Assembly: GCA_903875575.1 (NCBI GenBank)
Contig: CAIQWJ010000065.1
Span: 1 to 64,000 of the forward strand
Direction: 5' to 3'
DNA from: an uncultured Acidobacteriia bacterium
GTDB taxonomy: Bacteria > Acidobacteriota > Terriglobia > Bryobacterales > Bryobacteraceae
Length of the DNA: 64,000 nucleotides
The first letter of the stretch is position 1. Each line of letters opens with the position of its first letter. Shown in pieces: positions 1-64,000 of this stretch. The notes under the pieces were generated by a model that was not told where the DNA came from, searched no databases, and worked only from the letters and a program-made list of their open reading frames with translations. Position numbers and translations under genes: made by a program.

Positions 1-183
1 CTATTGGGATATAACCTGATCCAGTGTTCCAGACGGAACCCCACACCATCACCTGCTTACGCTTTCTTCTCTTAAAGACACCCTCCAACCGCGCTCTTCA
101 CCCGCAGCCGTTTACCGCGCAGCGGTTTAGTTCACTGATTTTCCGCTACCGAACAATTTGCCCAGTTGCGGTATCCTGCGAAC
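1..183. other. Leading non-coding stretch
   Basis: I see no supported gene here. The short frames that cross it have no recognisable protein features. The only signal is TATCCT at 172-177, exactly 6 nt before the GTG chosen for the next gene, which may be a -10 element of a leaderless transcript. Confidence 0.5.
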
Positions 184-867
184 GTGAAAGTCATCCTGTT
201 CGGCGCTTCGGGAATGGTTGGGCAGGGAGTTTTGCGGGAATGCCTCCTCGATCCGGAGGTTGACGCCGTGCTCCTGATCGGGCGCAACACGACCGGTGTC
301 AGTCATCCAAAGGTGCGCGAGATCGTTCACCGGGACTTAGCAGATCTCACCCGTTTCGAAAACCTGCTCTCGGGCTACGATGCCTGTTTCTTTTGTCTGG
401 GCGTATCGTCGGTCGGGATGCCGGAAGCGGAGTATAAGCGCATCACTTATGACCTGACGCTAGGCGCGGCCGGAGCGCTGGCGAAACTCAATCCTGGCAT
501 GACATTCATCTATGTTTCCGGCATGGGGACTGACAGCACCGAAAAGGGAAAGACCGCGTGGGCGCGCGTGAAGGGTGCAACCGAGAACGCCCTGCTGCGC
601 CTGCCGTTCAAAGCCGCGTACATGTTCCGTCCCGGTGGAATCCAGCCTATGCACGGAGAAATGGCGAAGGCCGCGATGACGCGATACGCCCTGAAACTAC
701 TCGGTCCGATCATTCCGTTCCTGATGCGGATCGCCCCCAACTACGTCACAACTACGGAGCGGCTGGGACGCGCAATGCTCATCGCGGCGAAAACCGGTGC
801 CCCCAGGCCTGTGCTGGAGAGCGCCGATATCAACGCGCTGGCGCAGACCGGGACTCCCGCTATTTGA
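184..867 (+). CDS. NAD(P)-binding Rossmann-fold oxidoreductase (HTATIP2/NAD-dependent epimerase-like)
   Basis: The product is about 227 aa and probably cytoplasmic. The N-terminus has a dinucleotide-binding motif, VILFGASGMVGQGV, at residues 3-16. A YVSGMGTD segment follows the fourth strand, and MFRPGGIQP resembles the substrate-side loop of atypical short-chain dehydrogenases. This fits the NAD(P)H-binding family that includes HTATIP2-like proteins; the substrate is unknown. I prefer the GTG at 184 over the TTG at 166 because the Rossmann strand then begins directly after the start and because TATCCT lies 6 nt upstream. No Shine-Dalgarno sequence is visible. The 3' end overlaps the convergent thioredoxin gene by 8 bp. 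The family call is fairly secure; the exact reaction is not. Confidence 0.75.
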   Translation: MKVILFGASGMVGQGVLRECLLDPEVDAVLLIGRNTTGVSHPKVREIVHRDLADLTRFENLLSGYDACFFCLGVSSVGMPEAEYKRITYDLTLGAAGALAKLNPGMTFIYVSGMGTDSTEKGKTAWARVKGATENALLRLPFKAAYMFRPGGIQPMHGEMAKAAMTRYALKLLGPIIPFLMRIAPNYVTTTERLGRAMLIAAKTGAPRPVLESADINALAQTGTPAI

Positions 868-2092
868 CCGTCATTTTCGCGTAGTCTTCCTGCCAATACG
901 CCTTGTTGCCCGGATAGCCGGAGGTGTCCGGCATATTTGCCAATACGCTGCGGCGAAGCGCGAGCAGGTCGGTCAGCGCCAGTTTGCCTTCCTTGCGGTA
1001 GAGCACTTTGCCGTCGCTGCCGATGACCTCGGTGAACATAGAGTTCGCTTTCCACTTTTCTCCGAACGCGGCCTGCGCGGCAGCGAGATCCACCGTTGAC
1101 TGCATGTTGGGGCTGGAAGCGTGCTCTTTTTCGAGGAAGCTCGTCACTGCTGCCTGATCCGCCACGGGATCAGTGGCAACGGATACAAACGTGAAGGCCC
1201 TGAGTCGGTACATCCGCCATGTGGTTTCAAGGTCATGGAACGATTCGGCGCAGGTGGGGCATTTGGTGGACCAGAAAGTGACCACCTGCACCTTACCCGA
1301 CGTGTTGGATTTGAGCTTCTTCAGTGCGTCAGCATCCGCCGTTCCCAGCTTCACCGGTTCTTTCATGATGGCCTGCATCTCGGCTTCGCGGGACTGTGAA
1401 CCTATGGCCTTCGAAAGCCACTTGGTGGAACAGCCATGCACGCGTGTGTCTGTCACGGTGACAGGTTTGCCGGCAAGAAGTTCTTCGAGGGCATTGCGCG
1501 TGTCACGTGTCTTCACCAGATCCGGCCGCTGGTTGTCGTCGATCTGGCCTTCGAAACGGAGGTTGCGATCTTTGTCAAAGATGAAGATGTGGGGCGTGGC
1601 GACCACGCCAAATTTGGTGGCGGTCGACTGTGTCTCGCCGTCGTAAAGATAGGGCCAGGTGATGTGGCGATCCGCCATGCGGAGCTTCATTTCCGGGAGG
1701 GAGTCTTCAAGGTCGGTGTAGCCTTCCTCGTTCAGGCGGACCGAGGCGGGGTTGTTGGGATTGATCGCTACAAGCTGTACGCCCTTGCCTTTGTAATCGT
1801 CGTAGAGCTGCTTGATGCGGCTCTCATAGTTTTGCGATTCGGGGCAGTGATTGCATTCGAAGGCAATCATAAGAAATTTGGCATTCGCCCATTCCTTCAG
1901 GCTGTGTGTTTTGCCATCGGCACCGGGAAGGGTGAAATCCGGAATGTGGGTACCGATCTTCATCACGGGATGTTCGGCATCCGGCTGAAGGCCAGCCGCG
2001 GGGCGCGGGGCAGTTGGTGCCTGGGCGCGGATCCCCGTGAGAGTGAGGGCGGCCAGGGTGAGAATGCAGATGCGGGAACTAAGACCTTTCAT
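860..2092 (-). CDS. Exported protein with two thioredoxin-fold domains (AhpC/TSA-like plus TlpA-like)
   Basis: The 410-aa product starts with a Sec-type signal peptide (residues 1-23, cleavage near GIRAQA). A peroxiredoxin-like domain follows at about 40-190 with C80-N-H-C83-P in place of the usual single peroxidatic Cys. A second thioredoxin domain is centred on C278-P-T-C281. The domain order suggests an extracytoplasmic thiol-disulphide or redox protein; the partner is unknown. The ATG at 2092 was chosen because it begins the signal peptide and has a purine-rich site (GGAAAAGG) upstream; the open frame continues 50 codons further without signal features. It has its own good promoter (TTGACA-16-TATAGT). 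It is a paralogue of the gene at 3188-4372, with which it shares architecture and the CNHCP motif. Confidence 0.8.
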   Translation of the reverse strand: MKGLSSRICILTLAALTLTGIRAQAPTAPRPAAGLQPDAEHPVMKIGTHIPDFTLPGADGKTHSLKEWANAKFLMIAFECNHCPESQNYESRIKQLYDDYKGKGVQLVAINPNNPASVRLNEEGYTDLEDSLPEMKLRMADRHITWPYLYDGETQSTATKFGVVATPHIFIFDKDRNLRFEGQIDDNQRPDLVKTRDTRNALEELLAGKPVTVTDTRVHGCSTKWLSKAIGSQSREAEMQAIMKEPVKLGTADADALKKLKSNTSGKVQVVTFWSTKCPTCAESFHDLETTWRMYRLRAFTFVSVATDPVADQAAVTSFLEKEHASSPNMQSTVDLAAAQAAFGEKWKANSMFTEVIGSDGKVLYRKEGKLALTDLLALRRSVLANMPDTSGYPGNKAYWQEDYAKMTVK

Positions 2093-2127
2093 GAGTATGC
2101 CTTTTCCGTTTGGTCGGACTGCGGGTA

Positions 2128-2155
2128 CTATATTACACGCGGCGGGCGCTGTCAA
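2128..2155 (-). promoter_or_regulatory. Sigma-70-type promoter for the 860-2092 gene
   Basis: On the minus strand TTGACA (2155 to 2150) and TATAGT (2133 to 2128) are separated by 16 nt. The predicted start is near 2121, giving a leader of about 29 nt. The -35 box sits only 2 bp past the stop of the upstream TIM-barrel gene, so the thioredoxin gene can be transcribed separately from it. Confidence 0.65.
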
Positions 2156-2157
2156 CC

Positions 2158-3171
2158 TCACGCCAGTGCCGCCCTGGCGAAGTCCATGCAACTTTTCACG
2201 GTCGCCTGACGAGTAGAGCCTTCCGGCACCGCGAAATCGCAATCGATGTAACAGCGAATCGGGTACTTCTTATCGCGAACGAGCCGCAGGATGTCTTTGA
2301 TCCGGGTGTCGCCCTCCCCCCAGGGCAGACTAACATTCCCCTTGCTCCTGTCCTTGAGATTGAGGGCAAAGACGCGGGAGTGAGTCTCCTGAACGAACTT
2401 ATACGCATCCCAGCCTCCTCCCACAGCGTCGCCCACATCGACCGAACTGCCGAAGTTCTTCGAGTAGCCGAGTACTTCCTCAAAGTCGGCGGGCTTTGCC
2501 ATAGCTTCGGGATCGACAGACGCCATATTGGGACGGCCCTGCAGCCCTATCTTCAGGTTGTGCTTCTCCGCAATTGGAGCAAGGCGCTTCGCGACGGACT
2601 TGGTGACGGCGCACATCATGAACTCCGCGCCAAGCGCTTTGGTAGCCTCGCAGGCCCGGTTGAGATCTTCGTCCGCGGTTGTGTTGCCAAGCGAGGCGTC
2701 GAATGCATGTAGGGTCAGTCCTGAAGCGGCGAATTTCTTTCGGATTCCGGTGTAGTAATCGAGTGGCACGTTCAGATGCCACTGGCGCAGAGCTTCGACC
2801 GCCGCAGCCTGCTCCGGGCTCATCGGTGCGCGACCGGGCCCCCTGCCCTGCGCGCCGCTGCCTCCCCGCCCCTGAGCGCCGCTGGCACCTGCACCTCTTC
2901 CGCCCCCGAAACCGCCCCCTCGCGCGGGTCGGGCCTTGTCAGCAAGGTCCACGGGCTCCGTTGAGGGAGCAAACAGCAGGCAATCCGGAATGCCGCAATC
3001 CACCATGGACTGGATAATGGCATCGAGGAGGCCCTGGCGCGGCAGCGCGTTGTAGCTATAGCCAGCAACACCGAGCGCAACACCGTGGACTTTCGGCGTC
3101 ACTTTGGCCAGCACTCCTGCTGCGGGGATGGCGGCCAAACCTAGCTTTCCGAAGTCGCGTCTTGTGAGCAT
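2158..3171 (-). CDS. Tat-exported TIM-barrel protein, sugar phosphate isomerase/epimerase-like
   Basis: The 337-aa protein opens with a twin-arginine signal (RRDFGKLGLAA, residues 4-14), so export in folded form is likely. The rest fits the xylose-isomerase-like TIM barrel family (PF01261). A Gly/Arg/Ala-rich low-complexity insert occupies about residues 81-116 and separates the first barrel strands from the rest. Expected metal-ligand positions look altered: DVGD at 246-249, NLKDR at 271-275 where HxKD is usual, and YIDCDF at 308-313 where Glu is usual. Activity as a normal isomerase is therefore uncertain. An SD-like AAGGAA lies before the ATG. It is 15 bp downstream of the 3188-4372 thioredoxin gene and is probably co-transcribed with it. 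Confidence 0.72.
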   Translation of the reverse strand: MLTRRDFGKLGLAAIPAAGVLAKVTPKVHGVALGVAGYSYNALPRQGLLDAIIQSMVDCGIPDCLLFAPSTEPVDLADKARPARGGGFGGGRGAGASGAQGRGGSGAQGRGPGRAPMSPEQAAAVEALRQWHLNVPLDYYTGIRKKFAASGLTLHAFDASLGNTTADEDLNRACEATKALGAEFMMCAVTKSVAKRLAPIAEKHNLKIGLQGRPNMASVDPEAMAKPADFEEVLGYSKNFGSSVDVGDAVGGGWDAYKFVQETHSRVFALNLKDRSKGNVSLPWGEGDTRIKDILRLVRDKKYPIRCYIDCDFAVPEGSTRQATVKSCMDFARAALA

Positions 3172-3187
3172 GAAGATTCCTTTCGCA

Positions 3188-4372
3188 TTACTTTAGAGAT
3201 TGGGCCCAGTAGGCCTGCTGACCGGAGTGATCTTTATCGTCCGGCAGGTTGGCGAGAATTGTTCTGCGCAATTTCGCCATACTGATTTCTCCCTGCTCCT
3301 GATAAAGCACGTCACCATTTGGACCGAACAGCAGCGTATACGGAACGGCTCCGCTCATTTTCGGATCGAAGGAGTCCTGTATCGCGGAGGTGTCATCGGA
3401 CGCGAAGAGATAGTTGACGCTGGTGGCGTGGTTCTTTTTCAGAAAAGCAAAGACGTCGGGTCTGGCTTCCGGAACGTCTTCCGATACGGCCACGAGGCCG
3501 ACGTTGCGACCGCGGTACATCCTGTAAGTGTTCTGGAGTTCCGGGAACTCCGCCACGCACGGGCCGCACCATGTGGCCCAGAAGTTCACGAGCAGCATTT
3601 TTCCGGTACCGTTGCCGCGGAGCTTCTTCAGGATGTCAGGCGTCGTCATAGCGACGGTTACGGGATCAGCCTCAATCTTTGCCAGTTCAGGATCAGGAGC
3701 GGATGTGCCCGTATTCCATTTGGTTGGGCAACCGGAGACGGGAGTCGTGGCAACCGTCACGGTACGTCCGGCGAGCAAGGCATCGATGGCATTGCGGGCA
3801 TCCTGAGTTTTCACCTGGCCAGCGCGTTCGTCGTCGTCGATGCGCCCTTGATAGCGAAGCCTGCGGGTCGCATCGAAAACGAAGACCTGCGGAGTCGCGA
3901 CAGCGCCAAGCCTGGCCGTCAGGGTTTGCGAATCGCCGTCGTACAGGTAGGGGTACTCCAGGTGCCGATCCGTGGCGCGGGTCTGCATTTCTTCATACGA
4001 ATCGTTGAGATCGGACCACGCGAGTTCCGAATAGCTCACCCTGGCGGGATTGTTCGGATTGACGACAATCACGGCGACGCCTTTGTCCTGGTAGTCGTTA
4101 TAGAGACGGCGAATGCGCGATTCATAGAGGTGCGACTGCGGGCAATGGTTGCAATCGAAGACGATGGCCAGCACCTTCGCGGCGGCGTATTCGCTCAGGG
4201 TGTGGGTTTTGCCGTCGACGCCCTGCAACGAGAAATCGGGTGCTGCCGAGCCGATGGCAAGAACAGGATGCGCGGCGTCCGCCTGCACTTCGCGCTGGTG
4301 CGTCCCGCAGGCGCATAGCGATGCGGTGAGGATGACGGCAAGGAACCGGGAAGAAGTCGGGAGGAAACTCAT
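3188..4372 (-). CDS. Exported double-thioredoxin protein, probable lipoprotein
   Basis: The 394-aa product has an N-terminal hydrophobic signal ending in LTASLCAC (residues 15-22), a possible lipobox with Cys22 as the lipidated residue. An AhpC/TSA-like domain carries C74-N-H-C77-P. The C-terminal TlpA-like domain carries the classical W268-C-G-P-C272 active site. The neighbouring 860-2092 paralogue has KCPTC instead, so the two may differ in redox potential. It is first in a short minus-strand run with the Tat TIM-barrel protein. The function is extracytoplasmic thiol chemistry by family; substrates are unknown. No clear SD is visible. Confidence 0.8.
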   Translation of the reverse strand: MSFLPTSSRFLAVILTASLCACGTHQREVQADAAHPVLAIGSAAPDFSLQGVDGKTHTLSEYAAAKVLAIVFDCNHCPQSHLYESRIRRLYNDYQDKGVAVIVVNPNNPARVSYSELAWSDLNDSYEEMQTRATDRHLEYPYLYDGDSQTLTARLGAVATPQVFVFDATRRLRYQGRIDDDERAGQVKTQDARNAIDALLAGRTVTVATTPVSGCPTKWNTGTSAPDPELAKIEADPVTVAMTTPDILKKLRGNGTGKMLLVNFWATWCGPCVAEFPELQNTYRMYRGRNVGLVAVSEDVPEARPDVFAFLKKNHATSVNYLFASDDTSAIQDSFDPKMSGAVPYTLLFGPNGDVLYQEQGEISMAKLRRTILANLPDDKDHSGQQAYWAQSLK

Positions 4373-4442
4373 TGGGCCTGACGAACCGTGCCTTTCAATC
4401 TATGCGCTGGAGGGGCTGTGTGTCAACCGAGTCCGGAAAGCC

Positions 4443-4907
4443 CTAAGCTTTTGGGGGAAACACGCGTTCAATACATTCACGTCTGTACCGAAAAATCCGT
4501 CGGACATCGCGACGGACCTGAATTGCTTCCACGATACGACCGACAAAACCAAACGGCACCCGATATCGCACAACATCCGTCATCATCGTCCCGCCGTTCG
4601 CTTCATGAAACACGTGGGTATGGTGCCAGAGCGCGAACGGACCGGAAAGCTGGACATCGGTGAAGCGATACGGCGGATCCCACGTGCGGATCTGCGTCTT
4701 CCAGCCGAACGGAATGCCGCGCAAACTCAGCTTGTAGCGTATGAGCGAACCCTGCTGGATTCGCGGCGTATCCATACCCAGAACGCGAAAGCGCAGCCAT
4801 GGCGGCGTGATCACTTCAAGATTGCCCGCGTCCGCGAAGAAGGCAAACACTTCATCGCGCGGACGTTCAATCCATTGCTGCCCGCGGTAGGTACGAAAGC
4901 CTGCCAC
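4443..4907 (-). CDS. SRPBCC-fold ligand-binding protein
   Basis: The 154-aa protein matches the START/SRPBCC-like family often annotated as a cell-division inhibitor-type or cyclase/dehydrase-like protein. Recognisable features are WIERPRDEVFAFFADAGN near residues 12-29, the ITPPWLRF segment, and a C-terminal helix with IFRYRRECIERVF. It starts with GTG only 6 nt after the DUF1552 stop, so translation is probably coupled. The ligand is unknown. Placement after the DUF1552/DUF1592 pair may reflect transcription rather than shared function. No signal peptide is seen, so it is probably cytoplasmic. Confidence 0.72.
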   Translation of the reverse strand: MAGFRTYRGQQWIERPRDEVFAFFADAGNLEVITPPWLRFRVLGMDTPRIQQGSLIRYKLSLRGIPFGWKTQIRTWDPPYRFTDVQLSGPFALWHHTHVFHEANGGTMMTDVVRYRVPFGFVGRIVEAIQVRRDVRRIFRYRRECIERVFPPKA

Positions 4908-4913
4908 GAAGCT

Positions 4914-6260
4914 CTATGTACGCGTGAAGATAGAGCCGCTCAGTGTACCGGTGCTGTCGGAGAAGGCGTCCACGCCAATTCCCATCGCGCGCATGATACT
5001 GAGGTGTACGTTCGACATCCGCATTTCACCGTTCGCGCTCTTCCAGTAGGTACCGTGTTTCAGCCCCATGTTGGCACCGCCGGCGATCAACGTCGGCAGG
5101 TTGTGCGAGTTGTGAGTCGTGCTGGCACCGCTGCCGAACATGACGATGGTGTTGTCGAGAACGCTGCCATTACGGTCTTTATACTCGTTCATCTTGCCGA
5201 GAAAGTGGGCGATCTGGTTGCTGAGGAACAGGTCGTATTTGGCGAAATCGAGCTGCCCGTCTTTGTCTGTGGCGTGCGAAAGATTGTGGTGCGTTTTCGA
5301 GAGGCCCAGCTTCAGCGGGAAAGTGTCGCTGATACCCATGCCGTCTTCGCGATTCAGCATGAAGGTGATGGTGCGGCTGATATCGGCATCGAAAGCGAGC
5401 GCCATCAGATCGAACATGTTCCGGTAGTATTCGGCCGGTTCGCCCTCATTGGTGATATCCAGGTTCAGATGCCCGTAATCCTGTTTTTTCAGCGGCACGT
5501 CGATCCAGCGTTCGGACGCGATCAACTGCGTTTCCACTTCGTTGAGCGAGGTCAGATACTGGTCCATGCGGGCCTTGTCGCTCTTGCCCAGTTGTTTGTC
5601 GAGCGCGCGTGCGTTACCGGCCACCGCATCCACCAGTTTGACGCGCCGCTCAACGTTATCATGCTCCGACTGAAGCGAAGTGTGATCGCCGCGGAACAGA
5701 CGATCGAAGATGCGCCGAGGATTGTTTTCCGCCGGAACCGGACGGCCGTCCAGGCCATAAGAAATAGTCCCGGTGCGCGACAGGTAGCCAGTGCCCGCAT
5801 CAATGGAAAGAACAACTGAGGGCCGGCGCGTGAACTGCTTTGTATGCTGCGCGATGACCTGATCCAGTCCGGCAGTGTTGTACGTGCCGGGCTTGGGATT
5901 GTAGAGCGGCGCGCCGGTCAGCCACATGTCCGAACAGGTGTGCGGGTCTGACTTCGGGCCGCTCGGATGGTACAGGCCACCCATAAAACTCAACTGCTTG
6001 CGGAACGGCTTCAGCGGCTCCGTGGAGGCGCCGAAAACAAACTCGCCGTCCTTTTCCGCGGTGGGGAACCAGCTCCATTCCGGCAGTGCGTGCTCGGTCT
6101 TCGGCAGTGACATGCCGTTGGCGGTGTAGATCGCGCAGAAGCGGCGTGGAATCTCGTCGGTCACTTCCGCCCCCATGGCGTCGAGCACGGGAAGCGCCAG
6201 CATGGCTCCGCCCACTCCCTTAAGGAAAGCGCGGCGATCTAATTTGAGAGAGCTTTTCAT
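4914..6260 (-). CDS. DUF1552 exported protein
   Basis: The 448-aa protein begins with a Tat signal ([13 protein letters not shown], about residues 9-21). It matches DUF1552, whose members occur with DUF1592/DUF1588 proteins in Planctomycetota, Verrucomicrobiota and Acidobacteriota. Family-like segments include the SFMGGLYHP and DMWLTGAPL regions and a C-terminal [16 protein letters not shown] stretch resembling a metal-dependent hydrolase fold. The function is unproven. ATG at 6260 is preferred over an upstream in-frame ATG because it places the Tat motif correctly. It lies 57 bp after the DUF1592-type gene and is almost certainly its partner. Confidence 0.85.
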
Positions 6261-6317
6261 GGGTGCGTTCTTTACCTCACACAGTGGTCCGACAATCGAT
6301 CTTCTTTGCATTCTACA

Positions 6318-9300
6318 CTATTTTTCGAGGAACATTTTGCTGTTAACCACGAACCGGATCATGTCTTTCATCCGGTAGCCATCAGCCTTCAGCTTCCCTT
6401 CTTCCTGGCGCATCACGTTGAGTTCATTGAAAGTGAGCGTGCGCCCGGTCGCGTAGGTGGCCAGATGCTTCATAACGCTGTAGGCCACCTGATCGATACG
6501 GTCCTCGCTTAGATACCGCTTGAGATCATTGGCACCGGAAACTTCCGTCTTGTCCGGCAGCGTGGAATGCGCGTCAACCGTCTGGACTTTGAGGCGTCCG
6601 CCGGCATCAAACTCCTCGAAGGCGATGCCCCAGGGATCGATCTTGGCATGACACTGACGGCAGCCAGGCTGGTTGCGGTGCTGCTCGATGCGCTCGCGGA
6701 GGGTATGGGCCGTGTCGGCTTTGAGTGCCGGGACGTTGGGGGGCGGATCGGCAGGTGGCTCAGCAATAATCTTGCGGGCCAGCCAGGCGCCACGCTTAAC
6801 GGGGTTGGATTCACGACCGTCCGAGAGGCCCGCCATAATCGCGGCCTCCGTCAGAACGCCGCCCAGTTCGGGGCGTTCCGGTTTCAGGGCGACGAACTGA
6901 TACCCGCTCTCAACCTTATCCCCCAGACCGTAGTAGCCAGCGACTGTCTCATTCGTTACGATGAAGTCCGACCGCACAAGATTCCGCACGGGCAGGTTGT
7001 TGCGCAACAGATAGCCCACGTATTCAATCGGCTCCTGGCGAAGCTGTGTCCGGGTATCGCGCGTGAGCTGCGGATAGAGCTTGCGGTCCGGTTCCAGCAC
7101 CGTGAACTTGTCCAGATTCAGCCATTGCGAAGTGAATTCCGTGATGAAGCGCAGGAACTTCGGGTCTTCCGTCAGGCGAGTCACTTCGGAGTCCAGTTGC
7201 TTGTGGAGTTGACCGCGCGCGGCAAGGCCCAGAGTGGTGCGATCCGGCGGACCGTTCCAGAGGAAGTACGAGAGCTTGGAGGCCAGTTCGTATTCGTCAA
7301 GAGGTTCTGGTGCCGGAGACGCGCTGTTCTCAGTCAGGAACAGGAACTGGGGCGAGGTAAGCACCACTTCGAGGGCGTCCTTCACGGAGTCCTGAAAGTT
7401 GCGGCCAGTTGTCGAGGCACGGCGATACACCACCATCAGGGATTCGAGTTCGGCGGAAGTCACCGGGCGGCGATACGCACGCGTCGCAAACGAGCGCAGG
7501 ATCTCTTTTGAGTAGGTTGGCGGATCGTTCGCGTGAGGCGAGTCGATGAAGATACTCTTGTACGACGGCGCGGGCCAGGTATCGTAAAAAGGCCCTTCGA
7601 ACTCGACGGAGCGGATCTCCAGCCGCGGCATATCGCGGCCGTCCGTGTATTCGCTGTGAACGGCAATTTCCCGCACGCCGGCGAGATAGTTCACATTATC
7701 CTTCTCGACTTCAGGATTCGGATAATTCTTCAGCGTGCCCTCAAACACATAGCGACTGAGTTTGCCATTCGCCACCGTCTGGATTGGCCCTACCTGTGCG
7801 AAAGTACTGCCGCAATCACGGCGGAAGCCGAGGCGAACGCCCAACATAGGCGAACGTTTTTCAAACGCAAGGAACTTCTTCGCGTTTTCGTCGGAATCCG
7901 CGAGCGGCGTCAAAACCACGCTGGCCAGATCTTCCATAGCTGTGGTCTGGGCCGAAACTTTCAGTGGACCCGCGTCCAGCCTGACGGCCAGGAAAGCCGT
8001 CTGCAAAGTGGAACCTGAGAAATGACGATCTCCCAGGGAGAGGTTGAGTTCAGGAACAGGCGGTTTCGCCGGCAATGGCGGCGCGACCACAAACTGCTGG
8101 CCCGGCTGCAGCAATGCCTGAATTTCGGCTTCGCCCAAAGCGCGCCGGTAAATGCGGAAATCGTGCAACTGCCCCCGGAACTGCTTGCCGTTCGGAGTAC
8201 GTCCAAACACAAGGTCAGCCTTCGGTTCGTCGAGGTCCGCCGGGCCGACATCGCCCTTGCCAACCTGATAGCCGTTGACGTACAGACGAGTCGTGTTCGT
8301 GATGCCCCATGGTGTTTGGGCTCTGTGAACCACAATGGCCACGTGATGCCACGTGTTGACCTTGATAGCGCCCCTCACGCTGGCGAGCACAGAACCGTTC
8401 GTGCGAGTATCCGCGCCGGCGGTCTGGAGATGAATGCTGCCATTGCGATCCATTTCGACATACCAGCCGTGCGAAAAAGGCGAATTCTGCGTGGACTCTG
8501 TGCCCATATTGGCCACGGTGGGGGCAACGGAAACCAGACCACCATCGCGAAGAAGATCGGGGCGCACCCACAGAGACACACTGAAATCGCCGGTGCCAAC
8601 GTTAGCTGCGGACGTTCGTGGAGCAATGAGTGAGTCGCCATCCCTGTCGAACGCGATGACTTTCCCGAATGCGGCATCATTCGAAAACTGAGCTTTCCCT
8701 TCGAGGCGGGCAGGCGGCTGGCTGGCGTCGCTGCCGCCATCGAGCAACCACCTGACGGCAAGGCCGTCGTTCAGGTGGGAGGCGTCGGCGGTGATCGGGG
8801 CAGCCGGCCCAACACCAGCATGTAGATCCACCTGATAGATGCCGGCCTTCGGAATGTTGACCGTTTGCAGCACGGCCGGTTTGGCGACGGTCATGGCTTG
8901 GGCAGCGCCCGGTGCCTGCGGTTTCGCCGCAGCATCCAGCATCAGCCCGTCATCGTACCTCGCAGCCATGACTGTGATACGGAACCGACCCGTATCCGGC
9001 AGTTCGCGGGTAGAAATCTTAAAGTTCGCCTTGGGACCTTCGGTACCGTCAGCGCCGAAGATTTCGTCATTGGGGATTGCCGGACGCAGCAACAGGCCTT
9101 CCGGCACAAGGTCGTACGCGCGGCCTTTCGGATAGCCATTGCTGCCACGCATATCTGCAAAGACTGCGTGATAAATGCTGTCGAAGTCGCGCCAGCCGCG
9201 CACGGTATCGTTACCCTGGTAGCCTTCAATGTAGCGATACTTCCGTTGCATCGGGTGAGGATCAAACGCAAACGGTTTGGTCGGAACGGGCTCCGTCACC

Positions 9301-10052
9301 ATAAAATCCTGGTTATTTAACAGCGCGCTGCCCGCACCCAGGACAAGTTGCCCGGGGAAAGGCTCCGGGTTGATAGACTTGCCAAACTCCATGCGGAAAT
9401 CCTGGATGGAAGGCTTCGTCTTCGGATCGATGATGGCTCGTGAGAGCGCTTCATCCGCCGTCTGCAGATACTCTTCCAGCAGTTGTGTGGAGAGGTTGAG
9501 CGTTTCCTGATTGTTGACGAAACCGTCCCGCGAAACCGCGTCCGGAGGGATGCCTGTTGTCAGATCATCGTCAATCCCCAGCAGTTCCTGCAGACTATTG
9601 CGGTACTGCGCAATCGTAAGGCGGCGAATCAGACCATTCTTCGGGGCCTGACGCACGCGCGCCGCCTCTATATTCCGGGTAATGAATTCCACCATGCGCG
9701 TGCGTTCCGCAGCGGTCGGTTGCGGCATGCCCTCGGGCGGCATGGTGCCATCGCTGATCTTCGTGCGGATGTTTTCCCAGGCCCGGATGTGCCTATCTTC
9801 GAAGGTGCCGTCGAGTTGATCCACGCGAATTCCCGCGGTGGCGGTATCCGTGTTGTGGCAAAGCATGCAGTTCTGTTCGAAAAAGGGTTTCGCCAGGTTT
9901 TCAAACGTGCCGTCGCCCGGACCGGGGACAGCCGGGGCCGCCTGCGCCACCCAATACCGGGTGGTCCACCCGATCACGCCCGCGACGAGCAGCATAAGCA
10001 CAACATTGCGCCACAAACGATTACGGATCTTCTGTAAACTCATAACTCCCAT
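6318..10052 (-). CDS. Large exported haem-motif protein with LamG and DUF1587/1595/1592/1588/1585 domains
   Basis: This 1244-aa protein has an N-terminal membrane anchor or signal (about 16-40), then a cytochrome-like C62-M-L-C65-H66 motif. DUF1587 follows at about 130-200, then a concanavalin/LamG-like segment (about 430-640), DUF1595, DUF1592 and DUF1588. A second C1131-R-Q-C1134-H1135 motif and DUF1585 lie at the C-terminus. Proteins with this string are typical of Planctomycetes-Acidobacteria surface proteins linked to DUF1552; they are proposed to act on polysaccharides or as redox proteins, but no reaction is proven. Two Met codons (10052 and 10043) are possible starts; neither has a clear SD. 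It follows the PQQ-propeller gene by 75 bp. Confidence 0.85.
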
Positions 10053-10127
10053 TGGGTACCGACAATACGGTATGACCGCCCTCCGCGCAGACCGATGTGG
10101 ATTAGCATATCACCGTAGAATCGCCAT

Positions 10128-11804
10128 TCAGCGGCCTATCGAGATCAATTCCTTCAGGCTGCGATGGTAAATCCGTCCGTCGCTGTAGCTGGGCGTATTC
10201 AGACTCCAGGTTTCGCCCGACGGCCCCAGATCATTGATGGCGAGCAGCGCGCTCTCATCCAGTACCTTAGCCCCGGCGTCGACCACATAAGTGATGCCGA
10301 GCATAGTGGTGAAGTAGATCTTATTCCCCAGCGCTACCGGACTGCCCCAGAACGCTGGAATCTGCCAGCCATCGGTTTTGGACCTGTCCTCCGCCGCAAC
10401 GTCATTGCCCTGCGAATCCTCCGTCTTTGTGCCGACCGCGATGCCGTAGACCTTCTTATCCGGTTCGCCGGGCTTTCGAATGACGGTTACCGGAACCTCC
10501 AGGTATTCCACCTTGCCTGTCTCCACATTCACGCGTCCTATGGTGTGCGACGGGCCGCCTTTCCCGGCTGGCGGGTGGTTATTGCGGTTGTGCGCGGTGG
10601 AACTGAGGAAATAGTGATAGCCAGCCACCACAATATTGCAATGCCAGGCTGGCATCACGCGGATCACCTCGTTTGGTTTGAGCTGGTTACGCGGAGACAG
10701 CTCACGAATTTGGCGAAGGTTCACGTTGGTATGAACAATGTACTTGTTGGCGGCGGGGTCCCACTGTCGGTAATCCACATTGCGGATCAGCGACTGCTCG
10801 CGGAGCAGTTTGCCGGTCTGGCTATCCAGCACCAGGTGACTCTCCTCCGGATTCAGGCGGAACCAGTAAGCGTACTTTGCATCCCAGTGGAGAACGTAGA
10901 GCGCCTGCCAGGTGGGCGCCGCGAGGGAACCTGGAACGTCAAGCGGCTTGCCATCGGCGTCGGTATCGGCGACGTAGCGCCAGATCGTCTTGCCCTCTTT
11001 ACCCGGGCGAAGGTCAACCAGACCGAGGCCGACGGGACGCTCCGGAACATCATGCCAGCCGCCGCGGCCGGTCAGGATGGCGGGGATACCGTCTCTGGTG
11101 TGCCCGAACACGGAAGTGGCGTACGTCGTGGTCCCGTCTTCTGCCAGCCATTTGGTTTTTCCGGTCATCTTATCGATGCCGCGCAGGTAGTTCCAGCCCG
11201 GCTTCTGAGAGGAACCCGGGTCGTCCGGTTCCACGTTGATGATCGTGTCGCCATAGAGAATCGGCTCGTGTTGCTTGTTAAAGGGATAGGGCTCGCCCCA
11301 GGGCTTGTACTGGCGCTTCCAGATCTGTTTGCCGCTGAAATCCCAGCAACCCATTTCGCCGCTCGCATTGAAAAACCAGACGTATTTGCCGTCGGTGATG
11401 GGCGAAGGCGAGGTGGAATCGCTGTAAGCGTACATCAGGGGACTGGGGACTGAGCCTTCCAGCCGAACTGACCAAAGTATCCTGCCGGTCTGCGCGTCAA
11501 TCGAGTGCCCGAGGATCGTAGCACTGGTTTTCGGGGAGCCTGGCTTGAAAGGCTCAAACGTCGTCAGGAAGAGACGGTTGCCCCAGACGGCGATGCCGCT
11601 CTGCCCGCCATTCGGAAGCGGCATGCGCCAGCGAATATTCTCATTCCGCGCGACGCTCCAGCTTACAGGCGCTTTTGCCTCCGGGACGCTCCATGACCCG
11701 TGCGGCCCGGCGGCCTCCGGCCAATTGGCCAGCAGCGTGGCTGCGAGTCCGGCAAAGGCGAGGCCGGCGAGGGCTATACGAATTGGGTGGTTGAGTTTTC
11801 TCAT
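10128..11804 (-). CDS. Exported PQQ-like beta-propeller protein
   Basis: The 558-aa protein has an N-terminal hydrophobic signal (residues 8-26) followed by repeated propeller blades. Typical blade signatures include the WRMPLPNGGQSGIAVWGNRLF segment near 58-78 and repeats of the G-K-x-x-W type such as QTGRILW, FSGKQIW and MTGKTKW. This is the BamB/PQQ-repeat superfamily; true PQQ binding and dehydrogenase residues were not identified. It is first in the minus-strand run with the DUF1592- and DUF1552-type genes and diverges from the Tat amidohydrolase at 11909. Its job is probably structural or in an extracytoplasmic oxidation, by inference from context only. Confidence 0.75.
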   Translation of the reverse strand: MRKLNHPIRIALAGLAFAGLAATLLANWPEAAGPHGSWSVPEAKAPVSWSVARNENIRWRMPLPNGGQSGIAVWGNRLFLTTFEPFKPGSPKTSATILGHSIDAQTGRILWSVRLEGSVPSPLMYAYSDSTSPSPITDGKYVWFFNASGEMGCWDFSGKQIWKRQYKPWGEPYPFNKQHEPILYGDTIINVEPDDPGSSQKPGWNYLRGIDKMTGKTKWLAEDGTTTYATSVFGHTRDGIPAILTGRGGWHDVPERPVGLGLVDLRPGKEGKTIWRYVADTDADGKPLDVPGSLAAPTWQALYVLHWDAKYAYWFRLNPEESHLVLDSQTGKLLREQSLIRNVDYRQWDPAANKYIVHTNVNLRQIRELSPRNQLKPNEVIRVMPAWHCNIVVAGYHYFLSSTAHNRNNHPPAGKGGPSHTIGRVNVETGKVEYLEVPVTVIRKPGEPDKKVYGIAVGTKTEDSQGNDVAAEDRSKTDGWQIPAFWGSPVALGNKIYFTTMLGITYVVDAGAKVLDESALLAINDLGPSGETWSLNTPSYSDGRIYHRSLKELISIGR

Positions 11805-11896
11805 GGGCGCTGGACCGGATGGCAGGCGAAGCCAGCCACATCAAAGTTGCCTTCCAGTATATTGCGAAAAGCCACTCCGGCAGCAAGCATCTGGCA

Positions 11897-11902
11897 TATA
11901 AT
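11897..11902 (+). promoter_or_regulatory. Consensus -10 box 6 nt before a GTG start (leaderless candidate)
   Basis: TATAAT lies at 11897-11902 and the GTG of the amidohydrolase at 11909, which is where transcription would be expected to start. No good -35 box and no SD are visible, so the mRNA is probably leaderless. Confidence 0.5.
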
Positions 11903-11908
11903 TCTTCA

Positions 11909-12841
11909 GTGCACCCAAACGTTAACCGTCGAACTTTCATTACTGGCGCCAGCGCGGCGCTCGTGACCCTCTCCTCCAACAGGTCCGCGGAGGGTGCCGC
12001 GGCCGCCATGCCAATCGTCGATACACACATCCATTTCTACGATCCTCGTAAGCCCGGAGGCATCCCGTGGCCGCCCAGCACCGATAAGGTCCTCTACCAC
12101 CCGGTGCTGCCGCCGTTGTTTACTTCGACGACGTCTCCTGTGGGCGTAACGGGCGCCGTGGTGATTGAGGCCAGCCCGAAACTGGAAGACAACCAGTGGG
12201 TGCTCGATCTGGTGAAAGATAACCCCGCGATTGTCGCCTACGTAGCCAATCTGGAGGCCGGCCTGCCGGAGTTTCGCACCAATCTGGCCCGATTCCGGAA
12301 GAACCCCCTCGTACGCGGGATCCGTATTTTCGACGAGAAGTTTGTGGGCGGCGTTTCGAAGCCTGCCTTCATGGACGACCTCAAACGTCTGGCAGACGCG
12401 GATCTCTCGCTCGACGCGATTGGGGAGGCCGATACGAAGTGGCTGGCTCCGCTGCTGACGGTGGCGACGAAGATTCCCACGTTGCGGATTGTCATCAACC
12501 ACATGCCGGAAGAGCCGCCGGCCTGGAAGGCGGAGCAGATTCGCGAATTGGCGGCGCATCCGCGGGTCTGTTGCAAAGTCTCCGGCGTATTGAAAGAAGT
12601 GGGAGGCAAGGTGCCAACCGATCTGGGCAGCTACCGGGCAGCGCTGGATCAACTGTGGGAGATGTTCGGGCCGGATCGCGTAATGTACGGCAGTAACTGG
12701 CCGAAGAGCGATCACATGGCACCCTACGCGACCGTGCTGAGCGTCGTAAAACAGTACGTGGAACCGAAGGGCTCAGCCCCGACTGCGAAGTTCTTCTCGC
12801 AGAATGCGAAGGCTTTCTATAAGTGGACCGATAAAGCGTGA
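11909..12841 (+). CDS. Tat-exported amidohydrolase (metal-dependent hydrolase, PF04909-like)
   Basis: The 310-aa protein has a Tat-type signal (NRRTFITGASAAL, residues 6-18) followed by the amidohydrolase signature VDTHIHFYDP, in which the HxH pair would bind metal in a TIM barrel. Other family segments are the VINHMPEEPP and YGSNWPKSD regions near the C-terminus. It resembles 2-pyrone-4,6-dicarboxylate lactonase or L-fuconolactonase-type enzymes; the substrate is unknown. GTG at 11909 is chosen over an upstream ATG because it starts right at the Tat signal and follows a perfect TATAAT by 6 nt. The next gene starts 1 nt after its stop. Confidence 0.82.
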   Translation: MHPNVNRRTFITGASAALVTLSSNRSAEGAAAAMPIVDTHIHFYDPRKPGGIPWPPSTDKVLYHPVLPPLFTSTTSPVGVTGAVVIEASPKLEDNQWVLDLVKDNPAIVAYVANLEAGLPEFRTNLARFRKNPLVRGIRIFDEKFVGGVSKPAFMDDLKRLADADLSLDAIGEADTKWLAPLLTVATKIPTLRIVINHMPEEPPAWKAEQIRELAAHPRVCCKVSGVLKEVGGKVPTDLGSYRAALDQLWEMFGPDRVMYGSNWPKSDHMAPYATVLSVVKQYVEPKGSAPTAKFFSQNAKAFYKWTDKA

Positions 12842-12842
12842 C

Positions 12843-13649
12843 ATGAAGCCTTGTTCGGTAATTGCAGTTTGCGTCGTGCTGGCCGTTGGGGCAGTTGGGC
12901 GAGCGCAGTGCGCATCCAGCCGGGACGTAACCATCGAAGCCGCCCGCGCAGAGGCGACTGCCTTTACAAAGTCCCTGCCGGACTATGCGGCCTATCGGAT
13001 CACCATCAGATTTAGCGGTACCAGGGTTCGAACCCTGCCCGGCGTTCTGGACAACCCCAATCTGAATCTGTCGGAGATCGTTTGGAACAGACTGAACACA
13101 GTGGCCGCCGACCTGGTTGTGGTTGCCGGCAAGGAAGTCTATTCCAATGTCAAGGTCGACAATCAGCCCGCGAAGAGCCCGGCGGTGACCGGCAGTTGGT
13201 CGACCGGTGAGTTCTCGGGTATGCTCGACGGTCTTTTCGCGAAAAACAGCGCGGCCCTATTTTCCAATCAACGCCGCGAGACAATCGGCAAGCGACCCGT
13301 TCTTCGGTACAGATTTGCCGTCGATCATGCTCATTCCCAGTGGGTCATTAATGGCAAGACCGGTTCCTGGGCGACCGCTTACACGGGCGACGTCTGGATT
13401 GACAGGGAGACCGGAAAAACGCTCAGGATCGAAATGTCGGCCCGCGAGTTGCCGAACAGTGTATCCCTCGAGGCGATCGAATCCAGCGTGGAATACAGTT
13501 TTGTCCAAATCGCAGGCAGGGAGTACGTTCTTCCGATACACACCGTGGTTGTGAGTTGCGAGACAGGTGGAGTCACCTGCGTGAAGAATGATACTTTATA
13601 CCGCAATTACGACAAGTTCGATGCCACTTCGAGCATCTCGTTTCAATAG
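12843..13649 (+). CDS. Secreted protein of unknown function
   Basis: The 268-aa product has a clear Sec signal peptide (residues 1-22, ending near GRAQC). The mature part is predicted to be beta-rich, with a GDVWIDRETGKTLRIEM segment near 193-209. That segment resembles a strand motif in the secreted protein at 36620-37891 (GSIWADPKTLDLIRLES). I do not recognise a named family. The start is 1 nt after the amidohydrolase stop, so the two are probably translated together. A hairpin follows it at 13658-13677. Confidence 0.7.
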   Translation: MKPCSVIAVCVVLAVGAVGRAQCASSRDVTIEAARAEATAFTKSLPDYAAYRITIRFSGTRVRTLPGVLDNPNLNLSEIVWNRLNTVAADLVVVAGKEVYSNVKVDNQPAKSPAVTGSWSTGEFSGMLDGLFAKNSAALFSNQRRETIGKRPVLRYRFAVDHAHSQWVINGKTGSWATAYTGDVWIDRETGKTLRIEMSARELPNSVSLEAIESSVEYSFVQIAGREYVLPIHTVVVSCETGGVTCVKNDTLYRNYDKFDATSSISFQ

Positions 13650-13657
13650 AACTTAGA

Positions 13658-13677
13658 CCGGCGGCCCCCAGGGCCGG
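13658..13677 (+). terminator. Weak GC hairpin after the 12843-13649 gene
   Basis: CCGGC (13658-13662) pairs with GCCGG (13673-13677) across a 10-nt loop. No U tract follows, so intrinsic termination is doubtful. Confidence 0.25.
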
Positions 13678-13742
13678 ATACTAACGTCAGACAGCGAATT
13701 GCCTTTCCCTGGCCCGAAACATCTTACCCGCCATCCGCAATG

Positions 13743-13748
13743 TAGAAT
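13743..13748 (+). promoter_or_regulatory. -10 element before the first VWFA-related gene
   Basis: TAGAAT lies 12 nt upstream of the ATG at 13761, giving a leader of only about 6 nt. No convincing -35 was found. Confidence 0.35.
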
Positions 13749-13760
13749 TGGTCAACACCC

Positions 13761-15482
13761 ATGCTTGTCCGCCGCGCCGCCATCTCTCTCTGCCTTTGCG
13801 CCAGTCTCTTCGGCCAAAGCGCGGAACTGACTACAAAAGAAGCGCCCGTGATGTTCAAATCCGGCGTGAACCTCGTGCCGGTGCCCGTAGTGGTCCGCGA
13901 TAACAAGGGGCGCGCGGTCGGCAGCCTGACTATTGACGATTTTCAGCTGTTCGACAACGGCAAACTGCAGATGATCTCGAAGTTTTCACTGGAGAAACTG
14001 GCGGCGGACGACGTTCCTGCAACACCCGCCGCGACACCATCAGCTACTTCGCCGGAGAGACCAGCCAACGGAGAAACGTTGGTGGACGCCAGTGCCGTCG
14101 GCGTTCCCGATCGCTTTGTAGCTTACCTGTTCGATGACCTCCATATGAGTTTTGGAGATCTGGTCTACACCCGCGACGCCGCACGGCGGCAGATCGATTC
14201 TGCGGCACACAAACTGGAGCGCGCCGCCATCTTCACGACCTCCGGCCAGGTCACGCAGGAGTTTACCGGCGATAAAGAGAAACTGCACGCCGCTCTGGCC
14301 AGGATTGGTACCGGACATGCGTCATCATCAAGGGCCCTGCAGCAAACAGCGTGTCCGCCTGTCTCTTATTACATGGGCGATCTGATCAGCAATAAGAATG
14401 ACAGCACAGCACTCGACATCGCGACCGCCGACGCGATGGTCTGCGCCAATCTGTCGCCACCCCAGCGTGATCAGGCGATCCAGATGGCAAAGAACGCCGC
14501 TCGGGATGCAGTCATGACTGGCGATGCGGACACCGCGGCCTCGCTCGAAGAAACACGGTCCGTCATCGCACGTATGGCATCCATGCCGGGCCAGCGGACG
14601 ATCGTGATGATCTCACCGGGCTTTCTGGTGCTGGAGAACCGGCACGAAGATCAGACTGCGCTGATCGAGCGTGCCATCCGTGCCAATGTTGTGATCGGCG
14701 CACTGGATGCACGGGGGCTTTACGTGGGCAATGGTTTGCCGGATGCCAGCGAGCACATAGTCAACACGGCCACGGTCACCGCCAAAGCCAACTACGTTCG
14801 AACGGAGGCCATGGTGCAGTCCGACGTGATGGCAACGCTGGCAGAGGGCACGGGCGGAACGTTTTATCACGGGACGAACGACTATGACGAGGGCATTGCC
14901 CGCACGGCAGCCGCACCAAATTATCTTTATGTTCTGGCATTTTCCCCGCTGGATTTGAAATACGACGGCAGGTATCACAATCTCAAGGTCACGCTGAAGA
15001 GCGGCAAAGGTCTCGATTTACAGGTCCGCAAAGGCTACTACGCCCCGAAGACCGCCACCGATCCGGCCGAGAAATCTCGCCAGACCATCGAAGAGATGTT
15101 CTTTTCGCGCGAGGAACTGCATGACCTTCCCGCAGTCCTGCAAACTCAGTACTTTAAAACCGCCGATGGCGATGCGACGCTTTCCGCCGTGGCGAAGATC
15201 GATGTGAAGAAGCTCAGCTTCCATAAAGAAGCGGACCGCAACCGCAATGACATTACGGTAGTGACAGGCCTGTTCGATAACGACGGCAACTACATGACCG
15301 GGGTGCAGAAGACGATCGAACTGCGTCTGCTGGACGACACACTCGAAAAGCGCCTCACCCAGGGGATCTCCGTGAAGAACAGCTTTACCGTACATCCGGG
15401 ACGGTATATGGTGCGAATGGTGGTACGGGATGCCGAGGGGCAGACTATGTCGGCACAGAGCGGCCTGGTGGAAATACCTTAG
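13761..15482 (+). CDS. VWFA-related secreted protein (TIGR03436-like), first of three
   Basis: The 573-aa protein begins with a short signal peptide (residues 1-19). An N-terminal beta domain follows, with NLVPVPVVVRDNKGRAVG and the IDDFQLFDNG motif (about 36-72). The VWA-like core includes VAYLFDDLHMSFGDL; the metal-site motif is DDLH rather than canonical DxSxS. The conserved LAEGTGGTFYHGTND element lies near 359-373. A C-terminal domain ends in VRDAEGQTMSAQSGLVEIP. This set matches the VWFA-related family expanded in Acidobacteria; its role is unknown but probably surface or periplasmic. It is a tandem duplicate of the next gene, with near-identical C-terminal halves. Confidence 0.87.
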   Translation: MLVRRAAISLCLCASLFGQSAELTTKEAPVMFKSGVNLVPVPVVVRDNKGRAVGSLTIDDFQLFDNGKLQMISKFSLEKLAADDVPATPAATPSATSPERPANGETLVDASAVGVPDRFVAYLFDDLHMSFGDLVYTRDAARRQIDSAAHKLERAAIFTTSGQVTQEFTGDKEKLHAALARIGTGHASSSRALQQTACPPVSYYMGDLISNKNDSTALDIATADAMVCANLSPPQRDQAIQMAKNAARDAVMTGDADTAASLEETRSVIARMASMPGQRTIVMISPGFLVLENRHEDQTALIERAIRANVVIGALDARGLYVGNGLPDASEHIVNTATVTAKANYVRTEAMVQSDVMATLAEGTGGTFYHGTNDYDEGIARTAAAPNYLYVLAFSPLDLKYDGRYHNLKVTLKSGKGLDLQVRKGYYAPKTATDPAEKSRQTIEEMFFSREELHDLPAVLQTQYFKTADGDATLSAVAKIDVKKLSFHKEADRNRNDITVVTGLFDNDGNYMTGVQKTIELRLLDDTLEKRLTQGISVKNSFTVHPGRYMVRMVVRDAEGQTMSAQSGLVEIP

Positions 15483-15516
15483 ACACCGGTTTCGTCGTAA
15501 GATTGACAGTATCCGA

Positions 15517-17313
15517 ATGATGCTCCTCTCCCCCGGTCGCGCTGTCACCCTAATCTGTCTCGCCGCACTGGGAGCCCTGACTCTTGCTTCGCAGACGGCG
15601 GAGGTCACGGCAAAGGAAACTCCCTTTACCTTCCGCACCGGCGTGAATTCTGTGCCCGTGCCGGTGGTGGTCCGCAACAGTCAGGGTGTTGCCGTGGGCA
15701 ACCTCGGCATTGAAGATTTTCAGCTCTTCGATAACGGCAAGCAGCAGATGATTTCACGGTTCTCCGTGGAGAAACTCGCAGCGCCGGAACCTGTACCTGT
15801 TGCGGCAGCGCCCCGTCCGGCAGCGGTTGCCCCTGAGGCGGAGGCCCCCGCGCCTCTGGTCACGAGCGAGGCCGACCGAACGCCTAATCGCTTCGTGGCG
15901 TTTCTCTTTGACGATCTCCACATCAGTCCCGGCAGCCTTGCCGCCACGCGGGATGCCGCCAGGCACCAGCTGGACAATTCATTCCAGGCACTGGACCGGG
16001 CTGCAATCTATACAACATCCGGCAGGGTTATGCAGGAGTTCACCAGCGATCGTGAAAGGCTTCACGCCGCGCTCCAGAAGATAAGCGCAGACCTCGCCTC
16101 GGCTGCCAAAGCGCTTCGCGAAAACACCTGCCCATCGGTCGATTACTACATGGCCGACCGCATCTACAACAAGCACGATCTTTCGGTGTGGAAAATCGCA
16201 GCCGAAGATGCCATTTATTGCGGCAACTATAACAATGCGGGTTCCGTTGTCACGGAAGCGCAGATCACGCAGTGCGACGCCTCTGGTGCCAGCGATGGGG
16301 TCTGCATGCCCATACGCGACGCTCGTCTCGCGGCGCGGAACGCGGTCGTGATGGGAGATCAGGATACGGACTCCACGTTTGGGACCATTCGCGCCGTCAT
16401 TACCCGCCTGGCATCCATGCCCGGGCAACGAAACCTGGTGCTGATTTCCCCTGGCTTCCTGGTGCTGGACGACCGGCACGAAGAAGAGGCCGGAACGATG
16501 GAGCGGGCTATCAAGGCCAATGTCGTGATCGGAGGTTTGGATTCCCGCGGCCTGGCGACGGACATACAGGGAGGAGACGCCAGCGACCGGATCAATAACA
16601 AGACCCTTGTCGAGAAACGCCCCTTCCAGGCCCAGGCGACGCTCATGCAAACGGCTTCGGTCGCCAATCTGGCGGAAGGCACCGGGGGCACCTTCCAGCA
16701 TGGGACCAACGCCTTCGAAGAGCAGATGGCCCGCGTTTCCACGGCTCCGGAATACCTCTACGTACTCAGCTTTTCCCCAACGGATCTTAAGCTGGATGGC
16801 CGCTTCCATGACCTGAAAGTGGTTCTGAAGAACGGCAAGGGGCTCGAACTCCAGGTCCGCAAAGGTTACTACGCGCCGAAGACAAATACCGATCCGGCGA
16901 GCCAGGCAAAGCAACAGGTGGAAGATACGTTCTTCTCTCGCGACGAGATCCACGACCTTCCCGCCGTGCTGACCACGCAGTATTTCAAGCTGGAGAGCGG
17001 GGACGCGACGGTTTCGGCAGTCGCAAAGGTGGACATTCGAAAGCTGACATTTAAGAAGGAAAACGGCCGCAACCGGAACGACCTGACGGTGGTGACCGGA
17101 CTTTTCGACAACGACGGCAACTTCGTCACCGGAGCCCAGAAAATCGTGGAGATGCGGCTCCTGGATGACACGCTGGCCAAGCGCGCCGCTTCCGGTATTT
17201 CGGTGAAGAATGATTTCACGGTGCGTCCGGGACGCTACGTGGTGCGCCTGGTGGTGAGGGATTCCGAAGGGCAGACCATGACGGCGCAGAGCAACGTGGT
17301 GGACATTCCGTGA
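15517..17313 (+). CDS. VWFA-related secreted protein, second of three
   Basis: The product is about 598 aa (start at ATG 15517; an immediately following ATG at 15520 is equivalent). It has a signal peptide (residues 3-25), the IEDFQLFDNG motif, VAFLFDDLHISPGSL, and LAEGTGGTFQHGTN. It is closely related to the preceding protein. It differs by a Pro/Ala-rich linker after about residue 85 and an insert carrying several Cys (CGNYNN, QCDASG, GVCMP) near residues 225-265. An upstream extension of the frame overlaps the previous gene and was rejected. Its stop codon overlaps the GTG start of the third VWFA gene. Confidence 0.87.
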   Translation: MMLLSPGRAVTLICLAALGALTLASQTAEVTAKETPFTFRTGVNSVPVPVVVRNSQGVAVGNLGIEDFQLFDNGKQQMISRFSVEKLAAPEPVPVAAAPRPAAVAPEAEAPAPLVTSEADRTPNRFVAFLFDDLHISPGSLAATRDAARHQLDNSFQALDRAAIYTTSGRVMQEFTSDRERLHAALQKISADLASAAKALRENTCPSVDYYMADRIYNKHDLSVWKIAAEDAIYCGNYNNAGSVVTEAQITQCDASGASDGVCMPIRDARLAARNAVVMGDQDTDSTFGTIRAVITRLASMPGQRNLVLISPGFLVLDDRHEEEAGTMERAIKANVVIGGLDSRGLATDIQGGDASDRINNKTLVEKRPFQAQATLMQTASVANLAEGTGGTFQHGTNAFEEQMARVSTAPEYLYVLSFSPTDLKLDGRFHDLKVVLKNGKGLELQVRKGYYAPKTNTDPASQAKQQVEDTFFSRDEIHDLPAVLTTQYFKLESGDATVSAVAKVDIRKLTFKKENGRNRNDLTVVTGLFDNDGNFVTGAQKIVEMRLLDDTLAKRAASGISVKNDFTVRPGRYVVRLVVRDSEGQTMTAQSNVVDIP

Positions 17314-19295
17314 GGCGGGCAGTATTTGCACTTGTGGCTGCGGTGATGTGCGTACTTCCGGTGCCGGTGCGCGGGCAGGAAGCGCAGCCGGACACGGTGA
17401 TCCGATCGGAATCGAGACTCGTGCTGGTGGACGCGCTCGCGGTCGACAAGAAAGGCCGTTTCGCCGCGGATCTCACCCAGAAAGATTTCAAGGTCTGGGA
17501 AGACGGCAAGGAGCAGAAGATCACCAGCTTCTCGCTGGAGAGTTCAGGCGTTTCCGCCGACCGCCCCGGCAAGCATTACTTCGTGCTGTTTTTCGATACG
17601 TCGTCCGGCGGTGCGGAACCGGCCATTCGCAACGAGGCCACGCGCTTTGTGGATGGTTTTGCCAGTCCGGATCGCTATATGGCGGTACTGGACTACGCGT
17701 ACAACGGCGGCTTACGCATCGGGCAGAACTTCACGACGGACAGCGACCGGTTGAAGAAGGCCCTGGGCTCGATTCGCGGACCCTCGGGCGCGGCCACACT
17801 GGCCTCCACCGGAGGCGCAGCGATTCGCGGCGGCGCGGGCCCCGCACTGGCAGCCACAGCCACCAGCACTTACGCCCCGCGGGAACTGTTGAACTCACTG
17901 CGAGCTCTCGCGGCGTCCCTGGCCGGCATTCGTGGACGAAAGGCACTGGTGCTGTTCGGAGCGGCAAGCCAGGCGAATTCGGATATCGCCATGGACCTTA
18001 GAACAGCGATCCAGGCACTGAACAAGGCCAACGTGGCCGTCTATGCGGCGGGTTCGGGGAATGGCGCGGGCGCAGATCCCGGCGCTGCCGCCCCGCTCGC
18101 CGGAGTGCGCGGGAGACAGGGCCCTACGGCAATACCTTCCACGGATCTCAGTACGTCCCTGCTGAGCCTGGGCAATGCGCTGGCTGAGGGCACGGGCGGT
18201 TTGACATTTGTGGGCACCAGCGAACTCGCGGCATCTCTGGGCAAAGTGGCACAGGAGCAGGATCAATACTATCTGCTCGGCTACACGCCGCTGGTGGAGG
18301 CTGCTGAAGGGACCTGTCACGAACTCAAAGTGAAGGTCAGCCGCGGCGATCTGGAGGTCCGCGCCAGACAGGGTTACTGCACGGCGAAGCCGGCGGACGT
18401 ACTTTCCGGCAAGCCGATAGGGAAGGATCTGGAGGCAAAGGCGGCCAGTGGGGCACAACCCACGATCACGGCGAAGATGCAGTTGCCCTGGTTCTATACC
18501 GCTCCGAACGTGGCGCGGGTCAATCTGGCGATGGACATTAACACGTCCGGAGTGAAGTTCCGTCACGACAAGACGGGGTTCCACGGCGAGTTCGATCTGG
18601 CTGGAACGGGAAGTGTTTCGGGTGGTGCCGTGGCCGCGCGAGTCAGCGATACCGTCAAGCTGGATTTCCTGACGCAACAGCAGGTGGATGAGTTCCTTGT
18701 CGCGCCGTATCACTATGAAAACCAGTTTGAGATCGCTCCTGGCAGCTACAGCTTCCGGATGGCGTTCAGCTCCGGGGAGCAGGCCTTTGGCAAAGTAGAG
18801 TTGCCGCTGAAGATTGAGCCGTGGAGCGGTCAGGCACTCTCAGCCAGCGGTATTGCGCTCAGCCGGGATGCGCACCCCGCCGCCAGTCTGGCTTCGGGGC
18901 TGGATGTGTCGCTGCTCGAAGGCATACGGCCCCTGATTTCGAAAGGGGTGGAAGTGGTACCGGCAGGCAACACCGGTTTCCGCGTCGGCGAGAAGGCCTT
19001 CTTCTATTTCGAGATTTATGAGCCGTTGCTGGCGGCGATACCCGCTAAGCCAGGCGCTCAATTGCCGCCGGTGAGCCTCCGCCTTCGCCTGTTGGAAAGT
19101 GCTACGGGCAAGCAACTCCAGGATTCCGGGGCCAAGCTGGTAAGCAGCTACATGATGCCGGGGAACGCTGTGATTCCGGTCCAGTCTGTCTTGCCGATTG
19201 AGGGCCTGCCTGCGGGGAAATACGCTGTTGAGGTCAGAGTCATGCGGGAGGCCGGGGATCCCGTGGTGCGTACCGCGGAGTTCGAGATCAACTGA
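17310..19295 (+). CDS. VWFA-related secreted protein, third of three, divergent
   Basis: The 661-aa protein has a signal peptide (residues 1-22), then a domain with LVLVDALAVDKKGRF and the QKDFKVWEDGKEQ motif. A VWA-like core contains FVLFFDTSSGG, whose DTSSG is nearer a classical MIDAS motif than the DDLH of its neighbours. It keeps ALAEGTGGLTFVGTSEL. A long C-terminal beta-rich region (about 380-661) is not shared with the two preceding proteins. The GTG start overlaps the previous stop (GTGA), so translation is coupled. The operon suggests the three work at the cell surface together; that is inference. Confidence 0.85.
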   Translation: MRRAVFALVAAVMCVLPVPVRGQEAQPDTVIRSESRLVLVDALAVDKKGRFAADLTQKDFKVWEDGKEQKITSFSLESSGVSADRPGKHYFVLFFDTSSGGAEPAIRNEATRFVDGFASPDRYMAVLDYAYNGGLRIGQNFTTDSDRLKKALGSIRGPSGAATLASTGGAAIRGGAGPALAATATSTYAPRELLNSLRALAASLAGIRGRKALVLFGAASQANSDIAMDLRTAIQALNKANVAVYAAGSGNGAGADPGAAAPLAGVRGRQGPTAIPSTDLSTSLLSLGNALAEGTGGLTFVGTSELAASLGKVAQEQDQYYLLGYTPLVEAAEGTCHELKVKVSRGDLEVRARQGYCTAKPADVLSGKPIGKDLEAKAASGAQPTITAKMQLPWFYTAPNVARVNLAMDINTSGVKFRHDKTGFHGEFDLAGTGSVSGGAVAARVSDTVKLDFLTQQQVDEFLVAPYHYENQFEIAPGSYSFRMAFSSGEQAFGKVELPLKIEPWSGQALSASGIALSRDAHPAASLASGLDVSLLEGIRPLISKGVEVVPAGNTGFRVGEKAFFYFEIYEPLLAAIPAKPGAQLPPVSLRLRLLESATGKQLQDSGAKLVSSYMMPGNAVIPVQSVLPIEGLPAGKYAVEVRVMREAGDPVVRTAEFEIN

Positions 19296-19356
19296 CTCCG
19301 TTCAGAGGCAAGGAGCGGTACCTGCCGAGGAGCGCATCTCCCTGCCGACATCAACC

Positions 19357-19394
19357 CTAACCGAACCGTGACTGTAAAGGAGCGGCACTCAAAA
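19357..19394 (+). repeat. Dispersed repeat, copy A (AACCGAACCG...AGGAGCGG type)
   Basis: This 38-nt element matches 37925-37961 with about three differences (one T/C, one substitution and one indel). Both copies lie on the plus strand a few tens of bases after the stop of a secreted-protein gene. The core is GACTG-x-AAGGAGCGGCAC. Confidence 0.75.
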
Positions 19395-19458
19395 TCATCT
19401 ATTCCGCTCAGTTCACCGAATGGCGGCCAGTCATCTGCGCTCTTAGCTTGAACTGCAC

Positions 19459-19487
19459 GCGCCGTTCCCTCACGAACGGCCGCGCGG
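19459..19487 (-). repeat. Degenerate inverted relative of the GGAGCGG-type repeat
   Basis: Read on the minus strand this gives CGCGCGGCCGTTCGTGAGGGAACGGCGC. It keeps the CGTGAGGGA-x-CGG core seen in the other copies, with reverse orientation relative to copy A. Confidence 0.4.
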
Positions 19488-19698
19488 ACCCTGCCCACCA
19501 AGGCATGCCCCGTGCCTCCAACCGAAAACTCGGAATCCATGTCAGCCAGATTCAGCCAGGCCGGAAGCGCAGTGCGCTCAAGGTCCGGCAACCCGCCGAT
19601 TGCCACCTTGATACCTTGTTTGCGAAGGCGCGGCAAGTCCCTGAATATTCGGCGAATTCGCGGAACTTTCTGCGAACCGTGGCGTCCAAACCCTAATC

Positions 19699-21171
19699 AT
19701 GTTCCGGATTACTCTCGTGGTTGTTGCCGCGCTTGCAGCCGTCGGCTGCGGCCCCAAAATCGCCAAAGTACAGATCCCTGCCGGACCACCGGAACACGAA
19801 GTCCTCTTCGCCCAGGGCCAGGCAGCCTTCCGCGAAGCCACGCCAGAGGGCTACCTCAAATCGGCGGAGGCATTCCGCAAAGCTTCCGTTCTCAGTCCCG
19901 AACACTGCGAGTATCCCCTGCATCTGGCCCAGTCTCTCATGTTTCTGGCGATGGAGCAGAAACTGAACCAGGAGGACTTCGCGCCCACCGGTAAAGAGGC
20001 AAGCGAGGTCATCGCAGCCATACAGACACAGCCCTGCGCCGCTCGGTTTGCCCCGCTGCTCAGCCGGGTTCAGGCCTTGAGCACATCTCCAGGTCAAGCC
20101 CAGGCCGTCGTCGGGAACGCCGTCATCCAGATTCAGGAAAGTACTCGTGGCCAGGAATCCACGGACGCCATCAACCGGGCGCTCGAGGCCGACCCCGCCG
20201 ATGCCATGAACTGGCTGGTGCTCTGGAAGCTCAGCCCGTACGACCCACGCGGGCCTCTGCTCAAGGCGAACGAACTCGCCCCGGATCTGCCCATCGTCCA
20301 GTACGAGATGGGGACGGCAAACACCACGCTCACCCACTATCCGGCGGCCCGTGTGAATTTCGAACGGGCACTGGCTCTGAGTTCGCGGCATTTTCATTCG
20401 ATGCTGGGGCTGGCTTACTCGCTGGCCGTCACGGATCCTGACACCAATGAGGTTCTGCCGTTGTACCTGAAAGCGGTTGACGTCGCACCAAAGTACCTGG
20501 AAGGCCATGCGCTGCTCGGCTACTACTATGACCAGATCGAGGAATCCGACAAGGCCATCGCGCAGTACCGCACTATTGTCGAACTCAATCCAAAGTACGA
20601 GCCGGGGCAGCTTTCACTCGGCATCGCGATCTATAAGGCCAATCAGTTCGATGCTTCCGAACAGGCGCTTGTAGCGGCAGTCGCACTCGACAGCCGAGAC
20701 AGCCAGGCTCACTTCTACCGGGCCAGCATCTGGCTCACCCGGAACGATCTACCCAGGGCGCAGGACGAGGCCGAACTGGCGATTCGAACCGCTCCGACCT
20801 TTGTGGAGGCCTTCTGCCTGCTCGGCGTCATCCTGGAACGGGAAAGCCGCATAGACGAGGCGCTCGCCCAGTACGAAAGGGCCCTGCGGATCAAGCGAGA
20901 CTACCCGGATGCCCTGATGTCGCGGGGTAATATCCGCGCCCAACGGAGCCAGTTTGCCGACGCCGTGGCGGATTTCACCGCCGCCATCGATGCCTACCGG
21001 AGTCAGATATCCGCACTGGAAAAGGAGGCGACGAAGGCAGAGGCCTCCGGCTTCCTCCTGAAGGCCCGGGCGGAGCGACGGCGAAAGTCGGACACGGAGA
21101 CGGCCATCAGTCGCGCGGAAGAAATCCGGAAGCGGGTCCTCGCCGTGATGCCGGAGGCCTCCGGGCGGTGA
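19699..21171 (+). CDS. TPR-repeat lipoprotein
   Basis: The 490-aa protein has a lipoprotein signal ending in AAVGC (Cys17). Several tetratricopeptide repeats follow across about 25-450, visible as the recurrent pattern of A-x-x-x-F-x-x-A-L (for example YPAARVNFERALAL, SDKAIAQYRTIVELNP, IDEALAQYERALRI). The C-terminus is a charged helix (about 435-485). TPR proteins are scaffolds for other proteins; the partner is unknown. It stands alone after the VWFA cluster, separated by a 400-bp gap, and precedes the ABC operon. Confidence 0.85.
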   Translation: MFRITLVVVAALAAVGCGPKIAKVQIPAGPPEHEVLFAQGQAAFREATPEGYLKSAEAFRKASVLSPEHCEYPLHLAQSLMFLAMEQKLNQEDFAPTGKEASEVIAAIQTQPCAARFAPLLSRVQALSTSPGQAQAVVGNAVIQIQESTRGQESTDAINRALEADPADAMNWLVLWKLSPYDPRGPLLKANELAPDLPIVQYEMGTANTTLTHYPAARVNFERALALSSRHFHSMLGLAYSLAVTDPDTNEVLPLYLKAVDVAPKYLEGHALLGYYYDQIEESDKAIAQYRTIVELNPKYEPGQLSLGIAIYKANQFDASEQALVAAVALDSRDSQAHFYRASIWLTRNDLPRAQDEAELAIRTAPTFVEAFCLLGVILERESRIDEALAQYERALRIKRDYPDALMSRGNIRAQRSQFADAVADFTAAIDAYRSQISALEKEATKAEASGFLLKARAERRRKSDTETAISRAEEIRKRVLAVMPEASGR

Positions 21172-21298
21172 AACTCGCCAACCCAACCCGCTGACTGGTA
21201 CCGTCCGCCCCCCTTCGCCTGGTATGATGGTTTGCGCTGAGGGCTTCGGTGTCAAAACACGTAACCCCAGCCAGTTTCGTTCGTCAAAACATACTTCT

Positions 21299-22270
21299 AT
21301 GATCAAAGTCGAAGGCCTGACCAAGCGATACGCTCGCCATGTTGCGGTCAATAACATATCCTTCGAAGTCGGCAAAGGTGAGATCGTCGGTTTCCTTGGC
21401 AAGAATGGCGCCGGGAAGACCACCACGATGCGCGTTCTCACCTGCTTCCTGCCCCCCTCCGCGGGCAAGGCAAGCGTGGCCGGTTTCGACGTTGTTGATC
21501 AGTCGCTCGATGTTCGCAAGAACATTGGCTACCTCCCGGAAACCCCTCCCCTTTACCCGGAAATGGAGATCGGGGATTACCTGACTTTCGTCGCCAAACT
21601 GAAGGGGATTGCCTCAAACGATGTTCCAAAACGCGTTGACGAAGTGATCGGGCGCACTGCGCTCGGCGACGTCCGCAACAAGATCATCGGCAAGCTTTCC
21701 AAGGGCTACCGGCAACGGGTCGGCATCGCCCAGGCCATCATTCACAATCCTCCCGTGCTGATTCTGGACGAACCTACCTCCGGCCTTGACCCGGAGCAAC
21801 AGCGCGAGGCCCGGCAACTGATCGCCAGCCTCTCGGGCGACCACACCATTATTCTGAGCACCCACATCCTCTCGGAAGTGGAACAATCGTGCAGTAAAGT
21901 CATTATTATCAATGCCGGAGAGATTGTCGCGGTAGATTCCGTCGCCAATCTGCACCTGCGCCGGAAGGGCGGCGAAATGGTCGCCATCCAAGTGGCCGGA
22001 GCGCCCGAATCGGAAGTTCGGCAAAAGCTGGAACTTGTTCGCGGCGTGGCAAGGGTCATGCCGAAAGATGCCCCTGAGGGTTTTGTGGCCTTCGAAATTG
22101 AAAGTCTGGAACAGAACGCGATACGCCCGGATCTGGCGCGCGCCATAGTGGAATCCGGCTGGGATCTTTCCGAACTTCGCACAGTAGGCGAATCGCTCGA
22201 AGAAATCTTCCTCGATCTCACAAAATCCGAAGCAACAAAAGCCAAGGCAACGCAAGAGGTGGCCCAATGA
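21299..22270 (+). CDS. ABC transporter ATP-binding protein, GldA-like
   Basis: The 323-aa protein has Walker A at 34-42 (GKNGAGKTT), a signature LSKGYRQR, Walker B VLILDEPTSGLDP and an H-loop STH. The C-terminal extension of about 100 residues is typical of ABC-2-type export ATPases, including GldA. It probably energises the membrane proteins encoded directly downstream. ATG at 21299 is chosen because it begins the ABC fold; the frame is open further upstream without homology. Its stop overlaps the next start by 4 bp (ATGA). Confidence 0.9.
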   Translation: MIKVEGLTKRYARHVAVNNISFEVGKGEIVGFLGKNGAGKTTTMRVLTCFLPPSAGKASVAGFDVVDQSLDVRKNIGYLPETPPLYPEMEIGDYLTFVAKLKGIASNDVPKRVDEVIGRTALGDVRNKIIGKLSKGYRQRVGIAQAIIHNPPVLILDEPTSGLDPEQQREARQLIASLSGDHTIILSTHILSEVEQSCSKVIIINAGEIVAVDSVANLHLRRKGGEMVAIQVAGAPESEVRQKLELVRGVARVMPKDAPEGFVAFEIESLEQNAIRPDLARAIVESGWDLSELRTVGESLEEIFLDLTKSEATKAKATQEVAQ

Positions 22271-23034
22271 GAAACGTATTCACAATCTGCGGTAAGGAAG
22301 TCAGAGCGTACTTCACGTCGCCGATCGCGTACCTTCTGATGGGACTTTTCGGCCTCATCACGGGCTTCATGTTCTACAGTGCGACGGTTTATTTCGTCAA
22401 CGCCGGCACGCAGCAACAGATGACCGGGCAAAACAGCCCCATGGACATCGGCCAGTACGTCATCGCCCCGCTGCTCGGTAACGCTGGCGTCATTGGCTTG
22501 TTCCTGGTACCGCTGATCTCCATGCGTCTGTTCGCGGAAGAAAAGCGCTCCGGCACCATCGAACTGCTGTTAACCTCGCCCCTGAACGACTGGGAAATCA
22601 TTCTCGGCAAGTGGATGGGTGCCATGGTGATGTATCTGGCGATTATCAGCATGACGGCGATCAATATCGGCCTGCTGTTCGCGTGGAGCACGCCGGACTG
22701 GCGTCCCATCGTGACCGGCTACCTCGGCCTCATCCTCCAGGGTGCCACCGTGCTCGCCATTGGGACGTTCATCTCCACAACCACCAGCAATCAGATCATC
22801 GCGGGTGGTTCCACCTTCGCCATCTGCCTGTTGCTCTGGGTGCTTTCGTGGGTGAGCAACTATGCCGATTCCGCTCTCGGGAAAGCTGTCGCTTACTGCT
22901 CCATCCTGGTCCACTTTGAACCGTTTTCGAAAGGTATTGTCGATTCCAAAGATGTCATTTTCTATGTCTCCGCGATATTCCTCGGTCTGTTCCTTACGGC
23001 CCGGTCGCTTGAGTCTCTGCGGTGGAGGGCATAA
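22267..23034 (+). CDS. ABC-2-type permease, GldF-like
   Basis: The 255-aa integral membrane protein has about six hydrophobic segments, with FTICGKEVRAYFTSPIAYL at the N-terminus and RLFAEEKRSGTIELLLTSP between the second and third segments. The latter is the conserved cytoplasmic motif of this permease family. With the upstream ATPase and the downstream GldG-like protein it forms a three-part transporter known from gliding Bacteroidetes and common in other phyla, where the substrate is usually unknown. Overlaps of 4 bp upstream and TAATG downstream indicate tight coupling. Confidence 0.9.
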   Translation: MRNVFTICGKEVRAYFTSPIAYLLMGLFGLITGFMFYSATVYFVNAGTQQQMTGQNSPMDIGQYVIAPLLGNAGVIGLFLVPLISMRLFAEEKRSGTIELLLTSPLNDWEIILGKWMGAMVMYLAIISMTAINIGLLFAWSTPDWRPIVTGYLGLILQGATVLAIGTFISTTTSNQIIAGGSTFAICLLLWVLSWVSNYADSALGKAVAYCSILVHFEPFSKGIVDSKDVIFYVSAIFLGLFLTARSLESLRWRA

Positions 23035-24401
23035 TGGCCGATAAACCCTCCTGGATCAAAGCAAGACAGACGCGTTACGGCGCTTATGCGCTGGTTTACA
23101 CGCTCGTCGTCTGCACCGTACTCGTGGTCGGCAACTGGCTGGCCAGCACACACGTGAAGTCGATCGACGTCACGGCAAACAAGCAGTACACATTGTCGGA
23201 CCAGACGAAAAAGGTACTGGGCAACCTCAAATCTGACATCAACATCTACTACTTCGATCAGTCCGCCGGCTATGACCGCGCCCGTGATATTTTCGACCGC
23301 TACGCGAATCTCACCTCAAAGCTGAAGATCAGCTACGTCGATCCTGAGAAGAAGCCGGATATCGCCAGAGTCGAAGGCGCGCGCGCCATGGGCGACATCG
23401 TTGTCGATAACGGCGTCAAGAAGGAAACCGCCAAAGCCCTGACCGAAGAGGAACTGACGGGAGCCATCATTCGCGTCATCAAGACCGGCGAACGGATGGC
23501 CTGTTTCGTCAAAGGTTCCGGCGAACATAGCATCGATTCCCAGGAACGCGAGGGCTACTCGACCTTCAAGACCGCGCTCGAACGGAACAACTACAAGACG
23601 CAGTCTTTCTCGCTGCTGGAAAAGCCTGAAATTCCGAAAGAATGCACCGTGGTGGTAGTGGGCGGGCCGAAGCATGACTATGTGGCCCCGGCCATTGACG
23701 CGCTGAAAGCCTTTGTCACCGCCGGCGGCAAACTCATCGTCAATCTGGACCCCATTCTCAATCTGCCTCCTCCGGACGACAAACTGGGCGACACACCGAA
23801 CCTCGCCGCGCTCGTCGCGGAGTGGGGCGTGACCGCCAAAGGCGACGTGGTGCTCGACATGAGTTCCGCGAGCCGTATGTTCGGCCAGCTTTCGCCCGTA
23901 GTAGGAACCTATGGTTCGCACCCGATTGTCCGCACGATGCAGGACGAAGCCTCGGTTATGCCGCTCGCCCGCAGTCTGGAAGCGAAGTCGCCGGCCCAGA
24001 CGCTGTTTTCGTCCACCGCCGACAGCTTCTCCATGACGAATCCGAAGCTGCCGATCCACGAAGCCGATATCGAAAAGGGTGCCAAGGGTCCGTTCGTGCT
24101 CGGCGCAGCAGCCATGATCGGCACGGGCGAAAAGGCCGGCCGCGTAATCGTGGTGGGAAGTTCGGACTGGATGTCGAACTTCATTCTGAGCGCCCCGATC
24201 GCCAACCGCAATCTGGCCCTCAACATGATGAACTGGCTCACGGCGGATGAGGATCTCATTGCGATTCGCCCGAAGGATCCGGAAGATCGCCGGCTCCAGA
24301 TTAACGCGAGCGGACTCCGCCTGCTGTTCTTAACCAGCGTCATCGGACTTCCTCTGATCGTGATCCTCGCCGGAGTTTCCGTCTGGTGGAAACGGAGATA
24401 G
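23034..24401 (+). CDS. GldG-like ABC transporter auxiliary protein
   Basis: The 455-aa protein has an N-terminal transmembrane helix (about 16-38), then a large extracytoplasmic region of the GldG/PF09822 type with IDVTANKQYTLSDQTKKVL near 46-64. A C-terminal transmembrane helix (LLFLTSVIGLPLIVILAGV) is followed by a basic end. It starts at 23034 in a TAATG overlap with the permease; a purine-rich site (GGTGGAGG) precedes it. The family forms a complex with the GldA/GldF pair. The cargo is not known here. Confidence 0.88.
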   Translation: MADKPSWIKARQTRYGAYALVYTLVVCTVLVVGNWLASTHVKSIDVTANKQYTLSDQTKKVLGNLKSDINIYYFDQSAGYDRARDIFDRYANLTSKLKISYVDPEKKPDIARVEGARAMGDIVVDNGVKKETAKALTEEELTGAIIRVIKTGERMACFVKGSGEHSIDSQEREGYSTFKTALERNNYKTQSFSLLEKPEIPKECTVVVVGGPKHDYVAPAIDALKAFVTAGGKLIVNLDPILNLPPPDDKLGDTPNLAALVAEWGVTAKGDVVLDMSSASRMFGQLSPVVGTYGSHPIVRTMQDEASVMPLARSLEAKSPAQTLFSSTADSFSMTNPKLPIHEADIEKGAKGPFVLGAAAMIGTGEKAGRVIVVGSSDWMSNFILSAPIANRNLALNMMNWLTADEDLIAIRPKDPEDRRLQINASGLRLLFLTSVIGLPLIVILAGVSVWWKRR

Positions 24402-24405
24402 CATC

Positions 24406-25716
24406 TTGAAACCTCACGGTCTCATTGCCGCCACCGGCGTGCTCGCCATTCTTGGCGGGTACGCCTGGTGGGCCAACAAGAATCCAACCCCGGAAGCAGC
24501 CTCCACTGTTCCCGTCGCACCGAAGATCCTGGCGCTGAACGCCGACCAGATCCAGTCGATCAAGCTGACAAAGACCGGTGCGGACTCCATTACTGTCGCC
24601 AGATCGGGCGATCACTGGCAGGTCACGGTACCCGATGGCAAGCCTCTGGCTGCGGATCAGGAAGCAGTGACGGGCCTGACCGGTGCCGTTTCGCCCTTAC
24701 CTTCCGACCGGCTGATCGACGAACACCCCGCAAGCCTCACCGCGTTCGGTCTGGACACGCCAACCTCTGTGATCGAGATTGCCACGAAAGACGGCAAGAC
24801 GCAGAAGCTCCTGCTGGGAGCGGACACAGTTTCCGGCAACGCGACTTACGCCAAACTGGAGGCCGACCCCAAGATCTACACGGTGAGCAGCAGCACCAAA
24901 TCCGCGTTCGCGAAAACAGTGACAGATCTGCGCGATAAGCGCCTGCTCTCCCTGAATTCCGACAAAATCACTTCCGTGACGCTCACCGCCAAGGGGCCCT
25001 CCGTGGAGTTCAGTAAGAACTCCGGTGGCGAGTGGCAGATCACAAAGCCGAAACCTCTGCGCGCCGATGGGCCCTCTGTCGAAGACCTGGTGGGCAAGCT
25101 GAAAGACGCGAAGATGGACCTGACCGCAACACCAACGGCTGCCGAATTCACTGCCGCGGCGAAAGTCGGCACGGCTACCTTCGTCGACGACAAAGGCCCG
25201 CAATCGATTGAAATTCGTAAAGCGAAAGACGCCACCATCTACGCAAAATCCACCGCCGTGGAAGGCGTCTACAAGGTGACTGCCGATGTCGCGACCGCCG
25301 TCGATAAGGCCGTCGAAGATTTCCGCAACAAGAAGCTTTTCGATTTCGGGTTTACCGACCCCTCGAAGATCGATTTGGGCGGCAAGCTCTACGAAAAGAC
25401 CGGCGACAAATGGTTCAGCGGCTCCGCCCAACTGGACTCCGCGACCATCCAGACCGTAGTGGATAAGCTGCGCGATCTGGCCGCTTCGAAGTTCCCGGAC
25501 AAGTCCTCCGGCACGCCGGCCCTGACCCTTTCCGTCACCTGGGGCGAAAAGAGCAAGGTCGAAAAAGTTGTCATCAACAAGGCCGCCGCGGATTACATTG
25601 CGGTTCGCGATGGGGACTCAACCACCTACGGCCTGGACTCCAAAACCTTCGACGAACTCCAGAAGGCCATCGCGGATATCAAGCCATTCACTGCCAAGGC
25701 TGACAATAAGAAGTAG
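24406..25716 (+). CDS. DUF4340 membrane-anchored protein
   Basis: The 436-aa protein has one N-terminal transmembrane helix (residues 5-22). Repeated DUF4340 units follow, seen as SVIEIATKDGKTQKLLLG and recurring strand-rich segments with DLRDKRLL and DFRNKKLF. DUF4340 genes commonly close Gld-type ABC operons, as here. The start is TTG at 24406, 4 nt after the previous stop, with GGAG 8 nt upstream. The role is unknown; location suggests assembly or substrate contact for the transporter on the outside of the inner membrane. Confidence 0.85.
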   Translation: MKPHGLIAATGVLAILGGYAWWANKNPTPEAASTVPVAPKILALNADQIQSIKLTKTGADSITVARSGDHWQVTVPDGKPLAADQEAVTGLTGAVSPLPSDRLIDEHPASLTAFGLDTPTSVIEIATKDGKTQKLLLGADTVSGNATYAKLEADPKIYTVSSSTKSAFAKTVTDLRDKRLLSLNSDKITSVTLTAKGPSVEFSKNSGGEWQITKPKPLRADGPSVEDLVGKLKDAKMDLTATPTAAEFTAAAKVGTATFVDDKGPQSIEIRKAKDATIYAKSTAVEGVYKVTADVATAVDKAVEDFRNKKLFDFGFTDPSKIDLGGKLYEKTGDKWFSGSAQLDSATIQTVVDKLRDLAASKFPDKSSGTPALTLSVTWGEKSKVEKVVINKAAADYIAVRDGDSTTYGLDSKTFDELQKAIADIKPFTAKADNKK

Positions 25717-25761
25717 ATGACACGTCAATTGGATGCCGTGCGCACCTGGCAAAAGCCCGGT

Positions 25762-25781
25762 GGCAGGGCCGAAGCCCTGTC
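25762..25781 (+). terminator. Stable hairpin between the Gld-type operon and pncB
   Basis: GGCAGGGC (25762-25769) pairs with GCCCTGTC (25774-25781), including one G-T, across a CGAA tetraloop. There is no U tract. It could attenuate read-through or stabilise mRNA ends. Confidence 0.4.
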
Positions 25782-25808
25782 CCTGCACTGCACCCAGGAG
25801 GCTGGCCG

Positions 25809-27101
25809 ATGAATGGTCTGCTGACGGACCTGTATGAGCTGACCATGGCGGCGGGTTACTTCGCCGCAGGGAAGCATGAGGAAACGGCAACTTTTGAGCT
25901 CACGATTCGGCGACTGCCGAAGAACCGCGATTTTGTCGTGGCCGCCGGCCTGCACCGCGCCGTCGATTACCTGCTCAACCTGAGCTTCACCGAAGACGAA
26001 ATCAAGTATCTACAGGGCTTGCCCAGCCTGCACAACGCCGAACCCGGCTTCTGGGATTACCTGGCCGGTTTCCGCTTCACGGGCGATATCTTCGCCGTCC
26101 CCGAAGGCACCGTTCTCTACCAGGGCCAGCCTGTCATGAACGTCCGCGCCCCATTGATTGAAGGCCAGATCGCCGAAACTTATCTGCTCGCAGCGATAGG
26201 CTACGAGACTCTGGTGGCCTCCAAGGCCGCACGTATAGTTCACGCCGCCGCCGGGCGCGACATCATCGAATTCGGCACCCGCCGGGCTCACACGCCGGAA
26301 GCAGGAGTTCTCGGAGCGCGTGCCGGCTACATCGGCGGCTGTGCGGGAACGAGCAACACGCTGGCTGGCTATCTCTACGGCATCCCTGTGCTCGGAACGG
26401 CGGCTCACTCCTGGGTCATGTCGTTCGCTTCGGAAGCCGAGGCCTTCGAACGACTGCAGCGCCTCCTGGGGGACCGCACAGTCCACCTGATCGACACCTA
26501 TGACACCCTCGAAGGCGCACGCACCGCCGCGCGACTGGGCCGTCCGCTACGCGGCGTTCGCATCGATAGCGGCGATCTGGATCAACTCTCCCGTGAAGTC
26601 CGCGTGATTCTCGACCAGGCCGGCCTCACGGAAGCCCGCATCATGGTCAGCGGAGATCTGGAAGAATCGAAGATAGAACTACTCGTGAAAGCAGGCGCGC
26701 CCATCGACGCCTTCGGCGTGGGCACGGAACTCACCACCTCCGCCGACGCTCCGAATATCGGCGCTGTTTACAAGGTCGTCGCCATCGGGAACACCGGCAA
26801 TGTCAGGTACCCGGTGAAATCCAGCCCCGAAAAGCACACCATTCCCGGGGCCAAACAGCTTTTCCGGCTCCCGGACCACGACGTTCTGACCCTCGCGACC
26901 GAATGCATTTCCGGTGCTGAAGCGCTGTTGCAGCCGGTGATCCTCGGCGGTAACCTGGTGCAGCCCCTGCCCAACGCAAACCAGATTCGCGAACGCGCCA
27001 CGAAGGCTCTGAATCCGTGGCCAGTCGCCAATCGCCCCATGGAACATTCGCCAAAACTGACGGCACTGATTGAACAGGTGCGGGGAGAAACGCCCAAATG
27101 A
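25809..27101 (+). CDS. pncB: Nicotinate phosphoribosyltransferase
   Basis: The 430-aa protein converts nicotinate and PRPP to nicotinate mononucleotide in NAD salvage in the cytoplasm. Family features are LLTDLYELTMAAGYF at the N-terminus, IEFGTRRAHTPEAG (about 153-166), VLGTAAHSWVMSF, and the phosphate-binding-type RIDSGDLDQLS and GVGTELTTS segments. Length fits the bacterial family. The start is fixed by a perfect AGGAGG at 25796-25801, 7 nt before the ATG. The next gene, a nicotinamidase, overlaps by 4 bp, giving a two-step nicotinamide to NaMN route. Confidence 0.93.
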   Translation: MNGLLTDLYELTMAAGYFAAGKHEETATFELTIRRLPKNRDFVVAAGLHRAVDYLLNLSFTEDEIKYLQGLPSLHNAEPGFWDYLAGFRFTGDIFAVPEGTVLYQGQPVMNVRAPLIEGQIAETYLLAAIGYETLVASKAARIVHAAAGRDIIEFGTRRAHTPEAGVLGARAGYIGGCAGTSNTLAGYLYGIPVLGTAAHSWVMSFASEAEAFERLQRLLGDRTVHLIDTYDTLEGARTAARLGRPLRGVRIDSGDLDQLSREVRVILDQAGLTEARIMVSGDLEESKIELLVKAGAPIDAFGVGTELTTSADAPNIGAVYKVVAIGNTGNVRYPVKSSPEKHTIPGAKQLFRLPDHDVLTLATECISGAEALLQPVILGGNLVQPLPNANQIRERATKALNPWPVANRPMEHSPKLTALIEQVRGETPK

Positions 27102-27682
27102 GAACCTTCTTCGACATCGATACTCAACTGGACTTCGTCGCACCCGGCGGGGCACTCTACGGTCCCGGAGCTGAAAAGCTGATCCCGACCGTCGCAGCCC
27201 TGAACCGTTACGCCGAGACTCACGGAATCCCGCTGATCTCCACCACGGATGCCCATCCCGAAAACGCTGAGGAGTTCGCCACATGGCCGCCGCACTGCGT
27301 AGCCGGCACCTTTGGACAACAAAAGCCGACTGCCACCCTGCTGGCAAAACGCACGGCACTTCCGTACAGCCCCGCCTTCGATCTCGCAACCCTCGATCCC
27401 GCCGCCAGCCAGATCCTGCTGGAAAAAGATAACCTGGATCTGTTCGCTAACCCCCACACCCCCGCCCTGTTAACGAAGCTGGGCGTGACGGAATGCGTCG
27501 TATACGGGGTTTTCATCGATTATTGCGTCAAATGCGCCCTCCTGGGCCTGTTGGGTGCCGGACTCAATGTATCCCTCGTCACAGACGCCGCTGCATCAAT
27601 TTCCCAGGAAGCCGGCGATCTGGTCATTCGCGATTTCGTGGCCGGAGGTGGCCACCTGATTGCTAGTACAGACATCCTATGA
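27098..27682 (+). CDS. pncA: Nicotinamidase-like cysteine hydrolase (isochorismatase family)
   Basis: The 194-aa protein probably deamidates nicotinamide to nicotinate. Catalytic candidates are D8 in the DTQLDF motif, K110 and the nucleophile C143 in DYCVKC. Metal-site candidates are D51 and H53 in DAHP and H66 in WPPHC. This arrangement is that of PncA-type amidases. It overlaps pncB by 4 bp (ATGA), which supports the nicotinamide assignment over other isochorismatase-family roles. Its stop overlaps the start of the next, secreted protein gene. Confidence 0.87.
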   Translation: MRTFFDIDTQLDFVAPGGALYGPGAEKLIPTVAALNRYAETHGIPLISTTDAHPENAEEFATWPPHCVAGTFGQQKPTATLLAKRTALPYSPAFDLATLDPAASQILLEKDNLDLFANPHTPALLTKLGVTECVVYGVFIDYCVKCALLGLLGAGLNVSLVTDAAASISQEAGDLVIRDFVAGGGHLIASTDIL

Positions 27683-29694
27683 ATCGAATTCTCCTGGTTC
27701 TGTTCGTCGCAACAGGGACCGCTCTCGCCGCGGGTCCGGCGTGGGACTCGACCGGTAACAGTCAGCTCAACGGCACCTATAATTTCCGGCAGGTTCAGTA
27801 CACGACCGATGGCTCCGGCAATATCAGCCGTCAGATCGCCTTCTTCGGCACCGTGACGTTCAGCGGCAATGCCGCCGGCACTTATGCCTTCGGTGGCAAT
27901 AATACGCTCCTGAACTCTGGCGCATCCCTGGGAATTCCGGCCACGGGCCCTTATTCGGTTTCGGCCAGCGGGTACGGCTTTCTGTCAAATCCTCTGGGAA
28001 CTGGCTCCTCTGTGTATTTTCTGGTCTCAAAGGGCATTCTGATTGGCAGTTCCACAGAAAGCGGGGGCTCCAACGGAACCTTCGTGAATGACCTTTTCAT
28101 CGCCGCACCCGTCACCCCCAACTTCACCAATTCCAGCTTCAGCGGGAGCTACACCATGGCGGGCTTCTTCTCCAGCCTCAACGCGGGTGCTTTTGCCGAT
28201 GCTTCCGTACAACTCACGGCGGACGGCGCGGGCAAGCTGACCACGGCAAACATTACCGGGTACCGAGGCACTGCGGCTGCAACCGGTACTCAGCCCACCA
28301 ACGTCCGTTACCTGTTCTCCAGCGGAACCGGCGTGATCACCTTTCCCGTTGCGTCACTATCGCTGCCTACCACGTTTTTTTCCGGCGATGAGAACGTCTG
28401 CGTCTCGCCCGATGGTAATTTCATCTTCGGCGGCTCGCCGAACACCTACGATATGTTCGTCGGCGTCCGCAATGCCGCCAGCGGCTCGCCGACCCTCACA
28501 CCGGGCCTCTATTACGAGGCCGGACTGGACGTCGACGAATCCCAGTGGGACTCCGACCAGCTAGCCACTCTCGATAGCTACTACGGCGTGATGAATGCCT
28601 TCCAGAGTAACGGCAAGGGCTACATTCTGGGCCACGAACGCCTGCTTTACGCCGGTTTCGGTGCAGCGGAAGGTGTCAACTACACCACTACCTACCCGAC
28701 AGGTTCGTATACCGGCCCCGCCAACGTGGGGCAACTTGACCCATCCGCGACGGTGCAATACACAATCGGTGCCGGTGGTATCCGCATCGGCCTCGGCATT
28801 GGCCCCTGGCTGGGCATTGAAGTCGCCTTCCCCGCCCCGGCAGTTACACCAACAGCGGGAGCGTTCATTGACCCGACAGGAATTGTGAACACAGCGAGTT
28901 CCGCACCGTTCACGGCAGGTATTTCGCCCGGCGAGTTCATCACGATCTACAACGGCGTCAATCTCGCACCAGCCACGGGAACCTGCTGGACGGCAGGCCC
29001 GCCATTTCCGACGACCCTCGCGGGCGTGCAGGTCCTGATCAATGGAATTGCCGCCCCCATCTACTGTGTGGGGCAACAGATTACCGCGCTCGTGCCCTAT
29101 GCCGTCAGCGCCTCGCAAATCGCCGCAATCCAGGTTTCATATAACAACGTGACTTCTAATGTTGCGACGGCATTTGTGTACAAAACAGCACCCGGCGTCT
29201 TTACATATCCCGCCGGCGGCCTCGGCTCGGCGGCCGCACAGCACGGAGACTATTCGCTGATCACCGCGACGAATCCCGCCAGGCCGGGAGAAACGATAGT
29301 GGTCTACCTGTCTGGCCTCGGCAGTGTTTTTCCGGTGAACGGCGTGGCCGCGATTGACGGCGCGGCAACCGGCCCGAATGGCGACACCGTCGTCAGTAAC
29401 ATTGCGGTCGATGTGGCAGGCTTCGGCTCGACAAACATCGCCTATGCGGGGCTGACGCCCACCGCAGCAGGTCTCTACCAAATCAATTTCGACGTTCCCG
29501 CCAACGCCCCCGCAGGGAACGATGTACTGGCGATTGTCGCCTCCGGCTCGTTTTCCGCCCATGCTTTGCTGCCCGTAGGCACCGGGGCAAAGACACCCTC
29601 TGCGGAAGCGGTTCCCGTGGCATCTCACCACAGTCTGCCGCGATTGACCACCCCGGCCGGTGTCACCGACCGCCGTGGAACCAATCCGCGTTGA
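27679..29694 (+). CDS. Secreted protein with TIGR03437-type C-terminal domain, first copy
   Basis: The 671-aa protein has a signal peptide (residues 1-17) and a Gly/Ser/Thr-rich beta N-terminal region. A C-terminal domain of about 215 residues starts at FIDPTGIVNTASSAPF and contains SPGEFITIYNG and YAGLTPTAAGLYQINF. These are hallmarks of the Solibacter-type C-terminal domain. No sortase, PEP-CTERM or anchor signal follows. It is tandem with a paralogue at 29737. The ATGA overlap with pncA is curious, as no functional link to NAD salvage is evident. Function unknown, probably cell-surface or secreted. Confidence 0.82.
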   Translation: MNRILLVLFVATGTALAAGPAWDSTGNSQLNGTYNFRQVQYTTDGSGNISRQIAFFGTVTFSGNAAGTYAFGGNNTLLNSGASLGIPATGPYSVSASGYGFLSNPLGTGSSVYFLVSKGILIGSSTESGGSNGTFVNDLFIAAPVTPNFTNSSFSGSYTMAGFFSSLNAGAFADASVQLTADGAGKLTTANITGYRGTAAATGTQPTNVRYLFSSGTGVITFPVASLSLPTTFFSGDENVCVSPDGNFIFGGSPNTYDMFVGVRNAASGSPTLTPGLYYEAGLDVDESQWDSDQLATLDSYYGVMNAFQSNGKGYILGHERLLYAGFGAAEGVNYTTTYPTGSYTGPANVGQLDPSATVQYTIGAGGIRIGLGIGPWLGIEVAFPAPAVTPTAGAFIDPTGIVNTASSAPFTAGISPGEFITIYNGVNLAPATGTCWTAGPPFPTTLAGVQVLINGIAAPIYCVGQQITALVPYAVSASQIAAIQVSYNNVTSNVATAFVYKTAPGVFTYPAGGLGSAAAQHGDYSLITATNPARPGETIVVYLSGLGSVFPVNGVAAIDGAATGPNGDTVVSNIAVDVAGFGSTNIAYAGLTPTAAGLYQINFDVPANAPAGNDVLAIVASGSFSAHALLPVGTGAKTPSAEAVPVASHHSLPRLTTPAGVTDRRGTNPR

Positions 29695-29724
29695 AACGCA
29701 ATCACCTTATCTGTCGTCACGTAG

Positions 29725-29730
29725 TATAAG
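29725..29730 (+). promoter_or_regulatory. -10-like TATAAG, 6 nt before the ATG at 29737
   Basis: The hexamer is placed so that transcription would begin at or beside the A of the ATG. There is no SD, and the -35 side is weak. Confidence 0.4.
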
Positions 29731-29736
29731 AATCTT

Positions 29737-31692
29737 ATGAAGACCGTCCGCACCTCGTTGTTCCTTCTGGCCGCCGCAATTGCGCCAGCCTTCGCCGCCG
29801 CACCCACCTGGGACAACAGCGGGAATAGCCAGTTGAGCGGTCAATACTACTTCCGCGAAGTGCTCTACCTTGCTGATGCCTCCGGTAACACCAGCCGGTG
29901 GATCGCCCTTTACGGCAACATCACGTTCAATGGTGCAACTCCCGGCACCTATACCCTCAGCAACGCATCCTTGCAGGATTCAGGCGGAGGCTTTAACATC
30001 TCAGCCACGGGTACATATTCGGTGTCCGCCAGCGGCTTCGGCTTCATGTCGAATCCCCTGGTGTCCGGCGGCAACGTTTCGTTTCTGGTATCCAACCATA
30101 TCATCGTGGCCAGCGATACCGAGAGCGGGTACAATCAGATGTTCGTCGCCGCCCCGGTACCCAGTTCGCTGACACTCTCCAGCGTCACCTCCTCCTATAC
30201 AATCGATGGCTTTTTCCAGGGTGGTTCGCCCGCGGGTTCGGCGGATCTCACCTGGCAGTTCAATCCCGCCAGCAGCAATGTCGCAATAACCGGTTACGCA
30301 GGCTCCGGGACGACACTCACTCAAAATTCTTCGGGCGTAAAGTACGTTGCCTCTGGCAACGCCGTTGTGACTACATTCCCAAATTCCAATACAGCGACTT
30401 TCTATGTGGGCCCCGAGTATATGTACTTCTCGCCCGACCTGAATTTCGTCTTCGGCGGGTCTCCATCCGGGTACGATATGTTCATTGGCGTGCGCAACAC
30501 CGCCGGCGGGACCAGCACACCGCTTTCGGGCCTGTACTACGAAGCCGGACTGGATGAAAACACGGCGCAGGCCCTCGATTCTTACTACGGGGTTCTCAAT
30601 GCATATCCCGGGGGCAACACCGGAAACGTGATCGGCCACGAGAGGCTCCTCTACTCCGGCACCAACGCCCAATCCATCACTTACTACACGAGCTTCCCTA
30701 CCACGATCTCGGGTTCCTACAAAGACCCGTCGAACTCGACTCTTTACACCATCGGGCAAGGTGGCATCCGCATTTCCACCGGCCTCGGCCAATACCTGGC
30801 ACTCAGCGTGGCACTCCCCTATACACCGCCCACACCAACGGGAGCCGTTTATATCGATCCAACCGGAATTGTGAACACGGCCAGTTCAGCACCCTACACC
30901 GCCGGGATTGCTCCCGGCGAGTTCGTCACTATCTACAACGGCTCGAATCTGGCTGCTTCCACGATCGTGGAATCGGGCACCCCCTATCCCACGCAGCTTG
31001 GCGGCGTGCAGGTTCTTGTGAACGGGTTTCCCGCGCCCCTCTACTATGTGTCCGCGAACTCAGTCTCGTTTATCGTGCCATACGCAGTAATACAGTACCC
31101 CTACGCCTCGATTCAGATAAACAACAACGGAACGGTGTCAAATGTAGTTACCACCATTGTCCGGCGTAGTTCACCCGGTGTGTTTACGTCAAACCCTGTT
31201 GGCGGAGTGGGTGTAGCCGCACTCCTTGATTTCCCGTCATCCGGTGGCTACTACATCGTCTCTGCGAATAAGCCCGCAAACGCGGGCGATACCGTCGCGC
31301 TTTTTCTCACCGGCCTGGGCGCACCCTATCAGCCCAATGGTGACGGTGCACTTGGCCCCGCAACAGGTGACCCGGCTGTCAATACAGTCTACGTGGATGT
31401 CGGTGGGGTTGACGTGGGAACCCTCCCGTATGCCGGGCTTGCCCCGGGCCTTGCAGGGTTGTACCAGGTCAACTTCACCGTGCCGGCTGCCACCACGCCC
31501 GGAACCTATAAATTAGGTATTCAGGTTCAGATCCTCGCGACGAACGGTACCACGCTGCTCAACGATTCCTATTCCAATGAGTCGGTCATCCCGGTTGGCT
31601 CCGGAGTTAAGCCCGTTGCCGATTCGACCGCCACCGCGGTACCGGGCGCACGCAGCAGCTTGCCGCGAATTTCCGGCACCGCAGCCCGCTGA
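29737..31692 (+). CDS. Secreted protein with TIGR03437-type C-terminal domain, second copy
   Basis: The 651-aa protein is a paralogue of the previous gene. It has a signal peptide (residues 1-20) and the same opening pattern (WDNSGNSQLSGQYYFREV against WDSTGNSQLNGTYNFRQV). A C-terminal domain begins at YIDPTGIVNTASSAPY with APGEFVTIYNGSNL and YAGLAPGLAGLYQVNF. The two copies have diverged in the middle region. It has its own -10-like box and lacks an SD. No substrate or ligand can be assigned. Confidence 0.82.
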   Translation: MKTVRTSLFLLAAAIAPAFAAAPTWDNSGNSQLSGQYYFREVLYLADASGNTSRWIALYGNITFNGATPGTYTLSNASLQDSGGGFNISATGTYSVSASGFGFMSNPLVSGGNVSFLVSNHIIVASDTESGYNQMFVAAPVPSSLTLSSVTSSYTIDGFFQGGSPAGSADLTWQFNPASSNVAITGYAGSGTTLTQNSSGVKYVASGNAVVTTFPNSNTATFYVGPEYMYFSPDLNFVFGGSPSGYDMFIGVRNTAGGTSTPLSGLYYEAGLDENTAQALDSYYGVLNAYPGGNTGNVIGHERLLYSGTNAQSITYYTSFPTTISGSYKDPSNSTLYTIGQGGIRISTGLGQYLALSVALPYTPPTPTGAVYIDPTGIVNTASSAPYTAGIAPGEFVTIYNGSNLAASTIVESGTPYPTQLGGVQVLVNGFPAPLYYVSANSVSFIVPYAVIQYPYASIQINNNGTVSNVVTTIVRRSSPGVFTSNPVGGVGVAALLDFPSSGGYYIVSANKPANAGDTVALFLTGLGAPYQPNGDGALGPATGDPAVNTVYVDVGGVDVGTLPYAGLAPGLAGLYQVNFTVPAATTPGTYKLGIQVQILATNGTTLLNDSYSNESVIPVGSGVKPVADSTATAVPGARSSLPRISGTAAR

Positions 31693-31752
31693 CCACCTTG
31701 CCACCCGGCGCACCCGCCTGACCCGGTCTCCGCTTCGCTGTTGCACGCATAG

Positions 31753-31779
31753 TACAATCAAATGACTCCTCAGTCATTT
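31753..31779 (+). promoter_or_regulatory. Promoter with TetR-type palindromic operator
   Basis: TACAAT (31753-31758) is a -10 candidate. It is followed at once by a perfect 20-bp inverted repeat, AAATGACT-CCTC-AGTCATTT (31760-31779), ending 1 nt before the ATG of the TetR gene. This is the expected size and place for an autoregulatory TetR operator, because the bound dimer would cover the transcription start. Confidence 0.8.
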
Positions 31780-31780
31780 T

Positions 31781-32395
31781 ATGGCAATTGCAGGCAGAAC
31801 CAAACAGGAAGTCGTCTCGGAATACAGGTGCGCGGAGATCCTCTCGGCTGCGCGGACCGTCTTCGCAACGAAAGGCTTCGCCGACGCCACCGTCGACGAT
31901 ATCGCAGCCGCTGCGGGAATCGCCAAAGGCACCATCTACCTCTACTTCTCCTCCAAACGGGACATTTACCTCGCCGCCTTAAAACAAGGGCTCACGGAAC
32001 TTCAGGAACGCACCCGCGTCAGCATGGCAGCGGCCACCGGGATCCGGGCAAAGCTCCGCGCCTTCGTCCGTACCCGTCTCGAATACGCGGAAACAAACCG
32101 CGACTTTATCCGCATCTACCATTCCGAATTCGGTAATCTGACCAACGCGGCAGCCTGCCACGGCGAGTTCCAGCAACTGTATCTGAAGCAGGCAAAAACA
32201 CTCGAGACAGTCCTGCAGAACTCCGTAACAACCGGCGAGTTACCCAGCCTGCGAGTCGATTTCGCCGCATTCTTCATCTATGACATGGTTAAGGGCGTGA
32301 TGATGCAACGCCTCCTCGAATGGTCCACCGGCACCATGGAAGAAGACATTGAACTGTTAAGCCAACTGATGTGGAAAGGACTTGGAGCACTATGA
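31781..32395 (+). CDS. TetR-family transcriptional repressor of the efflux operon
   Basis: The 204-aa protein has an N-terminal helix-turn-helix of the TetR type (about residues 20-62, with GFADATVDDIAAAAGIAKGTIYLYFSSKRDIY) and an alpha-helical ligand domain. It precedes genes for a TolC/HlyD/EmrB-type pump and sits over a perfect palindrome, so it probably represses itself and the pump until an inducer binds. The inducer is unknown. Its stop overlaps the TolC-gene start (ATGA). Confidence 0.9.
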   Translation: MAIAGRTKQEVVSEYRCAEILSAARTVFATKGFADATVDDIAAAAGIAKGTIYLYFSSKRDIYLAALKQGLTELQERTRVSMAAATGIRAKLRAFVRTRLEYAETNRDFIRIYHSEFGNLTNAAACHGEFQQLYLKQAKTLETVLQNSVTTGELPSLRVDFAAFFIYDMVKGVMMQRLLEWSTGTMEEDIELLSQLMWKGLGAL

Positions 32396-33768
32396 GGCGT
32401 CTACTAATGAACGGACTACTGGCCTCCGCGCTGCTGGCACAGGCGACATTTGCCCAGGATCGTTACAGCGGCAGCGTGGCCGTCGGCGTCGCCACAAGCA
32501 ACAAGCTCCCGCTCACACTCGCCGACGCCATCGCCCGCGGCATGAAAACCAATCTTGGCGCGCTGCTGGCGAATCAGGATGCGGTCTCCGCCCAGGGCGC
32601 GCGCGATGCGGCCTTCAGCCGCCTGCTGCCCAACGTCACCGCAGGAATATCCGAAGTCTCGCAACAGATCAACCTCGCGGCGTTCGGCTTCGGCCATTTT
32701 CCTGGCGTTTCCGAGATCGTCGGCCCGTTCGGCCTGACAGATCTCCGCGCCAACGTTTCGCAGCCATTGCTGAATTTCAAATCGATCTACGCGATGCGTG
32801 CCGCCAATACAGACCAAAAGGCCGCCGCGCTTTCCAGTCAGGATGCCCGCGACATAGTGGCCCTGGTAGTAACCGGCCTCTACCTCCAGACGGGTGCTGC
32901 CGCCAGTCGAATCGAGACCGGAATCGCCCAGGTAAAAGCGGCACAGGCCGTTTTCGATCAGGCCGTGGACTTCCAGAAGAATGGCGTCGTACCGGCTATC
33001 GAGGTTCTTCGGTCCCAGGTGGAACTCCAGACACAGCAGCAGCGCCTGATCGCCAGCCGCAGCGACGTAGAGAAGCTGAAACTGCGCCTCGCGCGGGCCA
33101 TTGGCCTGCCGGATGGGCAGGCCTTTGACCTGTCGGACAACCTCGCATTCACACCCGCACCCGCACTCAAGGTCGAGGACGCCATCGCCCGTGCCTACAC
33201 CTCACGCACGGATCTCCAAAGCGCCGTGGCCCGTGTGCAGGCCGCCGAACTGTCTCGCAAGGCGGTAGATGCCGAAAGACTCCCCACCGCCGAGTTCAAC
33301 GGCAACTACGGCGATATCGGCCCGAATCCGGGCACCTCACACGGAACCTATGCCGCCGCCGTCAGCCTGAGCGTGCCGGTTTTCCAGGGTGGCCGCGTCA
33401 AGAGCGAACTCGTCCAGGTAGACGCGGAACTGGAGCGCCGCCGGGCGCAGGTCGCCGAACTGCGCGGCCGGATTGCAGCCGAAATCCGCACCGCCTATCT
33501 CGATCTTGCCTCAGCGGGCGAGCAGACAAAGGTCGCACAGAGTACTATCGCGCTGGCGCAGCGTCAATTGACGCAGTCGCAGGACAGATTTGCCGCAGGT
33601 GTAACCGGCAATCTCGAAGTGGTGCAGGCGCAGGAGGCCGTGGCTGCCGCCAACGAGACCTATATCGCGAGCCTGTACCTGTATAACGCGGCAAAAGCCA
33701 CTCTGGCGCGTTCCCTTGGCAACGCCGAGGCAACCATTCCATCGATTCTTCAGGGAGTATTGCAGTAA
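32392..33768 (+). CDS. TolC-family outer-membrane efflux protein
   Basis: The 458-aa protein has a signal peptide (ending near ATFAQ, residue 22) and two TolC-type repeats with long coiled coils. Typical features are LTLADAIARGMKTN (about 40-53), VDFQKNGVVPAIEVLRSQVEL and DRFAAGVTGNLEVVQAQEA. It forms the outer-membrane duct of the tripartite pump encoded here. ATG 32392 overlaps the TetR stop; a second ATG at 32407 is possible. Its stop shares a base with the next start (TAATG). Confidence 0.9.
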   Translation: MRRLLMNGLLASALLAQATFAQDRYSGSVAVGVATSNKLPLTLADAIARGMKTNLGALLANQDAVSAQGARDAAFSRLLPNVTAGISEVSQQINLAAFGFGHFPGVSEIVGPFGLTDLRANVSQPLLNFKSIYAMRAANTDQKAAALSSQDARDIVALVVTGLYLQTGAAASRIETGIAQVKAAQAVFDQAVDFQKNGVVPAIEVLRSQVELQTQQQRLIASRSDVEKLKLRLARAIGLPDGQAFDLSDNLAFTPAPALKVEDAIARAYTSRTDLQSAVARVQAAELSRKAVDAERLPTAEFNGNYGDIGPNPGTSHGTYAAAVSLSVPVFQGGRVKSELVQVDAELERRRAQVAELRGRIAAEIRTAYLDLASAGEQTKVAQSTIALAQRQLTQSQDRFAAGVTGNLEVVQAQEAVAAANETYIASLYLYNAAKATLARSLGNAEATIPSILQGVLQ

Positions 33769-35024
33769 TGTCAGTTACCGAACCAGCCATCAGTGAAGCG
33801 CCTCAGAGCGGGATGAAGATTTCGACCATTGTGAAGTGGGTGGTGATCCTGGCGGTCCTGGCAACCGCGGCGTACGAGGGAACGCAGTACCTGTCCTATG
33901 CCGGAGCACGCGAAACCACAGACGATGCCCAGATTGACGGTCACATCTACCCGGTCAGTTCCATGGTGGATGGCCGCGTGGTGGACGTCCTGGTCGACAA
34001 CAACCAGTACGTCAAGGCCGGCACCGTTCTGGCCCATATCGATTCCCGCTTCTATGAGGCGGCGGTCGAAAAGGCAAAGGGCGATCTGGCGGAGGCTATC
34101 GCAATGGAGAAGGAACGCCGCGTTGGCATCCCCATTGCCTCCATCGATACGACCACACAGGTGAGTGGTGCCGAGGCAGGTGTTACGGAACAGAACGCCA
34201 GGATCGCCACTGCGCAGGCGGAGATATCGGCCGCCAATCAGAAGTTGATCACGGCGCAGGCACGCGTTCGGGAAGCACAGGCGAACGCCGCGAAGGCAGA
34301 TGCCGATCTCGCCCGCATGAAGCCGCTGGTCGCGAAAGAAGAAATCTCCAAACTCCAGTTCGACGCGCTGGTGGCAGCGGCTGCAACCGCTGCGGCAAGC
34401 GTTGACTCCGCAACCGGCCTTGTGAAGGAAGCTCAGGAAGGCGTGAAGGTAGCCCAGGCAAGGCTGGAACAGGAACGCGCCCACATGACCGAAGTTCGCA
34501 CCCGCCTGGACGCCACAAAGTCCGGACCCCAGGTGGTTGCGGCCCGGCTGGCCATGGCGGAATCTTCCGCCGCGCTCGTGCAGGTCAAACAGGCCGTGCT
34601 CAAACAGGCCGAGATTGATCTCGATTATGCAACCGTGAAGGCTCCCATCAGCGGGCTCGTAAGCCAGCGTTCCATGGAACCGGGCCAATCGGTCAGCCAC
34701 GGCCAGCCGCTCGTAGCGATCATTCCACTCGAAGACGTGTGGGTTACCGCGAACTTCAAGGAGAGTCAGTTGCTGAAGATGCGCGCGGGCCAGACCGTGG
34801 AAGTCGAGGTCGATGCGTTCGGTAAGACCTTCAAAGGCCACGTCGATAGCATTGCTGCCGCCACCGGCGCACGTTTCAGCCTGTTACCCCCCGAGAATGC
34901 CACCGGCAATTTCGTCAAAGTGGTCCAGCGCATACCCGTCAAAATCGTCTTTGAAAAAGACCAGGACCCCGAACATTCACTGCGTCCCGGCATGTCCGTC
35001 ACGCCTTCGGTGTTGATTAAGTAA
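33768..35024 (+). CDS. HlyD/EmrA-type membrane fusion protein
   Basis: The 418-aa protein has a single N-terminal transmembrane helix (about residues 22-40). The biotinyl-lipoyl half motifs are TTDDAQIDGHIYPVSSMVDGRV and the LDYATVKAPISGLV segment. A long coiled-coil hairpin (about 95-265) lies between them, and a beta-barrel is C-terminal. It bridges the EmrB-type transporter and the TolC-type duct. The start is in a TAATG overlap with the TolC gene; the MFS gene starts immediately after its stop. Confidence 0.92.
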   Translation: MSVTEPAISEAPQSGMKISTIVKWVVILAVLATAAYEGTQYLSYAGARETTDDAQIDGHIYPVSSMVDGRVVDVLVDNNQYVKAGTVLAHIDSRFYEAAVEKAKGDLAEAIAMEKERRVGIPIASIDTTTQVSGAEAGVTEQNARIATAQAEISAANQKLITAQARVREAQANAAKADADLARMKPLVAKEEISKLQFDALVAAAATAAASVDSATGLVKEAQEGVKVAQARLEQERAHMTEVRTRLDATKSGPQVVAARLAMAESSAALVQVKQAVLKQAEIDLDYATVKAPISGLVSQRSMEPGQSVSHGQPLVAIIPLEDVWVTANFKESQLLKMRAGQTVEVEVDAFGKTFKGHVDSIAAATGARFSLLPPENATGNFVKVVQRIPVKIVFEKDQDPEHSLRPGMSVTPSVLIK

Positions 35025-36599
35025 ATGCCCGAAGCCGGCCACAAAGAAGCGCACGCACACCCCCACGTCAACCCGTGGATCATCGCGATTGCCGTGATGC
35101 TGGGCACTTTCATGGAAGTGCTCGATACCACCGTGGTCAACGTGTCGCTGCCGCACATCGCCGGAAGCCTCTCGGCGACCATCGACGAAGCAACATGGGT
35201 CATCACGTCCTACCTCGTGGCGAACGCCATGATCCTGCCCATTACGGGCTGGCTGGCCAATCATTTCGGCCGCAAGCGGCTGCTGATGATGTCGGTCACC
35301 GGTTTCACCGTGGCCTCATTCTTCTGCGGACTGGCACCCACGCTGCCGATTCTCATCTTTTTCCGTATCGTCCAGGGTGCCGCCGGCGGTGCCCTGGTAC
35401 CACTTTCGCAAGCCGTTCTGCTGGAGTCTTTTCCGCCGGAACAGCGAGGGAAGGCCATGGGCTTCTGGGGCCAGGGTATCGTCGTGGCACCGATTGTCGG
35501 CCCCGTGCTGGGCGGCTGGCTGACGGACTCCTACAGTTGGCGATGGGTCTTTTACATCAATATCCCCGTCGGCATCGCGTCCATTATCATGACCAGCCTG
35601 TTCATCTTTGACCCTCCCTATATCAGGCGAACGGCCAGCCGCATCGATTACTGGGGCATGGGCATGCTCGCCGTGGGCATTGGCTCGCTTCAGGTCATGC
35701 TCGATAAAGGTCAGGAGCAGGATTGGTTCTCCTCCCGGTGGATCACCGCACTTCTGTTCGCCGCCGCCGGATTCATGATCGCCTTCGTCGTGAGGGAGCT
35801 TTACGCAAAAGACCCCGTCGTGCAGTTGCGCGTGTTTCGCGACCGCACGTACAGCGCTGGGGTACTGCTCATGACGGTGCTGGGCTTCGTACTTTACGGC
35901 AGCATGGTGCTGCTCCCCATCTGGCTGCAGACGCTCCTTGGCTATCCAGCGGTGCAGGCCGGCATCGCGCTCGCCCCTCGCGGCATAGGCTCGTTCATCG
36001 GGATGACCGTAATCGGACGGATTATGCACCTGTTCGATCCGCGAAAACTTCTGGCCGCCGGCCTTCTGCTGGGCGCGGGCACGCTCTATCGCCTGTCCAT
36101 GATGAATCTCGACGCCGGCTACTGGGAGTTCTTCTGGCCGCAGTTCCTGCAGGGAGTTTCGCTTGCCATGTTGTTCGTACCGCTCACCACCATCACGATG
36201 TCCAACATCTCGCGCGAGAGTATGGGCAACGCTACCAGCATGTTCAACCTTCTTCGCAATCTGGGAGGCGGTATTGGAATCGCAGGGGTCAGCACGCTGG
36301 TAACCCGCTTCTCGCAAAAACAGATCAACATTCTTGGGGCGCACGTGACCGCCTACAACCCGAAGGCCCGCATGATGATGTCGCAGCTCGAAGCCGGCCT
36401 GCGCGGCCATGGAGCCAGTGCGGCGGTAGCCGCTCACCAAAGTTCCGGCATGATGTTTGGCATGGTGGAGCGCCAGGCGACTATACTTTCCTATATCAGC
36501 GTGTTCCAGATATTGGCATTGATCTTCCTCGCGATGACGCCGCTGGTGCTGTTGATGAAACGACCGTCGCATGGGACAAAACCCGTTGCGGCACACTAA
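35025..36599 (+). CDS. EmrB/QacA-type MFS drug transporter (DHA2 family)
   Basis: The 524-aa inner-membrane protein has about 14 transmembrane segments. Motif C-like VLGGWLTDSYSWRWVFYINIPVG and motif A-like WLANHFGRKRLLM segments are present, as is the first-helix motif MEVLDTTVVNVSLPHI. It exports hydrophobic compounds using the proton gradient, with the HlyD and TolC partners encoded upstream. It starts directly after the membrane-fusion gene stop. A His-rich cytoplasmic N-terminus (HKEAHAHPHVNP) is unusual but short. Confidence 0.93.
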   Translation: MPEAGHKEAHAHPHVNPWIIAIAVMLGTFMEVLDTTVVNVSLPHIAGSLSATIDEATWVITSYLVANAMILPITGWLANHFGRKRLLMMSVTGFTVASFFCGLAPTLPILIFFRIVQGAAGGALVPLSQAVLLESFPPEQRGKAMGFWGQGIVVAPIVGPVLGGWLTDSYSWRWVFYINIPVGIASIIMTSLFIFDPPYIRRTASRIDYWGMGMLAVGIGSLQVMLDKGQEQDWFSSRWITALLFAAAGFMIAFVVRELYAKDPVVQLRVFRDRTYSAGVLLMTVLGFVLYGSMVLLPIWLQTLLGYPAVQAGIALAPRGIGSFIGMTVIGRIMHLFDPRKLLAAGLLLGAGTLYRLSMMNLDAGYWEFFWPQFLQGVSLAMLFVPLTTITMSNISRESMGNATSMFNLLRNLGGGIGIAGVSTLVTRFSQKQINILGAHVTAYNPKARMMMSQLEAGLRGHGASAAVAAHQSSGMMFGMVERQATILSYISVFQILALIFLAMTPLVLLMKRPSHGTKPVAAH

Positions 36600-36619
36600 C
36601 GGTTAGGGAGTTCTCCAGA

Positions 36620-37891
36620 ATGCGGTGCCAGAGATGGACGGCGATGTTCTTCGCGATGGCCATCGCAGCCAATCCGCAGGACTTTGCACCTGGCGTGGTC
36701 ACGCTGGCGCACATCAAGTCGCACATGCGCGACGAGGCCGCCAACCTGCCCAACTACACGTGCCTCGAAACCCTCACGCGCTTTCACAAAGAGGCGAGGC
36801 GTGCTGCGCAGACCGAGCTGAAACCGCTGGACACCGTTCGCCTGGAAATCGTCTACAGCGATCATCAGGAATGGTATGGCTCCCCGGGTGATAAGAAGAC
36901 CGCCGCCAATAATCCCTCCGAGTTCGTTGGCAACGGACTGATCGGAACCGGAGTCTTCGCCTCGGCGCTCAACAACATCCTGACGGGCGCCCAGTTCACG
37001 TATGGGGGTGAGGAAGAGCTCAACGGCCGAAACGCCATCCGGTATGACTTCCAATATTCGCGCCTGACGGGCGGATTTGAGGTCAATGTTGTCGGCGGCC
37101 GGGGAACGGTGGGCCAAAAGGGTTCCATCTGGGCAGACCCAAAAACTTTGGACTTGATCCGGCTGGAGTCCGCCGCAGACGATATCCCATCCTGGCTGCC
37201 GCTGGTTTCGTCGGGCACGAGCGTGGACTATGCGCGGACGCGGATTGGCGACCGCAGCATACTACTGGCGCAGCAAGGCTCCATGCGAATGGTGCCGGGC
37301 GACGGTACGGAGGACTATGATCGCGTGGAATTCACCCACTGCCGCGCGTTCTCATCGGAGACCACATTACGGTTCGACACCAGTACCGATGAAACACCCG
37401 TCGTTGCTTCCTCTCATGCCACAGCAGCGCCACCCACGATCACAATACCCGCCAATCAAATGGCGACAGTCCGGCTCATGACCGCGATCAGCAGCGACGC
37501 TGCAGTAGGAGACCTGATCGAGGGCGCGCTTGTCGGGGCCATCACCCGGAACGGTACGGAAGTAATTCCCGAAGGGGCCGTGGTGCGCGGCCGCATTCGG
37601 CGTCTGGAGCATCATCAGCGCGCTATGCCTCAGGAATACATTCTGGCACTGGAGTTTACCGAAGTGGAGATCCGCGGCGGGTCCGTGCCGTTCTACGCGG
37701 ACTTTCTCCGGACAGACAAAAGCCGGAACATTCGACCGATCCTCCCGGCGTCGGACAAGGCGAGTCCGAAGCAGAACATCATCCTGCCGGACCTGCCCGG
37801 CGTTGCGTCATTCTTTGTGAGCGGCGCATCGTTCGCCATACCCGCGGGATTCACGACGGTCTGGAGAACCCGCGGACCAATCAGAAAATGA
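36620..37891 (+). CDS. Secreted protein of unknown function at the end of the efflux operon
   Basis: The 423-aa protein has a signal peptide (about residues 1-20). The N-terminal half is beta-rich with YTCLETLTRFHKEA and GTVGQKGSIWADPKTLD. The C-terminal half contains VGDLIEGALVGAITRNGTEVIPEGAVVRG, a pattern seen in beta-barrel domains where a size-limited G-x-V-x-x-G segment recurs. I do not recognise a named family. A GGGAG site lies 9 nt before ATG 36620, which is 20 nt after the MFS stop. The much longer open frame upstream overlaps the MFS gene and was rejected. A repeat copy follows its stop. Confidence 0.72.
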   Translation: MRCQRWTAMFFAMAIAANPQDFAPGVVTLAHIKSHMRDEAANLPNYTCLETLTRFHKEARRAAQTELKPLDTVRLEIVYSDHQEWYGSPGDKKTAANNPSEFVGNGLIGTGVFASALNNILTGAQFTYGGEEELNGRNAIRYDFQYSRLTGGFEVNVVGGRGTVGQKGSIWADPKTLDLIRLESAADDIPSWLPLVSSGTSVDYARTRIGDRSILLAQQGSMRMVPGDGTEDYDRVEFTHCRAFSSETTLRFDTSTDETPVVASSHATAAPPTITIPANQMATVRLMTAISSDAAVGDLIEGALVGAITRNGTEVIPEGAVVRGRIRRLEHHQRAMPQEYILALEFTEVEIRGGSVPFYADFLRTDKSRNIRPILPASDKASPKQNIILPDLPGVASFFVSGASFAIPAGFTTVWRTRGPIRK

Positions 37892-37924
37892 CCCTGCATT
37901 CCAGCGGTTCCGGGCAAGCAGCAT

Positions 37925-37961
37925 CTAACCGAACCGCGACTGGAAGGAGCGGCACTCAAAA
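37925..37961 (+). repeat. Dispersed repeat, copy B (AACCGAACCG...AGGAGCGG type)
   Basis: This 37-nt element is almost identical to 19357-19394, in the same orientation and at a similar distance (34 nt) after a plus-strand stop codon. No terminator-like U tract is attached. Confidence 0.75.
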
Positions 37962-38022
37962 CCAACGACGCAGCAGCAAACCGGTTTGAGGCAATGGCTT
38001 CCGGGCAAGGTGCTGGTACAAG

Positions 38023-38463
38023 TCAAGCCACGCCGTACAGGCATTCCCACGCGACCAGCGTATCGCCTGAATCCTCATCCAGTGTGAGGACAACCCGGAT
38101 TCCGTAGCCTTCCACATGTGCAACCGCGCCTATATCGCCCTTCTTCGCGGCAATCCTGCGGGTGACCAGCAGACGACTCCCGCGAACGTCGGCTGAGATC
38201 GCTTTCGCAATGGGCAACAGACCGGGGTCGATCACCGACTGCATCACGCGTTCTTCCGACACAAAACGCTGGAGGTCTTTGTACGGCTGCACGCCGCGCT
38301 TCCATCTGTCATACAGCAACGTCACGCCACCGCCCGTAAACTGCGAATTCAGAGCACCCGGCACCGGGTCATACAAATGCGTCGCCGTGCTCAGCCGAAG
38401 CAGTGCTCCAACTCGTGGTCGGGCGAGCTGCGCAAAATAATCCACCGTCTCCTGAGCCGTCAC
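38023..38463 (-). CDS. Conserved-looking protein of unknown function
   Basis: The 146-aa product has no signal peptide or membrane segment. Features are RLSTATHLYDP near residues 23-33 and a C-terminal half rich in basic residues (LVTRRIAAKKGD) then acidic ones (LDEDSGDTLVAWE). I do not recognise the family. It starts with GTG in a 4-bp overlap with the ubiX stop (GTGA), so it is almost certainly translated and may serve the same pathway or simply end the operon. Confidence 0.6.
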   Translation of the reverse strand: MTAQETVDYFAQLARPRVGALLRLSTATHLYDPVPGALNSQFTGGGVTLLYDRWKRGVQPYKDLQRFVSEERVMQSVIDPGLLPIAKAISADVRGSRLLVTRRIAAKKGDIGAVAHVEGYGIRVVLTLDEDSGDTLVAWECLYGVA

Positions 38464-39041
38464 TTGCCGACGGTCATCCGGCCGTCCCAGCGCGCTGCCA
38501 GATCTACGTGAACGCCGAACTGATCCAGAATCCGCATGACGATATGGTCCACCATTTCGTCCAAAGACTTCGGATGATTATAGAAACCGGGCATAGGAGG
38601 CAGTATCGTCACACCCATTCGCGCCAGTTTGAGCATGTTCTCCAGGTGAATTTCACTCAGCGGAGATTCGCGAACCACCAGCACCAGTTTGCGCCGCTCC
38701 TTGAGAATCACGTCTGCGGCCCGATGCACCAAATGCTCGCCCTGACCGCCGGCAATCGCGGCCAGCGTCCGCATACTGCACGGCGCGATGACCATGCCGT
38801 CCGTCAGGAAAGAACCGCTCGAAACAGCCGCGCCCTGATCGTTCGGATTGTAGGAGTGGCTGGCAAGTGCGTTCACTTCCTCCTGCGTGCGGGATGTTTC
38901 GTGAACCATCGTTCGGGCGCCCCACTTGCTCATGATGAGGTGAGTTTCAATGCCCGCCTCGCGCATGACTTCAAGCAGCCGAACGCCGAAAATAGAACCA
39001 GTCGCACCCGTAATACCGACAATGATCCGTCGTGAACTCAA
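38460..39041 (-). CDS. ubiX: Flavin prenyltransferase, UbiX family
   Basis: The 193-aa protein joins dimethylallyl phosphate to reduced FMN to form prenylated FMN, the cofactor of UbiD-type decarboxylases. It has the flavin-binding N-terminus IIVGITGATGSIFGVRLL, the VIAPCSMRTLAAIAGG segment, VLVVRESPLSEIHLENML and the C-terminal MPGFYNHPKSLDEMVDHIV motif. No UbiD partner is in this window. The start is TTG at 39041, overlapping the M49-type gene stop (TTGA); no other in-frame start fits. Translation must be coupled to the upstream gene. Confidence 0.92.
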   Translation of the reverse strand: MSSRRIIVGITGATGSIFGVRLLEVMREAGIETHLIMSKWGARTMVHETSRTQEEVNALASHSYNPNDQGAAVSSGSFLTDGMVIAPCSMRTLAAIAGGQGEHLVHRAADVILKERRKLVLVVRESPLSEIHLENMLKLARMGVTILPPMPGFYNHPKSLDEMVDHIVMRILDQFGVHVDLAARWDGRMTVGK

Positions 39042-40753
39042 TGTTTCACTCCGCTTGCAGACACGGGCCGCACAACAGGGCGCGGCAACTTCTTCACGGC
39101 GGGCTTCTCAGGAGAGATCGTGTCCGCGGTCACAAAGCGCGGCCGAATATCTACCGGCAGATCGCTCATGCGGGCAATGGTGGCAGCCGTGTCCGGACGC
39201 ATCACGGCCAGCGTATCCAGCATCTTCTTCGCGCCCGCGTAGTCGCCGGTCGCTTCAATGGTCAGCAGGTCATGCGCCAGGTCGCGAACAGCGCCTTTGA
39301 TTTTGGTATCATCGACGGCCCAGGTCCCGTTCCGATAAACGAACGCACCCTTATCCGTCAAATAGTTGAACTGCAAAGCCATCCCCTTGCCGTGTGCTTC
39401 CAGCAGACCAAAACGCAGTGTGCGGAATGACGACGCCAAAAACGTCATATAGAGACTGGTCTCATCGTGCTTGAGATGGCCTTTGTCCATGAGGTACTGA
39501 AGCATGAAAAGTCCCAGAACATCAGCCTTAGCTTCCTCAATCGCGCTGTAGAGATCTTTCAGTTCCTGCCGGGTGGAACTCGCCTTGCCGTTCACCGTGA
39601 TCTGATGCGGCCCGATGCCGTGGCTCATCTCGTGCGCCAGAATGTGCGTAAAGAACGAGTCAAACTGCAGCGACGCCTGCGCCGCGGGCGCCAACACCAG
39701 CTTCGAAATCGGCTTCAGCGTAGCCTCAAACTTAGCTTCCTGCACGTTGCGCAGCATCACCTTCTTGCTGCCTTTCTCGTGGATCACGCGCTCATCGTTG
39801 GGCAGATTATACGCAGCGGTCTTTACACCATGATCGCCGTCGCCCGCAGCAATCACCTGATTGACCACGCGGATCGGCGAGAGCGCAGCCAGCTTCGCGT
39901 TCCGGTATTGCGGGTCGATCGGCAGGTTATTCTCCACTTCCTGCATGTGATCGCCGAAAAACTTGAGTTTCGCCGTTTCCGCATCGTCGCGAATATTGAC
40001 GTAGGCCTCGAAACCGGCCTTATAGCCGAAGATCTCGTCATTGTACGTCTCATACGGTCCAAAAGTGATGTCGATAGGCGAATCGAGATCCATCCACGCC
40101 ATGTCGCTGCCGTAGTAATCGTTGTTCAGGAAGGCCATGGCCCGCGCCTGCAGAAACGTCTTCAGCGACAGATTGTCGGTGAACGTGGCGGCCTCGCGGA
40201 AGAGCTTCGCGCACTCTGTCAGTTCCGCCTTATAGGCGTCCGAATACTTCACCACTTTGAAGGAATTACCGGGCGCACGCTCAATGACGGTGAAAAAGCC
40301 TTCCGCTTCAGCCTTTGCCGCCGGTGACAGCGTTGCTACCCAGGTCTCGAACTGTTTCTTATTAAGATCTTCGGGATAAAAACCCGCACCCAGAGGCTTC
40401 CGGGCCGGCACTCCCGGCAGAAATGCCTTGTGGTCGTCCAGATCGGAAAAAGGCCCCTTGTACAGCCAGAAGGCCTCCAGCCGCGCCTTACCAAGCGGTG
40501 TCGTATCGCTCTTCAGCCGTTCATACAGTGCCGGATTGCCACCCCACATTTGCCGGAGAAAAATGTGATCCAGAATGCGGGACGCGTCCACCAGTTTGGC
40601 GAGCGCTGTGCGATCCCCAATGGAGAGCTTACTGGTATCGACTTTAAGATCGACGGGAGCGAACTTCCCGACCATTTTTTGGAGTTCCGGGAGTGTGGCG
40701 TCGGCGGCGGAAAGGGTCATGGCAAGGAGAAACAGCGCTGCGGTTTTCTTCAT
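39038..40753 (-). CDS. Exported M49-like zinc peptidase (dipeptidyl-peptidase III family)
   Basis: The 571-aa protein has a signal peptide (residues 1-18). The zinc motif is H374-E-M-S-H378 followed by GIGPHQ, with E406-E407-A-K-A-D411 29 residues later as the likely third ligand region. This spacing fits bacterial dipeptidyl-peptidase III-like proteins, in which HExxH(x)G replaces the HELLGH of the human enzyme. It probably cleaves peptides outside the cytoplasm. It begins 43 bp after the CFA-like methyltransferase stop and overlaps ubiX, so it may belong to the carH transcript or have its own start. Confidence 0.8.
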   Translation of the reverse strand: MKKTAALFLLAMTLSAADATLPELQKMVGKFAPVDLKVDTSKLSIGDRTALAKLVDASRILDHIFLRQMWGGNPALYERLKSDTTPLGKARLEAFWLYKGPFSDLDDHKAFLPGVPARKPLGAGFYPEDLNKKQFETWVATLSPAAKAEAEGFFTVIERAPGNSFKVVKYSDAYKAELTECAKLFREAATFTDNLSLKTFLQARAMAFLNNDYYGSDMAWMDLDSPIDITFGPYETYNDEIFGYKAGFEAYVNIRDDAETAKLKFFGDHMQEVENNLPIDPQYRNAKLAALSPIRVVNQVIAAGDGDHGVKTAAYNLPNDERVIHEKGSKKVMLRNVQEAKFEATLKPISKLVLAPAAQASLQFDSFFTHILAHEMSHGIGPHQITVNGKASSTRQELKDLYSAIEEAKADVLGLFMLQYLMDKGHLKHDETSLYMTFLASSFRTLRFGLLEAHGKGMALQFNYLTDKGAFVYRNGTWAVDDTKIKGAVRDLAHDLLTIEATGDYAGAKKMLDTLAVMRPDTAATIARMSDLPVDIRPRFVTADTISPEKPAVKKLPRPVVRPVSASGVKH

Positions 40754-40796
40754 AGACAACTCACGAAGCTGAAATAACGCTTCAAACGCAATTGTA

Positions 40797-41831
40797 TTAC
40801 CTCTTTGCGAACAGATAGTGGGAGACGAGCCATTCCCCGCCGTCGCGGTAGCCCCATAGCTCTGCGCAGGCCATGTAAAAGACGCGCCAGCGCACAAACC
40901 AGAGCAGCGCGTTCTCTTTGCCGTAAGTCTTCTCGAAAATATCCAGAATTTCCCAGCGATTGGCGTCCATGTTCGCAAGCCACGCTTCCGCTGTCTTCTG
41001 GTAATGCACGCCGGGAAGCCGCCAATGCTCCTGAATCGCAAAGTCGTCCTGGAAGTGCAACAGAAGATCGTCGCTCGGCATGATGCCGCCGGTAAAGAAG
41101 TGACGAGCCATCCAGTCGCCCGGGCCGCGATCGTCAAAGGGATACGCGAATGTACGGTGGGTGAAGATGTGCACGAAAAGCAGCGCGCCCGGCTTCGACC
41201 ATGACGCAATGCGCCGCATAAGTTCCTGATAGTTGCGCATGTGTTCGAACATTTCCACCGAGACGATACGGTCGAAACGCAGCGCGGTATCAAAACGATT
41301 CATGTCCGCCGTCACGATTTCCAGATTCCGCAGCCCCAGACGCGCGGCCTCGCCATCAATGAAACGCTTCTGCGAATGCGAGTTGGAAACCGCTGTGATG
41401 CGGGACTTCGGAAACTTCGCTGCCATGTAAAGAGACAACGATCCCCAGCCGCAGCCCAGTTCCAGCACCGCCTGGCCATCTTCCAGTCTGGCGCGTTCGC
41501 AGGTCAGTTGCAGCATCACGTCTTCTGCAACCGCAAGCGTATTGACACCCTCCGGCCAGTACGCACTGCTGTATTTTCGCCGCGGCCCCAGGCACTTCAC
41601 GAAGAAACCGGCCGGCACTTCATAGTGCTGCTCATTGGCGGCCTTCGTTTCAATCGCAATGGGGGTTTGTCGAAGTTCCTCTACAAATCGCAGCAGCCGT
41701 GCGCGCTGAAGATCCGGATCGCCGGCGTCTTCTTCATGCAGCCTTTCGCGCAGCAGCCGACGGATGCCAACCCGGATCAGCCAGTCCGGGATGATGTCTT
41801 TTTCGAGTAGTGTTTCGGAAGTGAGAGACAT
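40797..41831 (-). CDS. CFA-synthase-superfamily SAM methyltransferase (coclaurine N-methyltransferase-like)
   Basis: The 344-aa protein has a SAM motif [16 protein letters not shown] (about residues 122-137) and EMFEHMRNY. The [13 protein letters not shown] and [15 protein letters not shown] segments typify the plant CNMT-like branch rather than true cyclopropane synthases. The position equivalent to the Cys of the E. coli YSCAYW motif is Ser (YSSAYW, 87-92). The substrate is unknown; a lipid or amine is possible. Its start shares a base with the DUF1295 stop (TAATG). It is the fifth gene of the carH unit. Confidence 0.85.
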
Positions 41832-42625
41832 TAGAATTGAGAAGACGGCTTTCGCGGAAACCACGGAATGAACATGCTGGTGGTTTGCTGGTAGCGCCGG
41901 TACGCGTCGCCCTTTGTACGTAGCGCTTGTGCTTCGGTGGCGGGAATACCCGTGACCCGAAGCAGAAAGTAGAGGATCATCGCGGGCGAGAGCAGCCCGA
42001 TCCACCCCCACGGCGAGGCCAGTGCAAACACGGCATACGCGATCCAGATGAGCGATTCGAAGAAGTAGTTCGGATGCCGGGAATAGTTCCACAGCCCGAT
42101 ATCACAAAGCCGCCCGCGGTTCGCAGGATTTTGCTTGAAACTGTGAAGTTGCATATCTGCGGCAACTTCACCGCAGATTGCCACCAGCCACAACGCCCCG
42201 CCCACGTACTCCAGCGGGGAAAGCCCGGGTGCGGGATTGATTGCGCTGAATAGAAACGGGCCGGAGAGCGCCACGCACAGCACCGCCTGGAACTCGAAGA
42301 ACGCCAGGAACTTCAGCGGGATCTTCGTCTTCCACTGGCGGCGAAGTTCCTGATAACGGCCTTCTTCCGGATGACCGATCACCCGCGTCAGCAACAGGTA
42401 AAGACCCAGCCTGAGGCCCCATACGGACGCCATTCCCGCCATCAGCCACGCGCGCGTGGAATCTCCGTGCCCCGCTGCGGCAAAAAGCACAGCCAGAATC
42501 ACAAGCCCGCCCGCCCAGCCCGCGTCCACAATCGCGGCGTTCTTCATGGGAAGGTGCAGGCACCACAGCAGCAACATGAGCGCCGCAACACTCCCTGTCC
42601 CCAGCAACAGCAGATGGACAATCAT
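41831..42625 (-). CDS. DUF1295 membrane protein
   Basis: The 264-aa protein has about seven hydrophobic segments. The DUF1295 signature is seen in [20 protein letters not shown] and in [19 protein letters not shown] (a steroid 5-alpha-reductase/ICMT-like cofactor region). Homologues are often next to FAD amine-oxidase and CFA-type genes. A reductase or methyltransferase activity on lipids is plausible but unproven. It overlaps the DUF2062 gene by 4 bp upstream and the methyltransferase gene by 1 bp downstream. Confidence 0.87.
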
Positions 42626-43110
42626 TGTGCAACCTCGCGCCGCGCAGCCAGACCGCGCACCGGAACCAGCAGAATCCGATAAATCGGAAACACCGCCAGT
42701 CCCACAAAAACCGCCCAAACCGCAAGCGCGTGCATGGTCGCAGACCACAAAGTCACGACGGCATTCCACATGTTGGCCTCCACAAGCCTCCGAATAAGTT
42801 CCAGCGTAATGCGACTCTCGGCAGCCCCGAACGCCCTCTCCCCGGCACGGATGAACGGCACCAGAAGCGCCAGTTGGAGCGGTGACATCAGATAATTCAC
42901 AATCTGGATGGCCGCCGGATTCAACCGCAGAACAAATGCGGCAATCACGCACAGAATCGTAGTGGAGCCAATCATCGGTGCCACTCCCAGCGTGATCCCG
43001 AGTGCCATTCCCAGCGCAATCTTCTCTGGCGTTACCCCCTGGCGAAGCAGCGCCAGAACAGGCTCGACGATTCTCTTACGCCAGAAGCCAGCCTCCGCGG
43101 ACGAGTCCAT
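42622..43110 (-). CDS. DUF2062 membrane protein
   Basis: The 162-aa protein has the DUF2062 core GVTPEKIALGMALGITLGVAP (about residues 25-45) and several transmembrane segments. The ATG at 43110 is chosen because it forms a TGATG junction with the DUF1475 stop; the frame is open 33 codons further upstream but lies inside the DUF1475 gene. The function of the family is unknown. Confidence 0.8.
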   Translation of the reverse strand: MDSSAEAGFWRKRIVEPVLALLRQGVTPEKIALGMALGITLGVAPMIGSTTILCVIAAFVLRLNPAAIQIVNYLMSPLQLALLVPFIRAGERAFGAAESRITLELIRRLVEANMWNAVVTLWSATMHALAVWAVFVGLAVFPIYRILLVPVRGLAARREVAQ

Positions 43111-43442
43111 CACGCCCGCCGCCACAGGATAGTTTCCACGCTCTCTGATGCCGGAAGCCGAAGCAATTCGCGGAGAATATACGCCGACATCGCAATGTTT
43201 CCGAGGCACATGATCAGGATGAACCAGATGATTCGCCCGGCGATCCCCCTCTCCTTATAAGCGACCCAGACATAAACGGTGATGAAACCGCCATAGGCAT
43301 CGTAGAGCGTCGCCACAGCCCACGGATTGGCCGAAAAGCCGCGCCAGGAATCCCACAAACTGACCTGCAGACTGGTGCGCACAGTCGCTACCACCATCCA
43401 CACAAAGATAAAGCCGAACAGCACCTTCAGACCAGTTCTCAT
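43110..43442 (-). CDS. DUF1475 small membrane protein
   Basis: The 110-aa protein has three hydrophobic segments and the family pattern NPWAVATLYDAYGGF followed by WVAYKERG and IMCLGNIAMSAYIL. It overlaps the carH stop by 3-4 bp (ATGA). The function of DUF1475 is unknown; its placement directly behind a B12 photoreceptor gene suggests a role in the light response of the membrane, by inference. Confidence 0.8.
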   Translation of the reverse strand: MRTGLKVLFGFIFVWMVVATVRTSLQVSLWDSWRGFSANPWAVATLYDAYGGFITVYVWVAYKERGIAGRIIWFILIMCLGNIAMSAYILRELLRLPASESVETILWRRA

Positions 43443-44356
43443 TCTGTACCCCTTTGCCGCGACTCTGCCAGAAGACGCTCCAGTTCGCGTAAATTCTCTA
43501 CGTAAACGGAATCCTGCCGATTCGCCTTACTCATTGCCACAAGCGCTCCGGTACCGCCAAACCAAAGTTCCATGCCTTGCGGCATTCCCGCCGCAACCTC
43601 ACGGACAGTTTCCACCGCAATAGCTGATGGCTCCGGCGTTGTCATGCCGAGGAGCAGTATCCGTGGCGAAAAACGCTGCACTGCAAAAAGAATTTCCGCC
43701 GCAGGAAGATTCGGCCCCAGGCACGCAACCTGATACCCCGCGGTGCCCGCGATCACGGAGGCAGACAGAATCCCCAAATCATGGAGTTCCCCCGCCGGAG
43801 TGGTAGCCAGAAATCGCGGTTGATCTTCAGCCGCTCGGTGCAGGCGAGTCATTGCGCCTAACAGATTGCGAACGCTTTCGGTGGCAAGGTGCTCCTGCGC
43901 CGCGTGCAGCGTCCCGGCGTGCCACCTCTCTCCCACCTCACGCATGAATGGCAGGGCGACCTGGTGGACAAACTCGCTCGTCGTGAGCAGGGTCGCCAAA
44001 CGACCCAACTCCAGATTCAACCGCCCGCCATCAAATGATTCAAGCGCCATCATTGCAGGATCGAAACCCGCAGGAGATACGGGCCGCGCCAACCTTGGAG
44101 GTTCCACCGGTGCACGTCGATCAGCCAGCATCTTCAACTCCACGTCAGGAAGGGCGCTGGCCTCGCCGATGGAATAGCCGGTCCGCAGAGCTTGCTGAAG
44201 GTCCAGCAGACGCTGCACGTCGGTATCACTGTACGCTCGCCCGCGCCCGGCTCGGCTTGGCGTGACCGCCTTATATCGGCGCTCCCAGGCTCTCAGAGTG
44301 TCTACGCTGAGGCCGGTCATGCGGGCAACCACGCGAATTGGATATTGCTGCGACAT
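43439..44356 (-). CDS. carH: CarH/LitR-type MerR regulator with B12-binding photoreceptor domain
   Basis: The 305-aa protein has a MerR winged helix (about residues 6-72, with WERRY at 24-28) and a C-terminal cobalamin-binding module. W145-x9-E155-H156 matches the adenosylcobalamin motif of CarH. H146 directly after the Trp corresponds to the His that binds cobalt after light exposure in Thermus CarH (W131-H132), and E190-L-H192-D-L-G195 corresponds to the lower-ligand motif (ExHxxG). Distances between these positions match within one residue. It is therefore expected to repress in the dark as an AdoCbl tetramer and release DNA in light. It is divergent from the desaturase gene and first in a five-gene coupled run. 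Confidence 0.92.
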   Translation of the reverse strand: MSQQYPIRVVARMTGLSVDTLRAWERRYKAVTPSRAGRGRAYSDTDVQRLLDLQQALRTGYSIGEASALPDVELKMLADRRAPVEPPRLARPVSPAGFDPAMMALESFDGGRLNLELGRLATLLTTSEFVHQVALPFMREVGERWHAGTLHAAQEHLATESVRNLLGAMTRLHRAAEDQPRFLATTPAGELHDLGILSASVIAGTAGYQVACLGPNLPAAEILFAVQRFSPRILLLGMTTPEPSAIAVETVREVAAGMPQGMELWFGGTGALVAMSKANRQDSVYVENLRELERLLAESRQRGTE

Positions 44357-44370
44357 GCCGGTGCACCACC

Positions 44371-44399
44371 AGCGTAGCGCGCGCCGTGCCTGCCGTCAA
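44371..44399 (-). promoter_or_regulatory. carH promoter
   Basis: On the minus strand TTGACG (44399 to 44394) and TACGCT (44376 to 44371) are 17 nt apart. Transcription would start near 44364, about 8 nt before the carH ATG, so the leader is very short. Confidence 0.55.
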
Positions 44400-44420
44400 G
44401 TCTTTGTCCATGACAATCGC

Positions 44421-44449
44421 TTGACATATACAGAATTCCCTTCTAAACT
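44421..44449 (+). promoter_or_regulatory. Desaturase-operon promoter with TATACA CarH/LitR-like element
   Basis: TTGACA (44421-44426) and TAAACT (44444-44449) are spaced by 17 nt. The -10 box ends 6 nt before the ATG at 44456, so the mRNA should be leaderless. TATACA (44427-44432) directly follows the -35 box and resembles the LitR recognition element; a bound CarH tetramer would block polymerase. Two T-n-n-A-C-A units occur in tandem here (44421 and 44427) but not at the 11-bp spacing of known CarH repeats. Confidence 0.65.
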
Positions 44450-44455
44450 ACACCT

Positions 44456-45292
44456 ATGGGCAGAAATGCGACATCCCGTACAGGTGAATACCGGTTTGGC
44501 GCAGTTTTCGGATTTATCTTTCTGCACCTGTCCGCTCTTGGCGTGTTTCTCCTGCCGTTCTCCCCTCGTCTGGTGCTTTGGCTTGCGGCAACCTACAGCC
44601 TGAGGATGTTCGCTGTAACCGCCGGATACCACCGCTACTTCAGCCATCGCAGTTACAAGATGGGCAGGGCCGCCCAGTTCGTCATGGCGTTTCTCGCCCA
44701 ATCATCAGCCCAGAAAGGCGTTCTCTGGTGGGCAGCTCAGCACAGGGACCACCACCGTCATTCCGACAATGAGGACGACGTCCACTCCCCAGTCCAGCAG
44801 GGTTTCTGGTGGTCACACGTGGGCTGGGTCCTGTCCAATAAGCACGATTCCTACGATCCGAAGCGTGTGGCGGACTTTGGGAAATACCCGGAACTTCGCT
44901 GGCTGGACCGTTACCACTGGATTCCGACCACAATCTTCGCGGCGGTAGTCCTGGCCGCTGGCGGGTGGCCAGCCTTTGTCTGGGGCTACGTACTTTCAAC
45001 CGTCGTCCTGTACCATTGCACTTTTTCCATCAACTCGCTCGCACATCTCTTCGGAACGCGGCGTTTTAACACCCCGGACGATAGCCGAAACAACTGGTGG
45101 CTCGCATTGATTACATTCGGAGAAGGCTGGCACAACAATCACCACTTTGTGATGGCCAGTTGCCGGCAGGGCTACCGTTGGTGGGAGATCGACATCACGT
45201 ACGCCATCCTGAAACTCCTCAGCATCACCGGCATCGTGCGGGAGTTGCGGCCTTTTCGAATTCCCCGGCACCTTGCGCAGGAGGCTGCCTAA
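44456..45292 (+). CDS. Membrane fatty acid desaturase (acyl-CoA/lipid delta-9-type)
   Basis: The 278-aa integral membrane di-iron enzyme has all three His boxes: H59-RYFS-H64, H96-RD-H99-H100 and H226-NN-H229-H230. Hydrophobic segments between them fit the two-hairpin topology. It introduces a double bond in acyl chains. It is the first gene of the plus-strand unit divergent from carH, and its product would supply the unsaturated acyl chains the downstream CFA-family methyltransferase needs. The start has a promoter directly before it and no SD. Confidence 0.92.
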   Translation: MGRNATSRTGEYRFGAVFGFIFLHLSALGVFLLPFSPRLVLWLAATYSLRMFAVTAGYHRYFSHRSYKMGRAAQFVMAFLAQSSAQKGVLWWAAQHRDHHRHSDNEDDVHSPVQQGFWWSHVGWVLSNKHDSYDPKRVADFGKYPELRWLDRYHWIPTTIFAAVVLAAGGWPAFVWGYVLSTVVLYHCTFSINSLAHLFGTRRFNTPDDSRNNWWLALITFGEGWHNNHHFVMASCRQGYRWWEIDITYAILKLLSITGIVRELRPFRIPRHLAQEAA

Positions 45293-45293
45293 A

Positions 45294-46541
45294 TTGCGGA
45301 TCGCGGTCATCGGCAGCGGCATTTCCGGTCTCGCCGCCGCGTACTACCTGAGTCGCGCACATGAAGTCACTGTCTTCGAAAGCGCTTCACGCACAGGTGG
45401 CCACACGCACACCGTCACGGTCGATTCGAGCGAAGGGCCTCTGTCAGTCGACATGGGCTTTATCGTGCACAATGACCGCACTTATCCAAATCTGATGCGA
45501 CTGTTTGCCGAACTGGGCGTTCGCACGCAACCGAGCGACATGTCGTTCAGCGTCTTCAGCCGCGAAACCGGTTTTGAGTATTCGAGCCGCGGCCTGACCG
45601 GCTTTTTCGCGCAACGCGGCAATCTTCTGCGCAGAGAACACTACCGGCTGCTGCGCGAGATCCTGAGATTCAACCGCGAAGCCCCCCGTTTCCTGACTGA
45701 GAAAGACAACGAAGAGCTCACCATCGGCGAATACCTGCGGCGAGGCCGGTTTGACGAGGGCTTTGTCCAGCACTATCTGTTTCCCATGGCCTCGGCAGTC
45801 TGGTCCATGCCTGTCGCGGCGATGCATGACTTCCCCGCCCTCACGCTGATTCGTTTCTTCGAAAACCACGGCATGCTGGGAATTGACACTCATCCGCAGT
45901 GGAAGAGCGTGACCGGCGGCAGCCAGAGTTACCTTGGGCCCATCACGGCGCCGTACCGCAATAACATCCGCCTCAATGCGCGCATCACGGGCATCACCCG
46001 CCGGTCAGACGGCGTCACGGTGCATCAGGCAACGGAGCCATCCGAGGACTTTGACGATGCCATTTTTGCCTGCCACGGGAATCAGGTGCTGCCCTTGCTA
46101 TTGGAACCCACCGCCACGGAACGAGAAGTTCTTGCCGGTTTTACAACCAGCAAAAATGAGGCATGCCTGCATAGCGACGAGAATCTCCTGCCCACCCGTC
46201 GGAACGCGCGCGCTTCCTGGAATTACCTTCTGCCGCCCCATCCGCAGTCCGGCGCGACGCTGACTTATCACATGAATCGGCTGCAGTCTCTTCCGGCCCG
46301 CGAGAACTACTGCGTCACGTTGAACGCCAACAGCTTCATTGACCCGGCCAAAGTCATTCGGCAGATGACGTTTCACCATCCGGTCTACAACGCCGCCGCC
46401 ATTCGCGCGCAACAGCGCTGGGCTGAAATCAGCGGGCACAATCGGACGCACTTTTGCGGCGCGTACTGGTTCTACGGTTTTCATGAAGACGGCCTCAATT
46501 CGGCAATCCGTGTGGCACAGTCCCTGGGGGTCACGCCGTGA
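45294..46541 (+). CDS. FAD-dependent amine-oxidase-like oxidoreductase
   Basis: The 415-aa protein has an N-terminal FAD-binding motif GSGISG (residues 7-12) followed by an Rx(GG)-type segment RTGGHTHTV. The family pattern includes VDMGFIVHNDRTYPNL and SMPVAAMHDFPA. Homologues form the conserved trio with DUF1365 and CFA-type genes in light- and singlet-oxygen-response regulons. The TTG at 45294 is favoured over TTG 45273 because AGGAGG (45279-45284) lies 9 nt upstream. Its stop overlaps the DUF1365 start. It probably oxidises or reduces a lipid intermediate. Confidence 0.88.
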   Translation: MRIAVIGSGISGLAAAYYLSRAHEVTVFESASRTGGHTHTVTVDSSEGPLSVDMGFIVHNDRTYPNLMRLFAELGVRTQPSDMSFSVFSRETGFEYSSRGLTGFFAQRGNLLRREHYRLLREILRFNREAPRFLTEKDNEELTIGEYLRRGRFDEGFVQHYLFPMASAVWSMPVAAMHDFPALTLIRFFENHGMLGIDTHPQWKSVTGGSQSYLGPITAPYRNNIRLNARITGITRRSDGVTVHQATEPSEDFDDAIFACHGNQVLPLLLEPTATEREVLAGFTTSKNEACLHSDENLLPTRRNARASWNYLLPPHPQSGATLTYHMNRLQSLPARENYCVTLNANSFIDPAKVIRQMTFHHPVYNAAAIRAQQRWAEISGHNRTHFCGAYWFYGFHEDGLNSAIRVAQSLGVTP

Positions 46542-47311
46542 CTTCCGCCATTTACACGGGAACGCTGCGCCACCGCCGGTTCAAGCCGGTCAGCCATGAA
46601 TTCACGTATCCGGTCTTCATGACGTTTCTCGATATCGACCGCATTCCGGAACTCATGGACGTTTCACCCGTTTCGAGTTACGAAAGCTGGAACTGGGCCA
46701 GTTTTGCCGAGAGGGATCACTTGGGCGATCCGTCCCTCTCTCTGCGGGAACGCATCGCGGCGGATGCCATGCGGGCGGGCGTACCTTTCGCCGATGGTCC
46801 GATATTTCTCCTGACCAACCTTCGCTATCTCGGCTACACATTTAACCCGATATCTCTGTTCTACTGCTATCGAAAGACCGGAGAACTGCAGTCGGTACTC
46901 GCGGAGGTCAACAACACTTTTGGGGAGTCGCGGAACTACTGGCTCTCGCCCGCAAACCAGTTGCCCGCCGCCAATTCCCTGCATTATCGGTGTCCGAAGA
47001 CAATGCACGTATCGCCGTTCATGCCGATGGAACTGGATTACGATTTCATTCTCACGCCGCCGGCCGAGTCGCTGGTCGCGCACATGAACACGCTCGACAA
47101 CGGCACGGTAAATCTCGACGCAACGCTCACGCTTGAGCGGCACGAGTGGTCCGCGAACGCACTGCACCGTGCGCTGATATCGCATCCGTGGATGACCGCA
47201 AAAGTGATAACATCCATCCATTGGCAGGCATTGCGTCTGTATCTGCGTAAGGTTCCGGTCTTCACGCACCCGGATCGCCGCGTACCACTTCCGAAAGGGG
47301 CCTCACAATGA
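46538..47311 (+). CDS. DUF1365 protein
   Basis: The 257-aa protein matches DUF1365: GTLRHRRFKPVSHEFTYPVFM at the N-terminus, LTNLRYLGYTFNPISLFYCY near 86-105, VLAEVNNTFGE near 115-125 and an MPMELDYDF segment. The reaction of the family is unknown, but genes for it consistently lie between amine-oxidase-like and CFA-like genes, as here. The GTG start overlaps the previous stop (GTGA) and the end overlaps the next start by 4 bp. Confidence 0.9.
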   Translation: MTSAIYTGTLRHRRFKPVSHEFTYPVFMTFLDIDRIPELMDVSPVSSYESWNWASFAERDHLGDPSLSLRERIAADAMRAGVPFADGPIFLLTNLRYLGYTFNPISLFYCYRKTGELQSVLAEVNNTFGESRNYWLSPANQLPAANSLHYRCPKTMHVSPFMPMELDYDFILTPPAESLVAHMNTLDNGTVNLDATLTLERHEWSANALHRALISHPWMTAKVITSIHWQALRLYLRKVPVFTHPDRRVPLPKGASQ

Positions 47312-48600
47312 TCTCTCACCAGTTCGCTCAGACGCCGTTCTTCCGCGCCATGCGCGCCATACGGGAAGGTCATCTCGAGATCATCTCAGATGGGCACCGC
47401 CAGTACTTCGGCGATTCCGCGGCAACCCTTAGGGCTACCGTGCAGGTACACAATCCCCGCTTCTTCCGCCGTGCGCTGCTGCAGGGAGACATCGGCATTG
47501 GCGAAGCATATATGGATGGCGACTGGACGTCACCGGACGTCACGTCCGTCATCCGGCTCGCCGTACGCAACTTAACCGCGATAGAATCGTCGAACTCCTG
47601 GTTTTCCGCCCTGAGCCGCGCAACAGATGCCTTCCGCCATACGCGCCGCGCGAATACCATCGCAGGCAGCAAGCGAAACATCAGCGATCACTACGACCTG
47701 AACAACGACTTTTTCCGGCTGTTCCTCGATTCCCGCATGGTTTACTCCTGCGCCTGGTATGAGAGTGCGGACGACACGCTGGAAACCGCGCAGTACCAAA
47801 AGCTCGACCGCGCCTGCCGGAAGCTCCAGTTACAACCCACCGACCATCTTCTGGAGATTGGCACGGGCTGGGGCGCGATGGCAATCCACGCGGCCAGCCA
47901 TTACGGCTGCCGCGTGACCACAACAACCATCAGTCGTGAGCAGTTCGAATACGCAAAAGAGCAGATTGCACGGGCCGGACTCAGCAGTCAGATTGAATTG
48001 CTGCTGGTCGACTATCGGAATCTGCGCGGCCAATACGACAAACTGGTCAGCATCGAAATGTTTGAGGCCGTCGGTTTCGAATTCTACGATACGTTCTTCG
48101 GAGCGTGCGATCGGCTCCTGACAAAGGACGGCACGATGCTCCTGCAGGCAATCACGATGAACGACCGCAAATTCCCGGTATACCGAAAACGCGCGGACTG
48201 GATCCAGAAGTATATCTTTCCCGGTTCGGAACTTGCCTCCATAAGCGGAGTCTGCGCATCACTGGCCCGCGCCACAACTTTATCTCTTTTCAATGCCGAA
48301 GACATGGGGACGCACTACGCCAGAACACTTGCAGCATGGCGAGAACGCTTCCACGATGCGCTTCCTTCAGTAAAGGCACTCGGTTTCAACGACCGGTTCA
48401 TCCGCATGTGGGATTTCTACCTCGCTTACTGCGAGGGCGCGTTTCTGGAGCGCCACATCAGCGACGTCCAGTTTCTGCTCACGAAGAGCTATTCGCAGAA
48501 AAACCTGCTGAACGAGCCGTGGGATGCTATTCCGGCACCGCGGTCCGAACCGGCAGATCCCGCTGTTACGCTTTACGCGCAACCCAGAGCAACAGGCTGA
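47308..48600 (+). CDS. cfa: Cyclopropane-fatty-acid-synthase-family SAM methyltransferase
   Basis: The 430-aa protein has an N-terminal lipid-binding domain (about 1-115), then DHYDLNNDFFRLFLD, VYSCAWYE (C148) and the SAM site LLEIGTGWGA (181-190). E253 in EMFEAVG follows. By alignment to E. coli Cfa from memory, the bicarbonate-site Cys (C148), Glu, Ile (I282) and Tyr (Y338) are kept. The His of LLHTI becomes Q280 in MLLQAITM. It methylates double bonds of phospholipid acyl chains; the final product (cyclopropane, methylated or furan-type chain) is uncertain. It overlaps DUF1365 by 4 bp. Its 3' end overlaps the convergent kinase gene by 35 bp. Confidence 0.9.
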   Translation: MISHQFAQTPFFRAMRAIREGHLEIISDGHRQYFGDSAATLRATVQVHNPRFFRRALLQGDIGIGEAYMDGDWTSPDVTSVIRLAVRNLTAIESSNSWFSALSRATDAFRHTRRANTIAGSKRNISDHYDLNNDFFRLFLDSRMVYSCAWYESADDTLETAQYQKLDRACRKLQLQPTDHLLEIGTGWGAMAIHAASHYGCRVTTTTISREQFEYAKEQIARAGLSSQIELLLVDYRNLRGQYDKLVSIEMFEAVGFEFYDTFFGACDRLLTKDGTMLLQAITMNDRKFPVYRKRADWIQKYIFPGSELASISGVCASLARATTLSLFNAEDMGTHYARTLAAWRERFHDALPSVKALGFNDRFIRMWDFYLAYCEGAFLERHISDVQFLLTKSYSQKNLLNEPWDAIPAPRSEPADPAVTLYAQPRATG

Positions 48601-49534
48601 ACACAATGATCGGAATCAGGATCAGCCCGACATAGCCGAGAATTTTCTTGCCGATGCCGGTTTTGCGAACTCTCCAGTCCGTCAGTTCGGCACGTTCCGC
48701 CACTCCCACCTGATCCTGATGCTCCAGATCCTGAATGAATTCGCGTGCCGTGGGATAGCGATTTGACGGATCCCTTTCGAGCGCGCGATAAATGATCTCC
48801 TGGAGCTCAGGTGTGATCGTCGGATCCACTTCACGCGGCGGAATCGGATTATTCAGCAGGCGCTCGTTCATCACGGCAAGCTGGTTCGGGCCTTCGAAGG
48901 GCATCTTGCCCGTGAGCATTTCATACAACATCACGCCCATGGCATAAAGATCAGCCCTTCCGTCGCCGCGCTTCCCTTTGACCTGTTCCGGGGAAATATA
49001 GTCCGGCGTTCCCATCACGTTCGAGAGCTTGGCGAACGTCAGGCGGCGCGACCCTTCATTACCCGCAATGCCGAAATCGATGAGCTTAATATTGTCATCG
49101 CCATCCACCATGATGTTCTCCGGCTTGAGATCCCGATGGACCACTCCGTTGGCATGGATGTATTCAAGGGCCCGCAGGACACGAATCGTCAACTGTACGG
49201 CCCGATCAGTGGGTAACTTGTGGTGCGGCCCCAATAAGCGGCGTAAAAGCTTGCCTTCCACCCATTCGGCCGCCATATAGACCCGGCTGCGCTTCTCATC
49301 CTTGAAGACTTTCATCACGCCGGGGTGATCGAGCTTCTGGCCGATTTCGATCTCTCGCTTGAAGCGATCGAACAGCAGCGGGTCGCATTCCATTTCGGGG
49401 TGAGGCAGCTTGATCGCCACCTGCTTTCCGGTATTCAGATCAATCGCCCGAAATAGAGAGGCCATACCGCTGCGGGCGATGAGCTCGTCAATGCGGTAAT
49501 GGTCCAGTTGGTTGCCAACAGTAAGTCCGGTCAT
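48566..49534 (-). CDS. Membrane-anchored Ser/Thr protein kinase
   Basis: The 322-aa Hanks-type kinase has K42 in AIKLPHP, the catalytic loop H133-R-D135-LKPEN, D153-FG and MGTPDYISPEQ. The glycine loop (ARSGMASLFRA) is compact. The C-terminus holds one transmembrane helix (about 297-319) with only a few residues beyond, so there is no external sensor domain. It follows a PP2C phosphatase gene by 36 bp, the usual kinase/phosphatase pairing that sets phosphorylation of shared targets. Targets are unknown. Confidence 0.93.
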   Translation of the reverse strand: MTGLTVGNQLDHYRIDELIARSGMASLFRAIDLNTGKQVAIKLPHPEMECDPLLFDRFKREIEIGQKLDHPGVMKVFKDEKRSRVYMAAEWVEGKLLRRLLGPHHKLPTDRAVQLTIRVLRALEYIHANGVVHRDLKPENIMVDGDDNIKLIDFGIAGNEGSRRLTFAKLSNVMGTPDYISPEQVKGKRGDGRADLYAMGVMLYEMLTGKMPFEGPNQLAVMNERLLNNPIPPREVDPTITPELQEIIYRALERDPSNRYPTAREFIQDLEHQDQVGVAERAELTDWRVRKTGIGKKILGYVGLILIPIIVFSLLLWVARKA

Positions 49535-49570
49535 GATGAGGTCTTGCGTTTATTGGTGACAATCTCGGGG

Positions 49571-50371
49571 TCACCTGACCTTGTAAGGCCTCCCGCGATA
49601 CATACCCATACGTTCCACGTCGCGAACGCGAATCAGCTGCAGGCTGATGTTGTCGCCACCATCGCGTTCCTTTGCCAACTCAACCAGTTTAGCCGCCGCA
49701 GTCTTAAGGTCCGGATTGAAGGCCACAATATTGGCAATGTCGTCGGGTTTCACGGATCCATAGAGGCCGTCGGAACAAAGCAGAAGCGCGTCACCAGCGT
49801 GGACCTGGTGATCGTCGATCTCGACATTCACGAACAGATCGGCACCAAGGGAGCGGCTGAGAATATGGCGCTTTTCGGACGTCGCTGCCTCTTCCGGCGT
49901 GAGAATACCCAGGCGCACCTGATCGGCAACCACGGTGTGGTCACGCGTCAACTGGCGCGCAATGCCATGACGGATCAGATAACAGCGGGAATCGCCCACG
50001 TGCGCGATGATGGCGCGGTCGTAACGCAGCGCGCAGGCCACGATGGTGGTGGCCATATTCACACCGCCCGGACTGGCGGCACGACCGGCCTCATAAACAT
50101 GAACATTTGCCTTTTGAACGATACGGGGCAGCGACGCAGTAAGCGCCTCGCCGCGGGGCGCGGCGCGGAAGCCGGCAATGACGGATTCCACAGCAGTCTG
50201 CGAAGCGACTTCGCCGCGCTCGTGCCCGCCGACGCCGTCAGCGACCACGAACAGCCAGCCATGGGTCCGGCTTTCATCGGGAGTCACCGGAACATAGTGT
50301 CCGAGATAGTCCTCGTTGTGATCGCGGACCACACCGACATCCGTTAAATGGCAATACTCAAGATCCAACAT
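49571..50371 (-). CDS. PP2C-type Ser/Thr protein phosphatase
   Basis: The 266-aa protein has the PP2C metal-binding motifs: TDVGVVRDHNEDYLG (residues 10-24), FVVADGVGGHERGE, ALRYDRAIIAHVGDSRCYLIR, LLLCSDGLYGSV and GGDNISLQLIRV. It probably reverses the action of the kinase encoded 36 bp downstream. The length matches bacterial Stp1-like single-domain enzymes. No signal or membrane segment is present, so it acts in the cytoplasm. Confidence 0.93.
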   Translation of the reverse strand: MLDLEYCHLTDVGVVRDHNEDYLGHYVPVTPDESRTHGWLFVVADGVGGHERGEVASQTAVESVIAGFRAAPRGEALTASLPRIVQKANVHVYEAGRAASPGGVNMATTIVACALRYDRAIIAHVGDSRCYLIRHGIARQLTRDHTVVADQVRLGILTPEEAATSEKRHILSRSLGADLFVNVEIDDHQVHAGDALLLCSDGLYGSVKPDDIANIVAFNPDLKTAAAKLVELAKERDGGDNISLQLIRVRDVERMGMYRGRPYKVR

Positions 50372-50533
50372 GGAAGGTCCGGCAGTCTGAGGCTCGCAGC
50401 GGTACTCAGGTTATGATCTCTCATCTTACAGATTCGTGCCACAATCCGGCCGGTGAGGTCCGGCTGAAAACAGTCCGTGGGGCACCGCCACGCCCGGAAA
50501 TCAATGCGCGGCACCGCCGCGCTCGGCAACAAA

Positions 50534-50609
50534 GCAACGCTCCCTCACGCGCCGCGTCCGGTCTGGCCAATTGCCAGCCGGATTTACGTGCGCGAGGGAG
50601 CGTTAGTGC
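50534..50609. repeat. Inverted pair of GAGGGAGCG repeats
   Basis: AACGCTCCCTC (50536-50546) is the exact reverse complement of GAGGGAGCGTT (50594-50604). The flanks CACGCGC and TGCGC also resemble each other. The arms are about 47 nt apart and could fold into a hairpin. Their GGGAGCG core matches the dispersed repeats at 19357 and 37925. Confidence 0.6.
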
Positions 50610-50629
50610 ACACCCTCCGAAAAAGCCTG

Positions 50630-52441
50630 CTATGCCGTCGCTCGGTTGGAAACCATCGTCGTCCGGCCCTTCTTCTTGCTGGAGGCCATGAAGTAAATGC
50701 CGCCGTAGATGGCCCACGTTGCCGCGATACCCAGCGCCAGCAGCGGCTCTTTCGAGGTGCCGTAGCCCATGAACGGTCCCACCAGATAGAAGATCATGCA
50801 GGCGAGGTTCGCGAGCAGACCGAATACCGGGATGATCAGGTGCTTGATGAAGTTGAACTGCGCGTGTCCGTGGTAGGCCACAATGCAGGTCACGCAGCTC
50901 AGCATATAGAGCAGGAACGTGCCAAAGTTCGATGCCAGCGTCATGGTCAGCAGGCTGTTGGGCATTGCGGCCATCGAGTCGTGCGTGGTGTATCCGAAGC
51001 TGGAGAAGAAGCCCTGTGGCAGAGCTTTGATCGCGCTGTCGGCAGGTGCGCCGGCATCACCGAAAGCCATGCACACAGCAACGGCACCGACAACAGCCGA
51101 AATCGTCGCCAAAGCCCAGATGGCTTTGTGGGGCGTCAGCGTCTCGGAGTGCAGAAGACCGAAGTGCTCCGGAACTTCTTCGTCCTTACCCATGGCATAG
51201 GTCACGCGCGCTCCGGTGTTCATACAGGAAAGCGTGGTGCCGATGATGGCCAGGAACACGGTGAAGGCTTCCACCAGCATGAAGATGCGACCGCCGCCCG
51301 CGCCGAATGCGGCGTTGCCGATGACAATCATCATGTCGCCGATAGGAGCGGCCGAACCCGACGCGCTCTGCATCGTGTAGCCGCTGTTCAGGAAGTAATT
51401 CGCCGCAAAATACTCGATCAGGTAGCAGAATGCCCCCTGTACGAGCAGCGACGTGATGACCGCGATCGGGACGTCGCGCTTCGCGTTCTTCGCCTCGCCG
51501 CCCATGGCGGTAACCGATTCAAAACCCACAAGAATAAGAATGGCAACAGTGGCCTGAATGAAGGCCCAGCTGACATTGTGAACCGCTACAACAGAACCGG
51601 CGTCGCCGTGGCTCAGGAACTTCTTGTCCGCGTCGTCCGTGTGTTCCGGATACCCAACCTTAAAGAGCACCGGCTTGCCGGCAGCATCCAGCTGCGGCTT
51701 GGGAACGCCGTCCTTGTCGCGCACGATGTTTTCAGTGACCACACCCTTGGCGTCTTTGGTTTTTTCCGTGGCAAACTCGTAGGTATACGCCTCGCCCGAC
51801 GAAGCGTCGAACTGCCAGCCCGGCGCACCGGCCGGGTGGTTCGAACGATAGCTGTACGCCATGACGGCGAACACCAGCAGTGCCGTGATCTGGATCACGT
51901 TGACCGCGATATTGACCGCCGTGGAGCCGTTGACGCCACGATTCGCGACCCAGCCAATGAAGAAAGAAAAGACAACCGCAACCAGAACCATGAACGCCGG
52001 ACCGGGGTTCGACGCGCTCATCACGGTGGGCCACAGCGTGCCGACCAGATACCCGCAAAGGATGCCCATGACTCCGACCATCACGCCGGGATAAATCCAG
52101 TAGTACAGGTGCGAGCCCCAGCCAACGATGAACTTGGCCACACGAGCCAGCTTCCAGACTTTATCGTGATTCAGGAACGATTGTTCCGCGAAATAATAAG
52201 AACTGCCGGTACCGGGGTAAAGCTTCGCCATCTCCGCGTAACAGACGGCTGTAGCCAGACAAAGCAGAAGGGCGACGACAATGCCCATCCACATCGATGG
52301 GGCCGTCGCGCCGGTAGTTGCCTGAATGAAAAACGTCAGCCAGAGGAACGCCCCTGGCGCAATCAGCGCCATCGCGTTCATCGTCAGACCGGTCAGGCCC
52401 AGGGTTGCTTGCATTTCCGAGGATGTATTCTTATCCGCCAT
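50630..52441 (-). CDS. APC-superfamily amino acid/polyamine permease with a large soluble insert
   Basis: The 603-aa inner-membrane protein has about 12-14 transmembrane segments and the first-helix pattern LTMNAMALIAPGAFLW. GSSYYFAEQSFL follows helix 2. An extra hydrophilic region of roughly 90 residues (about 199-288), rich in Lys, Asp and Gly, sits between hydrophobic segments where most APC members have a short loop. It transports amino acids or amines by family; the substrate is not identifiable. AAGGAG lies 7 nt before the ATG. It is divergent from the small membrane protein and amt. Confidence 0.85.
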   Translation of the reverse strand: MADKNTSSEMQATLGLTGLTMNAMALIAPGAFLWLTFFIQATTGATAPSMWMGIVVALLLCLATAVCYAEMAKLYPGTGSSYYFAEQSFLNHDKVWKLARVAKFIVGWGSHLYYWIYPGVMVGVMGILCGYLVGTLWPTVMSASNPGPAFMVLVAVVFSFFIGWVANRGVNGSTAVNIAVNVIQITALLVFAVMAYSYRSNHPAGAPGWQFDASSGEAYTYEFATEKTKDAKGVVTENIVRDKDGVPKPQLDAAGKPVLFKVGYPEHTDDADKKFLSHGDAGSVVAVHNVSWAFIQATVAILILVGFESVTAMGGEAKNAKRDVPIAVITSLLVQGAFCYLIEYFAANYFLNSGYTMQSASGSAAPIGDMMIVIGNAAFGAGGGRIFMLVEAFTVFLAIIGTTLSCMNTGARVTYAMGKDEEVPEHFGLLHSETLTPHKAIWALATISAVVGAVAVCMAFGDAGAPADSAIKALPQGFFSSFGYTTHDSMAAMPNSLLTMTLASNFGTFLLYMLSCVTCIVAYHGHAQFNFIKHLIIPVFGLLANLACMIFYLVGPFMGYGTSKEPLLALGIAATWAIYGGIYFMASSKKKGRTTMVSNRATA

Positions 52442-52506
52442 TTACTTGCTCCTTGACAGTGGGTGTGGATTTAAAATCAGTTGCCGGGAAAACTCTCCCG
52501 AAGTCA

Positions 52507-52547
52507 TGGCAGGACGTACGCGGTCCGGCTGTATATCTATCCTGCCA
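52507..52547. promoter_or_regulatory. 8-bp inverted repeat in the APC/amt divergent region
   Basis: TGGCAGGA (52507-52514) and TCCTGCCA (52540-52547) are perfect inverted arms with a 25-nt spacer, about 66 bp upstream of the APC start. It could be a split operator or a transcript hairpin; no regulator gene is adjacent. Confidence 0.4.
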
Positions 52548-52698
52548 ATGTATCCCTTCGAAAGTGAAACTCATTTTTCTTATGCCTGCCATCAATGTTT
52601 TGGATGTATGCGGAAACAAAGGGCCTGCAGGCATATTCCCCGGTTTTGACCATCACAAAAGCCACGTTTCCGTGTCCGGTTGTGGTATTTTGACCCTT

Positions 52699-52953
52699 AT
52701 GGCGGAGTCTTCCACGCGGTTTGATCCGCTCAAACCTGCGGGTTTTGTATTGTTGCTGACAGGCTGGTTTCTGGTACTCGCGGCGCTGGCTCTGCTCACG
52801 AAGCCAGCGGCGCGCGGCGCTTTTGTGGCGGCGGGTCTCGGCGTTGAGTCGCTTGGTCTGGTGCTGGTTGTCCGTTCCCACATCGCACCCAAACCAGATA
52901 GCATGAGACAGGAACACGCTCGGCCGGAATATATCCGGGAAGAGAGAAACTGA
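52699..52953 (+). CDS. Small two-helix membrane protein upstream of amt
   Basis: The 84-aa product has two hydrophobic segments (about residues 14-34 and 41-58) and a charged C-terminal tail. I do not recognise the family. Its stop is 1 nt before the TTG start of the ammonium transporter gene, and a GGGAAGAGAG-type SD for that gene lies within its last codons, so the two are translationally linked. It could be an accessory subunit; that is inference from spacing. Confidence 0.65.
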   Translation: MAESSTRFDPLKPAGFVLLLTGWFLVLAALALLTKPAARGAFVAAGLGVESLGLVLVVRSHIAPKPDSMRQEHARPEYIREERN

Positions 52954-52954
52954 C

Positions 52955-54256
52955 TTGATTCTTCCACCGGGACTTTCCGACACACAAACTACACTCTGCA
53001 TTGGTGCTCTGCTGGTCGCACCGCTCGCGTGCGCGGGTCTGGCGTTGATCAACTCAGGCCTTGGCCGCGCCAGAAGCGCCGCCCACACCATGACGGCCGC
53101 CATGTGCGTGGTGGCCGTGGCCGCGTGTATCTACGTGATCTGCGGAAGGAGCTGGCAGGGCTTCTCCGGTGAGGCATCGCGCACTTTTCTCATTGGAGGA
53201 AAGAGCTGGAATTGGATCGGCACCCTGTCACCATTCCTCGCGGGGATCGCGTTCGATGGCTCCCCCGCCCTTCTCGCCGCATGGTTGGGAATGATTGCCG
53301 CCGGGCTGACTGGACTCATCCCCCTGGGAAGCGGCAGTGAACGCTGGCGACTCGGCGCGATCTGCACCTCCACCGCCGTTCTTGCCGGTTGGACATTCCC
53401 CCTGTTCGCACACTGGGCCTGGGGCGGCGGCTGGCTGGCTCAGCTTGGCGCCAATTACGGTCTGGGCATTGGCTACGTCGATGTCGGCGGCAGTGGCACC
53501 ATCCACGTGGTGGGCGGACTCACAGCGCTCACCATGGCGTGGCTGTTGGGCCCCCGGCGCGGCAAGTTCGGCTATGACGGCATGCCCTCCGCGATCCCCG
53601 GCCACAACGCTGTCTACATACTCTTCGGGTGCCTTTTGGCGCTTGTGGGCTGGACGGGTCTGAATTTCGCGGGAGCAATACTGTTCGCTGGAGTGCTCCC
53701 CGGTCGTCTGGCGCTCGTCGCGGTAAATACTCTCCTCGGAGCCACCGCCGGTGGGTTGGGAGCGGCCGCCATGACCCGCGTCCGTTTCGGTAAGCCGGAT
53801 TCGTCGCTCACAGCCAACGGCTGGCTGGGCGGACTGGTCAGCGTCAGCGCAACGTGCGCATTCCTGCCCCCTGCCGCCGCCATGCTGATTGGCCTTGCGG
53901 CAGGAGGGTTAGTCGCCCTCTGCGTGGAATTGTTTGAACTGCATCTCGACATCGACGATCCCGGCGGATCCGTCTCCGTCCACGCGGTGGCTGGAATCTG
54001 GGGACTCCTCGCAGGCGGGGCGCTGGGTCGTTTTCCGGGTGGTGGCGAGGGACAGTTTCTCGCGCAGGTTGTCGGCGTCGCAACGCTGATCGGGTTTGTG
54101 CTGCCCATGACTTTCGGCGTGAACTGGCTGATCGAGCGTTTCATGGGCCAGCGCGTTGCTCCTGACGCTGAACGCCAGGGCATGGACCTTGCGGAACTGG
54201 GCGCAGGCGCCTATCCGGAGTTCGTCACCCATACCGACGACTTCATGCAGCGCTGA
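52955..54256 (+). CDS. amt: Ammonium transporter, Amt family
   Basis: The 433-aa inner-membrane protein has about 11 transmembrane segments and both pore His motifs: the first in GSGTIHVVGG (H174 region) and the second in SVSVHAVAGIWG. It also has WTGLNFAGAILFAG. These define Amt/Mep/Rh channels that move ammonium. The start is TTG at 52955 with a purine-rich site 8-9 nt upstream. No GlnK gene follows in this window. The conserved C-terminal cytoplasmic tail ends in LAELGAGAYPEF, as in regulated Amt proteins. Confidence 0.92.
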   Translation: MILPPGLSDTQTTLCIGALLVAPLACAGLALINSGLGRARSAAHTMTAAMCVVAVAACIYVICGRSWQGFSGEASRTFLIGGKSWNWIGTLSPFLAGIAFDGSPALLAAWLGMIAAGLTGLIPLGSGSERWRLGAICTSTAVLAGWTFPLFAHWAWGGGWLAQLGANYGLGIGYVDVGGSGTIHVVGGLTALTMAWLLGPRRGKFGYDGMPSAIPGHNAVYILFGCLLALVGWTGLNFAGAILFAGVLPGRLALVAVNTLLGATAGGLGAAAMTRVRFGKPDSSLTANGWLGGLVSVSATCAFLPPAAAMLIGLAAGGLVALCVELFELHLDIDDPGGSVSVHAVAGIWGLLAGGALGRFPGGGEGQFLAQVVGVATLIGFVLPMTFGVNWLIERFMGQRVAPDAERQGMDLAELGAGAYPEFVTHTDDFMQR

Positions 54257-54267
54257 CGGCAGGCCGC

Positions 54268-54921
54268 TCACTTCCGAAATATCAGGATGTGCTGCTGCGG
54301 CAGAATCTCAATCGACTGTACAAACCGGAAGCCCTGCGGCTGTAGCTCGGCCCGCACCTGATCCACGGTCATTTTGTGCTCCGGGCGAATCGGCACTTTG
54401 GGGTCTTCGCCGCGATACTCCAGCAGCACCATGCGTCCGTTGGGCTTGAGCGATTCGCGAATCCGGTCTACCATCTTCTCCGGCTCCGAAAACTCGTGGT
54501 ACACGTCCACCAGCAACACCAGATCCAGCGCGTCTTTTGGCAACTTCGGATCGTCAATGGTGCCCAGCACCATCCGCACGTTGCGGAGTTTGCGAGCGCT
54601 CATATTCTTCGCCAGCAGATCCAGCATCTCCTGCTGGATCTCTTCGCCGTACACAATACCTGATGGCCCCACCCGCTCCGCGAGTCGCCACGTAAAATAG
54701 CCAACACCGGCGCCAATATCGGCCACCACAGCGCCCTTGGGGAGCTTCAATGCGTCGAGCGCCTGATCGGGATGTTCCTCGGCCTCACGCTCCGGTCTGA
54801 CCAGCCAGTCTGCCCCTCCCACTCCCATCACCTGCGCAATGCGGCGATGCGTGATCGGATGGACGTCTTCCGCGAAACAGCAGAAAACCAGTAACAATAT
54901 CGGGAAACAGACTCTCTTCAT
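54268..54921 (-). CDS. Exported class I SAM-dependent methyltransferase
   Basis: The 217-aa protein has a short hydrophobic leader (residues 1-17) resembling a signal peptide, although SAM enzymes are usually cytoplasmic. The methyltransferase core is VVADIGAGVGYFTWRLAE (about 66-83), GTIDDPKLP and LVLLVDVYHEF. The substrate is unknown. Many bacterial homologues share the same leader and the VMGVGGADWLVRPEREAEE region. It is convergent with amt (stops 11 nt apart) and divergent from the CE15-like gene. Confidence 0.8.
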   Translation of the reverse strand: MKRVCFPILLLVFCCFAEDVHPITHRRIAQVMGVGGADWLVRPEREAEEHPDQALDALKLPKGAVVADIGAGVGYFTWRLAERVGPSGIVYGEEIQQEMLDLLAKNMSARKLRNVRMVLGTIDDPKLPKDALDLVLLVDVYHEFSEPEKMVDRIRESLKPNGRMVLLEYRGEDPKVPIRPEHKMTVDQVRAELQPQGFRFVQSIEILPQQHILIFRK

Positions 54922-54955
54922 GCACTTCACAGTGTAGCGGGATTTCCCCGTTCCC

Positions 54956-54984
54956 TTGACAGTGTGGGTGCAGGATGACATGCT
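54956..54984 (+). promoter_or_regulatory. Promoter of the CE15-like gene
   Basis: TTGACA (54956-54961) and CATGCT (54979-54984) are 17 nt apart. The expected start at about 54991 gives a leader of about 25 nt that contains the AAGGA site. Confidence 0.5.
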
Positions 54985-55015
54985 GATGAAGAACTCTTCC
55001 AGTAAAGGAAACTCC

Positions 55016-56509
55016 ATGTCGAAAGTCTTTACGTGCCGATGGTCCGCCGGCCTGCTGGCAATCCTGATTGCCGCGTCCGTCATGACCACGCCCCTCAGCC
55101 GTGCCCAACAACCTGCCGGCGCCATGGGAGCGTCCGGCGTACCCGCACCGCCCAATCCGTCCGCGGAAGACCGCCAGAAGATGATGGACCTCCTGCACAT
55201 CACCACCCTGCGCCGCGGCGCCGATGGCAACAACAAGCAGTCTCCGTACTACGCCAACTACGACGAATCAAAGGCCAATCCTTACCCGACGCTGCCTGAG
55301 TCGCTGGTCATGAAGAACGGCCGAAAAGTTACCACCGCGGCTATGTGGCCCGCGCGGCGTGCCGAAATCACCGAAGAGTTTGACCGTGAAATCTACGGTC
55401 GCGTTCCTGCCGTGACGCCAAAGGTCACCTGGGAAGTCGTCAAAACAGCCCATGAAACCAACGGCGGCGTCCCGGTCATCACGAAGACCCTGCTCGGACA
55501 CGTGGACAACTCAGGGTACCCGGCCATCTCGGTGAATATTCAGTTGTCGCTCTCCACACCGGCCAACGCAACCGGCCCGGTGCCAGTGATGATGTACCTT
55601 GGCGGCAACGCCCCTGGCTTCCCTGCGCCCGCCTTCGGATTCGGCGCGGCGGGCGGATCCGGTCGCGGCGGCCTTGCCTTCGGTGGCTCCGGGCGCGGTG
55701 GAATCGGCGGATCCGGTCGTGGCGGTTTCGCCTTCGGTGGTTCGGGACGCGGCCCTGCCGGACCAACCTGGCAACAGCAGGTGCTTGCGAAGGGTTGGGG
55801 CTACGCCACAATCGGCACCAGCAGCATTCAGGCAGACAACGGCGCGGGCTTAACGCAGGGAATCATCGGCCTCGTCAACAAAGGCCAGCCACGCAAGGCA
55901 GACGATTGGGGTGCTCTACGCGCCTGGGCCTGGGGCTGCTCACGTGCACTGGACTATTTCGAAACCGATAAGGCCGTGAACGCAAAAATGGTTGGGCTGG
56001 AAGGCCACTCCCGATGGGGCAAGGGCACGCTTGTGGCGATGGCTTATGACACGCGGTTCGCGATCGCCTATGTCAGCTCGTCCGGCGAAGGCGGGGCAAA
56101 GATTCACCGCCGAAACTGGGGCGAACTGGTGGAGAACGTCGCCGCTACCAGTGAGTACCACTGGATGGCCGGGAACTTCCTGAAATATGCGGGGCCTCTC
56201 AACTGGAACGATCTGACCGTGGATTCCCACGAACTGGTGGCCATGTGCGCACCCCGTCCGGTCTTCATCAGCGGCGGCGCAACCGAGGGCGATGGCTGGG
56301 TGGATGCCAAAGGCATGTTCCTGGCTGCCGCCGGGGCGCAACCTGTCTACCGACTGCTCGGTAAGAAGGACATGGGGACGAATGAGTTCCCGCCGATCGA
56401 GACCGCGCTGATCGATGGCGATATCGCCTTCCGGCAGCATAGTGGCGGGCATACCGACACGCCGAACTGGCCGACCTTCATTACCTTCGCCGGCCGATAC
56501 CTGAAATAA
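55016..56509 (+). CDS. Secreted CE15-like glucuronoyl esterase family hydrolase
   Basis: The 497-aa protein has a signal peptide (about 1-31). The alpha/beta-hydrolase nucleophile lies in G330-H-S332-R-W-G-K-G, the CE15 motif. E358 in SSSGEGG and H475/H479 in RQHSGGHTDTP are further catalytic candidates. CE15 enzymes cleave ester bonds between lignin and glucuronoxylan. Four GGSGRG units occur at 213, 223, 231 and 241 between the strand with MMYLGGNAPGF and the next, an unusual Gly/Arg-rich insert. ATG 55016 was chosen for the signal peptide and an AAGGA site 6 nt upstream. Confidence 0.82.
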   Translation: MSKVFTCRWSAGLLAILIAASVMTTPLSRAQQPAGAMGASGVPAPPNPSAEDRQKMMDLLHITTLRRGADGNNKQSPYYANYDESKANPYPTLPESLVMKNGRKVTTAAMWPARRAEITEEFDREIYGRVPAVTPKVTWEVVKTAHETNGGVPVITKTLLGHVDNSGYPAISVNIQLSLSTPANATGPVPVMMYLGGNAPGFPAPAFGFGAAGGSGRGGLAFGGSGRGGIGGSGRGGFAFGGSGRGPAGPTWQQQVLAKGWGYATIGTSSIQADNGAGLTQGIIGLVNKGQPRKADDWGALRAWAWGCSRALDYFETDKAVNAKMVGLEGHSRWGKGTLVAMAYDTRFAIAYVSSSGEGGAKIHRRNWGELVENVAATSEYHWMAGNFLKYAGPLNWNDLTVDSHELVAMCAPRPVFISGGATEGDGWVDAKGMFLAAAGAQPVYRLLGKKDMGTNEFPPIETALIDGDIAFRQHSGGHTDTPNWPTFITFAGRYLK

Positions 56510-56512
56510 GAA

Positions 56513-56540
56513 CGGGGCGGAACCGCACGGTCCTGCCCCG
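56513..56540 (-). terminator. Hairpin terminator between convergent genes
   Basis: CGGGGC (56513-56518) pairs with GCCCCG (56535-56540), extended by GG/CC with a bulge. On the minus strand it is followed by TTCTTATTTC, so it is best placed to end the PEP-CTERM transcript. Confidence 0.5.
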
Positions 56541-56603
56541 CTCACTCATCGGCCGCATCCATGGAACCTCCGAAACAATTTCCGCCGAAGCGGGCCAGAC
56601 GTC

Positions 56604-57275
56604 CTACGGCTTCCTGAGGACTAGCAAGCCGACACCGCCGAGAAACAGAAGCGACAGCGTCCCAGGCTCGGGGCTCCCCGTAACTGGGGTCAGTGTGAGG
56701 TTCGCCAAACCAGACTGATTCGTTGGCCCTGCCGTGAAGTTTGGATAAATGACCAGTTCGGTGATCGCTATCCCCGAAAGACCGCCCGACGTCGCCAGTT
56801 TCAGCGCGGAACCGTAGGAAATAATGCTGCCCGGAACCGGGCTCGCAAGATCGAAGGTTTCAGAACCCACAAGAGTGGCACCATTGTAGCCAAACAACTG
56901 GAGCTGTGCATCATAGCTGCCCTGAAATGCCCATTCGAGGACACTGTTTAACAGAAACGCCCCTCCGAGCGTTTCACTGATATCCATCTCACTCGTGTTG
57001 CCGAGGCCACCGTAAGCATAACCGTTCGAGTTGCTGAAGTAGAAGTGAGTCGAAATGTTGGGGGCACGTGATACCAGGGAGATATTGAAACCGCCTTCTG
57101 TATACGTGACCGGCGTGCTGCCGACGTTTACCACGCCATCGCCTCCATTCAGGTCTGACAATGTCAGAGTGCCTGCAAACAGCGCTGAACTCAACGCCAA
57201 ACCGAGCGCCACTCCGATGATGGATCGGAACGAATGGGCAAACCGGACACAGACGCCGCTTTGAAAATGAATCAT
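56604..57275 (-). CDS. PEP-CTERM-type exported protein
   Basis: The 223-aa protein has a signal peptide (about residues 14-35), a beta-rich body and a C-terminal sorting signal SPEPGTLSLLFLGGVGLLVLRK, with PEP, a hydrophobic helix and a basic end. Such proteins are cleaved by an exosortase and placed on the cell surface or in matrix. No exosortase is present in this window. The start is fixed by AAGGAGA 6 nt before the ATG. The function of the body is unknown. Confidence 0.9.
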   Translation of the reverse strand: MIHFQSGVCVRFAHSFRSIIGVALGLALSSALFAGTLTLSDLNGGDGVVNVGSTPVTYTEGGFNISLVSRAPNISTHFYFSNSNGYAYGGLGNTSEMDISETLGGAFLLNSVLEWAFQGSYDAQLQLFGYNGATLVGSETFDLASPVPGSIISYGSALKLATSGGLSGIAITELVIYPNFTAGPTNQSGLANLTLTPVTGSPEPGTLSLLFLGGVGLLVLRKP

Positions 57276-57307
57276 GTTGACTCTCCTTAGACGATCAACT
57301 ACGATTC

Positions 57308-57325
57308 CCGCATTCTTGCCGCCAA
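57308..57325 (-). promoter_or_regulatory. Possible sigma-54 promoter of the PEP-CTERM gene
   Basis: On the minus strand TTGGCGGCAAGAATGCGG has the GG-N10-GC spacing of sigma-54 sites, but the -24 (TGGCGG) and -12 (ATGC) parts are imperfect. The placement, about 33 nt before the ATG, fits. PEP-CTERM genes are often sigma-54 controlled. Confidence 0.3.
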
Positions 57326-57452
57326 CCGTAACTCATTGCAAAGCATTACCGCGCGACTGTCTGGCAGCGCGATAGGACCTACCCTGCCGCACTTCTGCCG
57401 GGGCAATTGGCGCAAGCGGGTGGACAACAGGACCGCGCACTACCCTGTCCAA

Positions 57453-58739
57453 CTAACGCGTCAAAGCGTAAAGGTAAAGCGCAACGCGTCGTGTTTGATA
57501 GGTCTGGGATGAAAGCTCCACCGTCTCACCTGGCGCGTGCGATCCCTTACCGAAAGACCCGAGCCCCGTGATGCCGGCGGTGTATGGGGCTACGAAAGAA
57601 AGATCGCCCGCACCACGCAGAACGGGGTTATATGGCTCCATCGCCTCAAGACCCAGCATACGGTTGACGTCGTTCAGCTCACGAAGGAGGGCACGATTGC
57701 CCTCCGTTTCCGGCATAGCTGGATAGCCTTCCCCGAATGTCAGCGTGGCGGACGTCCCTGCCAGATGCTCAGCAACGATCTTCTCCATGTGCTGCTGGAT
57801 CCTGCGAAACTGGTCGTCGGTAACAGTTCGCAGATCGCCCGAAGCCTGCGCGGCCGCAGGAATGATGTTGCTCTTGCCCGTCGCTGCCAGCGAAGCGCTG
57901 CCCGGATCCGCGCTGACAGCAGAGCCCCCTGCGATGAGCCCCACGTTGTACGTGACACCCTCTTCACGCAGTTCCTGCCGAAAACGGTCCAAAATGCGTG
58001 TCATTTCATAGATCGCGCCAAACCCGGCCGTGCCGAATACGCCCGCTGAATGCGCATCTTTGCCCGTCGTTTTCAGCGTCCACGTATAGGCGCTGCGGCG
58101 CGCAATGCTGGCCTCGTCGTGGCCTGCTACCCGTACGCCGGCCTCAAATTCCAGTGCCGCGTCGCTCTGCTTCCCCGCTTCGATCAGGTCGCCGCGCGCG
58201 ATCGAGGTTGGGTTGCCGTGACGCTCTTCGTCACCGGTCAGGAAGACTGTAATATTCGTGCCATCGAGGGCGCCCGCGCTGTTGAGTGCCTTCAGCGCAC
58301 TCAGCATGATGACCAGGCCACCCTTCATGTCTTCCGCCCCCGGCCCAGTGGCTTTATCGCCGTCGCGCACAAACTTCTGGAACGGGCTGTCGGGTTCAAA
58401 AACGGTATCCATGTGCCCGATGAGCAGCAGCCGTTTTCCATGAGTGCCCTTCCGCTCCGCCACCAGATGCCCGGCCCGTTGCACGGAATCCATCGGAATG
58501 AACCGGCAGGTGAAGCCGAGGGCTTCAAACTCCGGCCGCAGCACGTCCGCCACCCTGCGCACGCCGGCAGTGTTCAAAGTGCCGCTGTTGATATTGACAA
58601 GCTTCTCCAGAAGAAGCAGCGACCTTTGCTCATCCCCGTTGACGGAGTCAACGATCTTTCGCTGTTCCGGCGAGAGTTGCTGTCCACTGGCGTAAGCAAC
58701 GGCCAAACCAAGTGAGAGGAGGAGAACACGGAGTGACAT
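57453..58739 (-). CDS. Secreted M20-family zinc peptidase (glutamate carboxypeptidase-like)
   Basis: The 428-aa protein has a signal peptide (about 1-19). Metal-site motifs are LLLIGHMDTVFEPDSPF (H and D), TGPGAEDMKGG, FLTGDEERHG and LEFEAG; the dimerisation domain sits at about 205-320. It is an extracytoplasmic M20 peptidase related to glutamate carboxypeptidase (CPG2-type) and probably trims peptides or N-acyl amino acids. A second ATG lies upstream, but the one at 58739 begins the signal. CATACT lies 6 nt upstream and no SD is seen. Confidence 0.85.
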   Translation of the reverse strand: MSLRVLLLSLGLAVAYASGQQLSPEQRKIVDSVNGDEQRSLLLLEKLVNINSGTLNTAGVRRVADVLRPEFEALGFTCRFIPMDSVQRAGHLVAERKGTHGKRLLLIGHMDTVFEPDSPFQKFVRDGDKATGPGAEDMKGGLVIMLSALKALNSAGALDGTNITVFLTGDEERHGNPTSIARGDLIEAGKQSDAALEFEAGVRVAGHDEASIARRSAYTWTLKTTGKDAHSAGVFGTAGFGAIYEMTRILDRFRQELREEGVTYNVGLIAGGSAVSADPGSASLAATGKSNIIPAAAQASGDLRTVTDDQFRRIQQHMEKIVAEHLAGTSATLTFGEGYPAMPETEGNRALLRELNDVNRMLGLEAMEPYNPVLRGAGDLSFVAPYTAGITGLGSFGKGSHAPGETVELSSQTYQTRRVALYLYALTR

Positions 58740-58774
58740 AGGGGCAGTATGCCATGGCCCCGTTGCGGCCAACT

Positions 58775-61372
58775 CTACTCGTCTCTCAAAATCTCCAGCG
58801 GCTTCTGTCCCAGCGTCCGATAACTCGCCAGCCAGCCGGTAGCCACCGCCAGGATCGCGGTGCCCACAATAGCCGAAAGCACCGGAACCATATCGACCCC
58901 CGTTTCAGCCTTCAGCAAACGGTTCAGCAGAATCCAGCCAAACCCTCCAGCCAGCATCCCGCCCATCAGACCCGCCACCGTTCCGATCACGAAAAACTCC
59001 ACAGAGAAGATCTTTGCAATCCGCCCCCGTGTGGCACCGAGCGTTTTCAGAATCACCACTTCGCGGATGCGACGGAATCGGGTTCCCGCCACACTCGACG
59101 CCAGGATCACCGCGCCCGCCAGCATGGAGAAGCCGGAGATGAACCGCACCACCATAGAGATCTGGTCTACGACCGACTGGATGATTTCCAGCACATCCGC
59201 CATGTTGATCACTGTGATCGTCGAATACTTATCGTAAATCGCTTTCTGCATCCGGCCTACACTGTCGGGCTTCATACGCACACCGCCATAATAAATGGCC
59301 GGCAACCCATCGAGCGCGCCGGGCGCAAAGAAAAATTCGATGCGGGCGGTTAATCGCTCGTTCTGCGTTTTGTGAATTGCCGCGACGGTGGACTCAAACG
59401 TCCGCGCGGGAGTTGACCACACGATTTTCGAGCCAACATGGACGTTGAGGAGTTTAGCGGCCGCCTCCGCAACAGATACGAGCGCGTCTTTGGGATGCGC
59501 TTTCTCATCCCACCACTGGCCCTCCACCACCGTTGTGAACTGCGGGAGCGGGCCTTCACTGGCCAGCGAAACATTGCCCGCATAGCGCCGCCCCATGCCA
59601 CGTTGCTCACCCCTGCGTACGGGAGTTCCGTCAATAGAATCGATCCGCGCTGTGACCGAGCCTGTCATCTCCGGAACCCCCAGCACCCCCGGTTGATTCC
59701 GGAGGATATCCATGACTCCGTCGCGATTCGCCGCCGTCACGTCCAGCAGATAAACGTTGGGCAGGCCGGGCGGCGCGGTGCGCATAATATCGTGCAGCAC
59801 GCCGCGCTGGATGATCCAGACCGACACGGTAAACATCACGCCCACGCCAAGTGCGATAACGGCGGCTCCGGCGTGATTACCCGGGCGATAGAGATTCGCA
59901 ATTCCCTGCCGAAGAACCGGTCCGGAGGCGCGTGGAAGGTGACGCCCAAGCAGGCGCAGCCCTCGCAGTAAAACCCATGAAATTGCCGACAGCACCGCCA
60001 GTCCCGCCGCAATACCCATGGCAAAGTAACGGCCCGTTTCCGCACTATCGCTCAGCCACGCGGCCAGCAAGCCCACGAACACCAGAATCAGAACGCCGGA
60101 GAACAGCGACGCTGCTACGCGGCTCCACCACTCACGGAACGTAGCCTTCGGCGCGGCCATCTCACGCCGAAAGATCACCGCAGGCCGGATATTCCGAATG
60201 CCCAGCAGCGGCGGAATCGTAAACAGAAGCACCGTCAGAACGCCCACCAGCAGCCCCTGCAGGGCGGAAAGTGGGCTGAAGCGCGGCAACGACGTCAGAT
60301 GAAAGTAGCCGGAAAGGAAGATGGGAAACATCGTCTGGACCAGCGAGCCAAACGTTATACCCACCGCGCTCCCGGCCAGCCCCAGACCGATCGTTTGTAT
60401 CAGGTAGATCCGCAGTATCTGACCAGATGTCGCCCCCAGGCATTTCATCACCGCAATGGAATCCATCTTCTGCTGCAGATGCGCCTGAATTGCGGTGGCC
60501 ACTCCCAGAGCGCCAATCACAAGAGCAACCAGACTGACCAAAGACAGAAAGGTTGTCGATTGCCGCAGCCCCTGTTCGATCAACGGATGCGCCTGCGTGT
60601 AATCGGCAATCATGCTGCCGTTGCCTGGACGCGCCCGCCCGTTTGGCTGGTAGACCTTCTCGAGTTCGCCGCGGACATCCGCGATTTGCATGGTAACCGG
60701 AATTTTGAAAAGAAAACGCTCCGAGGCACGGCTTCCCGGCACCAGCAACCCCGTCCGCTCCAGTCCGGCACGCGAGATCATCACCCGCGGCCCCACATTA
60801 ATGCTGCCGGTCATGCGGTCCGGCTCGTTCGTGACTTCGGCGACAATCCGAAAAGCCTGGCCGCCGATCCTGACCGAGTCGCCAATATGGGCACCCAAAC
60901 GTAACAGCACGCCATCGGAAACGACGACCGCATCCTGCGTCAGCACCGTGCGCAAATCCGCAACTGGCTCCAGGGTGACTTTGCCATAGAACGGATACAT
61001 CTCCGGATCTACGGCTTTCACCGAAAGCAGGACCGGCACCGCATCTTCTGGTTTGGCATTGGGCGGCAGCGCCATCGTCACCGTTTCCGTGATCTGGGTG
61101 CGGCGAACGCCCCGCGCTGCGAGCGAGTCCATGGCCGCAGTCTGTTGCGGTGTGGGTAACTCGAAGGTGCGCACGGTCAGGTCAGCCGCCATAAACGTGC
61201 GGGCGTCGCGCTGCAGCATCGTGTGGAAAGCCTGCGAGAACCCTCGCACCCCGCTCAGTGACGCGACTCCCGCTGCCACCGCGAGGATCACAAACACGAA
61301 TCGCCCGGTGGATGCCCGGGTTTCGCGCCAGGCAATCTTGGCGGCCGTCCGGTACGGGCTCGGCTTATGCAT
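58775..61372 (-). CDS. FtsX-like ABC transporter permease (YbbP type)
   Basis: The 865-aa protein has an N-terminal helix (about 24-44), a large periplasmic MacB-type domain, FtsX-type membrane segments at about 270-400, and a second domain with a C-terminal FtsX cluster (about 730-850). This two-half form is typical of YbbP-like permeases paired with a LolD-like ATPase and near TesA. The family acts on lipids or lipoproteins outside the inner membrane. It overlaps the ATPase gene by 8 bp, so the two should be co-translated. Confidence 0.9.
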   Translation of the reverse strand: MHKPSPYRTAAKIAWRETRASTGRFVFVILAVAAGVASLSGVRGFSQAFHTMLQRDARTFMAADLTVRTFELPTPQQTAAMDSLAARGVRRTQITETVTMALPPNAKPEDAVPVLLSVKAVDPEMYPFYGKVTLEPVADLRTVLTQDAVVVSDGVLLRLGAHIGDSVRIGGQAFRIVAEVTNEPDRMTGSINVGPRVMISRAGLERTGLLVPGSRASERFLFKIPVTMQIADVRGELEKVYQPNGRARPGNGSMIADYTQAHPLIEQGLRQSTTFLSLVSLVALVIGALGVATAIQAHLQQKMDSIAVMKCLGATSGQILRIYLIQTIGLGLAGSAVGITFGSLVQTMFPIFLSGYFHLTSLPRFSPLSALQGLLVGVLTVLLFTIPPLLGIRNIRPAVIFRREMAAPKATFREWWSRVAASLFSGVLILVFVGLLAAWLSDSAETGRYFAMGIAAGLAVLSAISWVLLRGLRLLGRHLPRASGPVLRQGIANLYRPGNHAGAAVIALGVGVMFTVSVWIIQRGVLHDIMRTAPPGLPNVYLLDVTAANRDGVMDILRNQPGVLGVPEMTGSVTARIDSIDGTPVRRGEQRGMGRRYAGNVSLASEGPLPQFTTVVEGQWWDEKAHPKDALVSVAEAAAKLLNVHVGSKIVWSTPARTFESTVAAIHKTQNERLTARIEFFFAPGALDGLPAIYYGGVRMKPDSVGRMQKAIYDKYSTITVINMADVLEIIQSVVDQISMVVRFISGFSMLAGAVILASSVAGTRFRRIREVVILKTLGATRGRIAKIFSVEFFVIGTVAGLMGGMLAGGFGWILLNRLLKAETGVDMVPVLSAIVGTAILAVATGWLASYRTLGQKPLEILRDE

Positions 61373-62102
61373 TCGGACTCACTTCGTGCAGAACGCGTTC
61401 GTCGCTGACCACCAGACCATCGCGAAGAGTAATGACACGGTCGGCGTGTTTGGCCAAAGCCGGATCATGTGTCACCAGCACCAGGGTGGCACCCTCCTGC
61501 CGGTTCAGTTCCAGCAGAATTTCCAGCACCTGATTCCCGGTTTTGCCGTCCAGATTGCCGGTCGGCTCATCGGCCAGCAGGATGGGAGGTTTGGTGATGA
61601 ATGCCCGCGCCAGCGCCACACGCTGTTGTTCACCGCCGGAAAGCTGCACCGGGTAGTGATCCATACGATCTCCCAGGCCGACCCTGGTCAACAATTCCCG
61701 AGCCCGCTTCACCACGTCGAAATCCGCCCCGGCGAGTTCGGCAGGCAACAGGACGTTCTCCTCCGCTGTCAGCGTGGGGATCAGTTGGAACGATTGAAAC
61801 ACGAAACCGATCTTTTTGCCGCGAACCTCCGACATGCGGTCTTCGGAGAGCCCGGTAATGTCCTGGCCGTCCAGAATGATCCGACCGGTCGTCGAACTGT
61901 CCAGCCCGGCGAGCAGGCCCAACAGAGTGCTCTTGCCACTGCCGGACGGCCCCATGATGGCGGCAAACTCACCCTGCGGGATTACCAGGTTGATGCCGCG
62001 CAGGATTTCCACCTGATGGGTGGGAGTAGCAATAGTGCGAGTAAGGTCGATCACTTCAATAATTGGGCGGGGAATGGCGGAGCTCCTGTGGGTATCTGTC
62101 AT
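61365..62102 (-). CDS. LolD-like ABC transporter ATP-binding protein (YbbA type)
   Basis: The 245-aa protein has Walker [10 protein letters not shown] (about 51-59), signature [15 protein letters not shown], Walker [12 protein letters not shown] and a switch His in VLVTHDP. It belongs to the LolD/MacB-type ATPases that drive FtsX-like permeases by mechanotransmission. Its partner is the permease it overlaps by 8 bp. The ATG at 62102 starts a normal-length ATPase; its codon overlaps the divergent tesA-like ATG by 2 bp, so each promoter must lie within the other gene's coding region or leader. Confidence 0.92.
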
Positions 62103-62814
62103 GATTATGGCAGTGAAGGCAAACCGGATCTGTGTCGCTATACAAAACCTAACGCTTTGTACGTGCATTCTGTTCAGCGGTTGCGGCGGGGGCGCTACAT
62201 CGCAACCCCAGCGTGCCGTTGTTACGCCGGCTTCGCCTCCTGCTCAACTCGCCGAAGTGCCGGATTCCCGCCCTGTCATTGTCGCGTTCGGAGATAGTCT
62301 GACGGCAGGCTATGGCGTGGAACCGGGCAAGAGCTACCCGGACGACCTGCAACGGCTGATTGATGCCGCCGGGTTGTTGTATCACGTAGTGAACCTCGGG
62401 GTCAGCGGTGATACTACAACTGACGGAATCCAGCGACTGCCGGAGGTTCTGGCAGCTAAACCGACAGTTGTAATTCTGGAATTTGGGGGTAACGATGGAC
62501 TTCGCGGGCTACCGGTTTCCACTACCAGAGCAAATCAGATCCAGATGGTGGAAACCCTGCAGAAGGCCGGAATCAGGATACTGTTAGCAGGGATGAGCCT
62601 GCCGCGAAACTACGGCCCAGAGTACATCCATTCGTTTGAACAGGTCTATGTGGATATAGCCGCCCAATACCACCTGGCTAGGATCCCTTTCCTGCTGGAG
62701 GGTGTTGGCGGACATCCGGAACTCCTTCAGGCGGACGGAATACATCCAACGGCGGACGGGTGCAAGATCGTTTCTAATAATGTAATGAAGTACTTACAGG
62801 ACTTACTTAAATAA
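62101..62814 (+). CDS. tesA: TesA-like SGNH esterase/lysophospholipase, probable lipoprotein
   Basis: The 237-aa protein has a lipoprotein-type signal ending in LFSGC (Cys26 from ATG 62101). SGNH blocks follow: block I FGDSLTAGYG, block II NLGVSGDTT, block III GGNDGLR and block V DGIHPTADG. Ser, Asp and His form the catalytic set. Homologues hydrolyse acyl-CoA, lysophospholipids or aryl esters; arylesterase/TesA is the usual label, and tesA is commonly divergent from ybbA/ybbP as here. ATG 62107 is an alternative start. No strong SD is visible. Confidence 0.9.
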   Translation: MIMAVKANRICVAIQNLTLCTCILFSGCGGGATSQPQRAVVTPASPPAQLAEVPDSRPVIVAFGDSLTAGYGVEPGKSYPDDLQRLIDAAGLLYHVVNLGVSGDTTTDGIQRLPEVLAAKPTVVILEFGGNDGLRGLPVSTTRANQIQMVETLQKAGIRILLAGMSLPRNYGPEYIHSFEQVYVDIAAQYHLARIPFLLEGVGGHPELLQADGIHPTADGCKIVSNNVMKYLQDLLK

Positions 62815-62891
62815 ACTTCTAAGGCCTCGCCTGTCTCCGGGCAAGTATCACTCAATTTTTCTATATTAATCTTCGGCGATTTCCGTTAGAT

Positions 62892-62897
62892 TAGAAG
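62892..62897 (+). promoter_or_regulatory. -10-like TAGAAG, 6 nt before the receiver-gene start
   Basis: The hexamer ends 6 nt before the ATG at 62904, the same geometry as at 11909, 29737 and 44456. No SD is seen. Confidence 0.3.
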
Positions 62898-62903
62898 TAG
62901 ATT

Positions 62904-63422
62904 ATGCCCACTGACGCTCTCATTGAGCTAGGTTCCGGATCTGGGACGCCAATTGGCGCAACCAGGAAACCCGGAACTACCCGCCACCCACGAAATGTGG
63001 CCACGCTGTTACTGGCCGATTCTGACCTTGCCTCCAGACTTACACTGAAAAGTGTTTTGGGGAAAGCTGGTTACGCGGTAGAAGGTGCTGCCAGCGCAGC
63101 CGAGGCCATCACACGACTGGACTCAAAACAATACCAGTTAGTGCTTGCGGACCTTCGAACAGAATCCGAAGATGCCGGGCCTGCCGTCCTTGCCTACGCC
63201 AGGCAAAAAGAATACCGCCCGGCCACAGCACTGATCACCATGGATATGACAGAACCGGAGTCCACAACCGCTAAATGCGGGACTGTGCCAGCTCCGGCAT
63301 TAGATCGGGTAGTTACGATGAGCGATGAGGACGTCTCCAACCTCCTGGCCAACGTCGCCGAACTCATCAGCCTCCGGGCGGACCGCCGGATGCGTCGAGC
63401 ATTTCGCGCCAGCGCTGGTTAA
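62904..63422 (+). CDS. Receiver-domain protein with no output domain
   Basis: The 172-aa protein has a receiver-like fold from about residue 32. LLLADSDLASRLTLKSVLGKAGY gives the acidic pair, and LVLADLRTE (about 75-83) carries a candidate phospho-accepting Asp. The expected Thr/Lys region is degraded or missing, so it may not be a normal phosphorylation switch. About 30 extra N-terminal residues (GSGSGTPIGATRK) are low complexity. No DNA-binding output is attached. It is convergent with the transpeptidase gene, stops 6 nt apart. Confidence 0.65.
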   Translation: MPTDALIELGSGSGTPIGATRKPGTTRHPRNVATLLLADSDLASRLTLKSVLGKAGYAVEGAASAAEAITRLDSKQYQLVLADLRTESEDAGPAVLAYARQKEYRPATALITMDMTEPESTTAKCGTVPAPALDRVVTMSDEDVSNLLANVAELISLRADRRMRRAFRASAG

Positions 63423-63428
63423 GCGTCC

Positions 63429-64000
63429 CTATCGGTTAAAACCGATCTGAGTGGGTAGAATCGTGGCCGGGGTCAGTGGAGTCGTGACACGGAAGAAGTT
63501 CTTCGCAGCCAATAACTTATAGACATCTCCCGCAACGCCGGAAGCCATCGGACCGATCGAAGGCTTACCTCCCGTCAGAAGCACTACGACTACGAGTTTA
63601 CGTCCGCCGTTCTCGTTGAACGAGCCAAACCAGCCGAGATGCGTCCGGCCTTCACTGCATGTACCGGTCTTGCCAAGAATCGTTTCCTCCTGGCTGGCAC
63701 GGCGAGCCGTCCCAAACTCCACCGCGCCCTTCATGCCGGGCTTGATGGTGGAAATCAGGTTGCCGATATCCAGACGGCGTTTGATCTGTGACTGGAAATT
63801 CCGGATCTCTTCATCGGATCTTGGGTACTGAAGCCAGTAAAGCGTCCCACCGTTCGCGACCGCAGTCATTAAGCCAGCAAGTTCCAACGGAGTCTGGGAA
63901 ATCTCTTCTCCAAAGCTGGTCAGCATCCCCATACCGCCGTCTTTCGGCGGCGCAGGCGGGAAATATCCGGGATGTTCGCCTTCGATGTTCAGGCCGGCCT
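63429..64000 (-). CDS. Penicillin-binding transpeptidase domain, 5' part beyond the window
   Basis: The frame runs from the window edge to TAG at 63429 and covers at least 190 codons. Features of the C-terminal transpeptidase domain are LTSFGEEISQTPLELAGLM, NGGTLYW and the K-T-G box in LGKTGTCSEGRTH, followed by WFGSFNEN. This is the serine acyl-transfer fold of class B penicillin-binding proteins; the SxxK and SxN motifs lie in the missing part. It acts on peptidoglycan in the periplasm. The internal ATG at 63932 is not the true start because the frame stays open to 64000. Confidence 0.82.
   Translation of the reverse strand, partial: AGLNIEGEHPGYFPPAPPKDGGMGMLTSFGEEISQTPLELAGLMTAVANGGTLYWLQYPRSDEEIRNFQSQIKRRLDIGNLISTIKPGMKGAVEFGTARRASQEETILGKTGTCSEGRTHLGWFGSFNENGGRKLVVVVLLTGGKPSIGPMASGVAGDVYKLLAAKNFFRVTTPLTPATILPTQIGFNR

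Follow-up and report, generated by a model that had tools for sequence, protein, structure and literature searches.

What does a gene for a predicted cobalamin-dependent photoreceptor do in the midst of membrane-lipid genes, and do those genes answer to it? The locus in question lies on a 64,000-nt stretch of DNA from an uncultured Acidobacteriia bacterium (GCA_903875575.1, contig CAIQWJ010000065.1), which we refer to as the window and whose positions supply all coordinates given here. A first-pass annotation had described carH as heading a coupled five-gene minus-strand run that faces a four-gene plus-strand run, with both promoters inside 99 bp, and had predicted that light switches the lipid genes on. 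The layout holds up: Every gene that it named is found at the locus by ORF list and profile search (Table 1), all minus-strand junctions overlap by 1–4 bases with the starts chosen here (for DUF2062, most likely the ATG at 43111, within a longer ORF beginning at 43209), the plus-strand junctions overlap by 20, 4, and 4 bases, and the 99-bp divergent gap between carH and the desaturase gene (44357–44455) contains predicted -35/-10 pairs for each strand. Our reading of the locus, to which we assign a probability of roughly 60%, is that it works as a light switch complete in itself that controls the remodelling of acyl chains; CarH would repress both arms, and the product would be a furan fatty acid.

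Table 1. Genes, predicted promoters, and predicted operator of the locus, in window coordinates.
Feature	Position	Strand	Basis and remarks
FufM-like SAM methyltransferase, coclaurine-N-methyltransferase-like branch of CMAS family	40797..41831	-	Pfam and solved-structure matches
DUF1295 (steroid-reductase-like protein), pairs with FufM-like methyltransferase gene	41831..42625	-	Pfam and locus mapping
DUF2062 protein	42622..43111	-	Pfam; probable start ATG 43111
DUF1475-like small protein	43110..43442	-	matches C-terminal part of Pfam profile only
carH, MerR-type DNA-binding and cobalamin-binding light-sensor domains	43439..44356	-	MerR_1, B12-binding_2, B12-binding (just below cut-off); Thermus CarH 5c8d, 3whp best matches; GERW, EH, GELH, GPNLP
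Predicted carH-operon promoter	44371..44399	-	sequence; -35 TTGACG 44399-44394 (outer left half-site), 17-bp spacer, -10 TACGCT 44376-44371, 14 nt before ATG
Predicted CarH operator, 31-bp dyad GTCAA-N4-TTGTC-N3-GACAA-N4-TTGAC; here GTCAAGTCTTTGTCCATGACAATCGCTTGAC	44395..44425		20/20 match
Predicted desaturase-operon promoter	44421..44449	+	sequence; -35 TTGACA 44421-44426 (outer right half-site), 17-bp spacer, -10 TAAACT 44444-44449, 6 nt before ATG
Acyl desaturase, SCD1-like (delta-9 specificity inferred)	44456..45292	+	Pfam and structure-sequence match
UfaD-like FAD oxidoreductase, TTG start as in program-made ORF list	45273..46541	+	Pfam and structure-sequence match
UfaO-like DUF1365 protein	46538..47311	+	Pfam
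UfaM-like CMAS-family methyltransferase; E. coli Cfa His266 to Gln	47308..48600	+	Pfam and alignment

The regulator has the domain make-up and the signature residues of a CarH photoreceptor. Its MerR_1 (53.4 bits) and B12-binding_2 (34.5 bits) domains both score above cut-off, with B12-binding, at 28.3, just below the Pfam cut-off of 32.1, and Thermus CarH is its top solved match over both the DNA-binding and the cobalamin regions. All four elements of the AdoCbl light signature of CarH-type receptors (GxxW, EH, GxxH, and GxxxP; PMC11796333) are present, as GERW, QEH, GELH, and GPNLP. An alignment of 43 CarH ORFs from the order shows the cobalt-ligand His and the Glu-His pair each kept in 43/43, and the Trp in 41. 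Against the NCBIfam CarH equivalog NF052513 the window CarH reaches 101.5 bits, short of the 400-bit cut-off, and judged by sequence it is a relative outside the narrow ortholog group of that model. The genome also encodes a PduO-type adenosyltransferase, for AdoCbl supply.

Described CarH operators are built from three to four same-direction 11-bp repeats in Thermus and Bacillus and from more degenerate sets in myxobacteria (parts of PMC8156234 and PMC9304148). Three tandem CarH repeats in the divergent gaps were tried as a candidate and rejected, since most loci scored little differently from shuffled sequence (window score 10, p 0.10 against shuffles that, here as in the operator and promoter analyses, preserve base composition only); a test for a tandem 11-bp TnnACA operator showed the 11-bp spacing and outer repeats over the -35 boxes, with the pairs inverted. 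Side-by-side reading of the tandem-repeat search outputs brought out a 31-bp dyad, which the first-pass annotation had missed and which was then scored. The dyad consists of two inverted half-site pairs with half-sites 11 bp apart, and its outer arms coincide with the -35 boxes of the two divergent promoters.

Complete in the window, the site reaches 18/20 or more in 25 of the 27 CarH loci scored and 9–11/20 in all 8 CarH-less clusters scored (three of which, L084, L087, and L088, have gaps of just 13–38 bp); the loci scored are also those from which the operator had been derived. Within the scored CarH loci the inner TTGTC-N3-GACAA is conserved nearly as well as the outer arms. The two poor scores belong to L047 (16/20), whose CarH has Tyr in place of the Trp, and L042 (14/20). 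Scoring left aside L063, which has a negative hit-derived gap (although a perfect site is present in the corresponding genome, G204), L039, L053, L061, L064, and L066–L068, which have no usable plus-gene gap, and the CarH-less L075–L078, L082, and L104, whose gaps are too short. Genome scans, themselves only partly independent of the derivation loci, found no second site within three mismatches in the window's genome, where the dyad at 44395–44425 is the sole one, and a wider light regulon there was accordingly dropped as a candidate. In the family, the site lies at carH in 29 of 31 CarH genomes, with no additional copy at up to two mismatches in any of them; no site was found at that threshold in 31 CarH-less genomes. 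A scan of 84,980 species genomes for the exact 18-base form, which is likewise only partly independent and may omit the window's own genome, returned 49 stretches, many of them contigs of genomes in the derivation set, and 46 of these adjoin a CarH gene and/or this same type of lipid cluster.

At the promoters themselves, the right-arm -35 box reads TTGACA in 24 of 25 loci, and the left-arm box TTGACA or TTGACG in 25 of 25. A hexamer search at 15–19 bp always returns a best match, and the claim of -10 boxes therefore rests on a recount of TAnnnT at 16–18 bp from the -35, which is present in 14/25 right arms (and absent at that distance from the other 11) and in 23/25 left arms, with about one each expected from shuffles.

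How far does the arrangement extend beyond one genome? We assembled a family set of 31 same-family genomes, the window's own included, with a CarH sharing at least 39% identity with the window CarH. At least one plus-arm gene adjoins carH in 29 of the 31, and the association of carH with the lipid genes therefore exceeds chance; the two exceptions are G221, where the contig ends, and G189, where the operator faces a DNA photolyase gene in place of the lipid cluster. By genome co-occurrence, 32 genomes have both CarH and DUF1365, 9 CarH only, 25 DUF1365 only, and 191 neither (Fisher p 1.8e-17, in a test that ignores relatedness and uses hand-copied genome lists, with two of the 57 DUF1365 hits being fragments). 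Genes for ferrochelatase, SDR, SRPBCC, and DUF2177 proteins lie near other sites or CarH genes, and a photolyase reading of one L176 ORF was dropped when Pfam gave no confirmation. Locus counts, as well as the 49 stretches and the 40 phylum loci considered below, which were first sorted by eye, were recounted, the latter two by script.

The gene content of the cluster varies among relatives; family members that carry it include G201 and G045, assembled in 2 and 4 contigs. In DUF1365 genomes with no CarH hit in the genome search, 22 of 23 mapped stretches show no CarH (G248 shows a weak one), and 14 of them are still two-armed; lipid clusters thus persist without CarH, which is therefore inessential to the cluster. 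The desaturase is present in 22 of 32 family CarH loci, with the FAD gene present and the desaturase missing in 6; most of the family's CarH loci include the DUF1475-like gene, the DUF2062 gene is absent from the locus or placed elsewhere in several relatives, and DUF1365 is present in all 56 loci of the order where the FAD and CMAS genes occur together. In G024, carH comes with the operator, the desaturase, and the minus arm, but a search of the genome, which is 93% complete, found no DUF1365; a furan route therefore cannot account for everything in that genome. Across the wider phylum, a site of at least 16/20 is present at just half of the mapped CarH loci (20 of 40), and in a second family of the order no dyad was found upstream of the desaturase in 8 loci (best 9–12/20), for which reason the operator claim is limited to the first family. 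For that family, these comparisons suggest that the finding should widen from one genome to a conserved switch.

Turning to the enzymes, E. coli CFA is the best solved relative of the plus-strand methyltransferase. We take Cys139, Glu239, His266, and Tyr317 to be the bicarbonate site of E. coli Cfa, with His266 as bicarbonate ligand; the window protein keeps three of these residues and lacks the full site, having Gln at the His266 position, as do 62 of 62 aligned proteins, while the Cys139 position is Ser or Ala in 33 of the 62. The minus-strand methyltransferase had been called CFA-like, a label that does not stand: Its closest solved relatives are the plant coclaurine and pavine N-methyltransferases (the CNMT-like group), not CFA synthase. 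Arabidopsis AT4G33110 is presumably CNMT-like as well. FufM is 38% identical to AT4G33110 (excerpts of PMC10940516), and by way of these CNMT-like matches the minus-strand enzyme should probably be re-read as FufM-like. On the plus strand, the CMAS-family methyltransferase, FAD desaturase-like, and DUF1365 genes are encoded together, a trio corresponding to the UfaD-UfaO-UfaM route, in which the DUF1365 protein UfaO forms the furan ring in Rhodobacter and Rhodopseudomonas (parts of PMC7380195); a consecutive trio also occurs in Halomonas, with UfaM tested in E. coli (parts of PMC12089945). For a C18 chain, the diunsaturated methyl intermediate of the route gives a FAME of 308 Da (PMC7380195). 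Taken together, the desaturase, the UfaM-, UfaD-, and UfaO-like proteins, and the FufM-like methyltransferase with DUF1295 appear to fit the furan fatty acid route, where the labels follow family and gene grouping rather than alignment with the characterised Rhodobacter and Rhodopseudomonas sequences. A search for a role of DUF1295 in furan synthesis found none. For the DUF1365 protein we found no PDB sequence relative (best E 0.69); its AF2 model (pLDDT 87) shows weak likeness to fatty-acid-binding-like and nitrobindin barrels, and the fold search, in which no hit reached E ≤ 0.001, is kept out of the argument. Carotenoid control was also considered and rejected: The genome has only two squalene/phytoene-synthase hits, HpnC and an HpnD-like protein (HpnD is its best match, but at 252 bits against a cut-off of 278.6), and no dedicated phytoene synthase was found in this search, which covered the synthase step.

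With CarH of Thermus, Bacillus megaterium, and myxobacteria the locus shares the MerR-type domain and the cobalamin domain with its four light elements, a site overlapping the -35, and an 11-bp spacing of half-sites, of which the outer ones match TnnACA; whereas described CarH operators repeat in one direction (parts of PMC8156234 and PMC9304148), the predicted operator in the window has two inverted pairs, arranged as a dyad that contains two -35 boxes, and whereas described CarH controls carotenoids, the window CarH faces acyl-lipid genes. The light-inducible genes of class II LitR (PplR, PmlR) in Pseudomonas include UfaM and an FAD oxidoreductase neighbour, as in the window set (parts of PMC9758184). 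The class II LitR site, TGTACA-N12-TGTACA, differs from the window dyad, however, the photolyase and folate genes of that regulon are absent from the window's nine genes, and PmlR2 is the effector of a LOV protein, whereas the window regulator itself has the AdoCbl light elements. The RpoE-ChrR regulon and the UfaM/UfaD/UfaO/FufM route of Rhodobacter and Rhodopseudomonas resemble the locus in combining a second methyltransferase with the trio of FAD, DUF1365, and CMAS genes. On plasmids of Burkholderia, Mesorhizobium, Ensifer, Rhizobium, and Azospirillum, sigma/anti-sigma pairs have the whole gene set or part of it as neighbours (annotated as ChrR in 4 of these five Pseudomonadota plasmids), and such relatives share the DUF1295-methyltransferase pair, DUF1295 having the same neighbours on plasmids of Burkholderia, Cupriavidus, Mesorhizobium, and Rhizobium. 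Relative to the RpoE-ChrR system, CarH replaces sigma/anti-sigma and the desaturase, DUF1475, and DUF2062 genes are added. The earlier statement that the trio recurs in light- and singlet-oxygen-response regulons is borne out by the annotated plasmids and by PMC7380195 and PMC9758184.

Other readings of the same data must be weighed. The same light switch might yield a different product, namely methyl-branched or cyclopropane chains or more unsaturated lipids with no furan ring, which we consider possible, though unlikely. Actinobacterial FAD and CMAS gene pairs make 10-methyl chains, and these pairs favour a non-furan product, as do the CMAS family membership of the plus-strand methyltransferase, with E. 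coli CFA its best solved relative and Glu239 and Tyr317 kept, and the G024 locus, where a simpler lipid change would fit. Against it stand the substitutions at His266 and, in about half of the aligned proteins, Cys139, and the constant company of DUF1365 with the FAD and CMAS genes, given that UfaO forms the ring (parts of PMC7380195).

The remaining alternatives concern the switch. That the regulator senses B12 status or oxidative state, as a CarH relative needing AdoCbl for binding with no photoreceptor use, seems to us improbable given the four light elements of the window CarH, the photolyase behind the same site in G189, and the ferrochelatase, SDR, SRPBCC, and DUF2177 genes already mentioned, even though the low score to the NCBIfam model and the existence of family members that act without B12 (CarA and class II LitR; parts of PMC8156234 and PMC9758184) point that way. 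One might also view the dyad, whose outer arms are -35 boxes, as back-to-back strong promoters under promoter constraint or as another regulator's site, with CarH acting elsewhere. We give this very little credence: The inner half-sites are almost as conserved as the outer arms, the site is lost from all 8 CarH-less clusters scored (the three with short gaps included) and from the 31 CarH-less genomes at up to two mismatches, and it accompanies CarH to the photolyase.

We thus favour a CarH light switch with a furan product, holding light control with good confidence and the furan fatty acid with moderate confidence. Building on the gene content, conservation, operator, promoter geometry, and signature residues observed, we infer the following course of events. 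In the dark, AdoCbl-loaded CarH would bind its single 31-bp operator, covering the -35 boxes of both divergent promoters and so repressing its own operon (carH, DUF1475, DUF2062, DUF1295, and the FufM-like methyltransferase) and the facing one (the desaturase and the UfaD-, UfaO-, and UfaM-like genes). Light would break the AdoCbl Co-C bond and take CarH off the DNA, turning both arms on together. The desaturase would then provide a cis double bond, which the UfaM-like enzyme would methylate before desaturation by the UfaD-like enzyme; the UfaO-like protein would insert oxygen to close the furan ring, and the FufM-like enzyme would add a second methyl, with DUF1295 acting alongside. The furan products may quench reactive oxygen in the membrane. 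Light-switched acyl remodelling, as first predicted, gains support as a prediction from the light-signature residues, the operator over both -35 boxes, its absence where CarH is absent, its occurrence about once per genome, and the photolyase behind the same site.

A broader and more tentative proposal, which we would put somewhat short of even odds, is that heterotrophic Acidobacteriota rely on a dedicated B12 photoreceptor, which acts through one dyad operator in each genome, to switch on the synthesis of mono- and dimethyl furan fatty acids in light, these taking the place of carotenoids as quenchers in the membrane. On this view the lipid module has moved from one regulator to another, with ChrR (singlet oxygen) governing it in Pseudomonadota and CarH (light) at the present locus. 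Natural CarH-less relatives offer a ready comparison, and the compact operator, serving two divergent promoters from one site, could find use as a green-light control part. If the reading is true, one locus with its own switch would bring together candidate genes for making dimethyl furan fatty acids, the desaturase among them, CarH regulons would reach from pigments to membrane acyl chemistry, and soil Acidobacteriota would gain a testable light response.

Control of the two divergent lipid arms by CarH, acting through a single dyad operator, is in our estimate quite probable (roughly 0.85). The first-pass annotation had named nine genes here, five in the minus arm beginning with carH and four in the plus arm beginning with a desaturase; all nine were confirmed, as were overlapping junctions on both arms. 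The predicted operator in the divergent gap, GTCAA-N4-TTGTC-N3-GACAA-N4-TTGAC, scores 18–20 out of 20 at 25 of the 27 CarH loci scored (16 and 14 at the remaining two) and 9–11, the level of shuffles, in all eight scored clusters without a detected CarH gene; its spacers vary more among loci than its half-sites. The outer arms coincide with −35 boxes (right TTGACA in 24/25 loci, left TTGACA or TTGACG in 25/25), and TAnnnT follows at 16–18 bp on the right side in 14 and on the left in 23 of 25, where shuffles would give about 1 of 25. Known CarH operators have an 11-bp repeat step and a TnnACA element (PMC8156234, PMC9304148, each in part); the window operator likewise steps 11 bp from inner to outer half-site, and its outer TTGACA fits TnnACA, but its pairs face away from each other, whereas previously described operators are same-direction repeats.

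Features of the two-armed cluster and of related loci
Feature	Location	Strand	Basis
Predicted CarH operator	44395-44425		
Desaturase promoter, TTGACA-17-TAAACT	window, 6 nt upstream of desaturase ATG	+	sequence
carH promoter, TTGACG-17-TACGCT	window, 14 nt upstream of carH	-	sequence
DUF1365 gene	46538-47311	+	
Last 35 bases of plus-arm methyltransferase, shared with the end of a kinase-like ORF on the opposite strand	48566-48600		kinase by eye
Second-family run: desaturase, FAD, DUF1365, methyltransferase, DUF1295, methyltransferase	L069, L072, L073, L101-L103	same strand	

The regulator itself combines a MerR-type DNA-binding domain with a cobalamin domain, and its best solved relatives are the Thermus CarH structures. 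It carries all four light-response elements named in PMC11796333 (GERW, EH, GELH and GPNLP). An alignment of 43 ORFs from the order shows the cobalt-ligand histidine and the Glu-His pair in every one, the signature tryptophan in 41/43 and the proline in 42/43. The genome also encodes a PduO-type adenosyltransferase. Counting against the assignment, the NCBIfam CarH model gives 101.5 bits, below its cut-off of 400. We consider light the likely signal.

At the genome scale, the site (≤3 mismatches) lies at carH in 29 of 31 CarH genomes, G066 and G067 being without it. Away from carH those 31 genomes hold only three sites, of which G013 has two and G024 one, each with 3 mismatches, against four for the backwards pattern; 31 CarH-less family genomes hold five, every one with 3 mismatches, against one. 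An exact-match scan of the 18 fixed bases over 84,980 species genomes returned 49 stretches, many of them contigs already in the operator derivation set, where arithmetic on even base composition expects about 4; CarH accompanies a plus-arm lipid gene in 34, CarH occurs alone in 7, lipid genes alone in 5, and neither in 3. Among 40 CarH loci of the phylum, the site scores at least 16/20 in 20 and at least 18/20 in 13; for the 11 with the FAD, DUF1365 and CMAS trio, the figures are 9 and 8. G189 has CarH without a nearby lipid cluster; there, carH and a DNA photolyase gene have between them a site scoring 18/20. Four assemblies carry two sites on different contigs (L135/L154, L139/L164, L147/L155, L156/L161), and therefore some lineages would have a second target. 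By eye, further TTGTCC or TTGGACAA-like repeats occur downstream of the site (L170 539-569, L158 1160-1190), which suggests larger compound operators in these MAGs, titled Herminiimonas and Gemmatimonadetes. Elsewhere in the phylum, the genes in the vicinity of a CarH gene or site include ferrochelatase, SDR/epimerase, SRPBCC, DUF2177 and NmrA-DUF2867 (L154, L139, L159, L039, L233-L244).

CarH homologues (E ≤ 1e-15) occur in 41/257 genomes of the order and 67/396 sampled across the phylum. DUF1365 is found in 57/257 order genomes and with CarH in 32 (Fisher p 1.8e-17, without correction for relatedness). Plus-arm genes adjoin carH in 29/31 own-family genomes with window-type CarH, and the full set of CarH, desaturase, FAD, DUF1365, both methyltransferases, DUF1295 and DUF1475 is present at 16 loci, the window counted. 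The desaturase is present in 22/32 CarH loci, six others having the FAD gene without it; a search of G024 found no DUF1365, with carH, operator, desaturase and minus arm all there. From locus to locus, pairwise identity in CarH tracks that in the lipid enzymes (Spearman 0.82–0.89, 27 loci), as would be expected of genes inherited together. The two-armed cluster is also kept in 14 stretches from genomes without detected CarH (L075-L078, L080-L082, L084-L088, L092, L104), ten lacking the desaturase and four keeping it (G077, G126, G160, G222). Six stretches from a second family of the order have a lipid run adjoining a distant CarH (26–29% identical), and no dyad site was found there; TTGTATA-like repeats about 11 bp apart were seen by eye upstream of the desaturase in several such loci. 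The trio lies in the stretch around CarH in 11/40 mapped phylum loci; the FAD gene is cut by the contig end in L240 and L242 and stands alone in L257.

Similar genes lie on plasmids, of which we viewed six stretches picked by eye from 265 and 98 matching records. On the Burkholderia, Mesorhizobium and Rhizobium tropici plasmids, DUF1295-methyltransferase and FAD-DUF1365-methyltransferase genes adjoin sigma factor and anti-sigma genes, the latter annotated ChrR in the last two; the R. tropici arms are divergent, as in the window. The Ensifer plasmid has sigma/ChrR and no annotated DUF1295, the Azospirillum plasmid has sigma/ChrR, FAD-DUF1365 and a short methyltransferase gene, and on the Cupriavidus plasmid the lipid genes adjoin photolyase and TetR genes, with no sigma/ChrR annotated within the stretch.

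Light induction of UfaM is already known from Pseudomonas with a class II LitR (PMC9758184, in part). In the open-licence literature, the sole joint treatment of CarH, Acidobacteri-, light and cobalamin among the matches listed was a tetrapyrrole review; furan fatty acid with Acidobacteri- gave no match, and none of the matches listed linked CarH to a lipid cluster in Acidobacteriota, which is no proof of its being unpublished.

The only strong CMAS-family matches in the genome are the two cluster methyltransferases (301.6 and 127.8 bits; the other eight <35 bits). For the plus-strand enzyme the closest solved structure is E. coli CFA, whose chain numbering is one off the usual; His266, a bicarbonate ligand in that enzyme, is replaced by Gln in 62/62 aligned sequences (56 from the order, five Pseudomonadota plasmid copies and the window's own). 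For the minus-strand methyltransferase the closest relatives are the coclaurine and pavine N-methyltransferases. The Arabidopsis methyltransferase AT4G33110, also of this CNMT-like group, is 38% identical to FufM (identity from PMC10940516, in part). FufM is the enzyme behind dimethyl furan fatty acid in Rhodopseudomonas, and UfaO, a DUF1365 protein, adds oxygen from O2 (PMC7380195, in part). The AF2 model of the window DUF1365 (pLDDT 87) weakly resembles fatty-acid-binding-like Ycf58 and nitrobindin barrels (best E 1.3e-3, TM 0.37/0.55), a possible lead to how UfaO handles O2. The desaturase matches acyl-CoA desaturase 1. The locus therefore appears to carry candidate enzymes for all steps from a saturated to a dimethyl furan chain, and the balance tips slightly towards furan fatty acids as the product.
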